Of a DNA stretch of 64,000 nucleotides, positions 1 to 64,000 are shown one piece after another. The position numbers and the translations under genes are program-made. Below the pieces are notes generated by a model. The model had not been told where the DNA came from and ran no database searches. It worked only from the letters and a program-made list of their open reading frames with translations. Every line of letters begins with the position of its first letter. Positions within the stretch are counted from its first letter, which is position 1. The DNA is from Aminiphilus circumscriptus DSM 16581 (lineage in GTDB: Bacteria > Synergistota > Synergistia > Synergistales > Aminiphilaceae), in NCBI RefSeq assembly GCF_000526375.1, contig NZ_JAFY01000002.1:496001-560000 (forward strand), read 5' to 3'.

Positions 1-456
1 GCCGCCGCGGAAAGGGATTCCGTGGCCCGTGAGCACGTTCGGGATTTTGAGTACACCTTCGGTCTCGTCCTGCCCGCGCTGCGCGGACACCTCGCCGCCG
101 GAGCGGACCTGAGCGACGCGGTGGTGCGCACCTTTCTGCAGGTGCTCGCGGCCGTTCCCGACACGCTCATCGCCCGAAAGGCCGGAGACGAGGAGGCACG
201 GCGCATCTCCCGCCTGGCGGCGGAGCTTTTCGCCGCCGCGCCTTCCGCCGCTGTCTCTCCGCTGGAGCGACCGTTCCTCCGGGAGTTCGATGCCCTTCTC
301 CGCTCCGGAGGAAACCGGACCAATCCCGGGACCACTGCGGACCTGATCGCGGCGGGACTCTTTTGCCTTCTCTCGGAGAATCCCGGCGGGCGGGACGAAA
401 CGGTGCTGCGCTTTCGCAGGAGCGCCACCGGAGAGGAGTTCCTGCAGGTGCAATAA
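1..456 (+). CDS. Triphosphoribosyl-dephospho-CoA synthase family protein (3' part only)
   Basis: The reading frame is open from the first base, so the gene starts outside the window; the ATG at 22 is probably internal. The C-terminal motif NRTNPGTTADLIAAGLF is the signature of the CitG/MdcB family, which makes the prosthetic-group precursor 2'-(5''-triphosphoribosyl)-3'-dephospho-CoA from ATP and dephospho-CoA for citrate or malonate lyase-type acyl carrier proteins; archaeal-type relatives of unknown role share this motif. It converges on the cyuA-like gene. Which substrate carrier it serves cannot be seen here. Confidence 0.75.
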   Translation, partial: AAAERDSVAREHVRDFEYTFGLVLPALRGHLAAGADLSDAVVRTFLQVLAAVPDTLIARKAGDEEARRISRLAAELFAAAPSAAVSPLERPFLREFDALLRSGGNRTNPGTTADLIAAGLFCLLSENPGGRDETVLRFRRSATGEEFLQVQ

Positions 457-478
457 AAAAGCGCCCCCGCGGGGGCGC
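455..478 (-). terminator. Rho-independent terminator of the cyuA-like gene
   Basis: A GC-only hairpin (gcgccccc pairing with gggggcgc) is followed on the minus strand by six T residues. It lies beyond the stop of the minus-strand gene at 557-1840 and touches the stop codon of the converging plus-strand gene. Confidence 0.75.
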
Positions 479-556
479 GCACACTGAAAAACGGACAGAT
501 CGCCCCGGTGCTTCGGAAGCCATCGGGGTGGTTCATAAGACGCACGCGAAGTCGCC

Positions 557-1840
557 TCACGCGCCGGTGATGATCTGCAGGATCACCTCGTCCGTGTCCT
601 TCATGCCGGTGGTGCTGATGCGTCCGAGATGGCGGATGCTCTCCTCCGCGCTGGAGACGACGATGCCGTTCTTGCCGCTCATGGCCACGCCCTTTTCGGC
701 GAGGAGCGCCGCGAGAAGGGCCTCTCCCGCGGAGGTGGCGATCTTCAGCGCGCAGTCGTGCTTGGCCCCGTCGCAGAGCAGCCCCGCGAGGTTGCCGAGC
801 ATCATGTTGATCGCCGCTGCGATGGCGTCGTCGTCGCCGCCGAGCATCCAGGTCATTCCCGCGGCGGCTCCCGTTCCGGCGGCCACGGCGCAGCCGCAGA
901 CCGGCGAGAGCCGTCCCGTGAAGTTCTTGATGTAGAGCGTCACCAGGTGACTGAAGGCCAGCCCCCTCACGAGAACCTCTTCGCCCAACCCCCGGGCGTC
1001 CGCAAGGACCTTCAGCGGAACGACGGCGGTGATGCCGTGGTTGCCGCTTCCCGCGCTGCTCATCACCGGAAGGGGAACGCCTCCCATGCGGGCGTCCGTG
1101 GCGGCGGCGGCGACCATGCGGACCTTGCAGAGCAGGCTGTCCTCGATGACCCCCTCCTGCAGCAGCTCCCGGAAGGACCTCCCGATACCGAGTCCGGCCC
1201 CGAGACGGAGCCCCTCCTCGGCCATGGCCATGTTCATGGTCACGCCCTCCAGCAGAAATCGCAGCTCCTCCGGAGGAATCTCCCCGATCTCCCGGCGGAG
1301 CTCCGCCAGGGAGAGGCACGTCACGTCGAAGTCGTCTCCGGAATTGCCGGAAGCGCCGCTTTCCGCGCACCGAGCCGACGCGAAGACGATCTCGCCGTTG
1401 TGCGTGATGCGAACCACCTCGTCGTGTCTGTTCGCGATGACCGCCTCGGCCGCGTCCGTGGCCGTCTCGACCGTGGCTGACACGTACACGCCGGTCTTGT
1501 CCCGGTCGAAGCGGACCTCCACGAAGGGAAGCAGCTCCTCCGCCCGTTCGTAGTCCTCTTTCGAGCAGTTCTTCAGCACCTCCAGGCCGAGGTCCGGATT
1601 TCCTCCCGCGAAGGCGAGGGCCGCCGCGTAGGCGTTGCCCGTCTTGTCCGTTCCGGGGATGGTGACGCTGAAACCGTTCTTGTAGATGTTCGGGCTCACG
1701 ACGACGAGAATCCGCTCCGGTTTCCCCCGGACGAATTTTCGTGCGTTCGCCGTCGCCAGAGCGACGGCGATGGGTTCCGTACAGCCCACGGCGGGTTTCA
1801 CCTGTCTTCGCAGTGTCTGGAGCAGTTTCTCCCTGTACAT
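557..1840 (-). CDS. L-cysteine desulfidase / L-serine dehydratase-like protein (CyuA/UPF0597 family)
   Basis: A 427-residue protein of the family that includes methanococcal L-cysteine desulfidase and E. coli CyuA (YhaM). These are cytosolic iron-sulfur lyases that split cysteine (or serine) to pyruvate, ammonia and sulfide. Conserved cysteines that could hold the cluster are in VGCTEPIAVALA near the N-terminus, in SPVCGCAVAAGTGAAAG near residue 320, and in LCDGAKHDCALKIATSAGEA about 40 residues later. The ATG at 1840 follows AAAGGAGAG. It lies downstream of the lys operon on the same strand but is separated by 486 bases, so it is probably an independent unit. Cysteine versus serine preference is not visible. 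Confidence 0.8.
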   Translation of the reverse strand: MYREKLLQTLRRQVKPAVGCTEPIAVALATANARKFVRGKPERILVVVSPNIYKNGFSVTIPGTDKTGNAYAAALAFAGGNPDLGLEVLKNCSKEDYERAEELLPFVEVRFDRDKTGVYVSATVETATDAAEAVIANRHDEVVRITHNGEIVFASARCAESGASGNSGDDFDVTCLSLAELRREIGEIPPEELRFLLEGVTMNMAMAEEGLRLGAGLGIGRSFRELLQEGVIEDSLLCKVRMVAAAATDARMGGVPLPVMSSAGSGNHGITAVVPLKVLADARGLGEEVLVRGLAFSHLVTLYIKNFTGRLSPVCGCAVAAGTGAAAGMTWMLGGDDDAIAAAINMMLGNLAGLLCDGAKHDCALKIATSAGEALLAALLAEKGVAMSGKNGIVVSSAEESIRHLGRISTTGMKDTDEVILQIITGA

Positions 1841-2326
1841 GATGGGTGCTCTCTCCTTTGGGGACCGCCGAGAGGGAGACGAGGATCTCTCCTTTTCGAT
1901 GCGGACGCGGGGAAGATCGTTTTCCGAAAAGACAGAAAAGCAGTGCTGCTTTCGGAATCCAGAAGCAACAGTACCACATCTCGAAAGTCCTCTTCAAGGG
2001 AAATGATATTTCCGCGGGGGCGCCTCTGTGGCGCAAAACCCACGAGGCGCGGACGGAGCCCAGCCCCTACCTCAACATGAACCTGTTGCTCGAACACAAA
2101 AAGGCACTCCTGGAAACGTGTGGCTCACCGCCGCAGGTGGCAGCCAGACACCATGAAAACCTTTTTTCGCAGGAGTGATCACACAGCTCGTCCTCGTCGC
2201 CGGGCGGTTTCTTCGGGGTGTGGGGGAATGTTCCTACAGAAGGCGCGAAAGGGTACCGGAAACTCCTCCGGGAAAGAGGGGTGTCCGGTACCCGTCGCCT
2301 GCGCAGTCGGGTGAAAACGAGCGCGT
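1841..2326. other. Non-coding gap between cyuA-like gene and lysK
   Basis: No convincing gene. It holds a small palindrome (aaagcag/ctgcttt near 1938), a perfect 10-bp inverted repeat listed separately (2251-2293), and a 17-bp stretch around 2150-2166 (minus strand aaaggttttcatggtgt) that recurs on the plus strand near 8432-8448. Short ORFs here are antisense or low quality. Confidence 0.5.
2246..2293 (-). terminator. Hairpin after lysK, candidate operon terminator
   Basis: gggtaccgga (2251-2260) pairs perfectly with tccggtaccc (2284-2293), with a small inner stem. It starts about 34 bases past the lysK stop. The following minus-strand bases are only weakly T-rich (CTTTCGC), so its strength is uncertain. 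Confidence 0.45.
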
Positions 2327-3382
2327 TCAGGCTCTTTCCGAGGCGGTGAAGGCCGGAATGGCTCTCTCCACCACCGTCGTCGCCGTTTCGAGATCGTCCA
2401 GGTTGAGCCGTTCCTGGTCCGTGTGGTCCAGTTTGCTGTCTCCGGGGCCGTAGGCCACGAGGGGGCATCCCCAGGCGGCGGCGAGATTGAAATCCGCCGT
2501 GCCCCCTTTGGCGAGCAGACGCGGAGCGGTGCCAAGCACGGAGCGCACCGCTGTGCGAAAGGCGAGCACGGCGGGGTCGTTCTTCGGGCGTTCCGCCGCG
2601 GCTACGGAGTCCAGGACCTCCAGCTCCACCTGCTGAAGCGTCGCGAGAATCTCCAGGTTCCGGGTCCATTCCTCCGGGTCCGCTCCGAGAGGAAGGCGCA
2701 GGTCCAGCTCCACCAGCGCATGCCGCGCCCCCTCCTCCCGTCCTTCCATGAAGGCCACCGAGCCGGAGGTGCGGGCCGCGAGAGGGGCCGTTTTGTCGTC
2801 CCGGAGTTCCACTTCGTCCAGAACGGCGGCGGCGGCCCGGAGGCAGGCCGTCAGAGGGCCGGAGGAACCGCTTCGGTGCGCACCTCCGTCCCGGGCGGAA
2901 AGGCGCAGGAGGAGCCGTCCCCGGTAGGCGAGGGTGACTCCGTCCGTTCCCGAGGGCTCGCCGATAACACAGCCGCACGGGGTGTGTCGGGAGAGGCGAT
3001 GGCGCATGCCCAGGGAATCTCGCTCCTCTCCCACGACGCCCACGAAGGTGAGGCGCCATTTCTCGGGGAGGCGTGCACGCCCACCCCCCACGGCGAGAGC
3101 GCAGAGCGGTCCCTTTGCGTCCACGGTGCCGCGCCCCCAGAGAATCCGATCGTCCCGGCGCAGTGGAGGTCCCCCGGGGACGGTGTCCACGTGTCCTACC
3201 AGCAGGAGTTCCCGTTCGCCCCGCCCTCTCGTGGCCACCACGTTGCCCACCTCGTCCAGAAAGGCCTCTTCCCATCCGAGGGAGGGAAGGGTGTCCCGGA
3301 GATGGCGGCAGGCTCGCTCTTCCTGGCCGGAGACGCTCGGAATCGCCGCAAGGTCTTCAAGGAGCCGTTCCGCCGCGGACAT
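2327..3382 (-). CDS. lysK: LysW-lysine/LysW-ornithine hydrolase (M20 peptidase)
   Basis: 351 residues. Last step of the LysW pathway: it releases lysine (or ornithine) from the carrier protein. M20 metallopeptidase features are visible: GHVDTVPG with the first metal ligands, GRGTVDAKGP with the bridging Asp, GEERDS with the catalytic Glu pair, GEPSG, and KLDHTDQERL with the last His. It begins one base after the lysJ stop (TGA C ATG), which implies translational coupling and makes it the distal gene of the lysW operon. Assignment as LysK rather than a general ArgE-type deacylase rests on this context; lysine versus ornithine is not decided by sequence. Confidence 0.85.
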   Translation of the reverse strand: MSAAERLLEDLAAIPSVSGQEERACRHLRDTLPSLGWEEAFLDEVGNVVATRGRGERELLLVGHVDTVPGGPPLRRDDRILWGRGTVDAKGPLCALAVGGGRARLPEKWRLTFVGVVGEERDSLGMRHRLSRHTPCGCVIGEPSGTDGVTLAYRGRLLLRLSARDGGAHRSGSSGPLTACLRAAAAVLDEVELRDDKTAPLAARTSGSVAFMEGREEGARHALVELDLRLPLGADPEEWTRNLEILATLQQVELEVLDSVAAAERPKNDPAVLAFRTAVRSVLGTAPRLLAKGGTADFNLAAAWGCPLVAYGPGDSKLDHTDQERLNLDDLETATTVVERAIPAFTASERA

Positions 3383-3383
3383 G

Positions 3384-4505
3384 TCACGCCGCCGAGAGAA
3401 GGTCCGCGAGAGCGGCCACGGCGCGTCGGACGCTTTCCTCCGAGGCGGAAAGAGGCGGGAGAAAGCGCACCGCCTTGGGTCCTGAGGAAAGGGCGAGAAC
3501 GCCCCGTTCCTGCAGAGCCGTCACGATGGGAGCTGCGGGCTCGTCGAGAGACACCCCCACCAGAAGCCCCAGGCCGAGCACGCCGGTGATCCGGGGCGAG
3601 GAAATCGCCCCGAGGGCGTCACGAAAGATCTTCCCGAGGGCATCCGCCCGCTCGAGCAGGCCTTCCTGGAGCAGGCCGAAGGCGGCGTGTCCCACCGCGC
3701 AGACCAGCGGGTTGCCTCCGTAGGTGGAGCCGTGCCCTCCCGGGGGGAAAGAGCCGAGCCGCCGGCGCCACAGAAGAGCCCCTGCGGGAAGTCCCCCCGC
3801 GAGCCCCTTGGCGAGGCAGACCAGATCGGGGTCGAGCCCTGTCCTGGAAGAGGCGAGGAGCGCACCGCAGCGCCCCCATCCGGTCTGGATCTCGTCGGCA
3901 ACGAGGAGCGCGCCCCACCGGCGGCATGCCTCGGTGAGAGCCTTGCCCACCCCGGCGGAAAGGGTGGCCATGCCTCCCTCGCCCTGGACGGGCTCCACGA
4001 AGACCGCCGCCACGTGCTCGTCCACGGCGTCCGGAAGTTGTTCCGGCTCCAGATGCTCCACGGAAAGGAGCCACTCCTTCCAGGGAGCGCGGTACCGTGG
4101 ATTGAAGGTCAGCCCCAACGCGCCCAGGGTGCGGCCGTGAAAGGCCCGGCGGAGAGCGAGAATGCGCCTCCGCCCGGGATGGACCACCCGGAGGAGCTTC
4201 AGCGCCGCCTCCACCGCCTCGGTGCCGCTGTTGCAGAGAAAGGCCCGGCTCTCGGGGAGCACCGACTCCAGATCTGCGAGGAAACGCTCCCGAAAGGGAG
4301 AGGAGAGCCCTGCGCCGATGGTCCAGGGAGATGCCGCGGCCTCCTCCAGCGCGAGGCGAAGGCGGGGATGAGCGTGCCCGAAGAGGGCCGCGCCATGCCC
4401 GGCGAGAAAATCCACGTACTCCCGTCCCGTCGCGTCCGTCACCCGGTCTCCCGAGCCGGACAAAACGGTCAGCCCGCGAGAACCGTAGAGGAGGGACTGT
4501 TCCAT
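3384..4505 (-). CDS. lysJ: LysW-carrier aminotransferase (class III, ArgD/LysJ)
   Basis: 373 residues from the ATG at 4505, preceded by GGAAGGGG. PLP-dependent class III aminotransferase: SGTEAVEAALKLLR (phosphate loop), ADEIQTGWGR (Asp contacting the pyridine nitrogen) and LAKGLAGGLPAGA with the Schiff-base Lys. It transaminates the LysW-bound semialdehyde using glutamate. The start overlaps the last 37 bases of lysZ. The longer open frame upstream is antisense-like sequence inside lysZ and is not used. Confidence 0.88.
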   Translation of the reverse strand: MEQSLLYGSRGLTVLSGSGDRVTDATGREYVDFLAGHGAALFGHAHPRLRLALEEAAASPWTIGAGLSSPFRERFLADLESVLPESRAFLCNSGTEAVEAALKLLRVVHPGRRRILALRRAFHGRTLGALGLTFNPRYRAPWKEWLLSVEHLEPEQLPDAVDEHVAAVFVEPVQGEGGMATLSAGVGKALTEACRRWGALLVADEIQTGWGRCGALLASSRTGLDPDLVCLAKGLAGGLPAGALLWRRRLGSFPPGGHGSTYGGNPLVCAVGHAAFGLLQEGLLERADALGKIFRDALGAISSPRITGVLGLGLLVGVSLDEPAAPIVTALQERGVLALSSGPKAVRFLPPLSASEESVRRAVAALADLLSAA

Positions 4506-5305
4506 AGATGCGTTCCCCTTCCTGAGAGGGCCGCTTCCAGAGGACGCCGCACGCGACTGTCCCCGAGGATGACCCTCGGTACGCCCGCTTCGAGGGCTTC
4601 CCGGCAGGCCCGAAGCTTGCGTTTCATGTTTCCCTGGGCCGCCTTCTCCAGGGAGTCCCATGTCTCGGGACTTCCCGAGGGAATGAGCGTCGTGGCGTCT
4701 CTCGGGTCCGCCAGAAGCCCAGGAACGTTGGAGAGGATGAGCAGCACCTCCGCGCCCAGGGCGCCCGCGAAGACTGCGGCGAGACGATCTCCGTCCACGT
4801 TGAGGTTTTTTCCGCTCTCTCGGTCCCGGGCGAGCGGTGGAAGGACGGGAAGCATTCCCTTCCGCCACGCCTCCTCGAGAAGCGTCGTCTCCACCCGTGT
4901 CACGGTGCCGCTCCAGTTTCCCCGGAGCAGCCGCACCCGACCGTCCTCCACGGAGCGGAGGATGTCCTTTCGCTCCGCCTCCGCCGTGTTCGCCAGGTCG
5001 GGAAAGAGCGCGACGCCCCGGACTCCCTCGGCGCGGAGGGCCCAGAGAAGATCTCGGGACACTCGGGACGCGGCGGTCTCGAAGAGCTCTCGCTCCACCT
5101 CGCCGACAAAGCGGCTCCGATATCCCGAGGGACTCATCACATGCCGCAGCGGAACGCCCCGTTCCTCGCAGAGGGTGTTCATGGCGCCCCCCGCGCCGTG
5201 AACGAGGAGCCACTGCTCTCCTTGGCGCGTTCGCTCCGCCAGCTCCCGAACCAGCCCCTTGCACTCGTTGCCGCATGCGCCGCCGAGTTTGACCACGCCT
5301 TTCAT
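4469..5305 (-). CDS. lysZ: LysW-aminoadipate/glutamate kinase (ArgB/LysZ)
   Basis: 278 residues, amino-acid kinase family. It phosphorylates the side-chain carboxylate of the LysW-bound substrate. Visible family motifs are VVKLGGACG at the N-terminus, VHGAGGAMN (phosphate-binding glycines; acetylglutamate kinases have a related VHGGG loop), LNVDGDRLAA and GNMKRKLRA near the C-terminus. Preceded by AAAGGGG and located between lysY and lysJ. The C-terminus overlaps lysJ by 37 bases. The match to LysZ over plain ArgB rests on the neighbouring lysW and lysX. Confidence 0.87.
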   Translation of the reverse strand: MKGVVKLGGACGNECKGLVRELAERTRQGEQWLLVHGAGGAMNTLCEERGVPLRHVMSPSGYRSRFVGEVERELFETAASRVSRDLLWALRAEGVRGVALFPDLANTAEAERKDILRSVEDGRVRLLRGNWSGTVTRVETTLLEEAWRKGMLPVLPPLARDRESGKNLNVDGDRLAAVFAGALGAEVLLILSNVPGLLADPRDATTLIPSGSPETWDSLEKAAQGNMKRKLRACREALEAGVPRVILGDSRVRRPLEAALSGRGTHLWNSPSSTVLAG

Positions 5306-5368
5306 GATGCATATCGCCCCTTTCGTTCGTTTTTTTCGTTGCAGCCGCTTCGCGCGGCTGTTGTTCCG

Positions 5369-6418
5369 CTAGGCCGGGAAGACCGGCATCATGTCCAGAC
5401 CGAGGGTTTCGTCGAAGCCCGCCATGAGGTTCGCGGACTGCAGTGCGCTTCCCGCGGCGCCCTTGATCAGATTGTCCAGGGCACACCCCGCGAGAAGCCG
5501 CCTGCCTCCGGGATGTCGTTCAAAGCCAACTAGCACCTGGTTGCTTCCGAGGACGTAGCGCGGATCGGGAAGGCGCAGATGGGTCGGCTTCGCGGCGGTG
5601 CACCGCACGAAGGGCTCGTTTCTGTAGGTGTTCCGGTAGAGGCTCCAGATCTCCCCCTCGCTCAATGGAGTGGAAAGGCGAACCGAGGCGAGGAGTTGCA
5701 CGCCCCGGACGAGTTCCACCGCCGTGAGGGAGAGGGAAAGGCACTCCTCGGAAAGCGCCAGTTCCTGGGCGACCTCCGCCAGATGCCGATGGAAGAAGGG
5801 TGTGACCACCCGTAGGCTGCGGCTCCGCATGGGATGATGACTCCCCGGAGAGGGCTCGGCTCCGCCCTCGGAGGAGCCCACCCGCAGGTCGAGATGGGCC
5901 TCCTCCACCACTCCTGCCCGGGCAAGGGGAAGGAGTCCGAGAATGGCGCAGGTGGCGTTGCACCCTACTCCGGAGACGCACCGGGCCTGCCGCAGCTCCT
6001 CCCGGTGCAGTTCGGGAAGGCCGTAGACGCGTTCCGAGAGCAGCTCCGGCGCCTCGTGGGGATGACCGTACCACCGGGCGTAGCGTTCGGGGTCGGCGAG
6101 GCGGAGGTCCGCCGAGAGATCCACCACGCGGACCCCGCGGGAAAGATAGTTCTGCACCACTGGAAGAGACGCGCCGTGGGGAAGGGCCAGAAACGCCAGA
6201 TCCGGCGTATTGTCCTCGGTCTCTTCCGGACCGGAGAAACGAAGCTCGTCGTAGGCGCCCCGGAGGTGGGAATGGACGCTCGTCACGGGATGCCCCGCAT
6301 GGCTTCGGGAGATAACCCGGCTCACTCGAAATCCGGGATGGCGCGCAAGAAGGCGCAGCAGCTCGCCTCCGGTCATGCCCGCGCCGCCCCAGACGGCCAC
6401 GGTCAGTACATTCCGCAT
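5369..6418 (-). CDS. lysY: LysW-phosphate reductase (ArgC/LysY)
   Basis: 349 residues from the ATG at 6418, 7 bases after GAGGAGG. NADPH-dependent reductase that turns the LysW-bound acyl phosphate into the semialdehyde. The N-terminal nucleotide-binding loop is GGAGMTGGELLRLLARHP, and the catalytic Cys is in SGVGCNATCAILGL. A run of conserved histidines (SHHPMRSRS) follows. Its start codon overlaps the end of the 76-residue basic leader ORF, and a terminator hairpin lies just upstream, so expression of lysY and everything distal may be adjusted separately from lysW-lysX. A longer in-frame upstream extension exists but has no ribosome-binding site. Confidence 0.87.
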   Translation of the reverse strand: MRNVLTVAVWGGAGMTGGELLRLLARHPGFRVSRVISRSHAGHPVTSVHSHLRGAYDELRFSGPEETEDNTPDLAFLALPHGASLPVVQNYLSRGVRVVDLSADLRLADPERYARWYGHPHEAPELLSERVYGLPELHREELRQARCVSGVGCNATCAILGLLPLARAGVVEEAHLDLRVGSSEGGAEPSPGSHHPMRSRSLRVVTPFFHRHLAEVAQELALSEECLSLSLTAVELVRGVQLLASVRLSTPLSEGEIWSLYRNTYRNEPFVRCTAAKPTHLRLPDPRYVLGSNQVLVGFERHPGGRRLLAGCALDNLIKGAAGSALQSANLMAGFDETLGLDMMPVFPA

Positions 6419-6633
6419 AGTTCGACCTCCTCTTCGGGGGTAGGGAAAAAGAAAAGACCCGCGCTCCTTCGAGTCGCGGGTCGTCGGGAAACTCCTTCCG
6501 GTATGGAAGAGAACCAAAGCTCCGGTTCCTCCTCCGCCTCCGCCCACGACCCGTCTGCGGCGCTTCGCTTGGAAGCCCGCTTACAACGCTTGTTCCGTCT
6601 CGTTTTTGTTCGTGTCCGGGAAATGTTCTCCAT
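6403..6633 (-). CDS. Arg/Lys-rich small ORF between lysX and lysY, candidate leader peptide
   Basis: A 76-residue ORF starts at ATG 6633, 24 bases after the lysX stop, behind a good AAAAGGA site. Residues 6-23 contain seven Arg and four Lys (RTRTKTRRNKRCKR is the core). The Arg codons include CGA, AGA and CGT, unlike the GC-rich usage around it. It stops inside lysY (overlap 16 bases). A terminator and a matching antiterminator segment lie in its second half. I infer a regulatory leader for this Lys/Arg operon; a real small protein or chance frame is possible. The ORF running through the terminator is unlike a classical attenuator, where the stop codon precedes it. Confidence 0.45.
   Translation of the reverse strand: MENISRTRTKTRRNKRCKRASKRSAADGSWAEAEEEPELWFSSIPEGVSRRPATRRSAGLFFFPTPEEEVELCGMY
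6446..6482 (-). terminator. Intra-operon terminator/attenuator before lysY
   Basis: gacccgcg (6456-6463) pairs with cgcgggtc (6475-6482), 8 bp with an 11-base loop, followed on the minus strand by a T-rich run (plus 6446-6455 aaaaagaaaa). The ascending arm, extended to ACGACCCG (6484-6477), is perfectly complementary to CGGGTCGT further upstream (6553-6546), so an alternative antiterminator can form. Confidence 0.6.
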
Positions 6634-6657
6634 CACGGAAGATCCTTTTCCGGGCTG

Positions 6658-7512
6658 CTAGGCCGCCGCCGCAAGACTCCAGGCGTGGCGCACCACTGCG
6701 CCGGGAATGTCCACGCCGGTGGGTTCGATGGAATTGCGGAATTCCGCGCTGTCGTTCACCTCGTTCACGAGCCATCCCCGGGCGGAGGCGAAAAGATCCA
6801 CCGCGAGAAAATCGCCTCCGAGAGCTTCCTGGACCTGCCGCAGCAGGGTTTCGAGTGTCGTGTCGAGAGGGTGGTTTTCCGCCCGTCCTCCCCGGGCGGT
6901 GTTGGTGATCCAGTGGTCGCTCCGTCGCCGGATGGCGCAAAGCGGCTCTCCGCCCACCACGAAGGCCCGCAGGTCGTATCCCTCCGCTTTGTCCACGTAT
7001 TCCTGAAGGTAGAACAAGCCGTGTCGCCCTCCGAGATGTTCCTTGTGCTCCACCAGAGCCTCCGCGGCGTCCCGGTCGTTCACCTTCGCCAGAAGGCGTC
7101 CCCAGCTTCCCGAGACGGGTTTCATCACCAGGGGATAGCCCAGTTCGTCCGCGGCGGCGAGGGCGCCCTCCACGGAAAAGGCCACGCGGTACGCGGGCTG
7201 TGGCACTCCGGCCCGCTCCAGGGCGAGGGTCGTGGCGAGCTTGTCTCCGCAGAGCCGCATCACCGCCGAGGGGTTCATCACCCGTGCGCCCCGGGTCTCC
7301 AGGAAGGCCGCGAGGGATTCATTGTGTCCGTGGGCGATGCACCGGGCCAACACGACATCACCAGAAAGAGTCCGCGAGGGATCTCCCCAGGCGTCGTCCG
7401 TCACGTCCTCCAAAAGAACGGGAATGTCCAGGCGCCGGGCCGCCTCGGCGAGGAGCTTCTCCTCCGTGCGGAGGCGGGAATGAAAGATCCGCAAGGGGCG
7501 TGCCTGTCCCAT
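6658..7512 (-). CDS. lysX: LysW ligase, ATP-grasp (LysX/ArgX)
   Basis: 284 residues from the ATG at 7512, one base after the lysW stop. RimK-type ATP-grasp ligase that joins the alpha-amino group of 2-aminoadipate or glutamate to the C-terminal Glu of LysW. Visible: [16 protein letters not shown] (ATP-binding Lys), [19 protein letters not shown], and [14 protein letters not shown] with metal ligands. The stretch [11 protein letters not shown] resembles what I remember as the aminoadipate-type LysX signature rather than ArgX; that recall is tentative, so the product may be lysine, ornithine or both. Confidence 0.85.
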
Positions 7513-7513
7513 C

Positions 7514-7696
7514 CTACTCGCCCCAGTCTTCCTGAACCTGGGGGGCTTCCTCCACCGCCACCGGGTCCAGGGACACCACCTCAAGCTCGGTGCCGCAGTC
7601 CCCGCAGAGGAGGATTTCCCCCACCAGAACATTTTCGGGAAGCGCCACGCTTCCCTCGCAGACCACACAGACCGCCCGTCGTTCCGATTCCGCCAT
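7514..7696 (-). CDS. lysW: Amino-group carrier protein LysW
   Basis: 60 residues, acidic, from the ATG at 7696 behind AAAGGAGAG. N-terminal zinc ribbon with CVVC and CGDC pairs, and the diagnostic C-terminal EDWGE whose last Glu carries the substrate through the pathway. First structural gene after the T-box leader. Longer open frames through it have no ribosome-binding site. This is the strongest marker that the following ArgB/C/D/E-like enzymes use carrier-bound rather than acetylated intermediates. Confidence 0.93.
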
Positions 7697-7800
7697 CGTG
7701 CTCTCTCCTTTCTTTTTGTCGCCACTCTCCACCGCGCGCCCTCCGGTTCGGTTCTTCGTCCGTCGCCCGGCAAAGCGGTTTGCACCGGTTCCGTGCATAC

Positions 7801-8045
7801 AAAAAGGCCCGTCCCCTCTCAGGGACGGGCCTTGAACCCGCGGTACCACCCTGCTTGAGCGCACACCTGTGCGCTCCCGCTCCCGGCCTGTCACGGCGGC
7901 CGAACTCCGGGACGCGTACTCCAGGAAAACCCCTTTCCGCTCCAGCTCCGCGAGCTTTCGGCATTTCCGGAACCTTCCCGAAGGCGCCTCGCAGCCGGTG
8001 AGCGCCTCTCTCTGGCGGGATTTTTCCGTGCCTCTCGCTTCATCG
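7801..8045 (-). promoter_or_regulatory. T-box riboswitch upstream of lysW
   Basis: On the minus strand, AGGGTGGTACCGCGG (7852-7838) is the canonical T-box antiterminator bulge that pairs with the acceptor end of uncharged tRNA. It is followed by a terminator hairpin GGCCCGTCCC/GGGACGGGCC (7831-7806) and TTTTT. Upstream is a stem I-like region: GCGAG (8038-8034) pairs with CTCGC (7954-7950), with an AGAGAG segment and a GGCGC/GCGCC distal hairpin. The specifier triplet cannot be assigned safely: AAA (Lys), ATG and TGC all sit in the candidate loop GGAAATGCCGAAAG. Read-through is expected when the cognate tRNA is uncharged. Confidence 0.9.
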
Positions 8046-8149
8046 CCATTGCCTTTCCGCTCGGTTCCGATCCCCTCTTCACAAAAAAAGCGCTTTCGTG
8101 ATCGCGAGTTTCCTCCGGAGGGATCCTGCGGAAATTCTGTTTGCGAAGA

Positions 8150-8177
8150 ATCTTACACGACGATCCAAAAATGTCAA
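8150..8177 (-). promoter_or_regulatory. Sigma70-type promoter of the lysW operon
   Basis: TTGACA (8177-8172), 16-base spacer, TAAGAT (8155-8150) on the minus strand. Start of transcription would be near 8143, about 100 bases before the T-box stem I. Confidence 0.65.
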
Positions 8178-8222
8178 GAGGAACGAAGCAGACTTGGAAC
8201 GAGGCAGGGAGAATGTCATCCC

Positions 8223-8303
8223 TAAGGAACCTCTGAAAAATGCCACGCCGATCTCGGAAAAACGTGATGCGATTCGAGAGAGGAGCAATTCCTGCCTGAT
8301 CAG
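8223..8303 (+). repeat. Dispersed repeat, copy A
   Basis: About 80 bp with strong similarity to 63896-63981 on the same strand; shared blocks include cctctgaaaaatgcc, cggaaaaacg, attcct and cctgatcag, with a short indel in the middle. It lies in the intergenic space between the lys promoter and the IclR gene. Function unknown. Confidence 0.7.
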
Positions 8304-8496
8304 AGCGTCCCTAAAACGGGACAGGGACAATGTCGTCTGTTCTTCTCTGCGGACGATGAGGAGCCAGTGTTTCCTGAGCCTGACGGAAGCGACCAAAGCG
8401 GCGGTGAGTTGTGTGCGTCACGTGGTGTAGAAAGGTTTTCATGGTGTTCGGCGGCGAGTCGGCAATGTTCCGGCACGAAAGAACCCGAGAAAGGGC
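8304..8496. other. Non-coding stretch downstream of the IclR gene
   Basis: No credible gene. It contains a small inverted repeat (tccctaaaacggga) next to copy A of the dispersed repeat and the 17-bp sequence aaaggttttcatggtgt shared with the minus strand near 2150-2166. Confidence 0.4.
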
Positions 8497-9273
8497 TCAG
8501 TCACTTTTCCCCAGGCTGCGGGAGAGCGTCTCCGCAGCGGTTTTCAACCCCTCCGCAAGTTCGGGAAAACGCTCTTCGGAAAAACGGAAGGTGGGGCCTG
8601 AAATGGCCAGGCAGGCCACCATGGCACCGCTTCCGTCGAAGATGGGCGCCGCCGCGGAGAAGACCCCCTCTTCTCGTTCGGCGACGCTGACGGCATAGCC
8701 GTTCGCACGCACGTTTTCCAGGCGTGATCGTATGACGGCGGGGTCGGTGATGGTGTTCGCCGTGAGGGGTTTCGCCTCGGCGATGATCTGTTCCGCTTCG
8801 TCCGGATCGGAGAACGCCAAAAAACACCGTCCGGACGCCCCTGCCCACAGGGGAAATCTCGAGCCGAGCTGGGCGGAGCGTTTCAGCGTGTGGAGGCTTT
8901 CCACCTGTTCGTAGCAGACGCGGTATTTCCCCTGCTTGATGTAGAGGTTCACCGTTTCTCCGAAGAGATTCCGGAGCGCCACCATGACGGGAAGCGCATA
9001 TTTGCGCAGGTTCAGGGACTCCTTTGCGAGTGCTCCGAGATAGATCAGGCGTGTTCCGAGACGGAAAGTCTTTGTCTCCGGATCGCGGTCGAGGAAGTGC
9101 TCCTCCACCAGGGATCCCAGAATCCGGGACGTTGTGGAAAGAGGGAGGTCCAGCTTTCTGGAGAGCTCCGTCATGCTCCATTCCGGAGCTTTTCTGGAGA
9201 AGCACAGCAATACCGCGAGAGCTTTCTTGATCGAGGTGTTTCCGGCCTCGATCTCCCGTTCTTCGTGAGGCAT
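8497..9273 (-). CDS. IclR-family transcriptional regulator
   Basis: 258 residues from the ATG at 9273, 8 bases after GGAGG; the frame extends further upstream without a site. N-terminal winged helix (about residues 14-70, with SIKKALAVLLCFSRK and LSTTSRILGSL) and a C-terminal effector domain (with SVAEREEGVFSAAAPIFDG). It is divergent from the TAXI TRAP transporter and lyase genes, and IclR-like palindromes lie in the shared region, so it most likely controls uptake and breakdown of the acid imported by that system. The effector is unknown. Confidence 0.85.
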   Translation of the reverse strand: MPHEEREIEAGNTSIKKALAVLLCFSRKAPEWSMTELSRKLDLPLSTTSRILGSLVEEHFLDRDPETKTFRLGTRLIYLGALAKESLNLRKYALPVMVALRNLFGETVNLYIKQGKYRVCYEQVESLHTLKRSAQLGSRFPLWAGASGRCFLAFSDPDEAEQIIAEAKPLTANTITDPAVIRSRLENVRANGYAVSVAEREEGVFSAAAPIFDGSGAMVACLAISGPTFRFSEERFPELAEGLKTAAETLSRSLGKSD

Positions 9274-9378
9274 GGTTCGTTCCTCCTCGTCAAAGAATCT
9301 TTCGCCTCCCCGGAGTGCAGGAGTCGTGTTTCTCCAGGGCTGTCGAAAGCACTGGATACCTCGAGTGTTCAAAAAATC

Positions 9379-9406
9379 TTGACAAGGAACTTCGAAAAGC
9401 TATACT
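9379..9406 (+). promoter_or_regulatory. Promoter of the TAXI TRAP operon
   Basis: TTGACA (9379-9384), 16 bases, TATACT (9401-9406), the best sigma70 match in this divergent region. Start near 9413, which places the IclR-like repeats immediately downstream. Confidence 0.7.
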
Positions 9407-9415
9407 TACGCCAAG

Positions 9416-9452
9416 CTTCCATATTTTAGCATATAACTTCCATATTGTGGAA
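9416..9452. promoter_or_regulatory. IclR-type operator pair
   Basis: Direct repeats cttccatatt at 9416 and 9437 are 21 bases apart, two helical turns. The second is part of a palindrome TTCCATATTGTGGAA (9438-9452) resembling IclR-family sites (TGGAA-type half sites). The position just after the promoter suggests repression by the divergent IclR protein. Confidence 0.5.
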
Positions 9453-9685
9453 TTTTGTTGGACCGGAAACAGCGTTTCGCACGAGAGGGCTTTTTTCGGA
9501 AAACGATGCAGAAGGGAGGGGGAAAGGAAGGACCACGCGGAGGAGTTGAGGCATGGGTGGCCGGCGCCGCAGTCTGACGCGACAAGGGAGACGGAAAGGT
9601 TCTTCTGTCCGCGAGCGCTATGGGGATGTTGTGAGACGTTCTGGGTTGTTTGATGTTTTTCGAGAGGGTATGGGAGGTGTTCTTC

Positions 9686-10630
9686 GTGAAGAAATGTGCG
9701 ATTCTTCTCAGTCTGATGATGCTCCTCGTTCTCTCCGCCTGTGCCGGTGCGGAGGAATTCGTCCGGATCGGCACGAGCAGTGTGGGAGGCGGCTTCTATC
9801 AGATAGGCAACGTCATCGCCCAGCTTGGCGCGAAAGTCATGCCCGAGGTGAATTTCACCGCCGTCACGGGAGGCTCCATCAAAAACTGCATCAACCTGGA
9901 CAAGAAAGAGGTCGAGCTCGGCATCGTCCAATCGGGAACACTGCTCGAGGCCGTTCAGGGCGTCGGCTCCTTCGAGGGGAAGCCGATCACGTCGCTCCGG
10001 TACATTACGGCCATCTATCCCATGCCCTGCCATATTTTGGTGAACCTCGACGCGGGAATCACCTCCGTAGCGGACATGAGGGGGAAACGCATCGACTTCG
10101 GTCCCGTAGGGGGCGGTATCGAGGTGAACACGGCCCAGATTCTCGACATTTTCGGCATCACGCCCAAGGACGTGAAGGTGGAGCGTTTCGGCAGATCCGA
10201 AGTTGCGGAGGCCATGAAGACGGGCACGTCGGACGCGCACATCTGGGCCACGAACGCGCCGAATGCGGAGGTGACGGACATGATCACCTCCGGCAAGGTG
10301 GGGCTCATCGGCATCGAGCCGGAGAAAATCAACGAGATCGTGCAGAAATATCCGTCCTTCGCCGCGGACATGATCCCCGCGAAGAGCTATGCGGGACAGG
10401 ACGGGGACCTCTTCACCGTTGCCGCCGTGGGTGCTCTCGTGGCAGGCGCGGACATGAGCGACGAACTGGCCTACAAAATCACGAAAATGCTCTATGAAAA
10501 CGAGGCGTTCCTGAAGGAGCGGCACAAGTATTTCGCGAACTTCTCTCTTCAGAAGGCCCTCGACGGGCGATGCATTCCCATCCATCCCGGCGCGGAGAAA
10601 TTCTACCGCGAGAAGGGGCTTCTGAAGTAG
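9686..10630 (+). CDS. TAXI-family TRAP transporter solute-binding lipoprotein
   Basis: 314 residues from GTG 9686, 8 bases after GGAGG; the ATG at 9650 lacks a site. The signal peptide ends in LSAC, a lipobox, so the protein should be membrane-anchored outside. TAXI features: FVRIGTSSVGGGFYQIGN at the mature N-terminus, VTGGSIKNC, and SDAHIWATNAPN in the ligand region. It would deliver a carboxylate (family members bind glutamate, 2-oxoglutarate and other acids) to the fused permease encoded next. The next gene starts about 120 bases on. Confidence 0.9.
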   Translation: MKKCAILLSLMMLLVLSACAGAEEFVRIGTSSVGGGFYQIGNVIAQLGAKVMPEVNFTAVTGGSIKNCINLDKKEVELGIVQSGTLLEAVQGVGSFEGKPITSLRYITAIYPMPCHILVNLDAGITSVADMRGKRIDFGPVGGGIEVNTAQILDIFGITPKDVKVERFGRSEVAEAMKTGTSDAHIWATNAPNAEVTDMITSGKVGLIGIEPEKINEIVQKYPSFAADMIPAKSYAGQDGDLFTVAAVGALVAGADMSDELAYKITKMLYENEAFLKERHKYFANFSLQKALDGRCIPIHPGAEKFYREKGLLK

Positions 10631-10751
10631 CGACGACGGCTTGGGAGGGATACATGTCGCTGCCGACGCGGGGCGGGGCGGAACTCCTTTTCCGTCTCTC
10701 CGGTTTCACCCGCTCCGTCCGTTTCTGTAGGATGTCATGGAGGAATGAACG

Positions 10752-12693
10752 ATGATCGGAACGCCAAACGACGGTTCCGCGCAAATGGTCTCTTCGGAAA
10801 AAAAAACCGGGGCGGAGGAAGCGCTCCTTCGCCGGGCCCGTGAAGTACGTGGTCACTGCGCTCACGGTGCTTCTCGCCGTCTTCCATCTCTACACGGCGT
10901 TCTTCGGGCTCTTTCCTTCGATGCAGCAACGGAGCTTCCACATCGCCTTCGTGCTGGCGCTGATTTTTCTCCTGTATCCGGCGACCTCCCGTTCTCCCAT
11001 GGAGCGGCCTTCGCCGCTCGACTGGATCTGTGCCGGCCTCGGGGCGTTCTGTTCTCTCTACGTGTTCTTCAACTACGACGCCATCGCCTCCAGGGCGGGC
11101 ATGTATCTGGACTACGAGATCTATCTGGGGATCGTGTTCACGGCGCTCGTCTTCGAGGCGGCCCGAAGAACCCTGGGTAATGTCATGCCCGTCTTCTGCA
11201 GTCTGTTCCTGCTCTTCGCCTATTTCGGAAGGTCTCTGCCGGGACCGCTCCGGCACTTCGGGCTCTCCATCCCCCGCATCGTGGAGGAACTCTACCTCAC
11301 CACGGACGGACTTTTCGGCCTCGTGGCGGGCGTGTCGGCCACGTACATCTTTCTCTTCATCCTCTTCGGGGCCTTTCTGGACTCCACGAAGACGTCCACG
11401 TTCTTCAACGATTTCTCCATGGCTCTCACAGGGCACATGAAGGGCGGTCCCGCACGGATCGCCGTACTGGCCAGCGCACTCATGGGGACCATCAGCGGCA
11501 GCACCTCCGCGAACGTGGCCACCACGGGGGCCTTCACCATTCCCCTGATGAAACGGGTGGGTTTTCAACCTCACTACGCAGGAGCGGTCGAGGCCGCGGC
11601 CTCGACGGGAGGACAGATCATGCCTCCCGTCATGGGGGCGGCGGCGTTCATCATCGCCGATGCTCTGGGGGTTCCCTACATGAAGGTTCTCCTGGCGGCC
11701 ATCGTGCCGGCACTGCTCTACTTCTGGGGTATCTGGTGTGCGCTGGGTATCGAGGCGGACAAGCTGGGAATCAGGGGCCTGGACCGTTCCCAGCTCCCAC
11801 GGCTGCGGGACGTGCTTTTTCGGGACGGCTACAAGGCGATTCCTTTGGCGGTGATCATCTATTTTCTGCTCCGTGGCTACAATCCCCTTTACGCTGCCTG
11901 TTGGGGCATCGGTGCCGCCGTGGTCTTCAGCTATGTGCGAAAGGAGAGCCGTCTCGATCTGAAGGGGTTGGTGGCGACGCTCGAAGCGGGATCGAAAACG
12001 GCCCTTTCCGTTGCCATCGCCTGTACCATCGTGGGTGTGGTCATCGGCATGATGGGTGCCACGGGGGTGGCCCTCAAGATCGGCGACGTGGTACTCGCCG
12101 TGACGCAGGGACGGTTCTTCCCCACCCTGGTGGTCACCATGATTCTCGCGGTGATCTTCGGCATGGGCATGCCCACAACGGCGAGCTACGTCATGACCAG
12201 TGCGGTGGCCGCTCCGGCTCTCATCCTGCTTGGGTCGGAACCTCTGGACGTGCACATGTTCGTGTTCTATTTCGCCGCCCTTTCCTCCATCACGCCCCCG
12301 GTCTGCGTCGGAGCCTACACCGCGGCGGGCATTGCCGGATCGGATCCCAACAGAACGGCGTTCACGTCGGTGAAGCTGGCACTCACAGGATTTCTGATTC
12401 CCTTCATTTTCATGTACTCCCCGGAGATTTTGCTCACCAATGTTGCCTCTCCGTGGGTCACCGGGCTCGCGGTGTTGAGCGCCTTCGCGGGGGTGTACGT
12501 TCTTGCCGTCGCCACCGAGGGATACCTGTTCTCCCCTCTGCTTTTCGTGGAGCGCCTGTGTTGTTTTGCCGCGGCGTTGTTCCTTCTTATGCCCGGATCC
12601 GCCACCGACGTGGTTGGTGTGGCGCTTTTCGGAGGAATTTTCATGTTTCAGAAATGGCGTGCGCGAAAAGGGGGCGAAAGCGGACGAGCCTGA
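10752..12693 (+). CDS. TRAP transporter fused permease (DctQM type), apparent frameshift near the start
   Basis: Main frame 10840-12693, 617 residues, about 16-18 membrane segments: a DctQ-like N-terminal part and a DctM-like part with GSTSANVATTG, GGQIMPPVMGAAAF and GMGMPTTASYVM. The in-frame GTG 10840 has no ribosome-binding site. A well-placed TGGAGG precedes ATG 10752, whose frame reaches a run of nine A (10798-10806). Removing one A joins it to the permease frame and gives a basic N-terminus (EKKPGRRKRSFAG) just before the first helix, as expected for this family. So either slippage/frameshifting, a true mutation, or a homopolymer error. Pairs with the upstream TAXI lipoprotein. Confidence 0.85.
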
Positions 12694-12788
12694 CCCGGGC
12701 AATTCCGCAGGTCTTTTTTCGCAAGGTTTTTCGAGGGCCGTGCCACATTCGGGACGTGCTCCATTCTCTCTGACGGAGGAGATTTCTC

Positions 12789-13679
12789 ATGAAGACATCG
12801 ACGAAACTCAAGGCACTCATTCAGCAGCGGAAGGCCCTGGTTGTTCCCGGAGCACACGATGTGATCTCCGCAAAGCTCATCGAAAAGACCGGTTTCGAGG
12901 CGCTCCAGGTCAGCGGCTTCGGCCTGGCCGCCACGTATCTCGGCCTGCCCGACATGGCTTTCATCACGTTCAGCGAAGTTCAGGCGTTCACGTTCAACAT
13001 CATCAAGGCCGTGAAGATTCCCGTCATGGCCGATGCCGACACCGGATACGGCAACAGCATCAACGCCATGTTCGTCACCGAGGGCTTCATTCGCATCGGC
13101 GCGGCGGGCATGAACATCGAGGACCAGTATTTTCCCAAGCGGTGCGGCCATATGGAGGGAAAGCAGATCATCCCCACGGAGGAGATGGTTCTCAAAATCA
13201 AGGCCTGCGCGAAAGTGCGGAACGAACTCGATCCGGATTTCGTCATCAACGCCCGTACCGATGCCATCGCCGTCTCCGGCATCGACGAAGCGATCCGTCG
13301 GGGAAATGCCTATGCGGATGCCGGAGCGGACATGATCTTCGTCGAGGCTCCCAGAACCCGGGAGGATATCGTCAAGGCCGTGAAGGAGATCAAGGCTCCC
13401 GTGAGCATCAATCTCTTCGACAATGTGGAGGGAGGCAAGACTCCCCTTATTCCCGTGGAGGAGCTGCGCGAGATGGGAGTCGCTCGGGTGAGCATTCCCG
13501 TGGGCACGACCTTCGCCGCCTTCCGCGGCGTGGAGCGCTACCTTGAGGCCATCAAGGGCGGAGCGCTCGCGCCGGGACGGACCGATCTCGTCTCCTCCTT
13601 CGCGGAGTTCAAGGAGGTTGCGGGATACACTACCTTCCGGACCCTCGAAAAGGAGTTCCTTCCCAAGTTCGTGGACTGA
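12789..13679 (+). CDS. Isocitrate lyase/PEP mutase superfamily lyase
   Basis: 296 residues behind GGAGGAG. Alpha/beta-barrel enzyme of the ICL/PEPM superfamily: DADTGYG with metal-binding Asp residues, EDQYFPKRCGHM with the KRCGH catalytic loop, and VINARTDA. Relatives include 2-methylisocitrate lyase, dimethylmalate lyase and oxaloacetate decarboxylase, all releasing pyruvate or a related 2-oxo acid. Being last in the IclR/TAXI-TRAP locus, it probably cleaves the imported di- or tricarboxylate. The exact substrate cannot be read from the sequence. Confidence 0.85.
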   Translation: MKTSTKLKALIQQRKALVVPGAHDVISAKLIEKTGFEALQVSGFGLAATYLGLPDMAFITFSEVQAFTFNIIKAVKIPVMADADTGYGNSINAMFVTEGFIRIGAAGMNIEDQYFPKRCGHMEGKQIIPTEEMVLKIKACAKVRNELDPDFVINARTDAIAVSGIDEAIRRGNAYADAGADMIFVEAPRTREDIVKAVKEIKAPVSINLFDNVEGGKTPLIPVEELREMGVARVSIPVGTTFAAFRGVERYLEAIKGGALAPGRTDLVSSFAEFKEVAGYTTFRTLEKEFLPKFVD

Positions 13680-13734
13680 GCGCAGACCGTCGCCCAGAGC
13701 GAGGGCGACACGCATTCCCACCGGTGACGCAGAC

Positions 13735-13767
13735 GGCAGGCGGAGAGGAAGTCCCTCTCCGCCTGCC
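13735..13767. terminator. Hairpin between converging lyase and ABC-permease genes
   Basis: ggcaggcggagagg pairs perfectly with cctctccgcctgcc around a 5-base loop. The plus strand continues gtttcgc, weakly T-rich. It lies 55 bases after the lyase stop and can serve both converging units. Confidence 0.6.
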
Positions 13768-13832
13768 GTTTCGCTGGCGCGCTGTTCCCTCGCTTTCCAG
13801 AGCTTCGAAATTCCAGGATCCCCCCCTTGCCG

Positions 13833-14570
13833 TCACAGGATCCATTTGCGGCGGATGTTCCGAAGGCTCGCCGCGAAGAGCCCGATGCAGAAGGCGCCGA
13901 GGATGGTGAAGTCCAGCGAATAGGACATGGTGTTGGTTCCCGAGACGGCACCATGGAGAAGATCCGCACCGTAAGTGAGGGGAAGTGCGTAGGACAGGGG
14001 GCGGAGAAAAAGGGGCAACCGCTCCAGGGGAACGAAGAGACCGCAGAGGAAGAGCATGGGAAAACGGAAAAAGTTGGAAAAAGTCTGGGCCTCGAAGACC
14101 TCTCGCACGGCAACGGCGATGAAGAGCCCGAAGAAGGTGGAGACCACGGCGAGAAGGAGTACTGTGGGAGCGAAGATGCCCCACGCGACGGGGGGGAGAG
14201 TGATGAAAAAGCCCGCGAGAAGCACGGGGACGAAGGCACCCGCCACGCCGAAGAGGACCGCCCCTGCTGTCTTGGCGAGCATGAGCAGCTCAAGGGAGAT
14301 GGGCGCCAGAAGGAGCCGGTCGAAGGCGCGCTCTTTCTTTTCGAAGGTCACCGTCACGGCCAGCATGGAGGTGCTGCCGAAGAGAACGGACACGGCCACG
14401 ACGCCGGGCAGGACGGAGGGGAGATCCTCCATGCCCCTGCCGGAGCGCAGGAAGAACATGCCCGTCCAGGCGAGAGGAAAGAGAATTCCCCAGCTGATGT
14501 TGGGCGGTTTCAGGTAATAGGCCCGCATGTCCTTGACGAGGATGTTCCAGAAGGCGATCCACTGCTTCAT
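13833..14570 (-). CDS. ABC-2 type transporter permease
   Basis: 245 residues, six predicted helices, typical ABC-2 exporter layout with a short cytoplasmic N-terminus and a conserved final region (PLSYALPLTYGADLLHGAVSG). It overlaps the ATPase stop by ATGA, so the two are coupled. It is the last gene of the operon arsR, cysteine-rich peptide, ATPase, permease. Substrate unknown; the ArsR-family regulator and Cys-rich peptide suggest a metal or thiol-related toxicant, which is inference. Confidence 0.85.
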   Translation of the reverse strand: MKQWIAFWNILVKDMRAYYLKPPNISWGILFPLAWTGMFFLRSGRGMEDLPSVLPGVVAVSVLFGSTSMLAVTVTFEKKERAFDRLLLAPISLELLMLAKTAGAVLFGVAGAFVPVLLAGFFITLPPVAWGIFAPTVLLLAVVSTFFGLFIAVAVREVFEAQTFSNFFRFPMLFLCGLFVPLERLPLFLRPLSYALPLTYGADLLHGAVSGTNTMSYSLDFTILGAFCIGLFAASLRNIRRKWIL

Positions 14571-15550
14571 GACGTTCCCCCCTTCGCTCCCGATTTCTCC
14601 TTTTCCCGGTGCAGTGCATCCGCCTCGATGCCCGTGATCTCCACGAAGACATCCTCAAGGGAGGGGCGGAGCCGTACCGCTTCGAGCACCTGGGCGCCGT
14701 GTTCTTCCAGAAGGCGCACGAGGGGACCGATGGCAACGGGCTGGTCCGCCTCGACGAGAAGCATGTCCTCGGCGGGACAGGAAAAGGTCAGATCGGGAAA
14801 GACTGGTGGAAGGATGTCGACAACCTCTCCGGAAAGACCGCCGCAGCAAACCCGCAGGCGATGCCGCTTTTGGAGAGGCGTGAGGAGGTGCTCCACCGAG
14901 TCGATGCGGATGATGCGCCCTTTTACCAGAAAGGCGATGCGGTCGCAGAGGCGCTCCGCCTCCTCGATGTAGTGGGTTGTGAGAAAAAGGGTCGTTCCGT
15001 CGCGATGGAGATCCGCCAGAATGCGACGGATCTGCCGGGCGCTGGCTACGTCGATTCCCGTGGTGGGTTCGTCGAGAAAGAGGATTTCCGGTTTGTGGAG
15101 AAGCCCCGCAGCGATGGTGAGTTTGCGTTTCATTCCTTTGGAATAGCCTCCGAAGAGGCGATGCCCCGCCTCGGCGAGGCCGAAGATCTCCAGGAGCTCT
15201 CCGGCACGGTGTCGGCGCTCCGTCTTGCCCATGCCGTAGAGCGCACCGCAGAAGGCGAGGTTGTCGAATCCGGACAATTCCGGATAGAGATTGCTCTCGT
15301 CGGAGACGACGCCGAGAAGGTGCTGGGCGGCCTTGGGGTTTCGTGTACAGTCGAGTCCGCCCACTCGGATCGTTCCGGCGTCAGGGCGCGCAAGCCCCGT
15401 GAGAAGGTTGATGGTGGTCGTCTTTCCCGCTCCGTTGGGGCCGAGGAAGCCGAAAAATTCACCCCGGCGGACCGAGAAGGACACGTCCGCCAGGGCCTGT
15501 ACGTCTCCGAATCGCTTGCGCAGCCCTGAGGCGACCAGAACGTCCGTCAT
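14567..15550 (-). CDS. ABC transporter ATP-binding protein (DrrA/CcmA type)
   Basis: 327 residues from the ATG at 15550. Walker A GPNGAGKTTTINLL, signature YSKGMKRKLTIAAGLL, Walker B ILFLDEPTTGID and the switch His in FLTTHYIEEAE. The C-terminal extension of about 90 residues is usual for ABC-2 exporters. Its start shares one base with the stop of the upstream cysteine-rich peptide (TGATG) and its stop overlaps the permease start, so three genes are translationally coupled. Confidence 0.9.
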   Translation of the reverse strand: MTDVLVASGLRKRFGDVQALADVSFSVRRGEFFGFLGPNGAGKTTTINLLTGLARPDAGTIRVGGLDCTRNPKAAQHLLGVVSDESNLYPELSGFDNLAFCGALYGMGKTERRHRAGELLEIFGLAEAGHRLFGGYSKGMKRKLTIAAGLLHKPEILFLDEPTTGIDVASARQIRRILADLHRDGTTLFLTTHYIEEAERLCDRIAFLVKGRIIRIDSVEHLLTPLQKRHRLRVCCGGLSGEVVDILPPVFPDLTFSCPAEDMLLVEADQPVAIGPLVRLLEEHGAQVLEAVRLRPSLEDVFVEITGIEADALHREKEKSGAKGGTS

Positions 15551-15696
15551 CACGAAAGGGGCTTTTCGTCCTCGTTGCAGATACAGGGATGGGGCTTTTC
15601 GTCGCCGTGACACTCCCGTATCCGTTCGGGCGAACATTCTCCGGGTTTGCCCTTCAGATGCTCAGGTTTTCTGCAGCAGCATTCCTTCTCACACAT
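15550..15696 (-). CDS. 48-residue cysteine-rich peptide in the arsR-ABC operon
   Basis: ATG 15696 follows AAAGGAGA by 8 bases and two bases after the arsR stop; the TGA shares its last base with the ATPase ATG. Eight of 48 residues are Cys, including MCEKECCCRKPEH at the start and a CIC pair near the end; the rest is Lys/Glu/His rich with no signal peptide. I do not recognise a family. The composition suggests a metal-binding, metallothionein-like or chaperone role. Tight spacing on both sides makes a chance ORF unlikely. Confidence 0.75.
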   Translation of the reverse strand: MCEKECCCRKPEHLKGKPGECSPERIRECHGDEKPHPCICNEDEKPLS

Positions 15697-15698
15697 GG

Positions 15699-16061
15699 TC
15701 ATTCTCCTTTCCCGAGGGGGTTGCCCTCATCAAGTGCTTTTTGCGCCGTTGAGACGGCGATGCCGTAATGTCCCTCTTCCGGAGGAGCTGCGCCGAAAAG
15801 TTCGAGTGCCGTGCCCCGCCATGCCGCTAGCGTCTCCTCGTTGATGGCGTAATGGACGAAATAGCCGCGCTTGTCCGCCCGGACGAGCGCAGCGGCCCGA
15901 AGGATCCGCAGATGTTGGGACACCGCCGCGGGGGTGATGGACAAAGCTCGGGCGAGGGCGTTGACGCAGAGCGGACGCTGTCTGAGAAGGGCGATCATCC
16001 GCACCCTTGTCTCCACGGAAAGCACTTTGAAAAGAGCGGCCAATTCCTCCGGAGTCGTCAT
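15699..16061 (-). CDS. ArsR/SmtB-family transcriptional regulator
   Basis: 120 residues behind AAGGAGG. Winged-helix repressor with ALARALSITPAAVSQHLRILR as recognition helix region and RGYFVHYAI in the wing. It lacks an obvious ELCVCDL-type metal site (the corresponding segment is RPLCVNALARAL with one Cys), so the inducer may differ from arsenite or cadmium. First gene of the exporter operon; an inverted repeat overlaps its promoter, pointing to autoregulation. Confidence 0.88.
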   Translation of the reverse strand: MTTPEELAALFKVLSVETRVRMIALLRQRPLCVNALARALSITPAAVSQHLRILRAAALVRADKRGYFVHYAINEETLAAWRGTALELFGAAPPEEGHYGIAVSTAQKALDEGNPLGKGE

Positions 16062-16075
16062 GGTGCCTCCTTTTT

Positions 16076-16124
16076 ATTTAAGTATCAACGCAGATACTTT
16101 AAATCTCCTCTCTTCATCTGTCAA
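16076..16124 (-). promoter_or_regulatory. arsR operon promoter with overlapping operator
   Basis: Minus strand TTGACA (16124-16119), 17 bases, TAAAGT (16101-16096). The inverted repeat AAGTATC-TGCGTT-GATACTT (16099-16080), extended by flanking A/T, overlaps the -10 and start region, as expected for an ArsR-type repressor. Confidence 0.65.
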
Positions 16125-16212
16125 GGAGGGTGATGAGGTTCGCATTCGCGCTCTTCCCAATTGAAGGACGCACAGAAACCGTTTTTTTACGAACGAATCG
16201 AGAGAGTCAAGC

Positions 16213-16251
16213 AAAAAGGCCCCGAGGCCGGAAAGCCCGGACTCGGAGCCT
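16213..16251 (-). terminator. Terminator downstream of the NapH-like gene
   Basis: ggccccgag (16218-16226) pairs imperfectly with ctcggagcc (16242-16250), followed on the minus strand by TTTTT (16217-16213). The rest of 16130-16486 shows no gene. Confidence 0.55.
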
Positions 16252-16486
16252 GCGTTCATCTCCATGTGGACACGTAAAATTTCTTGAGCGCTTCGGAAGA
16301 CCAAGGATAGATCGATAACACACAAGATCTCTCGCACAAGTGCGAGGAACGGATCAAAGGGACTTGATCGTCCCCCCTCATTTTTTGCATGTCATGCCTT
16401 CCGAGAGAAGAAGGAAGAAGGTGCGTCTCATCGTTGCCGGACGAACAACATACGGCTGCGGTCTGGCTCGGCTCGAATTCCGGCGT

Positions 16487-17895
16487 TCATCGCTTCAGCA
16501 GCCGCGACACGGCGTCCCGGATCTCCTGAACTTCCTTTCCAGATTCCACCGCCAACTCCTTGAGCGGACGGTCGAGGGAGGATTCTTGCGGCCAGTGTGC
16601 CTCGGCGAGGATGGCTGCGGGGTCGAGTCCGAAGGTGGACCCTACGTCGAGAAGGGTCATGGAACCCCGGACGCTGTCAGGGCTTGACGGAGGAGTGGAG
16701 GTACTTCCGGGTTGTCCCGTAGTTTGTCCCTGCGAGGTTTCCCTGGACTCCAGGGAGGTGAAATAGGCGACGAGAGCATTCTTGACGGCCTCGTCGTTCA
16801 CGCCGTCGAGTTTTTTCATGGACACGTCCCTGGGAGTGTCGTCGGGAAGTTCCGCTAGGGCGAGAACCTGTTCCACCGGCAGTCCGACGGTTTTTGCCGC
16901 CTGCTCGAAGGTCATCCAGCCGAAGACGCCCTCCACGGAACGGACCCCCGTGAGCGTACCCTCCGGCGGCGCGTAGAAGGTCGCCCAGTGTCCCGTCACT
17001 TTTGCGGTGCCGTAGGCACCAAAGAAAAAGAAAAGCCCCACGAGTCCCACCGTCAGGGTGGAAAAACGGCAGGGCGGTTTTTCCGGCTTTCCGGGAGCGG
17101 CGAATTCCAGCGTGCGCGGAACAGGACAGGCGGCGATGCAGCGCCCGCAGGCAATGCATTCGCTGCTCACAGTTCGGACCGTTGTCATCGGATCGAGACG
17201 CACCGGGCAGGTCCACGTGCAGGCGGCGCAGGAGATGCATGTCGTCTCGTTCCGCTGGATCTTGGCGAGTCCGAGTTTCTGGAGCGGAGCCAGGAGTGCG
17301 CCGAGGGGACAGAGGTAGCGGCACCAGAAACGCTCGATCCAAAGAGAGGCGAGGAGCACGGCTCCGAAGAGGACTCCGTAGGCCCAGGGGCGCTCGAGAA
17401 CACCCGCCCACCCTTCCGTGGCATGCATGGCCGCCACCCAGGGATCGACATCGCGCCAGGCGAGCGATCCTGTGCGCCAGGCAAGTCCCACCACGACCGC
17501 GAGAACAAGGTATTTCAGCGCACGCAGTGAACGATCCACTGCCTCGGGAAGTTCCCTGCGCCGGATGCCCAGCCTTCTTCCCAGGGTCGCGCTCCACTCT
17601 CCCAGGGTGCCGAGGGGGCAGATCCAGCCGCAGAAGACGCGCCCCACGAGAAGTCCTCCCAGCACGATTCCCGCGAGGAGGACCAAGGTGCTCGGGGCAG
17701 TGCGGCGGAGCCAGTCTCCGGAGGTAAAAACACTGTACAGGCTCTCGACGAAGCCGAGGGGGCAGTAGGCATCCACACTCCCCACTCCCTGGGGGCCACC
17801 CCCAGAACCTGATGACGCCATCCAATCCACATGAGAAAGGCGAAAAAGCTCCCCTGTACGGCGTAGCGAAGCCATTGGGTCCGTTTCTCCGTCAT
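16487..17895 (-). CDS. NapH-like membrane polyferredoxin, apparent frameshift near the N-terminus
   Basis: About 468 residues if the frame is restored. Membrane segments flank CGWICPLG and CRYLCPLG motifs, then two 4Fe-4S sites (CISCAACTWTCP and CIACGRCIAACP). The C-terminal 150 residues hold two related segments (MTFEQAAKTVGLPVEQVLALAEL and a second near the end) also seen in other NapH-like proteins. The natural start is ATG 17895 behind AGGAGG and encodes the first helix (QGSFFAFLMWIGWRHQVLG). That frame must gain one base at a G5 run (17803-17799, minus strand) to continue into the rest. Probably quinol or ferredoxin electron transfer; partner unknown. Confidence 0.8.
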
Positions 17896-18030
17896 TGTCG
17901 TTTTCCTCCTCTCAATGTTTCTTCTTATCAGCACTATGCTATTTCGGAGGTAATACATGCCTTTGTTTTTAAGCATACTCCTCTGGGGAACGCGAGAACA
18001 GGGGGAAACACTCTAATTCCGTGTTACAAT

Positions 18031-18051
18031 AAATGATATTCCATATCATTT
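18031..18051. promoter_or_regulatory. Perfect palindrome between NapH-like gene and cysteine desulfurase
   Basis: aaatgatat-tcc-atatcattt: 9-bp arms, 3-base centre, 24 bases before the desulfurase ATG and inside the 179-base divergent region. A TACAAT hexamer (18025-18030) lies next to it. Likely an operator (Fur-like A/T-rich type), regulator unknown. Confidence 0.5.
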
Positions 18052-18074
18052 GACGTGCGGCGAGGTGACGCTCC

Positions 18075-19247
18075 ATGGCGATCTATCTGAACAATGCGGC
18101 CACCACCTGGCCCAAGCCACCCGAAGTGGCCGAGGCCGTGACGGCTTTTCTCGTCGAAGGGGGGGCGAATTTGGCGAGGGGAAGTGCCTCCAAGCGCGAT
18201 CTGGGCACACTGGATCTGGTGACTACCTGCCGCGAGGAGCTGGCTTCCTTTTTCGGCGGCTACGAAAAGGGCGATCCGCGGTACGTGACCTTCACGGGAA
18301 ACGTGACGGAAGCCCTGAATCTGGTTCTCAAGGGGTTCTGCAAGCCTGGCATGACGGTGCTCACCACTTCCATGGAGCACAACGCGGTGATCCGCCCTCT
18401 GCGACGGCTTCAGGAGGAGCGCGGCCTGGAGGTGAACGTCCTTCCCTGCGACGACGAGGGATTTCTTCGCCTCGAAGAGCTGGAGTACCGCCTCGGCGAG
18501 GGGGCGGACCTGATGGTGCTGAGTCACGCGAGCAACGTCTGCGGCGCCGTGCAGGACCTGGAGGAGGTGGCATCCCTCTGTTTCCGGAACGGAGTGCCTC
18601 TGGTGCTCGATGCGGCCCAGACGGGGGGCGAAACTCCCCTTTCGGCGTCGTCGCTGAACCTGGCGGCTCTCTGTTTTACCGGACACAAGAGTCTGTTGGG
18701 ACCTCCGGGCATCGGGGGTGTGGTCTGGCGACCGGACTTCGCCCGGGAAGTCCTTCCCCTGCTGGACGGAGGAACGGGGAGCTTCTCCGCGGAGGAGCGG
18801 CAGCCCCTTGTGCTTCCGGACAAGTTCGAGGCGGGAACGCCGAACCTGCTGGGGGTGGCGGGGCTTCTCGCGGCGCTGCGGGAGGTACGGGGCGATGCCA
18901 TGGCGGCCCGGAGGGCCCGGAAGAAAGACCTCGGAGAGATGCTGCGGCAGGAGCTGACGCGGATTCCCGGATGCCGCATCGCCGGAGGCGGGAACGACCC
19001 GGAGCGGCGGTTGTCCGTGGTGGCCCTCAACGTGGACGGATGGGACAACGGCACCCTCGCCTTCGAGCTCGCGGAGCGGTGGGGCATCGAAACCCGTCCC
19101 GGTCTCCACTGCGCTCCCCTGGCGCATCGGACGCTGGGGACCTTTCCGGGAGGGGCATTGCGCCTCTCCCCGGGGGTCTTTACCGAGGAGAGGGAGCTGC
19201 GGGTCTGCCTTGAGGGGCTGGCGACTCTTGCGAAGGAGCGACGCTGA
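18075..19247 (+). CDS. Cysteine desulfurase family protein (class V aminotransferase)
   Basis: 390 residues after GAGGTGA. NifS/SufS-like PLP enzyme: YLNNAATTWPKP at the N-terminus, CFTGHKSLLGPPG with the PLP Lys, SMEHNAV, and GLHCAPLAHRTLG with the catalytic Cys typical of the NifS-like 'desulfurase family' group. It would mobilise sulfur from cysteine for Fe-S cluster or other sulfur transfer, or split cysteine-like substrates. No IscU or SufU lies next to it. A neighbouring, divergently transcribed Fe-S protein gene (NapH-like) is a possible client. Confidence 0.87.
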   Translation: MAIYLNNAATTWPKPPEVAEAVTAFLVEGGANLARGSASKRDLGTLDLVTTCREELASFFGGYEKGDPRYVTFTGNVTEALNLVLKGFCKPGMTVLTTSMEHNAVIRPLRRLQEERGLEVNVLPCDDEGFLRLEELEYRLGEGADLMVLSHASNVCGAVQDLEEVASLCFRNGVPLVLDAAQTGGETPLSASSLNLAALCFTGHKSLLGPPGIGGVVWRPDFAREVLPLLDGGTGSFSAEERQPLVLPDKFEAGTPNLLGVAGLLAALREVRGDAMAARRARKKDLGEMLRQELTRIPGCRIAGGGNDPERRLSVVALNVDGWDNGTLAFELAERWGIETRPGLHCAPLAHRTLGTFPGGALRLSPGVFTEERELRVCLEGLATLAKERR

Positions 19248-19320
19248 CGGAGTGGAACTGCAAAGGAGGTTTTCTCCGGAAAGCGGATTCCGATCCTGGA
19301 AAAAAGAGGAAGCGCAGTGC

Positions 19321-19366
19321 ACACATCCCGTCCGGGGAGATCTTTCCGGACGGGATGTGTCTTTTC
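19321..19366 (+). terminator. Terminator between cysteine desulfurase and HAD hydrolase
   Basis: acacatcccgtccgg pairs perfectly (15 bp) with ccggacgggatgtgt, followed on the plus strand by cttttc. It sits between converging genes. Confidence 0.75.
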
Positions 19367-20192
19367 AGCAGTTTTCCAGGACGTAGCGCTCCAGAGCGAG
19401 GGCGACGCCGTCCTCGTCATTGGATGTCGTCACCGCGTCGGCGGCATCTTTGAGGGATTGTCTGGCGTTGTCCATGGCCACGCGGAACCCCGCGGCCTCG
19501 AAGAGTTGCAGGTCGTTCTCCGAATCGCCGATGGCAAGGGTTTCCTCCCGGGAGACGCCGAGGCGTTTGGCGAGGAGTGCCAGGGATTTTCCTTTGTTCA
19601 CCTCCGGGGAGGCCATGTCCAGGAAGAGCGGGTTGGAAATGGCCGCGAAGAGGCGATCCCCGAAATGGGCCTTCACGCTGTCCCGCATGAGAAGGATCTG
19701 CTCCTCGTCGTCGGCGATGGCCAGGAGCTTTGTGGGTGCATCCTGGGGAACATAGAGTTCGAAGCCGAGGGGAACCGGGTCGGTGAAGGCGAGGTTGCCA
19801 TAATACCGGGATTTGTCGTTCTCCGTGTCCACGTAGAGCACGTCCCGGATGTAGCTTTGGATGTACCAGTGCCGCTCCCGGAAAAAGCGAAGGACTTCCT
19901 TGGCCAGATCGAGATCCATGGGATGATGGAAGATGGTTTCTCCCGTTCGGGCCGTGCGGATCAGTGCGCCGTTGTAGGTGATGAGCGGCGCGTCGAGCCC
20001 GAGAGTCTCCGCCACGGGCGAGGTGGAACGGAACATGCGCCCCGTGGCGATGGTGAGCGTGACTCCCGCCTCGCCGCAGGCCCGGGCGGCGGCGAGGGTA
20101 CGGGAGGAGACGGTATTGTCCGACCGGAGGAGCGTACCGTCCAGATCGATGGCGACAAGTTTGTACTTTTGGGATGTGCATGCGTGGGTCAT
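19365..20192 (-). CDS. Cof-type HAD-IIB family hydrolase
   Basis: 275 residues from the ATG at 20192 behind AAGGAGG. HAD phosphatase: DLDGTLLRSD (motif I), TIATGRM (motif II), the conserved Lys in VNKGKSLALLAKRLG, and GDSENDLQLFEAAG (motif IV). The large cap domain between motifs II and III marks subfamily IIB (sugar phosphate or flavin nucleotide phosphatases). Substrate not predictable. Confidence 0.85.
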   Translation of the reverse strand: MTHACTSQKYKLVAIDLDGTLLRSDNTVSSRTLAAARACGEAGVTLTIATGRMFRSTSPVAETLGLDAPLITYNGALIRTARTGETIFHHPMDLDLAKEVLRFFRERHWYIQSYIRDVLYVDTENDKSRYYGNLAFTDPVPLGFELYVPQDAPTKLLAIADDEEQILLMRDSVKAHFGDRLFAAISNPLFLDMASPEVNKGKSLALLAKRLGVSREETLAIGDSENDLQLFEAAGFRVAMDNARQSLKDAADAVTTSNDEDGVALALERYVLENC

Positions 20193-20240
20193 GAAAGTCC
20201 TCCTTGGATCGCGTCGACGCCCTTTCCGGATGCACACACA

Positions 20241-20274
20241 CCGCCGCTCCGGTGAAACCTCACCGGAGCGGCGG
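20241..20274. terminator. Stable hairpin after ilvD
   Basis: ccgccgctccggtg pairs perfectly with caccggagcggcgg around aaacct. No clear T-run on either side, so termination may be weak or Rho-assisted; it separates ilvD from the HAD gene. Confidence 0.45.
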
Positions 20275-20342
20275 TGGACGAGAGAAGGGGTTCTCGTCGA
20301 ACGCGGACCGAAATGATTACATCAAGTGTACTCTTTTTTCGT

Positions 20343-22004
20343 TCATAACTCCAGTACAGCCCCGCGGGCACCGCTGGTGACGAAATGACGGTAGCGGTTG
20401 AGGAAGGGGCTGTCCACGGGCTGCAGCTTTGGTGTCCAGGATGTCCTGCGGACGGCGAGTTCTTCTTCGGAGACGAGTAGCTCCAGCGTTCTCGCCGGAA
20501 TGTCGATCCGGATGCGGTCTCCGTCCTTCACGAGGGCGATGGGACCGCCCGCCGCCGCTTCGGGGGAGATGTGCCCGGTGCAGGAACCCCGGGTGGCGCC
20601 GGAAAAGCGTCCGTCGGTGAGAAGGGCCACGCTCTTGTCGAGTCCCATGCCCGCCAGGGCGGAGGTGGGGGTGAGCATCTCCCGCATGCCCGGCCCTCCC
20701 TTGGGGCCTTCGCAGCGGATGACCACCACGTCGCCGGAGCGGATCTCCCCTTTCAGAATCGCCTGCGTGACCTCGTCCTCGGAGTCGAAGACCCGGGCGG
20801 GGCCCTCGTGGCGGAGCATTTCCGGGGCCACGGCGGACTGCTTCACCACCGCGCCGTCGGGGGCGAGGTTCCCCTTGAGGATGGCGATGCCCCCCTCGGC
20901 GTGATAGGGGTCGCTCAGGGGGCGGATCACCGTGGGATCCAGCACCCGTGCGTTCACCACGTTTTCGCCGCAGGTGCGCCCCGTGACGGTGAGGCATTCG
21001 CCGGAGATCTTTCCCGCCGCGAGGAGCTGTGCCATGACCGCCTGGACTCCTCCCGCGGCGGCGAGGTCCTGAATGTGATGGGATCCGCCGGGGCTCATGC
21101 TGCAGATGTGGGGGACGATGCGGCCGATCTCGTCGAAGCGTTCGAGAGGAAGGGTCACATCCGCAGCCCAGGCGATGGCGGGAAGGTGCAGCGCCGTGTT
21201 CGTGGAGCCTCCGAGGGCCATATCCACGGCGACGGCATTGTCGAAGGCATCTTTTGTCAGAATGTCCCTGGGGCGGATATTCCGCTCCACCAGCGTCATG
21301 ACGGCGAGCCCCGCATCCTTGGCGAGGCGCTCCCGGGCGGCGGTGACGGCGGGAATGGTGCCGTTGCCGGGAAGGGCGAGCCCCAGTGCCTCCATCATGC
21401 AGTTCATGGTGTTGGCGGTGAACATGCCCGCGCAGGAACCGCATCCGGGGCAGGCGCAGTTCTCGATCTCTTCCAGCTCTTCGGCGGTCATGCGTCCCGC
21501 CGCGTGCTTTCCCACGGCCTCGAAGACGTTGGAGAGGTCGATGTCGCGCCCGCCGTGGCGTCCCGCCATCATGGGGCCGCCGCTCACGATGAGGGAGGGA
21601 ATGTTGAGTTTCGCTGCCGCCATGGCCATGCCGGGAATGATCTTGTCGCAGTTCGTGACCATCACGAGGGCGTCCAGAGCGTGTCCCTGCACCATCACCT
21701 CGATGGAATCCATGATGAGTTCCCGGCTCGCCAGGGAGAATTTCATTCCGATGTGGTTCATGGCGATGCCGTCGCAGACGCCGATCACGGGGAATTCGAG
21801 AGGAAGCCCGCCTGCGGCGTAGACACCGGCCTTGACGGCCTCGACGAGACGTTCCAGGTGAACGTGGCCGGGAATGATGGAGTTGTAGGCGTTCACCACC
21901 CCGATCCAGGGACGGCGGATTTCCCAGTCCGTGTAGCCCGCCGCCTTCATGAGCGAGCGGTGCGGTGCCCGATGGGGCCCTTGTTTTGCGAGATCACTGC
22001 GCAT
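20343..22004 (-). CDS. ilvD: Dihydroxy-acid dehydratase
   Basis: 553 residues, usual family length. Fe-S dehydratase that converts 2,3-dihydroxy-isovalerate or -methylvalerate to the 2-oxo acid in valine, leucine and isoleucine synthesis. [19 protein letters not shown] and [19 protein letters not shown] carry the cluster cysteines; [12 protein letters not shown] follows. It lies 105 bases downstream of the TRAP permease on the same strand and completes the ilv gene set of this region. Confidence 0.93.
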
Positions 22005-22109
22005 GTCCGTTTCCCCCTTTGCAATGTGTAGAACGAGATTCCCCCAAGCCCCTGCCGCCCCTGCCTTTTCCGCGAAAGAATGAGCGGTTGCCTCCTCCGG
22101 ACTGCGCGG

Positions 22110-23384
22110 TCAGAGAAGCAGCCGGGGAAGGAGGAGCGTGATCCCCGGCAGGTAGGTGACGAGAAGGAGCACCGCCACGAGGATGAGCACCATGGGCACG
22201 ATGGCCCGGCTGATCTGCTCCAGGGTGAGCCCCGTGATGGCGCTGGCCACGTAGATGTTGATCGCCACGGGAGGTGTGGCCATGCCGATGGCCAGGCCGA
22301 TGACGAGGATGAGCCCGAAGTGGATGGGGTCCACGCCGATCTTCTGGATGGTGGGGAGGAAGAGGGGCGTGAGGATGATGAGCGCCGATGCGGTCTCCAT
22401 GAACATCCCCGCCAGGAGGATGATGATGTTCACCATGAGAAGGATCAACAGAGGGCGGTTGCCCGCCAGGTTCATGAGTGTTCCCGCCACGGCCTCGGGG
22501 ATCTGGTAAAAAGCCAGCCCCCAGCCGAAGAGCTTTGCCGTGGCGATGATGAACATGATCAGGGACGAGGTGATCCCCGCGCCCACGACGATGCGGTAGA
22601 ACTGTTTCCACGTGAGGCTCCGGTAGATGAGGAAGGCCACGAGAAGCGTGTAGTCCACGGCGATGGCCGCCGCCTCGGAGGGAGTGAAGATCCCCGAGAA
22701 GATGCCCCCGAGGATGATCACCGGAGTCAGCAGTCCCCACAGGGCGTTGCAGAAACGGCGCCACTTCTCAACTCCCGGTACGGGATCTCCCAGGGGATAG
22801 TCGTGCCGGTGGGCGATCCAGATGGCGTAGGCGATGAGCCCCGTTCCCATGAGCGCCCCGGGAAGGAAACCGCCGAGAAAGAGCTTTGCCACGGATTCTC
22901 CGGCGATGACCGCGTAGAGCACCATGGGAACGCTGGGAGGGATGACCACGCCGGTGGTGCCTGCGCTGGCGATGAGCGCCGAGGAGAAGCAGAGGTCGTA
23001 CCCCTTGCGCTTGAGCGAAGGAAGAAGGGCCGACCCCACCGCCGCCGTGGTGGCTGCACCGGAGCCGGAGATGGCGGCGATGAACATGGAGGCCATGGTG
23101 GAGACGATGGAGAGCCCTCCCTTGATGCGTCCCAGGCCGCTTTCCGCAAAGGCCACGATGCGCTCCGAAATGCCGCCGCCGGCGAGGATGTCCCCGGCGA
23201 GAACGAAGAAGGGTACCGCCACGAGGGCGAAGGAGTTGTTTCCCTCGAAGAGGGTCTGGGGCACCATTTCCAGGGGAAAGCCGCTCGCCACGAAGGAGGC
23301 CAGCGCGGCGAGTCCGATGGCAAGACCGATGGGAACGCCCAGGAGCATGAGTAGAAGGAAACTGCCGCCGAGAAGAAGCCCCAT
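22110..23384 (-). CDS. dctM: TRAP transporter large permease subunit
   Basis: 424 residues from ATG 23384, 8 bases after AGGAGG; ATG 23390 is a possible alternative overlapping the restored dctQ stop. About twelve helices with DctM landmarks: GNNSFALVAVPFFVLAGDIL, GSGAATTAAVGSALLPSLKRKGY, GVVIPPSVPMVLYAV, and GMATPPVAINIYVASAITG. Works with the DctQ and DctP proteins encoded upstream to import a carboxylate with sodium. Confidence 0.93.
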   Translation of the reverse strand: MGLLLGGSFLLLMLLGVPIGLAIGLAALASFVASGFPLEMVPQTLFEGNNSFALVAVPFFVLAGDILAGGGISERIVAFAESGLGRIKGGLSIVSTMASMFIAAISGSGAATTAAVGSALLPSLKRKGYDLCFSSALIASAGTTGVVIPPSVPMVLYAVIAGESVAKLFLGGFLPGALMGTGLIAYAIWIAHRHDYPLGDPVPGVEKWRRFCNALWGLLTPVIILGGIFSGIFTPSEAAAIAVDYTLLVAFLIYRSLTWKQFYRIVVGAGITSSLIMFIIATAKLFGWGLAFYQIPEAVAGTLMNLAGNRPLLILLMVNIIILLAGMFMETASALIILTPLFLPTIQKIGVDPIHFGLILVIGLAIGMATPPVAINIYVASAITGLTLEQISRAIVPMVLILVAVLLLVTYLPGITLLLPRLLL

Positions 23385-23386
23385 GG

Positions 23387-23908
23387 TCATTCCTCCTGTG
23401 GAAGGCGTTTCGCCTTCCACAATGTCAGAAGTCCCGAGAGAAGATGAAGGATGATGATGCTGCCGAAAAGGGGGTACATGAAATAGACTCAGCTCATGGA
23501 GATGCCCAGGGCCGGCGTGGTCTGGGAACCCTCGGAGCGGACCAGCGCGGCGCCGTACCAAGCCACCACGGCGAAGAAGGTCACGCCAAGAATGTGCACG
23601 AGCAGGGCGAGGAGTCTCTGGAGCCCCTGGGGAAGGCGCTGCACCAGGAAGGTCACGGCCATATGACTGCCCCTTTTGAAGGCGCAGGCAGCTCCGACGA
23701 GGGATGCCAGGACGAGGAGAAAGCAGGTGAGTTCCTCCGACCAGGCGAGGGCGGTGAAGAAGAAACGGCAGACCACCTGAAGCGTGGTGACGGCGATCAT
23801 GAGGAGCATGAGGAAGAAGAGGAAACACTCGCTCGCGTCGTTGATGCGGTCGCTGAGAAGAAGGAGGAGGGGGCGAGGCCCCTCCTCCCGGTTCGTCGCT
23901 GCAGTCAT
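23387..23908 (-). pseudogene. dctQ: TRAP transporter small permease DctQ, interrupted by an in-frame TGA
   Basis: The ORF from ATG 23908 gives 139 residues ending GISMS at TGA 23489-23491. Reading through it gives 34 more residues (VYFMYPLFGSIIILHLLSG and on to LPQEE) that form the expected fourth helix of DctQ, ending at 23387 exactly at the dctM start. A Trp (TGG) is usual at the interrupted position, so one base change (TGG to TGA) would explain it. Either a disabling mutation, a truncated but working protein, or a base-call error. The remaining helices, including LAWSEELTCFLLV, are normal. Confidence 0.8.
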
Positions 23909-23915
23909 GACGCCC

Positions 23916-24887
23916 CTACTTGGTGTCCAGGATCTTCCGGATCAGCTCTTCGCCGAACTGGGGCCCGTACTGCGCGTACACGGATTCCACGGCCTTGCGG
24001 AAGGCCTCCGTGTCGGGGGTGGTGACTTCCATGCCGTTTTGCTTCACCAGCTCCAGCCATTCCGCCTCACTCTTGTTGTTCGACGCACGCTCGAACTCCG
24101 CGGCTTCCTGGGCGGCGCTCTTCACGAGTTCCTTCTGGGCGTCGGAGAGCTTGTCCCAGGTCTTCAGGCTCATGATGAAGGGTGCGGGGGCATAGGCGTG
24201 GCGCGTGAGCGCCAGGTGTTTCTGGGTCTCGTAGAGCTTGAAGGCCACGATGACGTTCAGGGGGTTCTCCTGCCCGTCCACGGTTCCCTGCTGAAGTGCC
24301 GTAAGGGCCTCCGTCCAGGCCATGGGGACCGCGTTGGCGCCGAGAGCCTTGAAGGAATCCACGTAGACGGGGTTTTGCATGACCCGGATCTTGAGATCCT
24401 TCACGTCCTCGGGAGTGTTGACGGCCCTCTTGTTGTTCGTCAGGTTCCGGAAGCCCCGCTCCGCGAAGGCGAGCCCCTTCCATCCCTGGGGCTCGAGAGC
24501 GGCGAGGAGTTCCTGGCCGATGGGGCCGTCCAGGACCTTGTAGGCATGCTCGGGATCCCGGAACAGGAAGGGCAGGTCGATGGCGCCGAAGGTGGGCACG
24601 AAGTTGATGATGGGACCGTTGGTGATGATGCCCATGTCCACCACGCCCATCTTCATGCGCTCCAGCAGGGTCCGCTCGTCGCCGAGCGTGGCGTTGGGGA
24701 AGAGTGTCACGGAGAGTTCTCCGCCGGAGCCCTTCTCCACAAGTTCCTTGAACTTCTCCGCCGCCAGGTGGAACGCGTCCTTTTCGTTCACCACGTGGGC
24801 GAGCTTGATCTCCGTCGCCGCGAGGGCGTTCCCCGCGAGGGCGAGCAGAAGACACGCGACGGTGCACAACAGCAGAAGACGTTTCAT
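23916..24887 (-). CDS. dctP: TRAP transporter solute-binding protein DctP
   Basis: 323 residues behind AGGAGG. Cleavable signal peptide (MKRLLLLCTVACLLLALAGNA) without a lipobox Cys at the cleavage site. DctP family: the conserved ligand-binding Arg is in KIRVMQNPVYVDSFKALGA, followed by AVPMAWTEALTALQQGTVDG. It has its own promoter (24985-25013) and is placed between ilvB and ilvD, which suggests a ligand linked to branched-chain metabolism, but that is inference. Confidence 0.92.
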   Translation of the reverse strand: MKRLLLLCTVACLLLALAGNALAATEIKLAHVVNEKDAFHLAAEKFKELVEKGSGGELSVTLFPNATLGDERTLLERMKMGVVDMGIITNGPIINFVPTFGAIDLPFLFRDPEHAYKVLDGPIGQELLAALEPQGWKGLAFAERGFRNLTNNKRAVNTPEDVKDLKIRVMQNPVYVDSFKALGANAVPMAWTEALTALQQGTVDGQENPLNVIVAFKLYETQKHLALTRHAYAPAPFIMSLKTWDKLSDAQKELVKSAAQEAAEFERASNNKSEAEWLELVKQNGMEVTTPDTEAFRKAVESVYAQYGPQFGEELIRKILDTK

Positions 24888-24984
24888 ATCCCTACACCTC
24901 CTGAAAGATGAATGCCCTCCGACCGCAAGAGGAGAGGAAGGCGCACTTCTTCGGAAGCCGCCTTCCCCCGCGGACGGTGCATTT

Positions 24985-25013
24985 TCTATACCTCATCATC
25001 GTAGTGCCGTCAA
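24985..25013 (-). promoter_or_regulatory. Promoter of the dctPQM-ilvD unit
   Basis: TTGACG (25013-25008), 17 bases, TATAGA (24990-24985) on the minus strand, about 100 bases before dctP. It would let the TRAP genes and ilvD be transcribed apart from the attenuated ilv-leu operon. The surrounding 24888-25114 shows no gene. Confidence 0.5.
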
Positions 25014-25114
25014 TGGAGAGTCCCGTTGACTTTTCTCCCGGGACATCTCCGGAAAAGAATGCGACGATCCGGCGGAAACGCCGCGCATCGAAGGATTCCG
25101 TTCGGTGCCTCCCC

Positions 25115-26818
25115 CTAAACGATGGTGTGGAGAAATTCATCCAGAGCCGCTCCGGCGGGGACCATGGGAAGGACCAGGTCCTTCTGGGGAATGCGGAAAT
25201 CCGCCACCGCAGGTCCCTCGGTGTCGAAGAGCCACGAGACGGCCTCGGCCAGATCCGCATTCGAGTCCACCCGCCGGGCGGGAATGCCGAAAGCGCCGGC
25301 CAGTTTTTCCACGTCGTACCCCTCGGTGCGAGTGAAACTGTATCGCTCGTTCCAGAAAAGCTGTTGCCACTGCCGGACCATTCCCAGAGAGGCATTGTTG
25401 AACAGGGCGATCTTCACGGGCAGTCCGTAGCGGGCGACGGTGTCCAATTCCTGGCAGTTCATGAGGAAGCTGCCGTCTCCGGCGATGCACACCACCGGCG
25501 CTGGTCCCCGGGGCGTGCTTCGGGCGAGGGAGACGCCCACCGCGGCGGGAAGGCCGAAGCCCATGGTGCCGAGACCGCCGGAGGTGATGAAATTTCTGGG
25601 GATCTCGGTTGTCCAGTACTGGGCGGCCCACATCTGATGCTGTCCTACCTCGGTGACCACCGGCATATCCTTTCCCGCCCGCTCCCGAAGGGCCGCGAGA
25701 ATGTTCCAGGGGGCGAGTTCCTCCCGGGGGAACGTGGACTGCAGCGGATAGGCCCGGCGCCACTCCGCGATGGCGGCGTGCCACGCCTCCCGATTCGCCT
25801 TCGTCCGTTCCCGGCCTTTCCTCTTTGTTCCTTCCAGAAGCAGGTCGAGCACTTTTTTCGCGTCTCCCACCAGGCGGTACGTGGCGGGAATGTTTTTGTC
25901 GATCTCCGCGGGATCCCGGTCGATGTGGAGAATCCGCGCTTTCGGGGCGTAGCGGTCCTTGCGTCCCGTGCTGCGTTCGCAGAACCGGGTTCCGACGCCG
26001 ATCACGAGATCCGCGCCCGAGACGGCCAGGTTCGCCCAGGGCATGCCGTGCATTCCCACGAGCCCCAGGGAAAGAGGGTGTGTCTCTGGGAACGCTCCCT
26101 TGCCCATGAGGGAGTTGACCACGGGAATACCCTGCTCCTCCGCCAGACGAAGGAGGGAGTCCCAGGCCCCGCTGAGGATGACGCCGCCTCCCGCGATGAG
26201 AACGGGTCGGGACGCGGAGAGCAGTGCATCCAGGGCGAGGTCCAGATCGGCGAGATTTTCTTTTCCCTTGGGGTCGTAGCCGGGGAAAGAGATCTCCGGT
26301 GGATAGGCGAAGGCTCCGGAGGCACGCTGTACGTCCGCGGGGATGTCCACGAGGACCGGCCCAGGACGCCCCGACCCCGCGATGTGAAAAGCCCCCCGAA
26401 GAGCCCGCTGGAGGTCCTCCGTATTCTTCACGAAGAAGCTGTGTTTCACCATGGGAAGCGTGGCGCCGAAGATATCCGCCTCCTGAAAAGCGTCGGTGCC
26501 GATGAGGCTCGTCAGGACCTGCCCGGTAAGCACCACGAGAGGAACGGAGTCCATGGCGGCGTTGGCGATGCCCGTGACGAGATTCGTCGCTCCGGGGCCG
26601 GACGTGGCGATGCAGACTCCGGTTTTTCCCGAGGCGCGGGCGTATCCGTCGGCGGCGTGGCAGGCGGCCTGTTCGTGTCGTACAAGGACGTGTTTGAACT
26701 GTGCGTCGTAGAGCGCGTCGTAAAGTGTCACCACGGTGCCTCCGGGAATGCCGAAAACCACCTCCACTCCTTCCGCCTCAAGAGCCTTCACCACCATTCG
26801 GGCTCCGGTCATCGTCAT
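25115..26818 (-). CDS. ilvB: Acetolactate synthase large subunit
   Basis: 567 residues from ATG 26818. ThDP-dependent enzyme that condenses pyruvate with pyruvate or 2-oxobutyrate, the first common step of valine/leucine/isoleucine synthesis. VRHEQAACHAADGYARASG carries the catalytic Glu; CIAGDGSFLMNCQELDTV and LFNNASLGMVRQWQQLF form the ThDP motif. The regulatory subunit gene ilvN is at the head of the operon, not next to ilvB, which is an uncommon order. Confidence 0.93.
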   Translation of the reverse strand: MTMTGARMVVKALEAEGVEVVFGIPGGTVVTLYDALYDAQFKHVLVRHEQAACHAADGYARASGKTGVCIATSGPGATNLVTGIANAAMDSVPLVVLTGQVLTSLIGTDAFQEADIFGATLPMVKHSFFVKNTEDLQRALRGAFHIAGSGRPGPVLVDIPADVQRASGAFAYPPEISFPGYDPKGKENLADLDLALDALLSASRPVLIAGGGVILSGAWDSLLRLAEEQGIPVVNSLMGKGAFPETHPLSLGLVGMHGMPWANLAVSGADLVIGVGTRFCERSTGRKDRYAPKARILHIDRDPAEIDKNIPATYRLVGDAKKVLDLLLEGTKRKGRERTKANREAWHAAIAEWRRAYPLQSTFPREELAPWNILAALRERAGKDMPVVTEVGQHQMWAAQYWTTEIPRNFITSGGLGTMGFGLPAAVGVSLARSTPRGPAPVVCIAGDGSFLMNCQELDTVARYGLPVKIALFNNASLGMVRQWQQLFWNERYSFTRTEGYDVEKLAGAFGIPARRVDSNADLAEAVSWLFDTEGPAVADFRIPQKDLVLPMVPAGAALDEFLHTIV

Positions 26819-26882
26819 GATCGTCTCTCCTCTCTTTTCTGGAGCGTTTTTCGGAGCTTTTCGCGGATCGTCTCCGTTCCGG

Positions 26883-28019
26883 CTACACTGCCGCCGCCAC
26901 GGCGTCCCCGACGGCGCTGCAAGTGGCTCCGCCGCCGAACTCCGCGGGAAGCGTGGCCTTGTCGGCCTTGCCGAGGACGTTTTCCACGGCACTCTCGATT
27001 CTCGCCGCCGCTTCGGTCTCTCCGAGGGAAAAGAGCATGAGCCCAGCGGAGAGAATCGCCGCGAGCGGATTGGCCCTTCCCGTTCCTGCGATGTCCGGCG
27101 CGGAGCCGTGGACGGGCTCGAACATGCCGAGCCCCTTGCCGATGTTCGCCCCCGCGGCGACACCCAGTCCTCCCGCGATGCCCGCCAGGAGGTCGCTCAC
27201 GATGTCTCCGAACATGTTGGGACAGAGAATGGTGTTGTACTTCCAGGGATTCCGCACCAGGTGGTAGCAGAGGGCGTCCACGTTGGCCACCTGGAAGTCC
27301 AGCCCCTGCCCGCGCACTTCGTCTCCGGCGATGGTCTCCCAGAAGCCGTAGATCTGGGGCAGGGCGTTGGATTTGGACGCCAGAAGAACGCTCTTTTCAC
27401 CCCGGCGCCGTGCGGTGTCGCAGGCGTAGGCGGCGATGCGGCGCACGCCCTCTTCTGTGGCGAGGCCGAGCTGCACCGCCGCGTTCGTCTCGGGAGAAAA
27501 GGAAAGGGTCGTGGTGCCTTTGACGGAGTAGAGGTCCCGGGAGATCTCGACGGGAAAGGAGAGATCGCCCCCCCGTCCCTCGCCGCCGATGCCCATGTAG
27601 AAATCCTCCGTGTTTTCCCGGACCACCACGGTGTCGATGCGCTTTCCCTCGGGAATGGCCACGGGAAGGGGTGTGTTGGGAAAACTGCGGGCGGGGCGCA
27701 GATTCACGAACATGTCGTAGTGGAAGCGAAGCCGCAGCAGAATGCCCCGCTCGAGAAGGCCCGGCTTGACTCTGGGGTCGCCGATGGCGCCGAGGAGCAC
27801 GGCCTGGCACTGTTCGAGTTCGCCGAGGACGGAGTCGGGAAAGATTTCCCCGGTGCGCAGATAGTGGTCCGCCCCGAAGGGATAGGGATGCCACTCCACA
27901 CCGAAACCGCAGGTCTCTCCCGCGGCGTTCACCACTTTTTGCGCCTCGGCGGTGACTTCCTTGCCGATGCCGTCCCCGGGGATGACGGCGATTCTGTAGG
28001 ATTTCGAGGTCGACTTCAT
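26883..28019 (-). CDS. leuB: 3-isopropylmalate dehydrogenase
   Basis: 378 residues from ATG 28019. Beta-decarboxylating dehydrogenase: AVIPGDGIGKEV at the N-terminus, GAIGDPRVKPGLLERG, the substrate-binding YDMFVNLRP, VVRENTEDFYMGIG and NMFGDIVSDLLAGIAGGLG with metal-binding Asp residues. The family also holds tartrate/malate and homoisocitrate dehydrogenases, and RENTED instead of RENTEG is slightly off the leucine consensus; the leuACD context supports leuB. The site GAGAGGAG lies rather far (about 12 bases) from the start. Confidence 0.87.
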   Translation of the reverse strand: MKSTSKSYRIAVIPGDGIGKEVTAEAQKVVNAAGETCGFGVEWHPYPFGADHYLRTGEIFPDSVLGELEQCQAVLLGAIGDPRVKPGLLERGILLRLRFHYDMFVNLRPARSFPNTPLPVAIPEGKRIDTVVVRENTEDFYMGIGGEGRGGDLSFPVEISRDLYSVKGTTTLSFSPETNAAVQLGLATEEGVRRIAAYACDTARRRGEKSVLLASKSNALPQIYGFWETIAGDEVRGQGLDFQVANVDALCYHLVRNPWKYNTILCPNMFGDIVSDLLAGIAGGLGVAAGANIGKGLGMFEPVHGSAPDIAGTGRANPLAAILSAGLMLFSLGETEAAARIESAVENVLGKADKATLPAEFGGGATCSAVGDAVAAAV

Positions 28020-28054
28020 GGATGCGTTTTCGCTCCTCTCGGGATATGGGGCGG

Positions 28055-28615
28055 TCAGGCGGAGACGGCCTGTTCCTGCGCGGCGAGGCGCTTTTTCACA
28101 TAGGGCGCGAGTCCTCCCGTGGCGATAAGTTCCTGGAGAAAGGGAGGAAAGGGCGCGACGGCATAGGTTTCGTTGCGGGTGAGGTTGGTGATGACCCCGG
28201 CAACTCCGTCCACGGAGAGACGGTCTCCGGGCTGAATCTTCGCGCTCGCCTCGGGGGAGATGAAGATGGGAAGCCCCACGTTGATGGCGTTGCGGAAGAA
28301 GATTCTCGCGAAGGAGGCGGCGATGATGCACGATACCTTCGCCCCCTTCACCGCCAGGGGCGCGTGCTCGCGGCTGGAGCCGCAGCCGAAGTTCTCGCCC
28401 CCGACGATGATGTCTCCCCCGGAGATCTTGGAGACGAACGCGGGGTCCGCGTCCTCCATGCAATGCTTACCCAGCTCCGCCGCATCGCTGGTGACGAGAT
28501 AGCGGGCGGGAATGATCACGTCCGTGTCAATGTCGTCCCCGAACTTCCAGGCATTTCCCTCAAGGCGGGTTTCCCGGGGAGATGCCTGGTTGCTCCGGTT
28601 CTCGGTCTCTGCCAT
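28055..28615 (-). CDS. leuD: 3-isopropylmalate dehydratase small subunit
   Basis: 186 residues. Aconitase swivel domain: DDIDTDVIIPARYL and ENFGCGSSREHAPLA, which binds substrate, then IFFRNAINVGLPI. Forms the isomerase with LeuC. Between leuC and leuD lies an unrecognised small gene (28631-28843). A close homolog pair also acts in homoaconitase, but leucine use is supported by leuA/leuB. Confidence 0.92.
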   Translation of the reverse strand: MAETENRSNQASPRETRLEGNAWKFGDDIDTDVIIPARYLVTSDAAELGKHCMEDADPAFVSKISGGDIIVGGENFGCGSSREHAPLAVKGAKVSCIIAASFARIFFRNAINVGLPIFISPEASAKIQPGDRLSVDGVAGVITNLTRNETYAVAPFPPFLQELIATGGLAPYVKKRLAAQEQAVSA

Positions 28616-28630
28616 GAAGAAGGTCTCCTC

Positions 28631-28843
28631 TCAGACCTGGTCGTCCTGCCAAGGGTCTCGGTACGGTTCTCCGAAGGGGCCGCAGAAAAGTCCTCCCAGA
28701 TAGTCGGTCTTCTCCGGCGCACTCCGCACGTCCTGCTTCTCCCGGGTGAAGAGCGGAGATCCGTTCTCGAAGGAGAAGGCAAAATGGGAGTAGGTCTGGG
28801 GAAACTCCATGCGTTCCTTTCTTTCCGATTCCTTGCGTGTCAT
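28631..28843 (-). CDS. Unrecognised 70-residue protein between leuC and leuD
   Basis: ATG 28843 follows GAGGTG by 8 bases; a second start at 28810 (59 residues) also has an AAAGGA site. Strongly basic N-terminus (MTRKESERKERMEFPQ), hydrophilic middle, and an aromatic-acidic tail (GLFCGPFGEPYRDPWQDD). No signal peptide or helix. It ends 15 bases before leuD, so it sits as a regular operon member. I do not recognise a family; a role in assembling or regulating the isomerase is possible only by position. Confidence 0.6.
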   Translation of the reverse strand: MTRKESERKERMEFPQTYSHFAFSFENGSPLFTREKQDVRSAPEKTDYLGGLFCGPFGEPYRDPWQDDQV

Positions 28844-28926
28844 CTTCTCCACCTCATTTCGTTTGTTTGTGCCGCTCTATTGCTCTGTTGCACAAAAATG
28901 AAGCCTCTAATGAAGCCTCTTCCGGC

Positions 28927-30207
28927 TCAAAGGCCCTTCCAAAAATCCCCGGAGACGAGTTCCCGGGGATCGGTGATGTGGCCCGTCACAGCGGTGGCCG
29001 CCGCCACGAGGGGGCCCGCAAGATAGACTTCGCTCTGAGGATGCCCCATGCGTCCCACGAAGTTCCTGTTGCTCGTCGCAAGACAACGTTCTCCCGCGGC
29101 GAGAATGCCCATGTGTCCGCCCAGACAGGGGCCGCAGGTAGGGGTGCTCACGGCGGCACCCGCCTCGATGAAGATGTCCAGATAGCCCCGCTTCATGCAT
29201 TCCGCGAAGACTTCGTAGGAGGCGGGGATGACGATGCACCGTACCGAATCGGCGACGCGCCGTCCCTTGAGCAGTTTCGCCGCGAGCTCCATGTCCCGAA
29301 GCCTTCCGTTGGTGCAGGAGCCGAGAAAGACCTGTTCCACCTTGGTCCCGGAGAGCTCCGCCGCACGCCGCATGTTCCCCGGAGAGCTGGGGGCCGCCAC
29401 GAGTGGTTCCAGAGCTGCTACGTCGATCTCGATGCGCTGGGCGTAGGACGCATCCTCGTCGGGGTAGATCGCCTCGAAGGAGCGCCTGCCCCGGGCTTTT
29501 GCGTAGGCGAGAACCGCCTCGTCGGGAACGAAGATCCCCGCCTTGGCGCCGCCTTCCACGGCCATGTTGGCCACGGTGAAGCGGTCGTCCAGGGGAAGAT
29601 CCTTCACGGCGGTGCCGCCGAACTCCAGGGCGGCGTAGCGTGCTCCCTGAACACCTATGCGCCCCAGAAGAGCGAGAATGAAATCCTTGCCGGTGATCCA
29701 GGGCGCACGCGTTCCCTCGAAATCCACCCGGATGGTGGGGGGCACGAGGAACCAGGTCTCTCCCAGCGCCCAGGCGGCGGCCAGGTCGGTGGAACCCATG
29801 CCCGTGGCGAAGGCCCCGAGGGTGCCGCCGCTGCAGGTATGGCTGTCCGCGCCCACAACGATGTCGCCGGGAAGAAGAAGCCCCTGCTCGGGAAGGAAGG
29901 CATGTTCCACGCCCACCCGTCCCACTTCCCAGTAAAGCATGCCCATCTCACGGGCGAAGTCCCGGGCCTCCTTGGCCTGCTGGGCCGCCGCGATGTCCTT
30001 GTTGGGCGTGAAGTGATCGGGCAGAATGGCGCACCGGTCCGGATCGAAGACCTTGCGGGCGCCCATCTCCCGGAATGCGCGCATTGCGGGAGGAGCGGTG
30101 ATGTCGTTGGCGAAGGCGAAGTCCACCCGGACGGAACAGATGTCCCCCTCCTTGGCGGAATCAGCCGTGTGCGCCGCCAGAATCGCGCTAGGCAGCGTTC
30201 GAGGCAT
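28927..30207 (-). CDS. leuC: 3-isopropylmalate dehydratase large subunit
   Basis: 426 residues, the shorter archaeal/anaerobe-type LeuC. 4Fe-4S aconitase fold: VGADSHTCSGGTLGAFATG, FLGSCTNGRLRDME and STPTCGPCLGGHMG carry the three cluster cysteines. The start overlaps the leuA stop by 20 bases. Isomerises 2-isopropylmalate to 3-isopropylmalate with LeuD. Confidence 0.93.
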   Translation of the reverse strand: MPRTLPSAILAAHTADSAKEGDICSVRVDFAFANDITAPPAMRAFREMGARKVFDPDRCAILPDHFTPNKDIAAAQQAKEARDFAREMGMLYWEVGRVGVEHAFLPEQGLLLPGDIVVGADSHTCSGGTLGAFATGMGSTDLAAAWALGETWFLVPPTIRVDFEGTRAPWITGKDFILALLGRIGVQGARYAALEFGGTAVKDLPLDDRFTVANMAVEGGAKAGIFVPDEAVLAYAKARGRRSFEAIYPDEDASYAQRIEIDVAALEPLVAAPSSPGNMRRAAELSGTKVEQVFLGSCTNGRLRDMELAAKLLKGRRVADSVRCIVIPASYEVFAECMKRGYLDIFIEAGAAVSTPTCGPCLGGHMGILAAGERCLATSNRNFVGRMGHPQSEVYLAGPLVAAATAVTGHITDPRELVSGDFWKGL

Positions 30208-31744
30208 GCAGTGTCACTCCCTTTGCGGCGGCGAGTTGATAGAGGCGGTTCACGGCGTTCACGTAGGCCTTGATGCTCGCCTCGATGACGTCCGTGCTGG
30301 CGCCGCGTCCCCTCGCCACGAGCTTGTCCGTTTTGAGGACGATGTCCGCTTCTCCCACCGCGTCGGACTTTTCGCTCACGGCGGTGATCTTGTAGCTCAC
30401 GAGTTCGGGCTTGAAGCCAACGATGCGCATCATCGCCGCGTAGGAGGCGTTCACGGGACCGTTCCCCGTCGCGGCGTCGCTTCGCTCCTCCGTGCCATCG
30501 TGGAGGGTTACCGAAGCAGTGGCTCTTCCCTTTCCGGCGAGGTTGACGCTGAAGTCCTTGAGGACGAAACGCCGGCTCGGCACAACGGCGAGGATGTCGT
30601 CCACCACGAGGGCCTCCAGATCTCCGTCGGTGACCATCTCCTTTTTATCGGAGAGTTCCTTGAAGAGAGAAAAGGCCTCTCCCACCTGGGTTTCCGTGAG
30701 GTTGTACCCCAGATCTTCCAGGCGTTTCCGGAAGGCGTGTTTTCCCGAGTGTTTTCCCAGCACGAGCTGGCTTCCCGGAGCTCCCACGTCCTCGGGAGTC
30801 ATGATCTCGTAGGTGGCCTTGTTGCAGAGCACGCCGTGCTGGTGGATTCCCGCCTCGTGGGCGAAGGCGTTGCCGCCGACGATGGCCTTGTTCGGCGGAA
30901 CCTGCACGCCCGTGAGGCGCGACACGAGACGGCTCGCGCCGTAGAGGCGCTTGGTGTCCAGCCGGGTCTCCACGCCGAAACGGTCCTTCCGCGTCCGCAG
31001 GGCCATGACGATCTCCTCCAGGGAGGCGTTCCCCGCCCGCTCTCCGATACCGTTCACGGTGCACTCAACCTGCCTGGCCCCGGAGGCCACGGCCTCGAGG
31101 GAGTTCGCCACCGCGAGCCCAAGGTCGTTGTGGCAGTGCACGGACCAGATCACGTCGGGTCCCGCGTTCACCCGGGTGATGATCTCCCGGACGAAGGCGC
31201 CGAATTCCTTGGAGACCGCGTAGCCCACCGTGTCGGGAATGTTGATGGTGGTCGCCCCTTCGGCGATGGCGATTTTGAAGACCTCCACGAGAAAGTCGAT
31301 GTCCGAGCGGCTCGCGTCCTCCGCGGAGAATTCCACGTCCGGAACGAGAGACCGGGCGACGGCGACGGCGCGCTTGACTTCTTCGAGGACCTTTTCACGG
31401 GTCATCTTCAGCTTGTACTGGAGATGGATGTCGCTGGTGGCGATGAACGTGTGGATCCGGGGACGAGCGGCGGGACGAACCGCTTCCGCGCAGGCCTGGA
31501 GATCCTCCGTCCTCGTTCTGGCGAGCCCGGCGATGACAGGGCCGGAAATCTGCTCGGCGATGCTCCGGACGGCCTCGAAATCCCCCGGCGATGCGGCGGG
31601 AAATCCCGCCTCGATGACGTTCACCTGGAGGCGGGCGAGCTGGTGGGCGATCTGGAGTTTTTCCGCGCAGTTCAGGTTGATTCCCGCGGACTGTTCGCCG
31701 TCCCGCAACGTGGTGTCGAAAATGCGTACGAAATCCTCGCTCAT
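30188..31744 (-). CDS. leuA: 2-isopropylmalate synthase
   Basis: 518 residues. DRE-TIM barrel: [30 protein letters not shown] (metal His residues) and [14 protein letters not shown]; the C-terminal 120 residues form the LeuA allosteric domain ([39 protein letters not shown]), so leucine feedback inhibition is expected. Presence of this domain separates it from most homocitrate synthases. Follows ilvC after a 77-base gap with a hairpin. Confidence 0.94.
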
Positions 31745-31773
31745 CTTCTCTCAGACTCCTTCCCTGCCAAGGC

Positions 31774-31810
31774 CCTTCTCCGCTCCGGCGCCTCCCGAAA
31801 GCGGAGAAGG
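31774..31810. other. Intercistronic hairpin between ilvC and leuA
   Basis: ccttctccgct pairs perfectly with agcggagaagg (11 bp) around a 15-base loop, with no T-run. Probably an mRNA stability or processing element that sets different levels for ilvNC and leuACDB. Confidence 0.5.
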
Positions 31811-31821
31811 AACGCTGTTCC

Positions 31822-32832
31822 TCAATCCTCCGGAGCCGATTTGGCCTCCATCCAGGGCATCATCTTGCGCAGTTCCGCGCCGACCTTCTCGATGGAATGA
31901 TTCTTCTCCCGCTCCATCCACTTCTTCATGACCGGACGGCCGGACTGGTTTTCGAGGATCCAGTCCCTGGCGAATTCGCCGCTTTGCACCCGGCGGAGGA
32001 GTTCCTTCATGTTCTCCCGTACGTGCGCATCCACCACCTTGGGACCGGCGACGCAATCGCCGTACTTGGCGGTGTCGCTCACGGAATAGCGCATCCAGCC
32101 CAGGCCGCCCTCGAACATCATGTCCACGATGAGCTTCAGCTCGTTGAGGCACTCGAAATAGGCGATCTCGGGCTGGTATCCCGCGTCGACGAGCGTGTCG
32201 AATCCGGCCTTCACCAGCTCCGTCACGCCGCCGCAGAGAACGGCCTGTTCGCCGAAGAGGTCCGTCTCGGTCTCCTCCGCGAAGGTGGTCTCGATGATGC
32301 CCGCCCGGCCGCAGCCGATGCCGGAACCGTAGGCGAGGGCCACATCCTTCGCCTTGCCGGAGGCATCCTGGTAGATGGCCAGGAGGCCGGGAACGCCCTT
32401 TTTCTCTACATACATGCGGCGGACCAGATGGCCCGGTCCCTTGGGGGCGATCATGAAGACGTCCGTGTCCTTCGGGGGCTCCACCTGGTTGAAATGAATG
32501 GTGAACCCATGGGCAAAGGCGAGAGTGGCACCCTTCTTCAGGTTGGGGCGCACGTCCTCCCGATAGACCTTCGCCTGGACGTGGTCGGGCATGAGGAACA
32601 TGACGATGTCTCCCTTGGCGACGGCCTTTGCCACGGAGAGTACCTCGAAGCCGTCCTTTTCGGCGGTTTTTTTCGAACGGCTGCCCTCGTGAAGACCGAT
32701 GAGCACCGACACACCACTGTCGCGGAGATTCTGGGCATGGGCATGACCCTGACTGCCGTATCCGAGGATGACCACGGTCTTGCCCTTGAGTACCTTCATC
32801 TGTGCGTCCTTGTCGTAGTACACGTTTGCCAC
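31822..32832 (-). CDS. ilvC: Ketol-acid reductoisomerase
   Basis: 336 residues (class I length) from GTG 32832, 8 bases after AAGGAGG. Rossmann loop [17 protein letters not shown]; the next loop [12 protein letters not shown] has the Ser/Arg/Ser pattern of NADPH users. [31 protein letters not shown] and [17 protein letters not shown] contain the metal and catalytic acidic residues. Converts acetolactate and acetohydroxybutyrate to the dihydroxy acids used by ilvD. Confidence 0.94.
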
Positions 32833-33028
32833 GTTTCTTCCTCCTTCAGCTTTTTCCTCGATCCGATTCGGGATCTCTCCGAAAAAAGCGCGAAATGCGC
32901 CCCGGAAAGAATGCCTTGTCCTGTCTTCGTCCGATGTTGCAGCCCTTTGAACGCGTCTTTTCCGAGACGTTCTTCCCGGGTTGATGCCGGGGTCTTTTCT
33001 CCTCCCTTCCTCGGTCGTTTCAGAGATC

Positions 33029-33060
33029 GCGCCGGGGAGCACATCTGCTCTCCCCGGCGC
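33029..33060. other. Intercistronic hairpin between ilvN and ilvC
   Basis: gcgccggggag pairs with ctccccggcgc (11 bp) directly after the ilvN stop; no T-run follows. The 232-base ilvN-ilvC gap shows no other clear element. Confidence 0.5.
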
Positions 33061-33064
33061 GGAT

Positions 33065-33640
33065 TCATGCGAATGAAGGTTCGGGATGTCGCAGGGATTC
33101 CGTCTTCGTCTCGCGGACGGGAATCTCCTGCCGGGACGTGCGGGAATCGGCGGCGAATCCGGCGCGTTCCATGGCGACGGCGCCGCTGGAGGCCACTTCC
33201 AGGATGCCGAAGGGGCGAACCGCCTCGACGAAGGCATCCATTTTCCCCTGATCGCCCGTGAGCTCCAGGATCACCGCATCCTCCCCCATGTCCACCACGC
33301 GACAACGGAAGACCTCCGCGGTCTGGAGGACGTGGGGACGGACATCCATGGGAGCGTGGACCTTCACGAGCATCATCCACCGCTCCACGAAGGGATTTCT
33401 GTTCAGGCTGCGGACCTCCACGGTCTCCACGAGCTTTTCCAGCTGCTTCACGATCTGGTCCGCGGGCACGTCGTCCCCGCCTACGACCAGAGTGAACCGG
33501 GAAAGTCCAGGTTGATGCGTGCGCCCCACGCTTAGGCTGTTCACGTTGTACCCTCTCCGGGACACGAGCCCGGAAAGCCGCGAGAGAACTCCGGGATGAT
33601 CCTCCGTCAGAACGCTGATGGTGGTGTGTTTGTGCCGCAT
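33065..33640 (-). CDS. ilvN: Acetolactate synthase small (regulatory) subunit
   Basis: 191 residues behind GGAGGG. Two ACT-type halves: [21 protein letters not shown] with the valine-binding GVL region, [12 protein letters not shown], then a second domain with [19 protein letters not shown] and [13 protein letters not shown]. About 25 residues longer than usual at the polar C-terminus. Gives valine feedback inhibition to IlvB, encoded about 6 kb downstream in the same operon. First structural gene after the attenuator. Confidence 0.93.
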
Positions 33641-33771
33641 GCCCTTCCCTCCTCACTCGGATGGTGGTGCACTGTCAATGCTTCCCCGCCGCCCTTCGCG
33701 GCGCTCGGACTCTCCGCAGTCGTGTCTCGAACTTTTCTTTGCTACGGTAATTGCGTAAGGCAAAACATATG

Positions 33772-33808
33772 AAAAAAGGGCCGGGACCCGTCTTGCGGGT
33801 CCCGGCCC
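33772..33808 (-). terminator. ilv attenuator terminator
   Basis: On the minus strand GGGCCGGGACCCG pairs with CGGGTCCCGGCCC (13 bp, 5-base loop) followed by TTTTTT. Its rising arm contains GGGACCCGC (33803-33795), which is perfectly complementary to GCGGGTCCC (33861-33853) inside the leader peptide gene, giving a 9-bp antiterminator. Confidence 0.92.
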
Positions 33809-33826
33809 TGGTAGCCCTTCGGTCGG

Positions 33827-33937
33827 TTACATGCGACCGAGCGCTCCGGGAGGGGACCCGCAGCGAAGAATAAGGACTACAAGCAGAATAAGGGCCAGAG
33901 AAGAGCGAATCACTGTTGCGGCCTGTGTCTCGTGCAC
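33827..33937 (-). CDS. ilv operon leader peptide (attenuation)
   Basis: 36 codons from GTG 33937, 8 bases after AAGGAGG. The control region LALILLVVLIL (residues 14-24) has six Leu, two Ile and two Val; the C-terminus CGSPPGALGRM resembles the end of the E. coli ilv leader. Ribosome stalling there leaves GCGGGTCCC free to pair with the terminator arm (read-through); when charged tRNA is ample, the ribosome covers it and the terminator forms. The ATG at 33944 in another frame is too close to the ribosome-binding site. Confidence 0.9.
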   Translation of the reverse strand: MHETQAATVIRSSLALILLVVLILRCGSPPGALGRM

Positions 33938-34000
33938 GAGTCATCCCTCCTTTTTGTGAGCTTCGGTCATCGTTCGGCTGGGCCGTTCGAGTTGTTGGAC

Positions 34001-34029
34001 ATTCTAGGCTCCTTTGTGTTCTGTGTCAA
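34001..34029 (-). promoter_or_regulatory. Promoter of the ilvNC-leuACDB-ilvB operon
   Basis: TTGACA (34029-34024), 17 bases, TAGAAT (34006-34001) on the minus strand, a near-consensus sigma70 promoter. Start near 33994, giving a 57-base leader before the leader-peptide GTG. Confidence 0.85.
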
Positions 34030-34069
34030 CCCTCTTTTTCAAAAGTGTCATCTTTTGTTGCGGAAGGAG

Positions 34070-34202
34070 CAAAAATTCCGTTCTTCCGGGAACTTTCAAA
34101 AAGAACAGGCATAGGCTTTTCGTGCAGATATTGCAAGGCCTGAGGCACCCTTCTCCTCCGGCCTTGCTCGCCTGGAGGCGAGGGAAAGGAACGGAATTTT
34201 TG
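34070..34202. other. Large inverted repeat with nested stems downstream of livF
   Basis: caaaaattccgttc (34070-34083) pairs perfectly with gaacggaatttttg (34189-34202). Inside are gcaaggcc/ggccttgc (34133-34140/34160-34167) and ctcgcc-tgga-ggcgag (34167-34182). No ORF of note. Lying just upstream of the ilv promoter and after livF, it could be a complex terminator or a structured RNA. A second hairpin (34293-34300 with 34322-34329) followed by T7 on the minus strand (34275-34269) lies between it and livF and may be the livF terminator. Confidence 0.45.
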
Positions 34203-34347
34203 TCCGCGTGTTCGCGGAATCTTTCGCGGCATCCCGCGAAATCCCTGCCGCATCGCACAATCCCGGTGAAAAAAACACCTTCGGGAACCTTGCGCTCCGA
34301 AAACAGGCGGTGCGAGGTATGTCGGAGCGGGCTGCTCTCTTCTCTCT

Positions 34348-35055
34348 TCAGCGCCCCAGGTAGGCCGCACGTACCTCGTCCATGGCGGCCAGGTCCGACG
34401 CCTTGCCGCTGAGGACAATGCGCCCCGTCTCAAGGACATAGCCCCGGTCGGCGATGGCGAGGGCCATGTTGGCGTTCTGCTCCACCAGGAGAATGGTCAT
34501 GCCGGACTTGCGGACTTCCACGATGGTCCGGAAGACCTCCTCGACGAGGATCGGCGCGAGTCCCATGGAGGGTTCGTCGAGAATCATGAGCGTTCCCCGT
34601 CCCATGAGGGCTCTGCCCACGGCGAGCATCTGCTGCTCGCCTCCGGAAAGAGTACCCGCCTCCTGATGCCGCCGTTCCTTGAGACGGGAAAAGAGCGAGA
34701 AGACTCTCTCCATGTCCTCGGCGATGGCGGCGGTGTCCTTGCGGATGTAGGAACCCAGAAGCAGGTTGTCCTCCACGGTGAGATTGGGAAAGACGAGGCG
34801 TCCCTCCGGAACGTGGGTGATGCCGGCGCTGACGATGTCGTGAGGAGGAACGCCCACGAGGTTTCGCCCCTGGTAGAGGATCTCCCCCGTTTTGGCCGGA
34901 ACGAGGCCTGAGATGGCCCGGAGGATGCTCGTCTTGCCCGCGCCGTTGGCGCCCACGAGCGTGACGATCTCCCCCTTTTCCACGGAGAAGGAGACGCCCT
35001 TCACGGCCTCGATGGCGCCATAGGCGACGCGGAGGTCCTTCACGTCGAGCATCAT
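34348..35055 (-). CDS. livF: Branched-chain amino acid ABC transporter ATPase LivF
   Basis: 235 residues from ATG 35055, overlapping the livG stop by ATGA. Walker A GANGAGKTSILRAISGL, Q-loop HVPEGRLVFPNLTVEDN, signature LSGGEQQMLAVGRAL, Walker B TLMILDEPSMGLAP and switch His-position region ILLVEQNANMAL. The EGR-x-F-P-x-LTV segment is typical of LivF. Last gene of the liv operon. Confidence 0.94.
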   Translation of the reverse strand: MMLDVKDLRVAYGAIEAVKGVSFSVEKGEIVTLVGANGAGKTSILRAISGLVPAKTGEILYQGRNLVGVPPHDIVSAGITHVPEGRLVFPNLTVEDNLLLGSYIRKDTAAIAEDMERVFSLFSRLKERRHQEAGTLSGGEQQMLAVGRALMGRGTLMILDEPSMGLAPILVEEVFRTIVEVRKSGMTILLVEQNANMALAIADRGYVLETGRIVLSGKASDLAAMDEVRAAYLGR

Positions 35056-35849
35056 GCCACCTTCCCCCCTTTGCCGAGATAGGCTTCGATGACCTTCGGG
35101 TCGTTCTTGATGTCCTCGGGTTGTCCCTCGGCGATGGTGACGCCGAAGTTCAGGACGGAAATGCGGTTGCAGATCTCCATGACGAGCTGCATGTGGTGCT
35201 CGATGAGGAGGATCGTCACCTGAAACTCTTTTCTGATCCAGGTGATGGAGTCCGCCAGGGTGTCCACCTCCTGGGGATTCATCCCCGCTGCGGGCTCGTC
35301 CAGAAGAAGGAGCTTCGGCGAAGTGGCCAGGGCACGGGCGATTTCGAGCCGCCGCTGGATGCCGTAGGGCAGGTTCGTGGCCAGCGTGTCGGCGAAGGGA
35401 AGCAGGTTGAGTTTCTCCAGGAGGACGAGGCACTCCTCCTCCACCTGGCGTTCCGTCTCCGCCACGCTTCGAGAGCGCAGGAAGGCGGGAACGAGCCCGT
35501 AGGTGATCCGGGGATGCCGGGCGATCTTGATGTTGTCCAGGGCGGACAGATTCTTGAAGAGGCGGATGTTCTGGAACGTTCTGGCGATGCCCCGGATCGT
35601 GTAGTCGTGGGTGGGTTTCCCCACCAGACTTTCACCGCGGAAGAGGATTTCTCCTTCCGTGGGCGCGTAGATACCCGTGAGCATGTTGAAGACCGTGGTC
35701 TTCCCCGCTCCATTGGGTCCGATGAGCCCCGCCAGCTCTCCCTCCGGAAGGGAGAGCGTGAAGTTCGTCACCGCCTTCAGACCGCCGAAGGCGATGCTCA
35801 GGTTACGCACGTCGAGAATCGGCCGGGATGTGTCCTGTGGAGTCGTCAT
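35052..35849 (-). CDS. livG: Branched-chain amino acid ABC transporter ATPase LivG
   Basis: 265 residues. Walker A GPNGAGKTTVFNMLTGIY, ARTFQNIRLFKNLSALDN (LivG-type Q-loop), a shortened signature LPYGIQRRLEIARAL, LLLLDEPAAGMNP and LLIEHHMQLVM. Pairs with LivF. Begins 3 bases after the livM stop. Confidence 0.94.
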   Translation of the reverse strand: MTTPQDTSRPILDVRNLSIAFGGLKAVTNFTLSLPEGELAGLIGPNGAGKTTVFNMLTGIYAPTEGEILFRGESLVGKPTHDYTIRGIARTFQNIRLFKNLSALDNIKIARHPRITYGLVPAFLRSRSVAETERQVEEECLVLLEKLNLLPFADTLATNLPYGIQRRLEIARALATSPKLLLLDEPAAGMNPQEVDTLADSITWIRKEFQVTILLIEHHMQLVMEICNRISVLNFGVTIAEGQPEDIKNDPKVIEAYLGKGGKVA

Positions 35850-35852
35850 GGC

Positions 35853-36833
35853 TCACTGCCCCCCTTCGTAGCCTTCGGGACGCCGGATCTTCGGGACAAG
35901 GAAAGGAAGCTCCTTGCCGCCGTAAATGCCCTGCGGCCTGAAGAGCATCAGGAAGACCAGGGCGATGCCGTAGATGACGAGGCGCCATCCCGAGAGGAAG
36001 CGCAGCATTTCGGGAAGAATCGTCAGCAGTGTCGCTCCCATGATGGAGCCCGTCATGCTTCCCGCGCCACCCGCATAGAGGTAGACGAGAAAATCGATGG
36101 ACTTGAGGTAGTTGAACTGGTCGGGATGGAGATAGCCCAGCAGATGCGCCAGGAGCCCTCCGGCCACACCGGCGATGGCGGAACCGATGGTGAAGGCCAT
36201 GACCTTGTACTTGGTGGTGTTCACGCCCATGGTGCCCGCGGCGAGTTCGTCCTCGCGGCAGGCGATGCAGGCTCTTCCGAAGGCGGAGTAGATGTAGTTC
36301 CGCAGAATCCAGACGGTGGCGCCGAAGAAGAGCACGATCCAGAGGAGGTTGCTGTACCGGGGAATCCCCGAGAAGCCCCGCGGCCCGCCCACCTGGGGAA
36401 TGAGCCGGATGAGGGAACGGATGATCTCCCCGAAGGCCAGGGTCACGATGGCCAGATAGTCTCCCTTGAGGCGCAGGGAGGGCTTGCCGATGAGGTAGCC
36501 GAAGATTCCCGCCACGATGCCCCCGATGAGGACGGAGACGAGAAAGACCAGGGGGCGGAGGGCCGGAACGAGCACCGACGAGGGAAGAAGCAGGGTCGTC
36601 ACCGCCGCGGAGGTGTACCCCCCCACGGCCACGAACCCCGCCTGGCCTATGGAGAACTGCCCCGTGAAGCCGTTGATGAGGTTCAATCCCAGGGTGACCA
36701 TGCAGTTGATCATGGCGAACATAAGAATCTGCACGTAGTAGGAGGTCAGAATCCCCGCCTTGCGCAGTGCCATGACGAGGAGGTAGAAGGCGGCGAGCCC
36801 GAGAATCGGGAGATATTTTCGTAGGGTGTCCAT
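35853..36833 (-). CDS. livM: Branched-chain amino acid ABC transporter permease LivM
   Basis: 326 residues, about ten helices. LivM landmarks: GLNLINGFTGQFSIGQAGFVAVGGYTSA (conserved loop), RLKGDYLAIVTLAFGEI, GGPRGFSGIP and the EAA-like CREDELAAGTMGVNTTKYKVMAF. Forms the channel with LivH. In the operon order J, H, M, G, F. Confidence 0.94.
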   Translation of the reverse strand: MDTLRKYLPILGLAAFYLLVMALRKAGILTSYYVQILMFAMINCMVTLGLNLINGFTGQFSIGQAGFVAVGGYTSAAVTTLLLPSSVLVPALRPLVFLVSVLIGGIVAGIFGYLIGKPSLRLKGDYLAIVTLAFGEIIRSLIRLIPQVGGPRGFSGIPRYSNLLWIVLFFGATVWILRNYIYSAFGRACIACREDELAAGTMGVNTTKYKVMAFTIGSAIAGVAGGLLAHLLGYLHPDQFNYLKSIDFLVYLYAGGAGSMTGSIMGATLLTILPEMLRFLSGWRLVIYGIALVFLMLFRPQGIYGGKELPFLVPKIRRPEGYEGGQ

Positions 36834-36845
36834 CGCGTTTGCCTC

Positions 36846-37730
36846 CTACACCTTTTCGATCTTGACCTTGCCGAGCAGCCCCGCGGGGCGGAAGAGAAGA
36901 ATGAGGATGAGGATCACGAATCCCGATCCGTATCCCAGCTCAGAATAGAGGGCTGTGGCCACGACCTCGCAGATGCCCATGATCAGCCCGCCCAGCATCG
37001 CCCCGGGAACGGAGCCGATGCCCCCCAGGACCGCCGCGATGAAGGCTTTGGTGCCGAGCCAGATGCCCATGAGAACGTCGATCATGGGATAGGTCATGGA
37101 GTACAGGACGCCTCCCGCTCCGGCCAGGGCCGCGCCGAGGAAGAAGGTCACGGCGATGATGCGGTTCACGTTGATACCCATGAGTGATGCCGCGTCTTTA
37201 TTGAAGGAAACGGCTCGCATCGCCCGTCCGACTTTGGTGCGGTGCACGATGTAGGTGAGTGCCACCATGAGGGCGACGGAGACGAGAATGTTCACGATCT
37301 GGATGGAGTTCAGCACCGCTCCCGTGGGAAGAGTGAAGTTCTTGAAGGGGATGAGCATGGGAAACGGCCGGTAGTTGGGACCGATGAAGGGCAGCATGCG
37401 GGGAAAATTCTCGAGAAAGATGGACACGCCGATGGCGGTGATGAGAGCCGAAAGGCGCGGCTTGTTCCGCAGCGGCCGGTAGGCGAGGCGCTCGATGGCC
37501 ACGCTCAGGCAGGCGGGGATGAGCATGGCCAGGAAGATGGCCAGGGGGAAATTCGCCCCCAGGAGTTCCGCGGCGAAGTAAGCCACGAAGGCCCCGATCA
37601 TGACCAGGTCGCCGTGGGCGAAATTGATCAGGTTGATGATGCCGTAGACCATGGTGTAGCCCAGCGCGATGAGGGCGTAGATGACGCCCAACTGCACGCC
37701 GTAGATGAGAAGCTGAAGTGTTTCTCGCAC
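36846..37730 (-). CDS. livH: Branched-chain amino acid ABC transporter permease LivH
   Basis: 294 residues, about eight helices. GVIYALIALGYTMVYGIINLINFAHGD is the family hallmark; the EAA-like loop is MRAVSFNKDAASLMGINVNRI. Start 12 bases before livM on the same transcript; a 14-bp hairpin separates it from the binding-protein gene. Confidence 0.94.
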   Translation of the reverse strand: MRETLQLLIYGVQLGVIYALIALGYTMVYGIINLINFAHGDLVMIGAFVAYFAAELLGANFPLAIFLAMLIPACLSVAIERLAYRPLRNKPRLSALITAIGVSIFLENFPRMLPFIGPNYRPFPMLIPFKNFTLPTGAVLNSIQIVNILVSVALMVALTYIVHRTKVGRAMRAVSFNKDAASLMGINVNRIIAVTFFLGAALAGAGGVLYSMTYPMIDVLMGIWLGTKAFIAAVLGGIGSVPGAMLGGLIMGICEVVATALYSELGYGSGFVILILILLFRPAGLLGKVKIEKV

Positions 37731-37760
37731 GTTGACCCTCTCCCTGCAGCGATTCGTCTC

Positions 37761-37791
37761 CGAAAGAGGGCGGCATCGCCGCCCTCTTTCG
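37761..37791. other. Hairpin between livJ and livH
   Basis: cgaaagagggcggc-atc-gccgccctctttcg: 14-bp perfect stem with a 3-base loop. Such elements after periplasmic binding-protein genes usually stabilise that mRNA part or cause partial termination, so the binding protein is made in excess. Confidence 0.6.
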
Positions 37792-37808
37792 GGGTCCGGA
37801 GGATGGCG

Positions 37809-38948
37809 CTACGGATTGATGGTGGTAACGTAGGTGGTGTTGCCGCCGATGAACTGCATGATCACCGCCGCTTTCTGGGGATTGCGGTTCTCGTCGAACT
37901 TGATCTTCCCCGAGGGGAGATCGATGTCGATGGCGGCGATGGCGTCCCGCAGGGCGGGACCTTCCACCTTGCCCGCGTCCTTCAGTCCCTTGAGGACGAT
38001 GGCCGTGGCCTCGTAGGCGAGGACTGCGTTGGAATTGGGCACCGTGCCGTAGTTCTCCTTGTACTTCTCGACGAAGGCCTGCACTTCCGGGCGCTGTGCC
38101 TCGTGGGAGAAGGCGGCGGTGAAGGCCGCGCCCTCCTCGGCTCCCGCGGCGATCTTCGGAAGGTCCGGGCTGTCCCAGCCGTCGCCGCCCACGAAGGGAA
38201 CGGTGATGCCCGCCTTGCGGGCCTGGTTCATCTGGAGTCCTGTCTCGAAGAACGCGTTGGGCAGGTAGAGCACTTCCGCGTCGCTGGCCTTGATGTTGTT
38301 GAGCTGGGCGTTGAAATCCCGGATGTCCGAGCCGCCGTAGGCCTCGAGTGCGACGACCTTGCCGCCCATGGCCTCGAAGCTCTGCTTGAAGAACTCCGTG
38401 AGCCCCTTGGAGAAGTCATTGCCGTTGTTGTAGAGGATAGCGGCCTTCGTTGCCTTGAGGTTCTCCATGACATACTTGGCCATGACACTTCCCTGGAAGG
38501 GGTCGATGAAGCAGGCCCGGAAGATGTAGTCCCCCACCTGGGTGACCTTGGGGTTCGTGGCGAAGGTAGTCACCACGGGAACTTCCGCAGCCTGGGCGAT
38601 GGGGCCCCCCGCGAGAGAGGTGGAGGAGGCGTCGGGACCGACGATGGCCACCACCTCGTCCTGGTCGATGAGCTTCCGAAAGGCGTTGGCGGTGATGTCG
38701 GGCTTGTTCTCGTTGTCCTCGAAGATCACCTTCACCTCGTACTTCTTGCCGCCGACCTCGAGCCCGTCGGGGGCGAATTCCTTTACGGCCAGTTCGACGC
38801 CGTTCTTGATGTATTGGCCGCCGATGGCATTCTGCCCGGTGATGGGAGCCACCACGCCGATCTTGATCTGATCGGCGGCGAAGGCCATGCCGCCGAAAAG
38901 CGTGACCACTAGCAGTGCGCACAGGGACAGGAGCAGATTTCTCTTCAT
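37809..38948 (-). CDS. livJ: Branched-chain amino acid-binding protein (LivJ/LivK type)
   Basis: 379 residues from ATG 38948. Signal peptide (MKRNLLLSLCALLVVTLFGG) cleaved near FAADQ. Type I periplasmic binding fold: IKIGVVAPITGQNAIGGQYIKNGVELAV, AIVGPDASSTSLA (Ser/Thr ligand contacts), and PFVGGDGWDSPDL. Delivers Leu/Ile/Val-type ligands to LivHMGF; the real specificity may be wider. Confidence 0.92.
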   Translation of the reverse strand: MKRNLLLSLCALLVVTLFGGMAFAADQIKIGVVAPITGQNAIGGQYIKNGVELAVKEFAPDGLEVGGKKYEVKVIFEDNENKPDITANAFRKLIDQDEVVAIVGPDASSTSLAGGPIAQAAEVPVVTTFATNPKVTQVGDYIFRACFIDPFQGSVMAKYVMENLKATKAAILYNNGNDFSKGLTEFFKQSFEAMGGKVVALEAYGGSDIRDFNAQLNNIKASDAEVLYLPNAFFETGLQMNQARKAGITVPFVGGDGWDSPDLPKIAAGAEEGAAFTAAFSHEAQRPEVQAFVEKYKENYGTVPNSNAVLAYEATAIVLKGLKDAGKVEGPALRDAIAAIDIDLPSGKIKFDENRNPQKAAVIMQFIGGNTTYVTTINP

Positions 38949-39049
38949 GATTCTCCGTTTCCTCCCTTCAGAATTGGCACATCTTCCGTGTTGCGCGCCG
39001 GAGCGCTGCGTCGCATTCGGTTCCGTCTCGCCGCGGCTTCTTCCGTCAT
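38945..39049 (-). CDS. 34-residue ORF coupled to livJ
   Basis: ATG 39049 follows GGAGGTGA; the ORF ends in TGA overlapping the livJ ATG (ATGA). Basic core ARRNRMRRSAPARN, no Leu/Ile/Val run, so not a branched-chain attenuator peptide. It may be a translated upstream ORF that couples translation to livJ. Chance cannot be excluded. Confidence 0.35.
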   Translation of the reverse strand: MTEEAAARRNRMRRSAPARNTEDVPILKGGNGES

Positions 39050-39123
39050 GTCTCACCTCCAGCCCGAGAAAAGAATGGGTTCCGGGAAATGGCAGTGTTT
39101 TCCGTGACGCGAGGCGCGTCGTT

Positions 39124-40281
39124 TCATGCGAGAGACGTCAGAAACGCTCTCATGCGCTCCAGCGCCGTTTCGATGGTCGTCTCCGAGGCGGCGAAGGAGA
39201 GGCGCAAGAACCCCTCTCCGGCGGCGCCGAAGGCGTTTCCGGGGACCGTGACCACTCCGGCCTTCTCCAGCAGCAGCCGGGCCATCTCCTCGGAGCTTTT
39301 GCCGAAGGCGGAGATGTCGGGGAAGGCGTAGAAGGCCCCTTCGGGCATGTGACAACGCACGCCCGGAATGGAACGGAGCCCTTCCACGAGAAGATCCCGC
39401 CGTCTCTGGTAGCCGAGGCGCATCTTCTCCACCGCATCCTGGGGGCCGTCGAGAGCGGCGAGGCAAGCTACCTGGGCGGCGGCATTGACGCAGGAGGAGA
39501 AATTCTCCTGCAGCCGCGCCATGGAGGCGATGATCTCCTCCGGGCCGTGCACGAAGCCGACTCGCCACCCTGTCATGGCGTAGGTCTTGGAGAAGCTGTT
39601 CACCGTAAGAACCCGGTCGGCCATGCCGGGAAGAGAGGCAAGGCTCACGTGAACGCGCCCGTCGTAGAGAAGGTGTTCGTAGGGTTCATCGGAGATGACC
39701 GCAAGGTCGTGACGACGGATCACCTCGGCGATGTCCGACAGTTCCTCCCGGCGAAGCACCGCTCCCGTTGGATTGGAGGGTGAGTTGAGAAGAAGCGCCT
39801 TCGTGCGGGGAGTAATGGCCTCTTCAAGGGATTTCGCCCTCATGTGGAAGGCGTCCTCGGCGTAGGTGCGCACGGGGACCGCCACCCCGCCCGCGAGGTG
39901 GACCTGGCCGAGATAGTTCGGCCAGCAGGGATCGGGGATGAGCAGCTCGTCCCCGGGATCGAGCAGGGAGGAGATGCAGAGCATGAGTGTCTCGCAGGCG
40001 CCCGTCGCCACCAGGATGTTGCGCTCCGTTCCCGGAATGGCGTTTTCCGCGGCGAGCTTTGCCGCCAGAGCCTTGCGGAGTTCCGCAATACCCGCGTTGG
40101 GGGTGTATTTCGTCGCTCCCTCGCGGAGGGCCCGGACGGCCCGCTCCACAATGTGCTCCGGTGTGGCGTAGTTCGGCTCTCCCACGCCGAGATTGGCCGC
40201 GTCGGGATAGTTTGCGGCGAGAGCGAACATGGTGCGGATTCCCGAAGGGGGGTTCGTGCGGGATCGATTGCTCAGATGCAT
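39124..40281 (-). CDS. Class I/II pyridoxal-phosphate aminotransferase
   Basis: 385 residues from ATG 40281 behind AAAGGAG. AspB/PatA-like fold-type I enzyme: VGEPNYATPEHIV, NPTGAVLRREEL (Asn contact), SDEPYEHLLYDG, and NSFSKTYAMTGWRVG with the PLP Lys; RLSFAAS near the end holds the carboxylate Arg. It lies between the ketogluconate genes and the liv operon on the same strand. It may transaminate aspartate, aromatic or branched-chain 2-oxo acids; substrate undecided. Confidence 0.87.
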   Translation of the reverse strand: MHLSNRSRTNPPSGIRTMFALAANYPDAANLGVGEPNYATPEHIVERAVRALREGATKYTPNAGIAELRKALAAKLAAENAIPGTERNILVATGACETLMLCISSLLDPGDELLIPDPCWPNYLGQVHLAGGVAVPVRTYAEDAFHMRAKSLEEAITPRTKALLLNSPSNPTGAVLRREELSDIAEVIRRHDLAVISDEPYEHLLYDGRVHVSLASLPGMADRVLTVNSFSKTYAMTGWRVGFVHGPEEIIASMARLQENFSSCVNAAAQVACLAALDGPQDAVEKMRLGYQRRRDLLVEGLRSIPGVRCHMPEGAFYAFPDISAFGKSSEEMARLLLEKAGVVTVPGNAFGAAGEGFLRLSFAASETTIETALERMRAFLTSLA

Positions 40282-40306
40282 GGCACTCGCTCCTTTCCTC
40301 TTTGTG

Positions 40307-41335
40307 TCAGCGCTGGACTCTGCCGCTGGCATCCCCGCCCACGAGAGTGAGCACGTCCGAAACGGAGATGCGGTTGAAGTCGCCGGGGATGGTGTGCTTC
40401 AGGGCCGAGGCGCCCACGGCGAATTCCAGCGCCTCCCGGGGGCCGGCGAGCCTGCGGAGGCCGTAGATCAGTCCGGAGCCGAAGGAATCGCCGCCGCCGA
40501 TGCGATCCACGATGTCGTTGATGGCGTATTTCCGGCTCACGAAGAAATTGTCCCGGTCGGCGAGAATGCCCGACCAGTTGTTGCTGTCCGCGCTGAGGCT
40601 CTCCCGGAGGGAGACGGCGAGGATACGGAGGTTCGGATAGGCCGCGAGCACCTCCTTCGCGAGCTTTCGGTAACTCTCCGCCTCGAGTTCGCCCGCCGTG
40701 ACGTCCACGTCGACCTCGATGCCCAGAGTCTTCTGGCAGTCCTCCTCGTTGCCGATGAGGACCGAGACGAAGCGGACGATCTCGGGCATGACCTCCGAGG
40801 GTTTTTTCCCCCATTTCCAGAGTTTCTTGCGGTAGTTCAGATCGCAGGAGACGGTGATGTTCTTCCTGCGGCACGCCTCCAGCGCCTCAAGAGTCGCCAG
40901 GGCGGTTCCCTCGGAGATGGCGGGGGTGATTCCCGTCACGTGGAACCATTCGGTCCCCTCCAGAATGACGTCCCAGTCAAACTCGCCGGGCATGCTCTCC
41001 GCGATGGCGGAATGGTTCCTGTCGTAGAGCACCACCGAGGGGCGGGCGCAGGCACCGGTCTGGGTGTAGTAGATGCCCATCCGTTCTCCCGAGCGCCGGA
41101 TGAAGGATGTGTTTACCCCGAAGCCCCGGAGTTCCCGGATGGCCGCGTCGCCGATGGGGTTCGGAGGCAGGGCCGTCACGAAGGCCACGTCCTCGCCGTA
41201 GTTGGCGAGGGAGACCGCCGCGTTGGCCTCGGCCCCGCCGAAGGTGGCCACGAAGCCCGGCGTCTGGAGGAACATTTCGTGGTGCGGTGGGGAAAGACGG
41301 AGCATGAGTTCTCCGAAAGTGACGATTTTCGACAT
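40307..41335 (-). CDS. kdgK: 2-keto-3-deoxygluconate kinase (PfkB family)
   Basis: 342 residues. Ribokinase-fold sugar kinase: GELMLRLSPPHHEMFLQ and FGGAEANAAVSLANYG at the N-terminus, RIGGGDSFGSGLIYGL with the catalytic Asp (GGGDSF instead of the usual GAGDxF). The N-terminal pattern matches KdgK. Phosphorylates 2-keto-3-deoxygluconate to KDPG for the aldolase encoded 15 bases upstream. Part of the IclR-controlled operon. Confidence 0.85.
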   Translation of the reverse strand: MSKIVTFGELMLRLSPPHHEMFLQTPGFVATFGGAEANAAVSLANYGEDVAFVTALPPNPIGDAAIRELRGFGVNTSFIRRSGERMGIYYTQTGACARPSVVLYDRNHSAIAESMPGEFDWDVILEGTEWFHVTGITPAISEGTALATLEALEACRRKNITVSCDLNYRKKLWKWGKKPSEVMPEIVRFVSVLIGNEEDCQKTLGIEVDVDVTAGELEAESYRKLAKEVLAAYPNLRILAVSLRESLSADSNNWSGILADRDNFFVSRKYAINDIVDRIGGGDSFGSGLIYGLRRLAGPREALEFAVGASALKHTIPGDFNRISVSDVLTLVGGDASGRVQR

Positions 41336-41350
41336 CGCTCCAAACCTCCT

Positions 41351-42010
41351 CTAGCGGTTTTTTCGAATCCGGGCGATTTCCGCCACGACACGGGCCGCCG
41401 CGTCGCGGACGGCCTGCGGATCGTTCTCGCCCCCGCCCGCCTTGGTGAGGGAGCTTCCCATGCCCACGGCAAAGGCGCCTGCCTTGAACCAGGTTTCCAG
41501 GTTCTCCTCCGACACGCCTCCCGTGGGCATCATGCGGGCGTGGGGCAGCGGGCCGTGGACGGCCTTCACGAACTCGGGGCCAAGGCATTCGCCGGGAAAG
41601 ACCTTCACCACGTCCACACCGAGTTCCATGGCCCGGACGAGTTCCGTCACGCTTCCCACGCCGGGCATGTAGGGAACCCCGTAGCGGTTGCAGCAGAACG
41701 CCACCTCTTCGGAGAGGTTGGGGGAGATGATGTACCGGGCTCCCGCGAGAATGCACGCCCGGGCCGTCGGGGCGTCGAGGACCGTCCCCGCGCCGAGGAT
41801 AAGCGAGGAGCCCCGGTGGTGCCCGGCGAGAAAGGCCATGAGTTCCAGCGCTCCCGGAACGGTCATGGCGACTTCGATGGCGGGAATGCCGCCTTCGTAG
41901 ACGGCATTGGCCACTCCGAGCCCCTTTTCCTTGTCGCTGGCCCGAATGACTGCCACGACTCCCTTTTCATGGATCGCGTCGAGGATCTGGTACTTGGCGA
42001 TGGGCAACAT
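41351..42010 (-). CDS. eda: KDPG/KHG aldolase
   Basis: 219 residues from ATG 42010 behind GGAGGG. Class I aldolase: GVVAVIRASDKEKGLGVANAV with the catalytic Glu region further on (IPAIEVAMT), GAGTVLDAPTARACILAGA, and VVKVFPGECLGPEFVKAV with the Schiff-base Lys; MMPTGGVSEENLETWFKAG binds phosphate. Splits KDPG into pyruvate and glyceraldehyde 3-phosphate. Confidence 0.9.
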   Translation of the reverse strand: MLPIAKYQILDAIHEKGVVAVIRASDKEKGLGVANAVYEGGIPAIEVAMTVPGALELMAFLAGHHRGSSLILGAGTVLDAPTARACILAGARYIISPNLSEEVAFCCNRYGVPYMPGVGSVTELVRAMELGVDVVKVFPGECLGPEFVKAVHGPLPHARMMPTGGVSEENLETWFKAGAFAVGMGSSLTKAGGGENDPQAVRDAAARVVAEIARIRKNR

Positions 42011-42047
42011 GCGAAATCCCTCCGAGTGAAATGTGACGTGATGGTCT

Positions 42048-42839
42048 TCACGGATACGATGGCGGAACGCCGTCGTATCCCAACAGTTTCGAAATCGTCC
42101 TGGCCGCTTCGAGGACCTTTTCTCCCAGGGGGCGAAGCTGATCGTCAACGAAGCGATAGGCCGGCGCGGAGATGCTCAACGCTCCAACGGGGTAGCCCTT
42201 GGTGTTCAGGATGGCCGCTCCCACGCAACGGATCCCCTCCTCGTTCTCCTGGTTTTCCTCCGCCCATCCTCGTTCCCGAACGGTGCGGAGCATGGCGAGA
42301 AGTTCCTTTTGGTTCGTGAGGGTCCGTTCCGTACGGGAGACGAGGGGAACGGAGCGGAGATAGAGATCCAGCTCGGCCTGGGGAAGGCTCGCCAGAATGG
42401 CCCTTCCCGCGGCGGTGCAGTACATGGCGAGGGTCGCGCCGATGCGGGAGCGCATGCCCACGGGATGGGAGGATTCGAGCTTGTCCAGATAGAAGGTCTC
42501 TCCGTTCTGAAACCGGGAGAGATGGATCGTCTCCCCCACTTCCTGGAGGAGGTTCTTCAGGACGGGTTTTGCCAGGGTGACCAGATCGGTCTGACGCCGA
42601 TAGGTCTCGGCCCACAAAAGCGGCGCCGATCCCATCCGGTAGCGGCCGTTCTCCGTGCGGAGCACCACCCGGTGCGCTTCGAGGGTGACGAGGATGCGGT
42701 GCACCGTCGCCTTTGAAAGGGCCACGGTGGAGGCGATCTCCGTGACGCCCGCGTCCTCGCGGAAGTCCACCAGAGCGTTGAGAACGGCCAGGGCGCGGTC
42801 GAGAACCCTGATGTTCGAGGAGTCCGCAGCGCCGGTCAT
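42048..42839 (-). CDS. IclR-family transcriptional regulator (KdgR-like)
   Basis: 263 residues; its ATG overlaps the stop of the upstream aldolase gene (ATGA). Winged helix with VLDRALAVLNALVDFRE and LSKATVHRILVTLE; effector domain with EENQENEEGIRCVGAAILN. Located inside the operon it probably controls, with candidate sites near 43751. Effector likely a ketodeoxy acid, by context. Confidence 0.88.
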   Translation of the reverse strand: MTGAADSSNIRVLDRALAVLNALVDFREDAGVTEIASTVALSKATVHRILVTLEAHRVVLRTENGRYRMGSAPLLWAETYRRQTDLVTLAKPVLKNLLQEVGETIHLSRFQNGETFYLDKLESSHPVGMRSRIGATLAMYCTAAGRAILASLPQAELDLYLRSVPLVSRTERTLTNQKELLAMLRTVRERGWAEENQENEEGIRCVGAAILNTKGYPVGALSISAPAYRFVDDQLRPLGEKVLEAARTISKLLGYDGVPPSYP

Positions 42840-43603
42840 GCCCTGTTTCCGCGCATGATCCGCAGCGCGGTGCGGCAGGCGTCTCCGAAGATCAGGCCGT
42901 CCACGCTCCAGGCGATGTAGAGAAAGCCTTCATCGAGGCGACGAAGCGCTTCCTCGGGGGAGGTGACGAAGATCCCCGTGGGTTTTCCCGCGTTGCGGGC
43001 CACGGAGAGGACTTGGGCGATGGCGCTTTTCATGTCCGGATGGTCGATCTGTCCGGGAATGCCCAGGGACTGGGAGAGGTCGTAGGGGCCTACGAAGAGC
43101 ACGTCCACGCCCTCCACGGCGGCGATCTCCGGAAGCGCCTTCAGGCCGAGCACGTTTTCGCAGTGGGTCACGATGAGGGTCTCCCGGTTGGCTTCCTCGA
43201 AGGCGCGGTCCAAGGGGATGAGGCCGTAGGAGGAGGATCGGGGAAGCGCCACGCCCCTGTTGCCGAGGGGAAAATACTTGGCTCCCCGAACGATGCGCGC
43301 CGCCTGTTCGGCGCTGTTCACCTGGGGGAGCTGGATCCCCTGGGCTCCCACGTCGAGGGTTTTGAGAATCCAGGTGTCGCTCGTCTCGGGAATGCGCACC
43401 ACCGGCGTGGCTCCCCGCAGTTCTGCCCCCCGCAGGAGATTCTGGAGGGACTCCGGATCCATCGGGCCGTGTTCCGCGTCGATGATGACGAAATCGAATC
43501 CGGCGATGCCCGCGATCTCCACAAGATCCGGAGAGTTCAGCGTGATGAAGGTTCCCATGACGGGTTTTCCCGCGGCGAGCATTTCCTTGATCCTGTTCTT
43601 CAT
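42836..43603 (-). CDS. HpcH/HpaI-family aldolase
   Basis: 255 residues from ATG 43603. Metal-dependent class II pyruvate aldolase: FVIIDAEHGPMDPESLQNLLR, the metal-binding Glu in VTHCENVLGL, and FVGPYDLSQSLGIPGQ. Relatives cleave 2-keto-3-deoxyglucarate, -rhamnonate or 4-hydroxy-2-oxo acids. With a KDPG aldolase in the same operon, it probably handles a second ketodeoxy acid. First gene of the operon. Confidence 0.88.
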   Translation of the reverse strand: MKNRIKEMLAAGKPVMGTFITLNSPDLVEIAGIAGFDFVIIDAEHGPMDPESLQNLLRGAELRGATPVVRIPETSDTWILKTLDVGAQGIQLPQVNSAEQAARIVRGAKYFPLGNRGVALPRSSSYGLIPLDRAFEEANRETLIVTHCENVLGLKALPEIAAVEGVDVLFVGPYDLSQSLGIPGQIDHPDMKSAIAQVLSVARNAGKPTGIFVTSPEEALRRLDEGFLYIAWSVDGLIFGDACRTALRIMRGNRA

Positions 43604-43705
43604 GATCGTTCCCGCCTCCTCTTTGTTGTGCCTCGGGCACGTCAACGTGGCTTGCGTGAAGATTCTTCGTTTCATTCAGCGAGACAGCATCTTGCTCTAT
43701 AGAAC

Positions 43706-43734
43706 ACAGTATAAGCGACGACGAACGGCTTGTC
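43706..43734 (-). promoter_or_regulatory. Promoter of the ketodeoxy-acid operon
   Basis: TCGACA (43734-43729), 17 bases, TATACT (43711-43706) on the minus strand; about 100 bases before the aldolase start. Confidence 0.7.
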
Positions 43735-43750
43735 GAGATTTTTAAAACAA

Positions 43751-43768
43751 TGTTTCGTATAGTGGAAC
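43751..43768. promoter_or_regulatory. Candidate IclR-family operator
   Basis: On the minus strand TGTTCCACTATACGAAAC, an imperfect palindrome centred on TATA, 17 bases upstream of the -35. A similar half site GTTCTATAGAGC lies next to the -10. Likely bound by the IclR protein at 42048-42839. Confidence 0.4.
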
Positions 43769-43933
43769 AACAGGGCCGATCGTCTCCTCCACCACGGCAC
43801 GGTGTTGACCATCCGGGGAGAGATCTTTCGGTTGCGGAAAAAACGCCGGATGAGGTGGGTCATTCATCCTCGCCTACGGGTCAATTTCTGAGATCGCTTG
43901 ACACAGACGCATGCGGTTTTTTCAGCGGGAAAA

Positions 43934-44107
43934 TCAAGCCGCTTCGGTTGTGTCATGCTCCGGACGGTGGCTCGGCGCCCAACCTCCCTGACGCAGAGAC
44001 CTTTTCACGGTTTTCCTGCCGATGCCGAGTTCTTCCACTATGCGACGGCTTCCAAAACCTTTTTGATGCAGATGAAGAATCTCCGAGACGTCTTCCGGCT
44101 TTTGCAT
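43934..44107 (-). pseudogene. Truncated IS21 transposase IstA (N-terminal fragment)
   Basis: 57 residues from ATG 44107. QKPEDVSEILHLHQKGFGS, ELGIGRKTVKRSLRQGGW and the following RPE are the N-terminal helix-turn-helix of IstA proteins as I know them (about 400-500 residues when intact). The frame stops at TGA 43934-43936 and no continuation is visible in other frames. Confidence 0.7.
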
Positions 44108-44181
44108 GCCCCTTCGGTCGATCCGTCGGAAGCGTACTCCCCTTACGCACCATGACCCTCCTCTCCGGGGGCAGTTTTACA
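43934..44181 (-). mobile_element. Decayed IS21-family element end
   Basis: The segment runs from a terminal-type sequence TGTAAAACTGCCCCC (minus strand, 44181-44167) through the start of an IstA-like transposase ORF and then ends abruptly. No istB, no second end and no target duplication are evident. It fills much of the 834-base gap between two divergent operons. Confidence 0.6.
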
Positions 44182-44284
44182 TGTCGTTACCGGATCAGTT
44201 TATTCTGTCGCGTAGCACGCGACGCGGGACAGACAGGGAGAAGTGAGTTCCGATATGAACCGGAAAGGTGTTCAATGATCCATC

Positions 44285-44344
44285 TTGACAGAAGTGGAGA
44301 TCCTCGTGTAAGAAAAGACAATCGTGATGTATCCACTTATGGAT
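44285..44344 (+). promoter_or_regulatory. Candidate promoter and operator of the GntR gene
   Basis: TTGACA (44285-44290) with an 18-base spacer to TAAGAA (44309-44314), weak at -10, then the inverted repeat ATCCA-CTTA-TGGAT (44331-44344) downstream of the start site. Position suggests autoregulation by the GntR protein. Confidence 0.4.
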
Positions 44345-44437
44345 CCAAAAAACGGAGTGTTCCGGATGGAAGGATGGGTTCGTGACAGGGCCACGGTCGC
44401 GAACGTCTCGAGCCATCCAGGAGGAGAAGGAGAAAAC

Positions 44438-45109
44438 ATGCCGAGAGGACGTGTCGAATCGAAGGCCCGGGACGAGATCTTTCGTCTCATCGTGGAACGC
44501 GAACTCGCCCCGGGAACGAGAATCACCGAAGTGTTCCTTGCGGAGAAGCTGGGCATCAGCCGCACCCCCGTTCGCATCGCTCTTCGGGAGCTCATCGCCG
44601 AAGGGTTGCTGGAGCGGGACAGCACCAGAGGGTGCATCATTCCTCCGCTGGAGTCGGAGGACATGCGCCACGTCTTCTCCCTTCGGGAGAAGCTGGAGGG
44701 AATGGCTGCGGTGCAGGCTGCGGAGCATGCTTCCCCCGAGGACGTGGAGAGCCTGGAGCGGATCCTCGAGGAAGGAGCGGAGGACTACACGGGGTGGCGC
44801 AGAGAGGCCTTCGCCAGACACAACGAGGAATTTCACCGGCGCATCGCTCGCATGAGCGGCAATGCCTATCTGGAGAAATACATCGGTGAATGTTTCTGGC
44901 GGTCCCAGATCTACGTGTTTTTCTTCGATACCTTTTTCCTCTTCGGTGCCGAAAAGGGAACCCTGGAGGCCACGCCCTACTATGGAACGTCCTTTACGGA
45001 ACACGGGGAAATTCTCGCGGCCATCCGGGAACGTCGCTGCGAGGATGCGGGGCTGGCCATGGAACGGCATGTGAGGGCTTCGTACACGTTGCTGATCAAA
45101 AAACCGTGA
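44438..45109 (+). CDS. GntR-family transcriptional regulator (FadR/FCD subgroup)
   Basis: 223 residues from ATG 44438 behind AGGAGGAG; the frame extends upstream but lacks a site. Winged helix with GTRITEVFLAEKLGISRTPVR and a C-terminal all-helical FCD domain with metal-type residues (RHNEEFHRRIARMSGN, EHGEILAAIRERR, MERHVRAS). Ends at a strong terminator, but the following two enzyme genes on the same strand are its likely targets. Confidence 0.87.
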   Translation: MPRGRVESKARDEIFRLIVERELAPGTRITEVFLAEKLGISRTPVRIALRELIAEGLLERDSTRGCIIPPLESEDMRHVFSLREKLEGMAAVQAAEHASPEDVESLERILEEGAEDYTGWRREAFARHNEEFHRRIARMSGNAYLEKYIGECFWRSQIYVFFFDTFFLFGAEKGTLEATPYYGTSFTEHGEILAAIRERRCEDAGLAMERHVRASYTLLIKKP

Positions 45110-45160
45110 GCGCAAAGGGGAGAGTGGCGTGCGCGCCACGTCCGCCCTTTGCGCTTTTCT
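45110..45160 (+). terminator. Terminator after the GntR gene
   Basis: gcgcaaaggg pairs with ccctttgcgc (45145-45154), with an inner hairpin gtggcg-tgcg-cgccac, followed by ttttct. The remaining bases to 45361 show no gene; the enzyme pair must use another promoter there. Confidence 0.75.
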
Positions 45161-45361
45161 GGGACAAAGAAGGGGCGAAGGGCGCATGCGGAACGGACGG
45201 TGCGCGTTGTCGCTCCTTGCCGCGAGACCGGACGGGACTGGCCCGCGGCGCTCGACGGCACGGTGGAACAGCATGATGCCATTGCGGGAACGGATGTTGC
45301 GGAGATGGACAGCGGAAACTCCTGGGGGAGACGTTGCCATGAACGAGAAAGGAAGGTTTTC

Positions 45362-46318
45362 ATGAGCGAGCGGGAACATCTTGACTTCGACGATTACGGT
45401 GAGAAGTGGTTCAGCGACGACGCTTCCTTCGAGGAGGACCTGAAGCACGTCTGGGGACGCCGCTGGAGCGTTTCCTCCGAGGTGGGCAAGCTCCGGGCGG
45501 TGCTTCTGCGGCGGCCCGGCAAAGAGATCGAGAACATGACCGATCCCGCGGCCTGGCGCTGGGGTGCCGTCATGGACTCGGAAAGGGCGCGGGCGCAGCA
45601 CGACGCTTTCGCCGAGATCTACCGCAAGGCCGGCGCGGAGGTCTTCTACGTGGAGGAGCAGCGGGAGGACCGTCCCAACGCGCTCTTCATGCGGGACAAC
45701 GTCCTCGGCACCCCCGAGGGGGCCATTCTCTGCCGCCAGGCCACCCGCTTCCGCCGGGGTGAGGAGCGGGCCGTGGCGGCGGCTCTGGGACGCATCGGCT
45801 GCCCCATCGTGCGCACTGTCTCCGGCCGGGGCGTCTTCGAGGGCGCCTGCGGCATGTGGGTGGACCGGCAGACCATCATCCTCGGCACGGGAGTGCGCTC
45901 CAACGAGGAGGGAGTCCGCCAGGTCGAGGAGACCCTCCGGTACATGGGTGTCACGGACATCCTCCGCTTCCAGATTCCCTGGGGACACGCCCATCTGGAC
46001 GGGCTGATGAACATGGTGGACCGGAAGAAGGCCCTGATCTTCCCGTGGCAGACCCCCTACGACGTGATCAAGCCCCTCGTGGATCGGGGCTTCTCCATCA
46101 TCGAGGCCCCCTCCATCGAAGAGGTGAAGCGGGGCGCGGCGGTGAACCTGGTGGCCCTCGAACCCGGCGTGGTGGTCCTTCCCTCGGGCAATCCCGAGAC
46201 GCGGAAGGCTCTGGAGAAGGGCGGCGTGGAGGTCATCGAGACAGACGTGACGGAAATTCTCAAGGGGTACGGCTCCCTGCACTGCATGTCCGCCTTCCTG
46301 GACCGGGACGAGATCTGA
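45362..46318 (+). CDS. Amidinotransferase/arginine deiminase superfamily hydrolase
   Basis: 318 residues from ATG 45362 behind AAAGGAAGG. Guanidino-modifying beta/alpha propeller: VGKLRAVLLRRPG (first blade), FMRDNVLGTPEGAILCR, GRGVFEGACGMWVD with the Glu of the catalytic set, WGHAHLDGLMNMVD with the His, and LHCMSAFLDRDEI with the nucleophilic Cys. The Asp normally following EGG (EGGD) is changed to EGAC, so the substrate may not be plain arginine; dimethylarginine- or other guanidino hydrolases are closest. Next to an amidohydrolase. Confidence 0.8.
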   Translation: MSEREHLDFDDYGEKWFSDDASFEEDLKHVWGRRWSVSSEVGKLRAVLLRRPGKEIENMTDPAAWRWGAVMDSERARAQHDAFAEIYRKAGAEVFYVEEQREDRPNALFMRDNVLGTPEGAILCRQATRFRRGEERAVAAALGRIGCPIVRTVSGRGVFEGACGMWVDRQTIILGTGVRSNEEGVRQVEETLRYMGVTDILRFQIPWGHAHLDGLMNMVDRKKALIFPWQTPYDVIKPLVDRGFSIIEAPSIEEVKRGAAVNLVALEPGVVVLPSGNPETRKALEKGGVEVIETDVTEILKGYGSLHCMSAFLDRDEI

Positions 46319-46444
46319 GGTAGCGGGACGGCGCCGGAGGGCTTCCGGAACGATGGAGGCTCTTCCGGGCCACGGAAGGATGGAACGTGGGCTCGAATGG
46401 GCAGAGGGGGTTTTTCCGGGCAGCGACGAGAGGAATGAACGGAG

Positions 46445-47869
46445 ATGGAGCGGATTGAGTGTATTGTCACCGCACCGCACGTGTTCACCATGGCCGGGGA
46501 GGGCGTGGGATACCGGCCCGATACGGCTCTCGCGGTGGACGGGGGGCGCATCCTCAAGGTAGCGCCCAGAGAAGAAATTTTCGCCCGCTATACGGCCCGC
46601 CGCATTCTGGACGGGCGGAATCACGCGCTGTTTCCGGGCTTCCTCGACGTGCACATGCACATGTCCGCCTGCCTCCTCCGGGGAATGGCCCAGGACGTGG
46701 GCAACTGGATGATGCACGGTTTCTTTCCCTTTGCCCTGCACCTCGACGGAGAGACACTCCGGGCTGGCACGCGGCTCGCCGTGCTGGAGGCGCTTCGGGC
46801 CGGAACGACCACCTTCGGCGAATACGGCATGGAGGCGGATTTCATGGCGTCCCTAGCGGAGGAGGCGGGTTTCCGAGCCCAGGTGACGGTGCATTTTCGG
46901 GAGACCGAGGACCGCGTCTACGCACCGGAGGAACTCTACGTCTTCGATCCGGAAAAGGGGCGGAAGGGGGTGGAGCGCTGCCGCGGTGTCTTCGAGCGAT
47001 GGCACCGCCGCGGAAACGGACGAATCACGGTTCTCTTCGGCCCTCAGGCGCCCGACGCGGTAAGCCTGGAATCGCTGCGGCGGGTCCGGGAACTGGCTTT
47101 GGAGTGCGGAACGAAGGTGCATCTCCATCTCGCTCAGGGAGACCGGGAGACGAAACAGATGCTGTGGCGTTACGGCAAAAGGCCCATTCCCTGGCTTTTG
47201 GAGATGGGCTTCGCGGACGAACATCTTCTGGCGGTGCACCTCACGGACGCCACGGAGGAAGAGGCCCGCCTTGTGGCGGAAACGGGGGCCTCGCTGGCGC
47301 TCTGTTCCGGCTCCATCGGCATTATCGACGGCGTGGTGCCCCCCGCCAGGGTGTTTCAGGACGCGGGAGGATGGGTCGGCCTGGGGAGCGACCAGGCTCC
47401 GGGGAACAACTGTCACAACATGCTGAACGAAATGAAGCTCACCGCCCTCTTCAACAAGATCCGCTACGCAGATCCGGAGGTCATGCCGGCCTGGAAGGTG
47501 CTGCGCATGGCCACCATCGAGGGTGCCCGTGCCGTGGGACTCGGGGCGGAGGTGGGCTCTCTGGAAGAAGGAAAGAGGGCCGATTTCTTTCTGCTGGACC
47601 TGAGAAAGCCCACCATGCTTCCCGTGCATGAGGATCCTCTGCGGAATATCGTTCCCAATCTGGTGTACAGCGCCCGGGGAGACGAGATCTCCCTCGTGGC
47701 CGTGGACGGAAACGTGCTCTACGAGGAGGGGCGTTTTCACACCCTCGACGAGGAGCGGATTGTCGACGAGGCGATTCGCCTCGCACGTCCCCTCGGCGCC
47801 AAGGGAGCCGCTCTGTTCCGCGAACTCCGTGGCCCCAATGCGCGCTCCATGGAGGAGGGAAAGCTCTAG
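46445..47869 (+). CDS. Amidohydrolase of the ATZ/TRZ-guanine deaminase type
   Basis: 474 residues. Metal-dependent amidohydrolase: FPGFLDVHMHMSACLLRG (HxH metal site), KVHLHLAQGDRET and AVHLTDA (His ligands), GLGSDQAPGNNCHNMLNEM (Asp ligand) and the C-terminal beta sandwich (EEGKRADFFLLDLRKP). Relatives deaminate adenosyl compounds, guanine or triazines and hydrolyse guanidino/urea-like carbons. It lies 126 bases after the deiminase-like gene, so the two may act in sequence. Confidence 0.82.
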   Translation: MERIECIVTAPHVFTMAGEGVGYRPDTALAVDGGRILKVAPREEIFARYTARRILDGRNHALFPGFLDVHMHMSACLLRGMAQDVGNWMMHGFFPFALHLDGETLRAGTRLAVLEALRAGTTTFGEYGMEADFMASLAEEAGFRAQVTVHFRETEDRVYAPEELYVFDPEKGRKGVERCRGVFERWHRRGNGRITVLFGPQAPDAVSLESLRRVRELALECGTKVHLHLAQGDRETKQMLWRYGKRPIPWLLEMGFADEHLLAVHLTDATEEEARLVAETGASLALCSGSIGIIDGVVPPARVFQDAGGWVGLGSDQAPGNNCHNMLNEMKLTALFNKIRYADPEVMPAWKVLRMATIEGARAVGLGAEVGSLEEGKRADFFLLDLRKPTMLPVHEDPLRNIVPNLVYSARGDEISLVAVDGNVLYEEGRFHTLDEERIVDEAIRLARPLGAKGAALFRELRGPNARSMEEGKL

Positions 47870-48117
47870 GCATCCGGTTCACGTTGCCGGGGAACTCGCT
47901 TTCCCCAGGGAAGCGGCGTTCCTCTCCGGCAACGTCACCGGGTTCGCTCACCTCGGCGGGGAGAATGTATGCCCATGACATTTCGCCTTATCTGTTCGAT
48001 CTGCTCTCGTTTCTTTTCTTTCGAGGCAGATCTCTCCCCGTCCCGCCTGCGGTGTTCCACCGATCTCGACGCGGTGCTCAGGTTTCGGGGAGGTACGCTC
48101 TTCGGGTGGAAGGGATA
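47870..48117. other. Non-coding gap after the amidohydrolase
   Basis: Contains a branched inverted repeat: acgttgccgg (47881-47890) with ccggcaacgt (47926-47935) enclosing gctttcc-ccag-ggaagc. No T-run, so a Rho-type or stability element. No gene visible. Confidence 0.45.
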
Positions 48118-48166
48118 CGAAAAAAAGCCGTTCCGGGGGATCGCAGCGGACCTCCGGAACGGCTTT
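48118..48166 (-). terminator. Terminator of the flavodoxin-like reductase gene
   Basis: aaagccgttccgg (48124-48136) pairs perfectly with ccggaacggcttt (48154-48166); the minus strand then continues with seven T (48126-48120 region). Also able to stop plus-strand transcripts. Confidence 0.8.
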
Positions 48167-48195
48167 CTTCGCTTATTCCGCAATGTCACCTTCGT

Positions 48196-48966
48196 TCAGG
48201 GACGATTTCGGTCCGGGCCCAGGGCCTCCTCGACGGAAGGTGGAGTCTCTCCCGGAACGTTCCAATGAGCGTTTCCCATGAGCACGAAGGATTCAACGGG
48301 GATGAGCGGGCGACGCAGAATCTCCACCGTCTCCTGGGAGAGGTTGAGGGACGTGGCGATCTCGGCTCCGGCGGTCCGGACGGCATCGAAGTACCAGGAA
48401 AGAGTTTGCCGCATCTCCGGAACATGGAGCAGTTCTCCGGTGGTGCAGAGAAGCGAGCCCAGGAAGCGCTCGTCGTCGCCGTTCGCGAGGAGTTCGAACT
48501 CCCGCACCAGGGCGTCGAAATGATGCCGTTCGGGAAAACCGCAGTTGGAAAGAAGAAAGTTCCGTGTCGTGTGCTCGGGATAGCGAGGGGGGTGGGTATA
48601 GTGTTCCCCTTTCCGGACAAACCAGGGTTTGGCCAAAGGGAGGGTTCGCTCGAGAATACGTTTCAGGCGGGCCGTCATGCCGTAGTGATAGAGCGGTGTC
48701 GCCCAGATCGTCAGGTCCGACGCCAGCATTTTTTCGAGGACCCGGGGCATGTCGTCCTTGTGGACGCAGATACCGGGCGTCTTGTTCCAGCAGGCGAAGC
48801 ACCCAAGGCAGTCCCGGATCTCCATATCCACCGCGTAGAGCGTCTCCGACGATGCCCCCTGCGTTGCGGCGCCCTCCAGCAAAGTCTTGAGGAGGATGTC
48901 GGTATTGCTGTTCCGTCCCCGGGGACTTCCGTTCAGGGCAAGGATGCGAAAGGATGTGTCCGTCAC
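48196..48966 (-). CDS. NADPH-dependent FMN reductase / iron-sulfur flavoprotein-like
   Basis: 256 residues from GTG 48966 (AAGGA site). Flavodoxin fold: LALNGSPRGRNSNTDILLKT binds FMN phosphate; RDCLGCFACWNKTPGICVHKDD has the CxxCxxC-type cysteines seen in iron-sulfur flavoproteins; TPLYHYGMTARLKRILERT is typical of the family. Soluble redox enzyme, partner unknown. A second member of the family ends this window (63033-63665). Confidence 0.82.
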   Translation of the reverse strand: MTDTSFRILALNGSPRGRNSNTDILLKTLLEGAATQGASSETLYAVDMEIRDCLGCFACWNKTPGICVHKDDMPRVLEKMLASDLTIWATPLYHYGMTARLKRILERTLPLAKPWFVRKGEHYTHPPRYPEHTTRNFLLSNCGFPERHHFDALVREFELLANGDDERFLGSLLCTTGELLHVPEMRQTLSWYFDAVRTAGAEIATSLNLSQETVEILRRPLIPVESFVLMGNAHWNVPGETPPSVEEALGPDRNRP

Positions 48967-49034
48967 GGAGCATCCGTCCTTTCTCTACTCGCCAGAGAAG
49001 GATTTTTTGCGCGGAAGTGCTTTCCGTGCTCCGT

Positions 49035-49799
49035 TCACTCGCTGATGAGAGAGCCGCAGAACTCGCACTCCCGGGGATGTCCCGGGGTGACGATGTTGTT
49101 GGCGCCACAGCTCCGGCAGGTGACGAGCCGCGGAACCGGCGGAACCGCACTCCGCTCCGGCGTTTCGGAAATCCGGTGGTTGGCGGAGGGGGCTTCGCTC
49201 TGTCTCGCCTCCCCGGTTTGCGCTTCCATCCGTCGTTCCAGATCGGCCTCCATGGCGAGATGGCGTTCCACTGCGGGAACCACCACGCGCTTGGCTCCCT
49301 CGTTCAGGTAGGCGTCGGGAAGATAGCCCGTGCGGATTAAAAAGCCGATTTCCGAGGCGACCTTGTCGGGGCGCTTGGAGACGATGCGGGCGATCTCGTC
49401 GATCTCGAAGAAACGCTTGTTCACGATCACGTCCAGATATTCCCGCACCATCTTTCCTCGATAGACGAGCTTGTTGCCGAAACGCCAGAGGATGAAACCG
49501 AGAAGCGTGAAGGTGATCGCCAGGCCGACCACGAACTCCCCTTCGCGTCCGAGCGTGTCCCCGTAGAGGTTCTGCTGTTCCTGGTAATAGCTGTATCCGC
49601 CGATGGCGAAGACCAGCATGACGACGATCCCCACGACTTTGAGAATGCGTCCCGTGGAGATGCTCGCATGACGGTCCCGGGCGAGGCGCATCACGAGGAG
49701 CAGCACGCCGAGGGGCCAGAAGATCATGGACACGACGATGAAGGGCCAGGAAAGATACCAGGGAACCTGAAGTCGCTTGGCGTACTCGGAAGAAGACAT
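49035..49799 (-). CDS. Membrane protein with C-terminal zinc ribbon, unknown function
   Basis: 254 residues from ATG 49799 behind GGAGAG. Three helices at about residues 12-37, 47-65 and 86-105, then a cytoplasmic part resembling a small winged-helix module (EIDEIARIVSKRPDKVASEI) and a C-terminal CRSCGANN...CEFCGSL zinc ribbon. Downstream of two other envelope/zinc-ribbon genes on the same strand and probably in one operon with them. Family not recognised beyond these parts. Confidence 0.65.
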   Translation of the reverse strand: MSSSEYAKRLQVPWYLSWPFIVVSMIFWPLGVLLLVMRLARDRHASISTGRILKVVGIVVMLVFAIGGYSYYQEQQNLYGDTLGREGEFVVGLAITFTLLGFILWRFGNKLVYRGKMVREYLDVIVNKRFFEIDEIARIVSKRPDKVASEIGFLIRTGYLPDAYLNEGAKRVVVPAVERHLAMEADLERRMEAQTGEARQSEAPSANHRISETPERSAVPPVPRLVTCRSCGANNIVTPGHPRECEFCGSLISE

Positions 49800-49932
49800 G
49801 ACGTATCTCTCCTCCTCGGAAGGCTCTGTGCGGAAGCGCTGGCGCGCTCGACCGGGAATCTTTTCTTCGGACCGACGCTGGGGCGGTCGGGCGGTGGAAG
49901 AATTCAGGCCCGTCTCGCCGGAGTACGCTGTC

Positions 49933-50655
49933 TCACTTGAGACGGAGAAGACGGGCGTTGCGCTCTTTGAGAAGGCGCTCCGCCTCGGAGAGCAACCGCT
50001 CCCCTTCCTGGGGTCCACTTCCGTCGGAAGAATCCGCGCCCGACAGGCGCAACGTCTCCAGAAGGTTCGCGAGGCGCTCCTCCTCCGCTGCCAGAGAGGG
50101 ATGGCTCATGGGATCGCTGTAGCGGAGCGCTTCCGCAAGGGAGCGGAGACGTGTGGCGAAGGAGCCGGTCTCTTCGCCTAGGGAGAAGGCTTCGGCGGCC
50201 TGGTCCGCTTTTGTCGCGAGATCCGCGAGGCGGAGGCGGCTGTGGCGCGCTTCCTCGTCGTTGCGACCCGTGGAGAGGACCACCATGGAAAGAAAACCTC
50301 CGAGGACGAGGAAGAGCACGGCGCCTCCCACGTGGAGCGCCACGTAGGCCGGTACGGAGAGCGTCCAACTGCGGGTGACGAGGACTGCGGCGAGGACGAA
50401 GAGATCGTAGAAACAGATCATGGTGCCGAGAGAGAAGAGAGACGGCAACGGCGCGACCCGCTCGTCCCCCGCGATCACCTGGAGAATCCCGTAGCCGAAG
50501 GAGAGGACGGTACAGAAGGCGAGCGTGCCGAAGGAGATCCAGAAATGCGTGTTCCGCATCTCCGGAGAGGTGAGCAGAAACGTCACCACCGTCGCTCCCG
50601 CCACGGCGATGCCCAGGAGAAACAGAAGGATCAGGCTGAACGTGAGCTTTCTCAT
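49933..50655 (-). CDS. Four-helix membrane protein with C-terminal coiled coil, unknown function
   Basis: 240 residues from ATG 50655 (AAGGAAGG site). Four membrane helices in the first 140 residues (starting FSLILLFLLGIAVAGATVV), then about 100 charged helical residues (SRLRLADLATKADQAAEAF to the end) likely forming a coiled coil. Sits 29 bases after the SPFH gene. Not recognised. Confidence 0.65.
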   Translation of the reverse strand: MRKLTFSLILLFLLGIAVAGATVVTFLLTSPEMRNTHFWISFGTLAFCTVLSFGYGILQVIAGDERVAPLPSLFSLGTMICFYDLFVLAAVLVTRSWTLSVPAYVALHVGGAVLFLVLGGFLSMVVLSTGRNDEEARHSRLRLADLATKADQAAEAFSLGEETGSFATRLRSLAEALRYSDPMSHPSLAAEEERLANLLETLRLSGADSSDGSGPQEGERLLSEAERLLKERNARLLRLK

Positions 50656-50684
50656 GGCGCGTCTTCCTTCCTTGAGGGGGTTTC

Positions 50685-52094
50685 TCACGAAGCTGTTCCG
50701 GAGGAGTCGTCCGACGGGCCGGCCATCCGGGCGCCGCACTCGGAACAGAAGCGCGTTTCCGGCGCGACCTCCTTGCCGCATTCCGGACAGAAGCGCTTCG
50801 GCGGTGTCGCCGCGCTCTTCGCCTCGTCTCCGTCCACGGCGGTTCCGCAGGAGGGGCAGAACTTCATGGCCCGCGTGACGGGCTCGCCGCACTTGGTGCA
50901 GGGAAAGGGAAGCGGTGTGGCGCACTGCATGCACGCCGTCGCCCGCTCGGGGTTGTCCGCGCCGCATTTGGGGCAGGGACGGTAGGGGTCGCCGCAGGAG
51001 GGGCAGAAGCGCGATCCCTTGGGAAGCGGATTGCCGCATTTGTTGCACAGGGGCACCTCGGAGGGAGTTTCGGGCACCTTGCGCGGAGGTTCTTCACCGC
51101 GGAGGATGTTGGCCCCGCAGGTGAGGCAGAATTGGGCGCCCGGAGGGTTGTGCGTGCGGCAGCGAGCGCAGAAGACCGAACCGCCTCCGGTCTGGAGCTG
51201 CCCTGCCATCTGTCCCGCCGCGGCACCGAAGGCGCCGCCGAGTCCGAAGCCGAGCCCGGCTCCGAGTCCGGCCCCGAGGAGCCCCGAACCGCTTCCTTCG
51301 TTGCCCGCGGCGGTCTGGAGCGTGTCAAAGGTCCGCATCTGCTGGTAGGTGTATCCCATGATCTCCATCTTGGCCCGCTCCGCCAGGGCTTTCTTGAGTT
51401 CCTGCACGGCGGGATCCTCTTCCGGCACGTTGATGGAGTTCACGAAAAAGTTCACCGCTTCGATGCCGTAGTCGGCGAAGATTCCGCCGACGCGCTGTTT
51501 CATGTGTTCGGAGATCTCGTCGAGATAGGCGTTCACCTGGAGAATGCTGATGTTCTTCTTGATCAGGTAGGTGGAGATCAGATCCTTCACTTTGGTGAGA
51601 AGCACTCCGCGGAAGAAGCGCTGGAGAGTGCTCTTGTCGAAGGAGGGAACGGCGCCGACGAGTTTCACCAGAAACTTGCGGGAGTCCTCGATGCGCACGC
51701 CGAACTGCCCGTGGGACCGCACGGGAATGAAGATACGGTATGAAGGGTCCTGCAACTGGATGGGATCGGAGGTTCCCCATTTCACGTCCAGAGAGTGCAC
51801 CTTGTTGATGAACCACACTTCGGCCTTGAAGGGGGACTCGCCGCCGAAGGGAAGATTGATGAGCTTGTTCAGCAGAGGAATGTTGTTCGTGCTGAGCGTA
51901 TGACGTCCCGGACCGTAGAGGTCGAGGGCCTGACCGTTCTTGAACAGAATCGCCTCCTGTGCCTCGCGGACGACGAGCTGGGTCCATGTGCCCAGTTCAT
52001 CGCTCCGGGAGGGATCGGCGGCGTTCGCGTATTTCCACGCGAAGACTTCGTGCGGATCCGGTCCGAGATATTCCACGACCTCCACAATGGCCAT
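50685..52094 (-). CDS. SPFH-domain protein with multiple C-terminal zinc ribbons (YdjI-like)
   Basis: 469 residues. Residues about 30-250 form an SPFH (band 7) domain (VVREAQEAILFKNGQALDL, RIFIPVRSHGQFGVRIED, FVNSINVPEEDP). A Gly-rich linker (GLLGAGLGAGLGFGLGGAFG) is followed by at least six CxxC pairs building several zinc ribbons (CARCRTHNPPGAQFCLTC, CNKCGNPLPKGSRFCPSC, CTKCGEPVTRAMKFCPSC, CPECGKEVAPETRFCSEC). Proteins of this kind are often mislabelled 'virion core protein'. Likely a scaffold at the membrane; first gene of the envelope operon with 49933 and 49035. Confidence 0.85.
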   Translation of the reverse strand: MAIVEVVEYLGPDPHEVFAWKYANAADPSRSDELGTWTQLVVREAQEAILFKNGQALDLYGPGRHTLSTNNIPLLNKLINLPFGGESPFKAEVWFINKVHSLDVKWGTSDPIQLQDPSYRIFIPVRSHGQFGVRIEDSRKFLVKLVGAVPSFDKSTLQRFFRGVLLTKVKDLISTYLIKKNISILQVNAYLDEISEHMKQRVGGIFADYGIEAVNFFVNSINVPEEDPAVQELKKALAERAKMEIMGYTYQQMRTFDTLQTAAGNEGSGSGLLGAGLGAGLGFGLGGAFGAAAGQMAGQLQTGGGSVFCARCRTHNPPGAQFCLTCGANILRGEEPPRKVPETPSEVPLCNKCGNPLPKGSRFCPSCGDPYRPCPKCGADNPERATACMQCATPLPFPCTKCGEPVTRAMKFCPSCGTAVDGDEAKSAATPPKRFCPECGKEVAPETRFCSECGARMAGPSDDSSGTAS

Positions 52095-52190
52095 GGGGCG
52101 GACATCTCCTTTCCTGTACGTCTACGTCGCTTCGGGCTCTTCTTCCGCTTCCGAATCCGGGGGGCGGAGCAGTGTTCTTCCGGCGCGCTC

Positions 52191-53876
52191 TCAGTTTTTT
52201 CGGATGCTCTTCCGCCTGTGCGCCAGGGTTCCCAGAGGAAGCAGGAGCAACAGCCATCCCGAAGGTGTCAGGCCCAGGGAACAGCCGCCGCCCTCGCCGT
52301 CTCCGCTCCCCGTTGGGACGGGAGGAGGCAGGCTACCGCTCGAAAGGGCCAGGCAGAGCGGATCCAGGAGGAGGCCGTCGTAGGCGCCGTCATAGATAAC
52401 CAGATAGCCGATGCCTCCGTCGTCGAGAGCGACCACGGCTTCGTCGGGAGAATCCACGAGGAGGAGGCGGAAGGTTATGGTGAACCGCCCCGTGGCGGCA
52501 TCGTAGCCCGCCTCGAAAAAGTTCCGCCAGGAATTTCCCGCCAGATTCACGAGGTTCACCGCGCCCTCCTCGAAATGTTTGAAGAGATGGATCTTTTCGA
52601 AGATGGCCGTGGTCTGGTCCTGGACGGTTTCCATGGAGGCCTCGAAGTCTGCGATGGTGGCCGCGTCCCAGACGGTGAGAAGATCCGCGCTGGAGAACTC
52701 CCAGGAGATCAGGAGGGGCAATCCAGGGTATTTTCCGGGCGGGATGGTCTGATCCACGCTGATGGAGAACTGGAACGCTTTGAAGACGTCCCTCACGGAG
52801 GGCACGTAGAGAGGGTGGACCTCCTCGAAGGTCACCGGGCCTATTTTCGTGAGAAACACCACCTCGTCCAGCCCCTGGGGAACATCCGTGCTGATGGCCT
52901 GGAGCGTCGCGCTGCCCATGGCGAAGGGGGTGAAGAGCGGCGTATAGGGGACGACGTCGAGAGAGATGTCGTAGGTGACGTCCAGGCGGTATCCTCCCAC
53001 TCCCGTGAGGTGCAGGTCCGGAGAGACGGTCATGCCGAGGAAGCGGAAGGACCTGAGCAGTGCTCCGAATCCGGGGAAAACGTGAGGAACGTCGGCGCTC
53101 GCTTCACCGAAGAGGTAGCGGTTCCGGACGAGTTCGCTTCCCTCCACGTTCACCGTGTTGGTTCCCCAGTTTCTCAGACGAATCCAGAGACGGTCGTTGG
53201 GTGCCGCGAGTACCCGGAGCGGAATGGCCTGATCTACAGGTTCGAAGGTGTAGGTGCGGAATCGGGAGGGTTCGACAGAGCCTACGGCGAAGCCCACCTC
53301 GAACAGGTCAGGACGCCGGAGGAGCGTCATGACAAAGGGGAGCCGCGCCGCATCCGTGTCGGGAGAGACCGCGTCGGAGGAGACCGCGAGAAAGGCGGGA
53401 AAGGTGCCGTAGGTACGGGTGCCGAAATCCCAGGTGAGCGCGGTCTCCTTCCGGACGTCGCCGGAGACGAAGGAGAGGGAACGGGCCGTGATGCCCGTTC
53501 CGCCGAGGGTCACATCCAGGGAGCGGGCCGGATCCTCGTGGGAGACCGGAAGAGTCAGGGTGCCCTTGGGAAGCACCGTGCGCACGAGGAACGGGTCGAG
53601 CTGGGATCCGGCGCAGCGGGTGTTTCCGAAGACGACGAGAGGTGCCTCCGAAGCGACGGTGACGGAAAAGGATTCCGTCTGGGAGGCCCCGCCGTCGAAG
53701 ACTTCTCCCAGGGCGAAGAGGTCCGTGTTGCTCTCCAGAGGAAAGGGCGGCAGTTGTGAGATGGAGAAGGCTCCTCCCACGGCGGCTGCCGCGAGGAGGC
53801 AGAACGCAGGAAGAAGAAAGACGCGGAAAAATGTGGTCGTCTTTTTCACGACGAGCACCATCCTTTCACGGGACAT
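52191..53876 (-). CDS. Secreted/surface protein with Synerg-CTERM-type sorting tail
   Basis: 561 residues; start may be 53876 or an in-frame start slightly downstream. N-terminal signal peptide (VFLLPAFCLLAAAAVGGAFS) and C-terminal GGGCSLGLTPSGWLLLLLPL then HRRKSIRKN: a GGGCS motif, helix and basic end as in Synergistetes sorting signals, suggesting Cys-linked anchoring after processing. The body is beta-rich with repeated immunoglobulin-like stretches; no catalytic motif is seen. A marker for the phylum. Confidence 0.75.
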   Translation of the reverse strand: MSRERMVLVVKKTTTFFRVFLLPAFCLLAAAAVGGAFSISQLPPFPLESNTDLFALGEVFDGGASQTESFSVTVASEAPLVVFGNTRCAGSQLDPFLVRTVLPKGTLTLPVSHEDPARSLDVTLGGTGITARSLSFVSGDVRKETALTWDFGTRTYGTFPAFLAVSSDAVSPDTDAARLPFVMTLLRRPDLFEVGFAVGSVEPSRFRTYTFEPVDQAIPLRVLAAPNDRLWIRLRNWGTNTVNVEGSELVRNRYLFGEASADVPHVFPGFGALLRSFRFLGMTVSPDLHLTGVGGYRLDVTYDISLDVVPYTPLFTPFAMGSATLQAISTDVPQGLDEVVFLTKIGPVTFEEVHPLYVPSVRDVFKAFQFSISVDQTIPPGKYPGLPLLISWEFSSADLLTVWDAATIADFEASMETVQDQTTAIFEKIHLFKHFEEGAVNLVNLAGNSWRNFFEAGYDAATGRFTITFRLLLVDSPDEAVVALDDGGIGYLVIYDGAYDGLLLDPLCLALSSGSLPPPVPTGSGDGEGGGCSLGLTPSGWLLLLLPLGTLAHRRKSIRKN

Positions 53877-53952
53877 AAACCAGCATGGCCTCCGGGAGGT
53901 CCGGAAGCCTTCCGGTGTGAAACGAAGAGGACGGCAACGAATGCTTCGGCCA

Positions 53953-55050
53953 TTATACCGCGTTCGGTTCCTCTTCGAGCGCCTCGGTGATGCGAATCTC
54001 TTCGCACGCGGCGAGGGGCATCACCATGGGAGGGGTCAGTTTTCCCACCTCGGGGTGGAACGTCAGGCTCAACCTCGGACGGTGCGGTGCCTCGGCGGGA
54101 ATGGCCGTGACGAGCCCCACGTGTCCCGTGGAGAGCCGAAGCCACGTTCCCACGGGATAGGGGGCCACGACGCGGAAAAAGGCCTCCACCACCCGTGGGT
54201 CGAAGAGCGAGCCGCTCCCTTCGAGAATGAGAGCGTGGGCCTCCCAGGGAGTCCGGCAGGGACGGTAAGGCCTCGGGGAGACGAGGGCGTCGTAGACGTC
54301 CGCCACGGCGACGATGCGACTGAGGAGATGGATTTCCTCTCCCCTGAGGCCGCCGGGATAGCCGCTTCCGTCCCACCGCTCATGGTGCTGCAGCGCCACG
54401 ATACGTGCGGTGGGCCAAACAAGATCATGCCCCGCGAGGAGATCCCATCCTCCTCGCGGGTGAAGGTTCACGAGAGAGCGTTCCTCTCTGTCGAGAGGTC
54501 CCTTCTTGTCCACGATCTCCGAAGGAATGGCGGCCATGCCAAGATCGTGCAGCAGGGCGCCCAGTCCGAGATTGTAGAGCTGCGCGTAGGAAAAGGAAAG
54601 CTCTTGTCCGAGCAGCAGACTCGTGGTGGCCACGAGAGCGCTGTGGGTGAAAATGTACCCGTCGTGTCCCCGGATGGCGAGAAAACGGAGGACGAGACGG
54701 TCGGAGCGGTCGAAGACGTCCTCCAAAATGTCCCGAAGGACGCTCTGAATCCGCTCCATCCGCTCCGGAGGCAGATGGTTGCCCCGTGCGGCCGTGGCGG
54801 TGGCGAAAAGATCCTGCAATTCTTTCAGGGCCCGTTGGAACGTCTCGGGGTGGAGAAGGGGCTCCTCCGCCGCGTCGGGAAAACGCCGATCCCTGATGTA
54901 CACGAAGGGAACCGCCTGTTTTTTCAGGAGAGCGATGGTTCGCTCCGTCAGGACCAGGTCCTCCCGGAGCAGCAGGGCTCCCGTGGAGGAGAGTATGGGC
55001 AGGGCAAGGAGCATTCCCGCTTCCAGCGCTTCCGTCCGAACGAGGCGCAT
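53953..55050 (-). CDS. HD-GYP domain protein (cyclic-di-GMP phosphodiesterase)
   Basis: 365 residues. HD-GYP core at about 130-290: FTHSALVATTSLLLG, GALLHDLGM (HD pair), LVNLHPRGGWDLLAG, LQHHERWDGSGYPGGL (GYP loop) and IVAVADVYDALVSPRPYR. N-terminal DUF3391-like segment and a C-terminal beta domain with no known output. It starts 4 bases after the cobS stop, so signalling and cobalamin genes share a transcript. Confidence 0.88.
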   Translation of the reverse strand: MRLVRTEALEAGMLLALPILSSTGALLLREDLVLTERTIALLKKQAVPFVYIRDRRFPDAAEEPLLHPETFQRALKELQDLFATATAARGNHLPPERMERIQSVLRDILEDVFDRSDRLVLRFLAIRGHDGYIFTHSALVATTSLLLGQELSFSYAQLYNLGLGALLHDLGMAAIPSEIVDKKGPLDREERSLVNLHPRGGWDLLAGHDLVWPTARIVALQHHERWDGSGYPGGLRGEEIHLLSRIVAVADVYDALVSPRPYRPCRTPWEAHALILEGSGSLFDPRVVEAFFRVVAPYPVGTWLRLSTGHVGLVTAIPAEAPHRPRLSLTFHPEVGKLTPPMVMPLAACEEIRITEALEEEPNAV

Positions 55051-55054
55051 GGGA

Positions 55055-55822
55055 TCAGCTCCTCGTCAGGACCAGGGCGGTGAGAGCCGCCAACTCCCCC
55101 GCCACGGCGGAGGCGCCGAGAACGTCCCCGTTCGTGCCGCCCAGGAGATGCCGGGCGAAGCGGCACAGCCCCCATCCGGCCAGAAAGGCCGCCGTCATGG
55201 AGACGAGCCACTGTCGCGGCCCCAGCGGAAGAAGAAGGGAGGCGCAGAGCAGCCCCCGGAAGAGCTCCACCTTGCCGAAGGGAATCACATAGTCCCGGGC
55301 CAGCCCCGTCTCCCAGGGGTAGGTGCCGAAAAAAGCCGCCGCGAGGAGCGCAAAGCGTCCCGCACAGGCCCCGAGCGCGAGCAGGAGCGGCCACGATCCG
55401 GGAGGAAGGGTTTCCGTCAGGGAAGTCCACAGGCCAAGGGCGACCACCAGAAAAATCGCGCCGTATCCACCGATGCGGCTGTCCTTCATGACCTTTCGCA
55501 GCGCCTCGCCGCGTTTGCCGCTCCCCCACCCGTCCGCCAGGTCCGTCCAGCCGTCGAGGTGGAGCGACCACCCGAGCAGGGCATAGAGCGCCAGCGCTCC
55601 CCACGCGGCGGCTCGGGGAGGCATGCCGAGAGCGCAAAGGCCGCCGCCGCCGCCGGCGAGTCCTCCCAGCAGGGCTCCCACGAGGGGCGCGAACGTGAGG
55701 GCCGACGCGGGAGAAACGGGCTGTCGCGGCCAGAAGCGGGAAGGGATGGGAATTCGGGAGAGAAATCCCAGAAGAAAGACGAATTCGGCGTAGAGACGCG
55801 CCGGAATCGCGGTGGGAATCAT
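55055..55822 (-). CDS. cobS: Adenosylcobinamide-GDP ribazoletransferase
   Basis: 255 residues from ATG 55822 (AAAGGA site). Membrane enzyme joining adenosylcobinamide-GDP and alpha-ribazole. LGFLSRIPIP at the N-terminus, WSLHLDGWTDLADGWGSG (metal-binding DGxxDxxDG) and KDSRIGGYGAIFLV are diagnostic. Downstream of cobU; cobT and cobC are not in the window. Confidence 0.92.
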   Translation of the reverse strand: MIPTAIPARLYAEFVFLLGFLSRIPIPSRFWPRQPVSPASALTFAPLVGALLGGLAGGGGGLCALGMPPRAAAWGALALYALLGWSLHLDGWTDLADGWGSGKRGEALRKVMKDSRIGGYGAIFLVVALGLWTSLTETLPPGSWPLLLALGACAGRFALLAAAFFGTYPWETGLARDYVIPFGKVELFRGLLCASLLLPLGPRQWLVSMTAAFLAGWGLCRFARHLLGGTNGDVLGASAVAGELAALTALVLTRS

Positions 55823-55886
55823 GGCGTGAAGATCCTTTCTGTTCCGTTGGGCTCCATTGCGCCCGCAGCACGAGGACGCATCATCG

Positions 55887-56462
55887 TCATAGGTCCGGCA
55901 TGTCCGGGGGCGTTCCCTTGAGCCATTGCGGAATGCCCGCGACCACGAAGGCCACCGCGTCTGCCCTTGCCGCAGCGACTTGGTTCGCTCGTCCCTGAAG
56001 ATCGACGAAACGCCGTCCGAGATGGTACAGAGGAATGGGAGCGTGCCCCACCTCGTTGCTGACCACGAGAAAATGAGCACTCCGGGCGGGCGCGTCGAGC
56101 AGGTGCTCCAGGAGATCCAGAATCCGCTTTTCCGCCGCGTTCCATGCGGCAGGGTCCTCTCCATCGGCGGAGGGGTCCGCCAGAAGAAGCCTGGAGAGCC
56201 AGAGGGTAAGACAATCCAGCAGAAGAACGCCCCGGATGCCCCGGATTTTTTCGGGGATTTCCTCCGGTGCTCCTTCCAGGGTCTGCCATGTCTCGGGCCG
56301 TGCGGCCCGGTGCAGGGCGATGCGGGCCGCCATCTCCGCGTCTTTGACGTCCGCTGTGGCCACGTACGTGACGGTGCTGCCGCCGAGGCGCTCCGCCGTC
56401 ATCTGGGCGAGATGGCTTTTACCGCTCCGCATGCCGCCGAGGAACAGGGTCAGGGATGACAT
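55887..56462 (-). CDS. cobU: Adenosylcobinamide kinase / guanylyltransferase
   Basis: 191 residues from ATG 56462 behind AAGGAG. P-loop GGMRSGKSHLAQ; the His nucleophile region is ARIALHRAARPETWQTLEG; LLDCLTLWLSRLL and VVSNEVGHAPIPL complete the family pattern. Phosphorylates and GMP-activates adenosylcobinamide for CobS. No B12 riboswitch motif is seen upstream. Confidence 0.92.
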   Translation of the reverse strand: MSSLTLFLGGMRSGKSHLAQMTAERLGGSTVTYVATADVKDAEMAARIALHRAARPETWQTLEGAPEEIPEKIRGIRGVLLLDCLTLWLSRLLLADPSADGEDPAAWNAAEKRILDLLEHLLDAPARSAHFLVVSNEVGHAPIPLYHLGRRFVDLQGRANQVAAARADAVAFVVAGIPQWLKGTPPDMPDL

Positions 56463-56722
56463 GTCTTTTCTCCTTCGTCTCCTTCTCTCCACTCTTTGCG
56501 GGGGTGATGTCCGATGTCGTTCGTGACAGAGATTCTTCCAGTTTATGCTGTATGCATCCAGGTGTCCGACTTCGAGACAAGTATAGAGCCGGGAGTGGAG
56601 AGGGCGCAAGCGCCATCTTTTTGTTACGATGGGGTGGGCGAAATCCGGTCTTTTCTGTCGGAAAAGGTCCCGCGCCGGAGGAGCACTCCCCGGCGACGAA
56701 TCGGGAGAGGAGTTGGCCGATC

Positions 56723-57721
56723 ATGGAAAGGCGCAATGGCGCAGAAATCGATCCGCAGATCACCGATGTGCTTCTGGCGAGAAAAACCCTGGAGGGACGT
56801 ATCCGGCACACCCCCACGGAACGTTCCGCGCCGCTCTCGCAGGCTTGTGGCGGAGAGGTGTATCTCAAGTTGGAAAATCAACAGCTCTGCGGTTCCTTCA
56901 AGGTACGGGGAGCCTTGAATCGGATGGAGCGCCTGACGCCGGAGGAGCGGCGCCGCGGCGTGGTCACCGCCTCCAGCGGAAATCATGCCCAGGGAGTGGC
57001 CCTTGCCGCGGTGGAGCTGGGCGTGGCCGCCACGGTCTGCGTTCCCGGCGTCTGTCCCGAGACAAAAAAACAGGCCATTCTCACCCGGGGAGGTTCCCGG
57101 GTGACGCTCAAGGTAGTGGGACACTACTACGACGATGCCGAATCCGAGGCAGCCCGTCTCGCCCGAGAGGAGGGGCTTACCTACCTCTCCTCCTTCGAGG
57201 ATCCCTGGGTCATCGCCGGAGCGGGAACGCTGGGACTCGAACTCTTCTTCGATCAGCCCGATCTCGATCTGCTCCTCGTGCCCGCTGGCGGCGGAGGATT
57301 GATCAACGGCGTGGCCATCGCCGCCAAGGCTCTGCGCCCCGAGGTGGAGATCTGGGGCGTGCAGTCCACGGCATCCATGCCCTGGGTCGCCTCCTGGCCT
57401 GGGGGAACCGTGGTGGACGTGACGTATGAGGACTCCCTGGCGGACGGCCTCATGGGATATATTCCCCAAAGTCTCGTCGATTTGGCGAAGAAGCGCGTTT
57501 CGGGATTTCTCGCCGTGGAGGAGAAGGACATCGCCCGGGCCATGGCCTTTCTGCATCGGGAACACCATCAGGTGGTGGAAGGTTCCGGCGCGGTGGGCGT
57601 CGCCGCCCTGCTCGCGGGGAAGATCGACGTGACGGGGCGCCGGGTGGGGGTGGTCATCTCCGGAGGAAACGTGGACGAGGCGGTCCTTCTCTCCGTGCTC
57701 GGAACGGCCCTTGACGGATGA
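56723..57721 (+). CDS. ilvA: Threonine dehydratase (ammonia-lyase)
   Basis: 332 residues from ATG 56723; the frame is open further upstream without a site. PLP fold-type II: LCGSFKVRGALNRM with the PLP Lys, SSGNHAQGVALAAV, VPAGGGGLINGVAIAAK glycine loop and VVISGGNVDEAVL. It lacks the C-terminal ACT-like regulatory domains of biosynthetic IlvA, matching the short catabolic TdcB type, yet could supply 2-oxobutyrate to the ilv operon. Serine may also be used. Confidence 0.88.
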   Translation: MERRNGAEIDPQITDVLLARKTLEGRIRHTPTERSAPLSQACGGEVYLKLENQQLCGSFKVRGALNRMERLTPEERRRGVVTASSGNHAQGVALAAVELGVAATVCVPGVCPETKKQAILTRGGSRVTLKVVGHYYDDAESEAARLAREEGLTYLSSFEDPWVIAGAGTLGLELFFDQPDLDLLLVPAGGGGLINGVAIAAKALRPEVEIWGVQSTASMPWVASWPGGTVVDVTYEDSLADGLMGYIPQSLVDLAKKRVSGFLAVEEKDIARAMAFLHREHHQVVEGSGAVGVAALLAGKIDVTGRRVGVVISGGNVDEAVLLSVLGTALDG

Positions 57722-57727
57722 GACGCG

Positions 57728-60700
57728 CTATTCCGAACTCTCTCCGGGCTTGATGATCTGCTTGATCATCTGCTCCAGGATCTGCTGCTGCACCTGATCC
57801 CCAACGTCCTCGCTGGAACCGCCGCCAGGACCGACGGGAAAGAAAAGGGTGATGCGGACCTGCTCGTTGGTGTTCTTGTTCTTCGGATCTCCCGGGGAGA
57901 CGGGAATGGGCGAGACCGTCTCCCTCCGGGAGACGGAAATATCCTCCAGGGAAGGAGCGTCCAGGGTTCCCTTCACTTTGAAGGAGACCTCCCTGAAATC
58001 TTTCCGGGACGCTCCGCTCACGAGGCCGCCCAGAATCTCCTGGAGCATGAGATCCGACGAGCCTCCTGCCTGGATGAGTCCCTTCAGTGCTCCGAGAAAG
58101 GCGTTGAAGGCGGTGACGTTGATCTCTCCGTAGCACTTCAGGTCCAGCGGCCCTCCGAGAGAGACGCTGCCGTCCGCGGAGAGATAGCGATAGGCGGGGT
58201 TTCCGGGAGGCGCAGCCATGCGGCTTCCCGGGATGATGTAGAACATGCCCGTGTCGAAAGCGAAGGAGCCCTTGAGAGAGCGGAAGGGAATTTCCGTGCC
58301 TCCCGTTGCTTTTGCCATGGCCTGAATGCCTGGAAAGCCCGAAAAGGCGCCGTTCTCGACGTCCAGTGTTCCCTGAGCCTCCGTTCCGAAGAGCCTTCCC
58401 AGAGTGCCGTTTCCACGCACATGGAGGTATCCCTTGCCGGAGACGTTTCCCTCGAGGGATGCCAGGTCCGCCAGGGCGGGTGCTACGTCCACGCTCTCGA
58501 TGCGCAGGTTGCCGCCCCACTCCCGGGTGAAGAGGTTCATCGTTCCCTGGGCGAAGAAATTTCCGCCGTAGGCTCCGGCGTTTGCGTCCTCCACGGTGAC
58601 GTATTCGTCCTGGAAGGTGAAGGGAGCCTTCAGAGATTCCGCCCGGAACCCCCAGAGAGAAATTTGCGTGGCGTCGATGAGGCCGCTGCCGCTGAAGAGC
58701 CCCTCCGCGAAACGTCCCTTCGTGCTGAAGGAAAATCGCCCGGAAAGGACGTTTTTCGTCGGGCCGAACCACTCCTTGGAAAAGGCGGAGAGATCGAGAT
58801 TCTCCCCCGAGGCGGCAAAGGCCACCTTCCACGCTCCCTCCTCGAAAAGGGCGTCCATGGAGGCAACCACCGGCGAGTCCCCGACGAACCCCTGGAATTT
58901 CTCCAGGCGGATTCGTCCCGCTTCGACGATGACGAGTGCTTCCGTTTCGGTGAAGGGGAAGCCGTTCGCCACGAGTCGCGGCGCAGTGCCCCTCAGGCTG
59001 AGTCGCGGCTCGTCGAACGTTCCCGTGATCTCAAGCTCACCGCCGGCCTTTCCTCTGAGATAGACCCCTCCCCCGTCTCCCAGCGTGGTGTGGGAATTGG
59101 CCATGTCCATGGAGGAAAGGGTTCCCTTCAGATCGAGCGCAGCGGGTTTGCCTCCGCCGGGAAGATCGAGAACGCCGGAAATGCTCCCCTTCCCCCCCCA
59201 GAGTTCGCCCTGAATGTCCTGAAGACGGATGCGCCCAAAGGGAGCCGACCCCGGTCCCTTTTCGAGGCGGAGTTTGCCTCGGAGGGACTGGACGGGAAGG
59301 GGAACGCCCGCGAGGGCGCTCACCTGAAAGGCTGTCTCCACCAGCGGGGAAGAGACGTCCCCCCTCACCGTGAGGGTTCCCGCGACGCTTCCGTCGAGGG
59401 GGGCTCCCGTGGTGCTCTTTTCGGGAAGGATGTTTTTCAGGGAAATGTCCTTGTAGGATCCGTCGATATTCAAGGCAACGGTTCCGTCGGAACGCCCGAG
59501 GCCGACCGATCCCGAGGCGCGGATCTCTCCGCCTCCGAACTGCGCCAGGGCCTTGGCGATGCGGAATTCCCTCTCCGTGAGGGATCCTTCCAGAAGGACC
59601 TTCGAGAGAGTTTGTCCCTCCACGCGTAGGCTGGGTGCCGTGACCTGAAGAGAGAGAACGGGTTGGGAGACGTTTCCCGAGAGGCGCCATTTGGCCGATC
59701 CCTTTTCGGCTAGGCTGAGGGAAAATTCCGCTCCGGACGCTCCCAAGAGGGAGGCGAGGAATTCCTGAGAAAGGTTTTTGGCGGTGCCCCGAAGATCCAA
59801 GGCCCCCTGCCCGGGAAAATCCGCAACCGTGCCGGAGAATTCCAGAGGCGCCCCTCTCCAGACGAGAGTCCCTTTCTCCAGGGAAAGCCGCTTTCCTTCG
59901 TAGGTGATCCGGAGGGCCATCGCATCGAGGGGTTCCCTGCGGAAGCGAAGTCGCTCCGTCTCCAGAAGTCCCGCGACTTTCGGCGATGCGGCGGGTCCCG
60001 TGAGCGATAAGGATGCGGTGAGGTTGCCCTCCAGCGCAAGCCCTTCCACATCGGGAAAAGCCTCCGGGAGACGGTGAAGCGGCACGGACGAGGTAGTGAG
60101 CTGCACATTCAGAGAGGTCGCGTCATCCCTCCCGGCAGAACCTGTGGCGGCGAAGGGTGCGCCGAGCCAAAGTCCCCTGCTCTGAAAGGCCACATCGAAC
60201 TTCCGCAATTCCGCCTCCGCGGTGGTGTCGGTCACGGTGTATCCCGCGACGGAGCCGTCGAAATTCCTCAGGCGGACGTGTCCCAAAAGGGCTCCGTCCA
60301 GAGGGCCTTTGAGATCGAGATCGAGGGAGGCGACGGTTCCGGAAAGAAAGCTCAGAAAAGGAAATTCTCCGTGCCATGCGTCGAGGGAGAGGGACGATGC
60401 GGCGAGCGTCACGGCCATCTCCGGAGAGGAGGGCGCCAGATCCAGAGAGAGCGTTCCCGAAAGAGGCGAGTTCCTCACCAGGGCGGAACAGTCCGAGAGG
60501 GTGAAGCGTTTTTCCTGCCAGGCCCAGCGGGCGGAAGCAATCTCCAGAGGAATGTCCATGAGGGTTCCCGCCTCGAGACGGGCGGTTCCTTCAGCGACGG
60601 GTTCTGTGACGGTGCCGGAGAGGCGGAAGTTTCCGGAAAGCGTTCCCCGGGCTGAGAGGAGCGCCTTCTCTGTCTCGTCGTCTCCCGTCGGAATCGTGAT

Positions 60701-61543
60701 CCATCTCGCCATCTCCTCCAGAGAGAGGTGGTGCAGGGTTCCCTCCAGAGAAACGGCCCCATCGGGATTGAGGGGCACCTCGCCCTGAAGGACGAGGGTG
60801 TTCTTTCCGAGAGTCAGTTCTCCTCGTTCGAGGAAGAGTGCTGTGGATTCTCCCTCGGTGCGCGTTTCGCGGAGGTGTGCCGCTCCTTCGGCGGTGAAGG
60901 GGAGTCCGCCGAAGAGTCCCTCCAGGGAGAGCGCGAAGGACGATGCGTCGCCGGCAATGCGGAGGCGTCCCCGTTCGAACAGGAGTGTTCCCACCGGAGT
61001 CTCCACGGTGCTTTCCAGAAGAGAAAGCGACAGTGGAGAGATGCTCCCCGCCTCCGGTTCGTAGGTGTCGAGGAGTGGTTCGAGAGTGCTCCAAGGGAGG
61101 AAAAGTTTCTGGAGCGTCGCCGCTCGAAGTGCGGGAGCTCTCCGGAGCAGGCTGTCCAGATGAAAGGAGAGGCGGATGCCGTCGGCGGTGATCGCTCCGT
61201 TCTTGCCCAGGAGGGTCACGCCGGAGAGCTGAAATCCCGAGAGAGGATTTCCCGAGACCTGTTCCACCGACAGTGTGCCCAAATCCTTTGTCTCGACAAG
61301 GCGTTGGAGTTCCCCAAGCAGAAGAGCCTCCCCCCAGTCGAACCTGGAAAGGGAAAGAGAGCCCGCAAAGCCCAGGGCTACGGCGATGCCCATGAGAAGA
61401 AGCGACAGGCGCACCGAACGGGACCGAAACCTTCCTGTTCCGGAGGGATCTTTGGGGGTGGATGCGGATGAATTTTTCGGGGTGGCGGGCGGATTTTTCC
61501 CGGGGCGCACCTGTCCCCCTCTCCGCTCGTCGTTTCTGTCCAT
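57728..61543 (-). CDS. TamB-like translocation/assembly module or lipid-bridge protein (DUF490)
   Basis: 1271 residues from ATG 61543, 9 bases after GGAGGAG. A basic, polar N-terminus (about 45 residues) is followed by one membrane helix (LSLLLMGIAVALGFAGSLSLS), then over 1100 residues of repetitive beta-strand segments and a C-terminal DUF490-type end with FFPVGPGGGSSEDVGDQ. TamB/AsmA-like proteins span the periplasm and move lipids or help insert outer-membrane proteins; presence fits a diderm cell. Runs convergent to ilvA and divergent from larC. Confidence 0.85.
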   Translation of the reverse strand: MDRNDERRGGQVRPGKNPPATPKNSSASTPKDPSGTGRFRSRSVRLSLLLMGIAVALGFAGSLSLSRFDWGEALLLGELQRLVETKDLGTLSVEQVSGNPLSGFQLSGVTLLGKNGAITADGIRLSFHLDSLLRRAPALRAATLQKLFLPWSTLEPLLDTYEPEAGSISPLSLSLLESTVETPVGTLLFERGRLRIAGDASSFALSLEGLFGGLPFTAEGAAHLRETRTEGESTALFLERGELTLGKNTLVLQGEVPLNPDGAVSLEGTLHHLSLEEMARWITIPTGDDETEKALLSARGTLSGNFRLSGTVTEPVAEGTARLEAGTLMDIPLEIASARWAWQEKRFTLSDCSALVRNSPLSGTLSLDLAPSSPEMAVTLAASSLSLDAWHGEFPFLSFLSGTVASLDLDLKGPLDGALLGHVRLRNFDGSVAGYTVTDTTAEAELRKFDVAFQSRGLWLGAPFAATGSAGRDDATSLNVQLTTSSVPLHRLPEAFPDVEGLALEGNLTASLSLTGPAASPKVAGLLETERLRFRREPLDAMALRITYEGKRLSLEKGTLVWRGAPLEFSGTVADFPGQGALDLRGTAKNLSQEFLASLLGASGAEFSLSLAEKGSAKWRLSGNVSQPVLSLQVTAPSLRVEGQTLSKVLLEGSLTEREFRIAKALAQFGGGEIRASGSVGLGRSDGTVALNIDGSYKDISLKNILPEKSTTGAPLDGSVAGTLTVRGDVSSPLVETAFQVSALAGVPLPVQSLRGKLRLEKGPGSAPFGRIRLQDIQGELWGGKGSISGVLDLPGGGKPAALDLKGTLSSMDMANSHTTLGDGGGVYLRGKAGGELEITGTFDEPRLSLRGTAPRLVANGFPFTETEALVIVEAGRIRLEKFQGFVGDSPVVASMDALFEEGAWKVAFAASGENLDLSAFSKEWFGPTKNVLSGRFSFSTKGRFAEGLFSGSGLIDATQISLWGFRAESLKAPFTFQDEYVTVEDANAGAYGGNFFAQGTMNLFTREWGGNLRIESVDVAPALADLASLEGNVSGKGYLHVRGNGTLGRLFGTEAQGTLDVENGAFSGFPGIQAMAKATGGTEIPFRSLKGSFAFDTGMFYIIPGSRMAAPPGNPAYRYLSADGSVSLGGPLDLKCYGEINVTAFNAFLGALKGLIQAGGSSDLMLQEILGGLVSGASRKDFREVSFKVKGTLDAPSLEDISVSRRETVSPIPVSPGDPKNKNTNEQVRITLFFPVGPGGGSSEDVGDQVQQQILEQMIKQIIKPGESSE

Positions 61544-61582
61544 CAATCGGAGCTCCTCCACTCATCGAAATCCTCGGAAGAT

Positions 61583-61591
61583 ATTGTATCA
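61583..61591 (-). promoter_or_regulatory. Extended -10 element before the TamB-like gene
   Basis: Minus strand TGATACAAT, an extended -10 (TGn plus TACAAT), 40 bases before the start codon; no good -35. The gap 61544-61815 otherwise holds only a site-less 35-codon ORF. Confidence 0.4.
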
Positions 61592-61815
61592 TCTTGAGCC
61601 ATGGAGTACGTCCGCAAGATTACCCCGGAAAGCACCTTCGCTTCCTTGGGATCGGTGCAGGTTGAAGGAAACGGCTCTTCGATCCCGAAGGAGATCCGCA
61701 CGGACTGAAAGGCTCCGGCAAGTGAGGCTTCGGACGGAAGATCCCTTTTCGGCCGGGTCGGTCCGGCGAGACCGGAGCGCTGACGGTCAGACGGTCATGG
61801 CGAGGAGGAACATGC

Positions 61816-63036
61816 ATGCTTGTTCTTGAACCACATTGCGGTGTCAGTGGAGACATGCTTCTCGGAGCACTGCTCGATCTCGGAGCTTCCCGGGCACGTC
61901 TCGAATTCCTGGAGCGATTCGAAGGGCTCGGTGTCACCGGAACGGAGATCCGCATCGCGAAGACAGTGAAGCAGGGGCTCTCCGCCACCTGCGTCGATGT
62001 GCTCCCGAAGGAGCACTACCATGCCAGATCGGGAGAGGAACTCCGGGCGCTTCTGAATGCCGCGGCCACCTTCGTCGATGCGTCGGAGGAAGTTCGCCGC
62101 CGTGCCGGAGCGGCTCTGGAACTCCTTCTCTCTGTGGAAGCCCAGGTGCATGGCAGCGATCCAGAATCGGTGCATCTTCACGAGGCGGGGAGTTTCGACA
62201 CCATCGTGGATATGCTGGGGTTTTTCCTCCTTCTGGAGGATCTGGGATTTCCGCCGCTCTGCTCCCTCCCCGTCCGCGTTGGAGGCGGGACGGTGCGCAC
62301 CGCCCACGGACTGCTCGCGGTTCCCGTTCCCGCCGTAGCGGCCCTGGCGGCCCGCTGCGCGGTTCCCCTTGAAGGCGGACCGGTGCGGAAGGAGATCGCC
62401 ACACCCACGGGGGTGGCGCTTCTCGCATCCTCTGGGGCTCGTTTTCTGCAGGATCTTCCCTCTGTGGTGCCTCTTCGGGTCGGCTACGGCGCGGGCAGGA
62501 AGGATTTCTCCGTTCCCAACGTGTTGCGTGCACTCCTCTGCAGAGGTGATGCGGAGGGCGAAGAAGAGGGTGGCTCTCTTGAAGAGGTCCTGCTCTTCGA
62601 GGTCTCCATCGACGACATGACCGGGGAGGAAATGGGGAGAGTCCTCGCGCTCCTCCAGGAGGTTGCCCTGGAAAGCCATCTCGTGCAGGCCCTCGGAAAG
62701 AAGGGACGTCCGCTCTTTCTTCTGCGCGTCCTGGCGAAACGGGAGAACTTCGACAGCGTCGCGGACCTTCTCTTCGGGGAGACGTCCACCATCGGTTTCC
62801 GCTACTGGCCCGTGGGGCGGCGGAAAATGCGGTACACTGTGGAACGACGCCCGTTGAAGAAAGGCGAGGAGCGCTTCGTTCGTGTCAAGATCTCCCGCTT
62901 CGGGGATGTGACGAAGGAGAAGGTGGAATTCGAGGATCGTTTCGATTCTTCCCGAAAAAATGATTTGGGTCACCTTCAAGGACGATCGAGTGGTCAGGTG
63001 AAAGAAGAAAACGGAGAGGAGTGTGAGGGGATATGA
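61816..63036 (+). CDS. larC: Nickel pincer cofactor biosynthesis protein LarC
   Basis: 406 residues from ATG 61816 behind GAGGAGG. LarC inserts nickel into the pincer cofactor of lactate racemase-type enzymes. LEPHCGVSGDMLLGALLDLG is the N-terminal hallmark; VHLHEAGSFDTIVDMLG carries conserved His/Glu; KEIATPTGVALL and the C-terminal FEVSIDDMTGEEMGRVLALL and GRRKMRYTVERRPLK are typical. Here it is one continuous ORF (some lactobacilli need a frameshift). No larA, larB or larE is in the window. Confidence 0.9.
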   Translation: MLVLEPHCGVSGDMLLGALLDLGASRARLEFLERFEGLGVTGTEIRIAKTVKQGLSATCVDVLPKEHYHARSGEELRALLNAAATFVDASEEVRRRAGAALELLLSVEAQVHGSDPESVHLHEAGSFDTIVDMLGFFLLLEDLGFPPLCSLPVRVGGGTVRTAHGLLAVPVPAVAALAARCAVPLEGGPVRKEIATPTGVALLASSGARFLQDLPSVVPLRVGYGAGRKDFSVPNVLRALLCRGDAEGEEEGGSLEEVLLFEVSIDDMTGEEMGRVLALLQEVALESHLVQALGKKGRPLFLLRVLAKRENFDSVADLLFGETSTIGFRYWPVGRRKMRYTVERRPLKKGEERFVRVKISRFGDVTKEKVEFEDRFDSSRKNDLGHLQGRSSGQVKEENGEECEGI

Positions 63037-63665
63037 AAGTTTTATTGGTGAACGGAAGTCCCCATGCAGAGGGGTGCACCTACACGGCATTGAAAGAAGT
63101 GGCTGAAACGCTGAACAACGAGGGAATCGAGACGGAGATCTTTCAGGTCGGAACGAGACCTTTGGCAGGTTGCATTGCCTGTGGCCATTGCCGGCAAGCG
63201 GGACGCTGTGTCTTCGACGATGGCGTCAACGATGTTCTCGACATCGCACAAGGCGCCGACGGATTCGTCTTCGGTTCCCCTGTTCACTATGCCGCAATGG
63301 GCGGTGCCATCACATGTTTTATGGATCGTCTGTTTTTCACCGACTTAAATTCCGGGAAAAAGGCGTTCTACCTCAAACCGGCTGCCGCAGTCGTCTCCGC
63401 GAGACGGGCGGGAACGACCGCGGCGTTCGATCAATTGAACAAATATTTTATGATATCCGAGATGCCCGTGATTTCCTCAAGATATTGGAATATGGTGCAT
63501 GGATCCACGCCGGAGGACGTGAAAAAAGATTTGGAGGGGTTGCAGATCATGCGCGTGTTGGGAAGAAACATGGCATGGTTCCTCAAGTGCAAGGAAGCCG
63601 GAATCAAAGCGGGCGTTCCTTTCCCGGTGCGGGAGGAGAGGATTGCCACCAATTTCATCCGATGA
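63033..63665 (+). CDS. Iron-sulfur flavoprotein / NADPH-dependent FMN reductase
   Basis: 210 residues; ATG overlaps the larC stop (ATGA). Flavodoxin fold with VLLVNGSPHAEGCTYTALKE, a CIACGHCRQAGRC cysteine cluster like archaeal iron-sulfur flavoproteins, GSPVHYAAMGGAITCFMDRL and a polar C-terminus. Translational coupling to larC suggests a redox role in nickel-cofactor or lactate metabolism, which is inference. Confidence 0.82.
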   Translation: MKVLLVNGSPHAEGCTYTALKEVAETLNNEGIETEIFQVGTRPLAGCIACGHCRQAGRCVFDDGVNDVLDIAQGADGFVFGSPVHYAAMGGAITCFMDRLFFTDLNSGKKAFYLKPAAAVVSARRAGTTAAFDQLNKYFMISEMPVISSRYWNMVHGSTPEDVKKDLEGLQIMRVLGRNMAWFLKCKEAGIKAGVPFPVREERIATNFIR

Positions 63666-63812
63666 AATTCAGGAAGTGCTGCTCCCTTTCGAAGTCGAAA
63701 AAGTTTCCCGAACGAGCCTCCGCGCTGCTTGAAAAGCTGTTCGGAAGGGACTCTTGTTCCGGTCGGCGGGTCTTTTTCTCAAGAACATGGGTGCGGAGAA
63801 GGCGGAAAAGAG

Positions 63813-63906
63813 GTTCCTCAGAAAGCCTTTGGGCACTGTTTTCGATTCTTGTGCGAGAATCGGTCTTCGGAGGTTTTTTCGGAAAGGCTTTTTTCTGAGG
63901 AGCCTC
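63813..63906. repeat. Inverted repeat with inner hairpin at the window end
   Basis: gaggttcctcagaaagcctt (63813-63832) pairs with aaggcttttttctgaggagcctc (63884-63906, three extra T), enclosing cgattct-tgtgcg-agaatcg. The right arm runs into copy B of the dispersed repeat. No gene in 63666-64000. Confidence 0.55.
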
Positions 63907-63981
63907 TGAAAAATGCCGTGCCGATCCCGGAAAAACGCGATGCAATCGAAAATCGAGAGAGGGCGATTCCTACCTGATCAG
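63896..63981 (+). repeat. Dispersed repeat, copy B
   Basis: Same-strand counterpart of 8223-8303 (tgaggagcctctgaaaaatg, then cggaaaaacgcgatgca, attcctacctgatcag). A 5-6 base insertion lies in the middle. Lies after the flavoprotein gene, non-coding. Confidence 0.7.
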
Positions 63982-64000
63982 GCTTGGTCAGGGTTTCCCT

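Follow-up and report, generated by a model that had tools for sequence, protein, structure and literature searches.

What controls the branched-chain amino acid genes that follow positions 33772-34029 in a 64,000-nucleotide stretch of the Aminiphilus circumscriptus DSM 16581 genome (hereafter the window)? A sequence-only reading had proposed that this region is a complete ribosome-mediated attenuator. Leader-peptide attenuation of ilv genes is known from enterobacteria, Corynebacterium, Staphylococcus and Listeria (PMC10272879, PMC5794164, PMC5864092), and the authors of a 2010 study knew of leader-peptide systems only in Proteobacteria and Actinobacteria before their own Firmicutes cases (PMC2965389). 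The text of a screen in Thermovirga lienii, a member of the Synergistetes, names no attenuator there (PMC6429828). We found no literature linking Synergistetes or Synergistota to amino-acid leader-peptide attenuation; subscription papers were outside the scope of this search, and an earlier report is not excluded.

We asked if the region meets the criteria for such an attenuator, namely a short leader ORF with a ribosome-binding site before the operon, a cluster of codons for the operon's own amino acids, an intrinsic terminator between the leader and the first gene, an alternative antiterminator that excludes the terminator, and a stalled ribosome that leaves the antiterminator free. With a probability of about 0.92, and without expression data, we conclude that 33772-34029 is a ribosome-mediated attenuator of ilvN-ilvC-leuACDB-ilvB and a member of a Synergistota family whose sensing codons have been swapped.

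Architecture of the ilvN leader region

All parts of the attenuator, like the operon behind it, lie on the minus strand. Pfam matches give the gene order as ilvN (acetolactate synthase small subunit and first structural gene, 33065-33640; ALS_ss_C, ACT_AHAS_ss), ilvC (ketol-acid reductoisomerase, 31822-32820; KARI_N, KARI_C), leuA (30188-31744; HMGL-like, LeuA_dimer), leuC (28927-30207; Aconitase), leuD (28055-28615; Aconitase_C), leuB (26883-28000; Iso_dh) and ilvB (acetolactate synthase large subunit and last gene, 25115-26850; TPP_enzyme_N/M/C), with the 5' ends of ilvC, leuB and ilvB approximate. The two acetolactate synthase subunits, encoded first and last in 25115-33640, are thus about 6 kb apart. 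IlvN is 98% identical in a near relative, Synergistaceae bacterium UBA5560, in line with the phylum named by the sequence-only reading.

The near-consensus promoter of the sequence-only reading is a sigma-70-type promoter at 34029-34001, with a -35 element TTGACA (34029-34024), a 17-bp spacer and a -10 element TAGAAT (34006-34001) that together match the consensus at 11 of 12 positions. It is the sole sigma-70-like site in the 8 kb scanned, and it is kept in relatives: in 98.7% of 75 relatives the leader is preceded by a promoter with at least 10 of 12 matches, compared with 3.5% of shuffles. Downstream of it, a Shine-Dalgarno sequence, AAGGAGGG, at about 33952-33945 precedes a leader gene of 36 codons (33937-33827) that begins with GTG, ends with TAA and encodes VHETQAATVIRSSLALILLVVLILRCGSPPGALGRM; 80 of 87 relatives have an equivalent ORF. 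The leader ORF and its ribosome-binding site, both as first described, meet the first criterion at the level of sequence, and translation of the leader is inferred.

Codons 14-24 of this ORF (33898-33866) specify the control run LALILLVVLIL, in which 10 of 11 residues are Leu, Ile or Val. At gene composition, a 13-residue stretch with at least 11 such residues has P = 7e-6, and the run is kept as a class across relatives, meeting the codon-cluster criterion. Among the codons of the run are CUU, AUU and GUA, all minor ones in the window's genes, and most of the control codons are of this minor kind. AUU accounts for 15% of Ile codons in those genes, compared with 71% in leaders across the phylum and all three in the present leader. 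These minor codons may sharpen the response or may keep the run free of stable pairing.

Directly 3' of the control codons is a hairpin, CGCUgCGGGUCCCCUCCCGgAGCG (33865-33842), predicted in many, though not all, relatives. This hairpin is a candidate pause or protector element that could pause polymerase and hide the antiterminator strand, a role that we infer. The antiterminator strand itself (segment 2, GCGGGUCCC, 33861-33853) is complementary to segment 3 (GGGACCCGC, 33803-33795), as had been proposed, forming an antiterminator of 9-10 bp; segment 3 is common to this helix and to the terminator. The intrinsic terminator is a stem-loop at 33809-33777 with a CAAGA loop, followed by a T6 U-tract (33777-33772). 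Its stem and T6 had been recognized from the sequence; the stem length needs correction from 13 pairs to 14 when the outer A-U pair is counted. The terminator (33809-33772) lies between the leader and ilvN, meeting the third criterion, and the 109-nt fold has a z-score of -7.4 relative to shuffles.

Conservation and covariation before ilvN

The check suggested by the sequence-only reading was to look upstream of ilvN in other Synergistota for conserved Leu/Ile/Val codons and covarying stems. To do this, we sought IlvN in 188 Synergistota genomes and took the upstream DNA, which gave 87 loci with usable sequence. A Leu/Ile/Val-rich short ORF, an antiterminator strand and a terminator were found before ilvN at 80 of these 87 loci, and the stems covary as described below; the U-tract is short at two of the positive loci (L078 and L079). 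The positive loci come from ten sampled families, including a distant lineage (f11) outside the window's order, and with IlvN identities across these loci between 98% and about 33%, the conservation of the attenuator does not reflect recent common descent. The absence of conserved leader codons and stems that would have spoken against the sequence-only reading was not seen. All seven loci without the arrangement (L085-L087 and L090-L093) have ilvB directly upstream of ilvN, and we saw no leader or attenuator before ilvB in ilvB-first operons where the sequence was readable.

Two further observations concern the distribution of the element. The attenuator is almost wholly absent from a large genus with the ilvB-ilvN order (g16 in family f5; L085-L092), either because it was lost along with operon rearrangement or because the operon was replaced. 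In genome G121 (C8:513629, L146), two successive copies of the ilvN attenuator flank a run of N, which could be an assembly duplication or a pair of tandem attenuators.

To assess covariation, we used an alignment of 68 sequences (A1). The antiterminator comprises nine pairs in this alignment, with 88% of cells standard and five pairs that change on both sides, and its covariation score is 0.245, compared with 0.206 (sd 0.008) when shuffled and 0.04-0.12 when slid. For the terminator, 87 cells carry double changes, compared with 24 after shuffling. The shuffles leave relatedness in, a weakness for which the slid controls and the paralogs described below help to compensate. Examples of paired change are GCGGGCUCC with GGAGCCCGC (L042), GCGGAUCCC with GGGAUCC (L053 and L056) and GGGGAUUCC with GGGGUCCCC (L081). 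Across 78 ilvN elements, pairing of the antiterminator strand with its own arm scored -22.9, compared with -20.8 for permuted arms. The coevolution of segments 2 and 3 and this own-arm preference meet the criterion of an alternative antiterminator that excludes the terminator. As the element is conserved in 80 of 87 relatives, the promoter is kept and both helices covary, chance can be excluded.

The codons of the CGSPPGA peptide end are also the antiterminator strand, so the same letters could be constrained through the peptide. If the peptide itself were functional, CGSPPGA would act as an arrest peptide in the ribosome tunnel or as a free peptide, with RNA pairing secondary. An (S/R)CGSPPGA end is conserved over much of the phylum and Pro-Pro slows ribosomes, as this explanation would have it. 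However, the residues change with the strand, in that L042 reads GLP in place of GSP and its RNA partner has changed too; in aromatic-type paralogs a different reading frame runs over this RNA (GVGPP); and the ORF of paralog L167 ends before the scaffold. Together with the covariation, these observations place the constraint on the RNA, and we regard a functional peptide as very unlikely. A Pfam and NCBIfam search with four leader peptides gave no meaningful match.

The E. coli ilvGMEDA leader (ilvL), a proven attenuator, offers a direct comparison. Like the Synergistota element, it has a leader ORF with Ile/Val/Leu codons and a U-rich intrinsic terminator, its antiterminator strand is an in-frame TGC GGG (Cys-Gly) just after the control run, and about 24 nt separate the antiterminator strand from the stop codon in both. 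The operon differs, as that of Synergistota has ilvN first and includes leuACDB. The ilvL peptide end, PPCGAALGRGKA, recalls the Synergistota CGSPPGA, and the sequence-only reading had counted this among the signs of an enterobacterial likeness. That likeness stands for folding, where ilvL gave a stalled-ribosome profile of the same kind in the same calculation (see below). As paralog reading frames shift over conserved RNA, the likeness of the peptide ends most likely reflects the RNA antiterminator and not peptide function. A covariance model built from A1 (R1) matches ilvL over its full length with only 19.2 bits (E = 0.001 in a 73-kb search), and convergence of the Synergistota element with enterobacterial ilvL is not excluded.

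Predicted switching of the leader RNA

In the mechanism that we propose, transcription would start near 33994, with a ribosome translating the leader ORF behind RNA polymerase. A shortage of charged tRNA-Leu, -Val or -Ile would stall this ribosome on the control run; segment 2 would then pair with segment 3 as it emerges, and polymerase would pass the terminator. When charged tRNAs are plentiful, the ribosome would move through segment 2, segment 3 would pair with segment 4, and transcription would end at 33772. Stalling, read-through and the direction of the response (a rise upon shortage of Leu-, Val- or Ile-tRNA) are inferred.

We folded the leader RNA with the ribosome footprint and all RNA 5' of the ribosome barred from pairing, at the stage before segment 4 is made. 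In these constrained folds, a ribosome halted anywhere from codon 10 to codon 21 gave an antiterminator probability of 1.0; the value fell to 0.78 at codon 22, 0.41 at codon 23 and 0 from codon 24 on. For a stalled ribosome, the mean over 78 relatives was 0.78. The criterion that a stalled ribosome leaves the antiterminator free is met, by computation only. With the ribosome at the stop codon, the antiterminator probability was 0.0 when all RNA 5' of the ribosome was excluded, and averaged 0.68 over 78 relatives when only the footprint was masked. Because footprint-only masking keeps the antiterminator likely, termination under plenty is inferred to rest on timing. Equilibrium folding with the full terminator was useless as a test of switching, as the terminator wins in every case once segment 4 is present; control must therefore be kinetic. 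Without a ribosome, too, the antiterminator is the favoured fold, which differs from the known behaviour of the trp attenuator.

Conservation, covariation and stalled-ribosome folding thus bear out the proposed ribosome-mediated transcription attenuation at 33772-34029, which we consider well supported in the absence of expression data. In a Streptomyces ilvB leader of similar layout, codon changes were without effect, a warning that a leader rich in branched-chain amino acids may not regulate through its codons (PMC1262725).

Related elements with other sensing codons

The sequence-only reading had covered only one member of a multi-copy family. A search of 188 Synergistota genomes with model R1 places the element in 145 of them and in 58 of 63 genera, commonly with several copies in one genome. 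Genus g16, where matches are scarce and weak, serves as an internal negative. A second model (R2), made from the scaffold without the control run plus 18 paralogs found by R1, gave about five copies that we consider credible in the window's genome, and the number of matches reached about 19 in G121. We judged matches above about E = 1e-4 to be mostly chance or bare terminators. We read the regulon closely in only eight genomes, R2 was not run over all 188, and the gene links given here leave out copies with unresolved downstream genes (L134, L204, L205 and L156).

The paralogs carry other sensing codons, usually before matching genes. Met/Cys runs precede metQ (MMCTMMMC in L160, C2:1112879-1112969 on the plus strand of the window's genome, outside the window, leader MTRCFTKRFTNGMMCTMMMCDDGGSPPGRTGGC; MMMCSMMMC in L164; MMMCDMMCC in L200), metN (MMMCMC, L151), metY (MMMCGMMMC in L188, and L140 by likeness) and metX (MMMREMMMC, L202). 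Thr-type runs precede homoserine dehydrogenase (TTTTTMTT and TMTT in L155 and L210) and aspartokinase (MTMT, L194), and Ile runs precede threonine/serine dehydratase (IIII in L163, C2:903699-903791 on the minus strand of the window's genome, outside the window, leader IIIITSAAPPRRTGA) and threonine dehydratase (III, L169). Leu types lie before leuA (LWLLL, LSLLL and LILLVLAL in L196, L135 and L132), and a Val type before panB and ilvE (VVVVV, L142). Branched-chain types (L131, L171, L190, L139, L150 and L187) lie before SNF-type transporters, an LctP-type permease, a TRAP-like transporter and leuCDB, the genes at L150 and L187 being named by eye.

Among the aromatic types, FFTVRYYF, FTYYY and FFEYYY (L165, L136 and L143) and a Phe/Tyr type (L162) precede phenylacetate-CoA ligase, RFYFYY and LFWYGYYF (L177 and L197) precede SSF transporters, and FFLYWF (L147) precedes a transporter of no known family. 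The gene behind a Phe type, FFFSFFF (L138), is binding-protein-like and may encode a cyclohexadienyl dehydratase, an assignment that was not resolved. Two weaker matches on the minus strand of the window's genome are SFYFYFWY(AT) at C7:502596 (L167), before a GlcD-like FAD oxidase, and FTFSFRTVGYSCF at C5:405047 (L173), before a YkvI-like transporter with no Pfam or NCBIfam match; these leaders suggest an aromatic substrate for both proteins. We found no His-type leader among the family members, which fits the assignment of Synergistota histidine genes to the HisR repressor (PMC9413887).

The scaffold also occurs at L161 (G020 C1:3022460, minus strand), before a gene run with a class I/II aminotransferase; its leader, LLAAAAMCGGPPGGAGAP, is rich in Ala, and sensing of Ala is possible but without significance (P = 0.68), so that we did not accept it. 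Just downstream of the branched-chain-type attenuators L134 and L205 are short ORFs with a repeated WRGPFEG (RWRGPFEGVR and RWRGPFEGYR) and no Rfam match.

The links between sensing codons and downstream genes bear on another explanation of the locus, that a plain terminator or pause site lies beside a fortuitous hydrophobic ORF while a DNA-binding protein regulates at the promoter. No experiment excludes an added promoter-level regulator, which ilv genes often have. This explanation gives no role to the codon runs, to antiterminator covariation or to the match of codons and genes in the paralogs, and we give it almost no credence in comparison with attenuation.

To assess pairing in the wider family, we compared 50 elements with permuted arms. 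Own-arm antiterminator pairing averaged -19.2 kcal/mol, compared with -16.4 (sd 0.34) after permutation, and none of 5000 permutations was as good; within-class relatedness was left in, and arms of other classes averaged -16.3. Among 22 matches in genomes little used for R2, the control-codon cluster reached P<0.05 in nine and P<0.01 in six, where about 1 and 0.2 would be expected by chance. As the shuffle retains biased composition and 13 classes were scanned, this held-out test is only moderately strong and is not our main support.

The origin of the copies is less certain than the mechanism at the locus. We lean, at slightly better than even odds, towards a general amino-acid-starvation regulon that grew from one ancestral attenuator by repeated duplication and re-coding, with variants for Leu, Ile, Val, Met/Cys, Thr and Phe/Tyr/Trp and with ribosome stalling taking the role of the T-box. 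Scaffold identity between genomes is 71% within a class, 67-68% between classes and 57% when shuffled, values that, as sequence comparisons, fit old paralogs and do not prove duplication over convergence. Repeated convergence, which would leave the mechanism at the locus untouched, is a tentative but real alternative: all copies share functional constraints in needing a GC-rich antiterminator and a terminator, their likeness comes partly from selection by the model that found them, and in only 21 of 35 cases does the nearest neighbour in another genome share the class. Yet the copies have letters in common beyond pairing, GCGG(G/A)UC...CCUCC and GGCCGGGA, E. coli ilvL performs the same task and reaches only 19 bits with the model, and 119 Actinomycetota genomes contain no comparable element, the best match being partial (E = 2.8e-7) and without a leader.

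Leader-peptide attenuators (trp, his, ilv, leu, thr and phe) have mostly been described as isolated devices without relation to one another, and whether each arose independently is unsettled. To our knowledge, E. coli does not reuse its scaffold for Met, Thr or aromatic genes. The Corynebacterium ilvB-II uORF, ilvB-OMG and Leptospira ilvB motifs have uORFs rich in branched-chain codons with attenuation proposed, and the Corynebacterium motif was tested with reporters (PMC10272879). These motifs belong to other lineages, differ in sequence and are single-gene, and the section on ilvB motifs does not mention Synergistota. In Staphylococcus aureus and Listeria, a leader peptide rich in branched-chain amino acids controls read-through into the ilv-leu operon; these attenuators are layered with CodY, and no multi-specificity scaffold is reported for them (PMC5794164, PMC5864092). 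These Firmicutes cases show that the sequence-only reading overstated its contrast with lineages said to use T-boxes or CodY instead. The single ilv attenuator adds a member to a known type, and what is new is the shared, re-coded scaffold.

With one scaffold serving many specificities, the order in which the copies arose, the way codons were exchanged and the coevolution of the RNA become open to direct test. Links from sensor to gene also allow predictions of what unassigned transporters carry and of the physiology of little-studied anaerobes; if they are true, the attenuators before phenylacetate-CoA ligase would imply that aryl acetates serve these amino-acid fermenters as precursors of aromatic amino acids under Phe/Tyr/Trp starvation. 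The covariance model can be used to annotate these genomes, and Rfam holds none for this element.

Our best reading is a phylum-wide family of re-coded attenuators in the role of Firmicutes T-boxes. T-box riboswitches likewise re-code one scaffold for many amino acids within a genome, choose between terminator and antiterminator, and control biosynthesis, transport and related genes, but they read uncharged tRNA via a specifier codon, whereas the Synergistota sensor is a ribosome on a codon run. A T-box or a metabolite riboswitch (e.g., of the ppGpp class) could in principle sense at 33772-34029 with the ORF incidental, as T-boxes or ppGpp riboswitches control ilv operons elsewhere among bacteria and this genome has three T-boxes. 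We find this hardly credible: no Rfam family matched the region even at E up to 5, including the T-box leader (RF00230, sequence AGGGUGGNACCGCG plus Stem I), and the conserved part is an ORF whose amino-acid-specific codons vary with the downstream gene. Across the window, none of 4227 Rfam models exceeded its gathering threshold. The T-box within the window (7818-8052, minus strand) carries AGGGUGGUACCGCG, scores 55 bits relative to an Rfam gathering score of 93, and lies 26 kb from the attenuator, which corrects the earlier statement that the two are next to each other. This divergent T-box precedes a gene for a RimK-like ATP-grasp protein and one that is argC/lysY-like, and the other two T-boxes of the genome are at C7:479021 and C7:222360.
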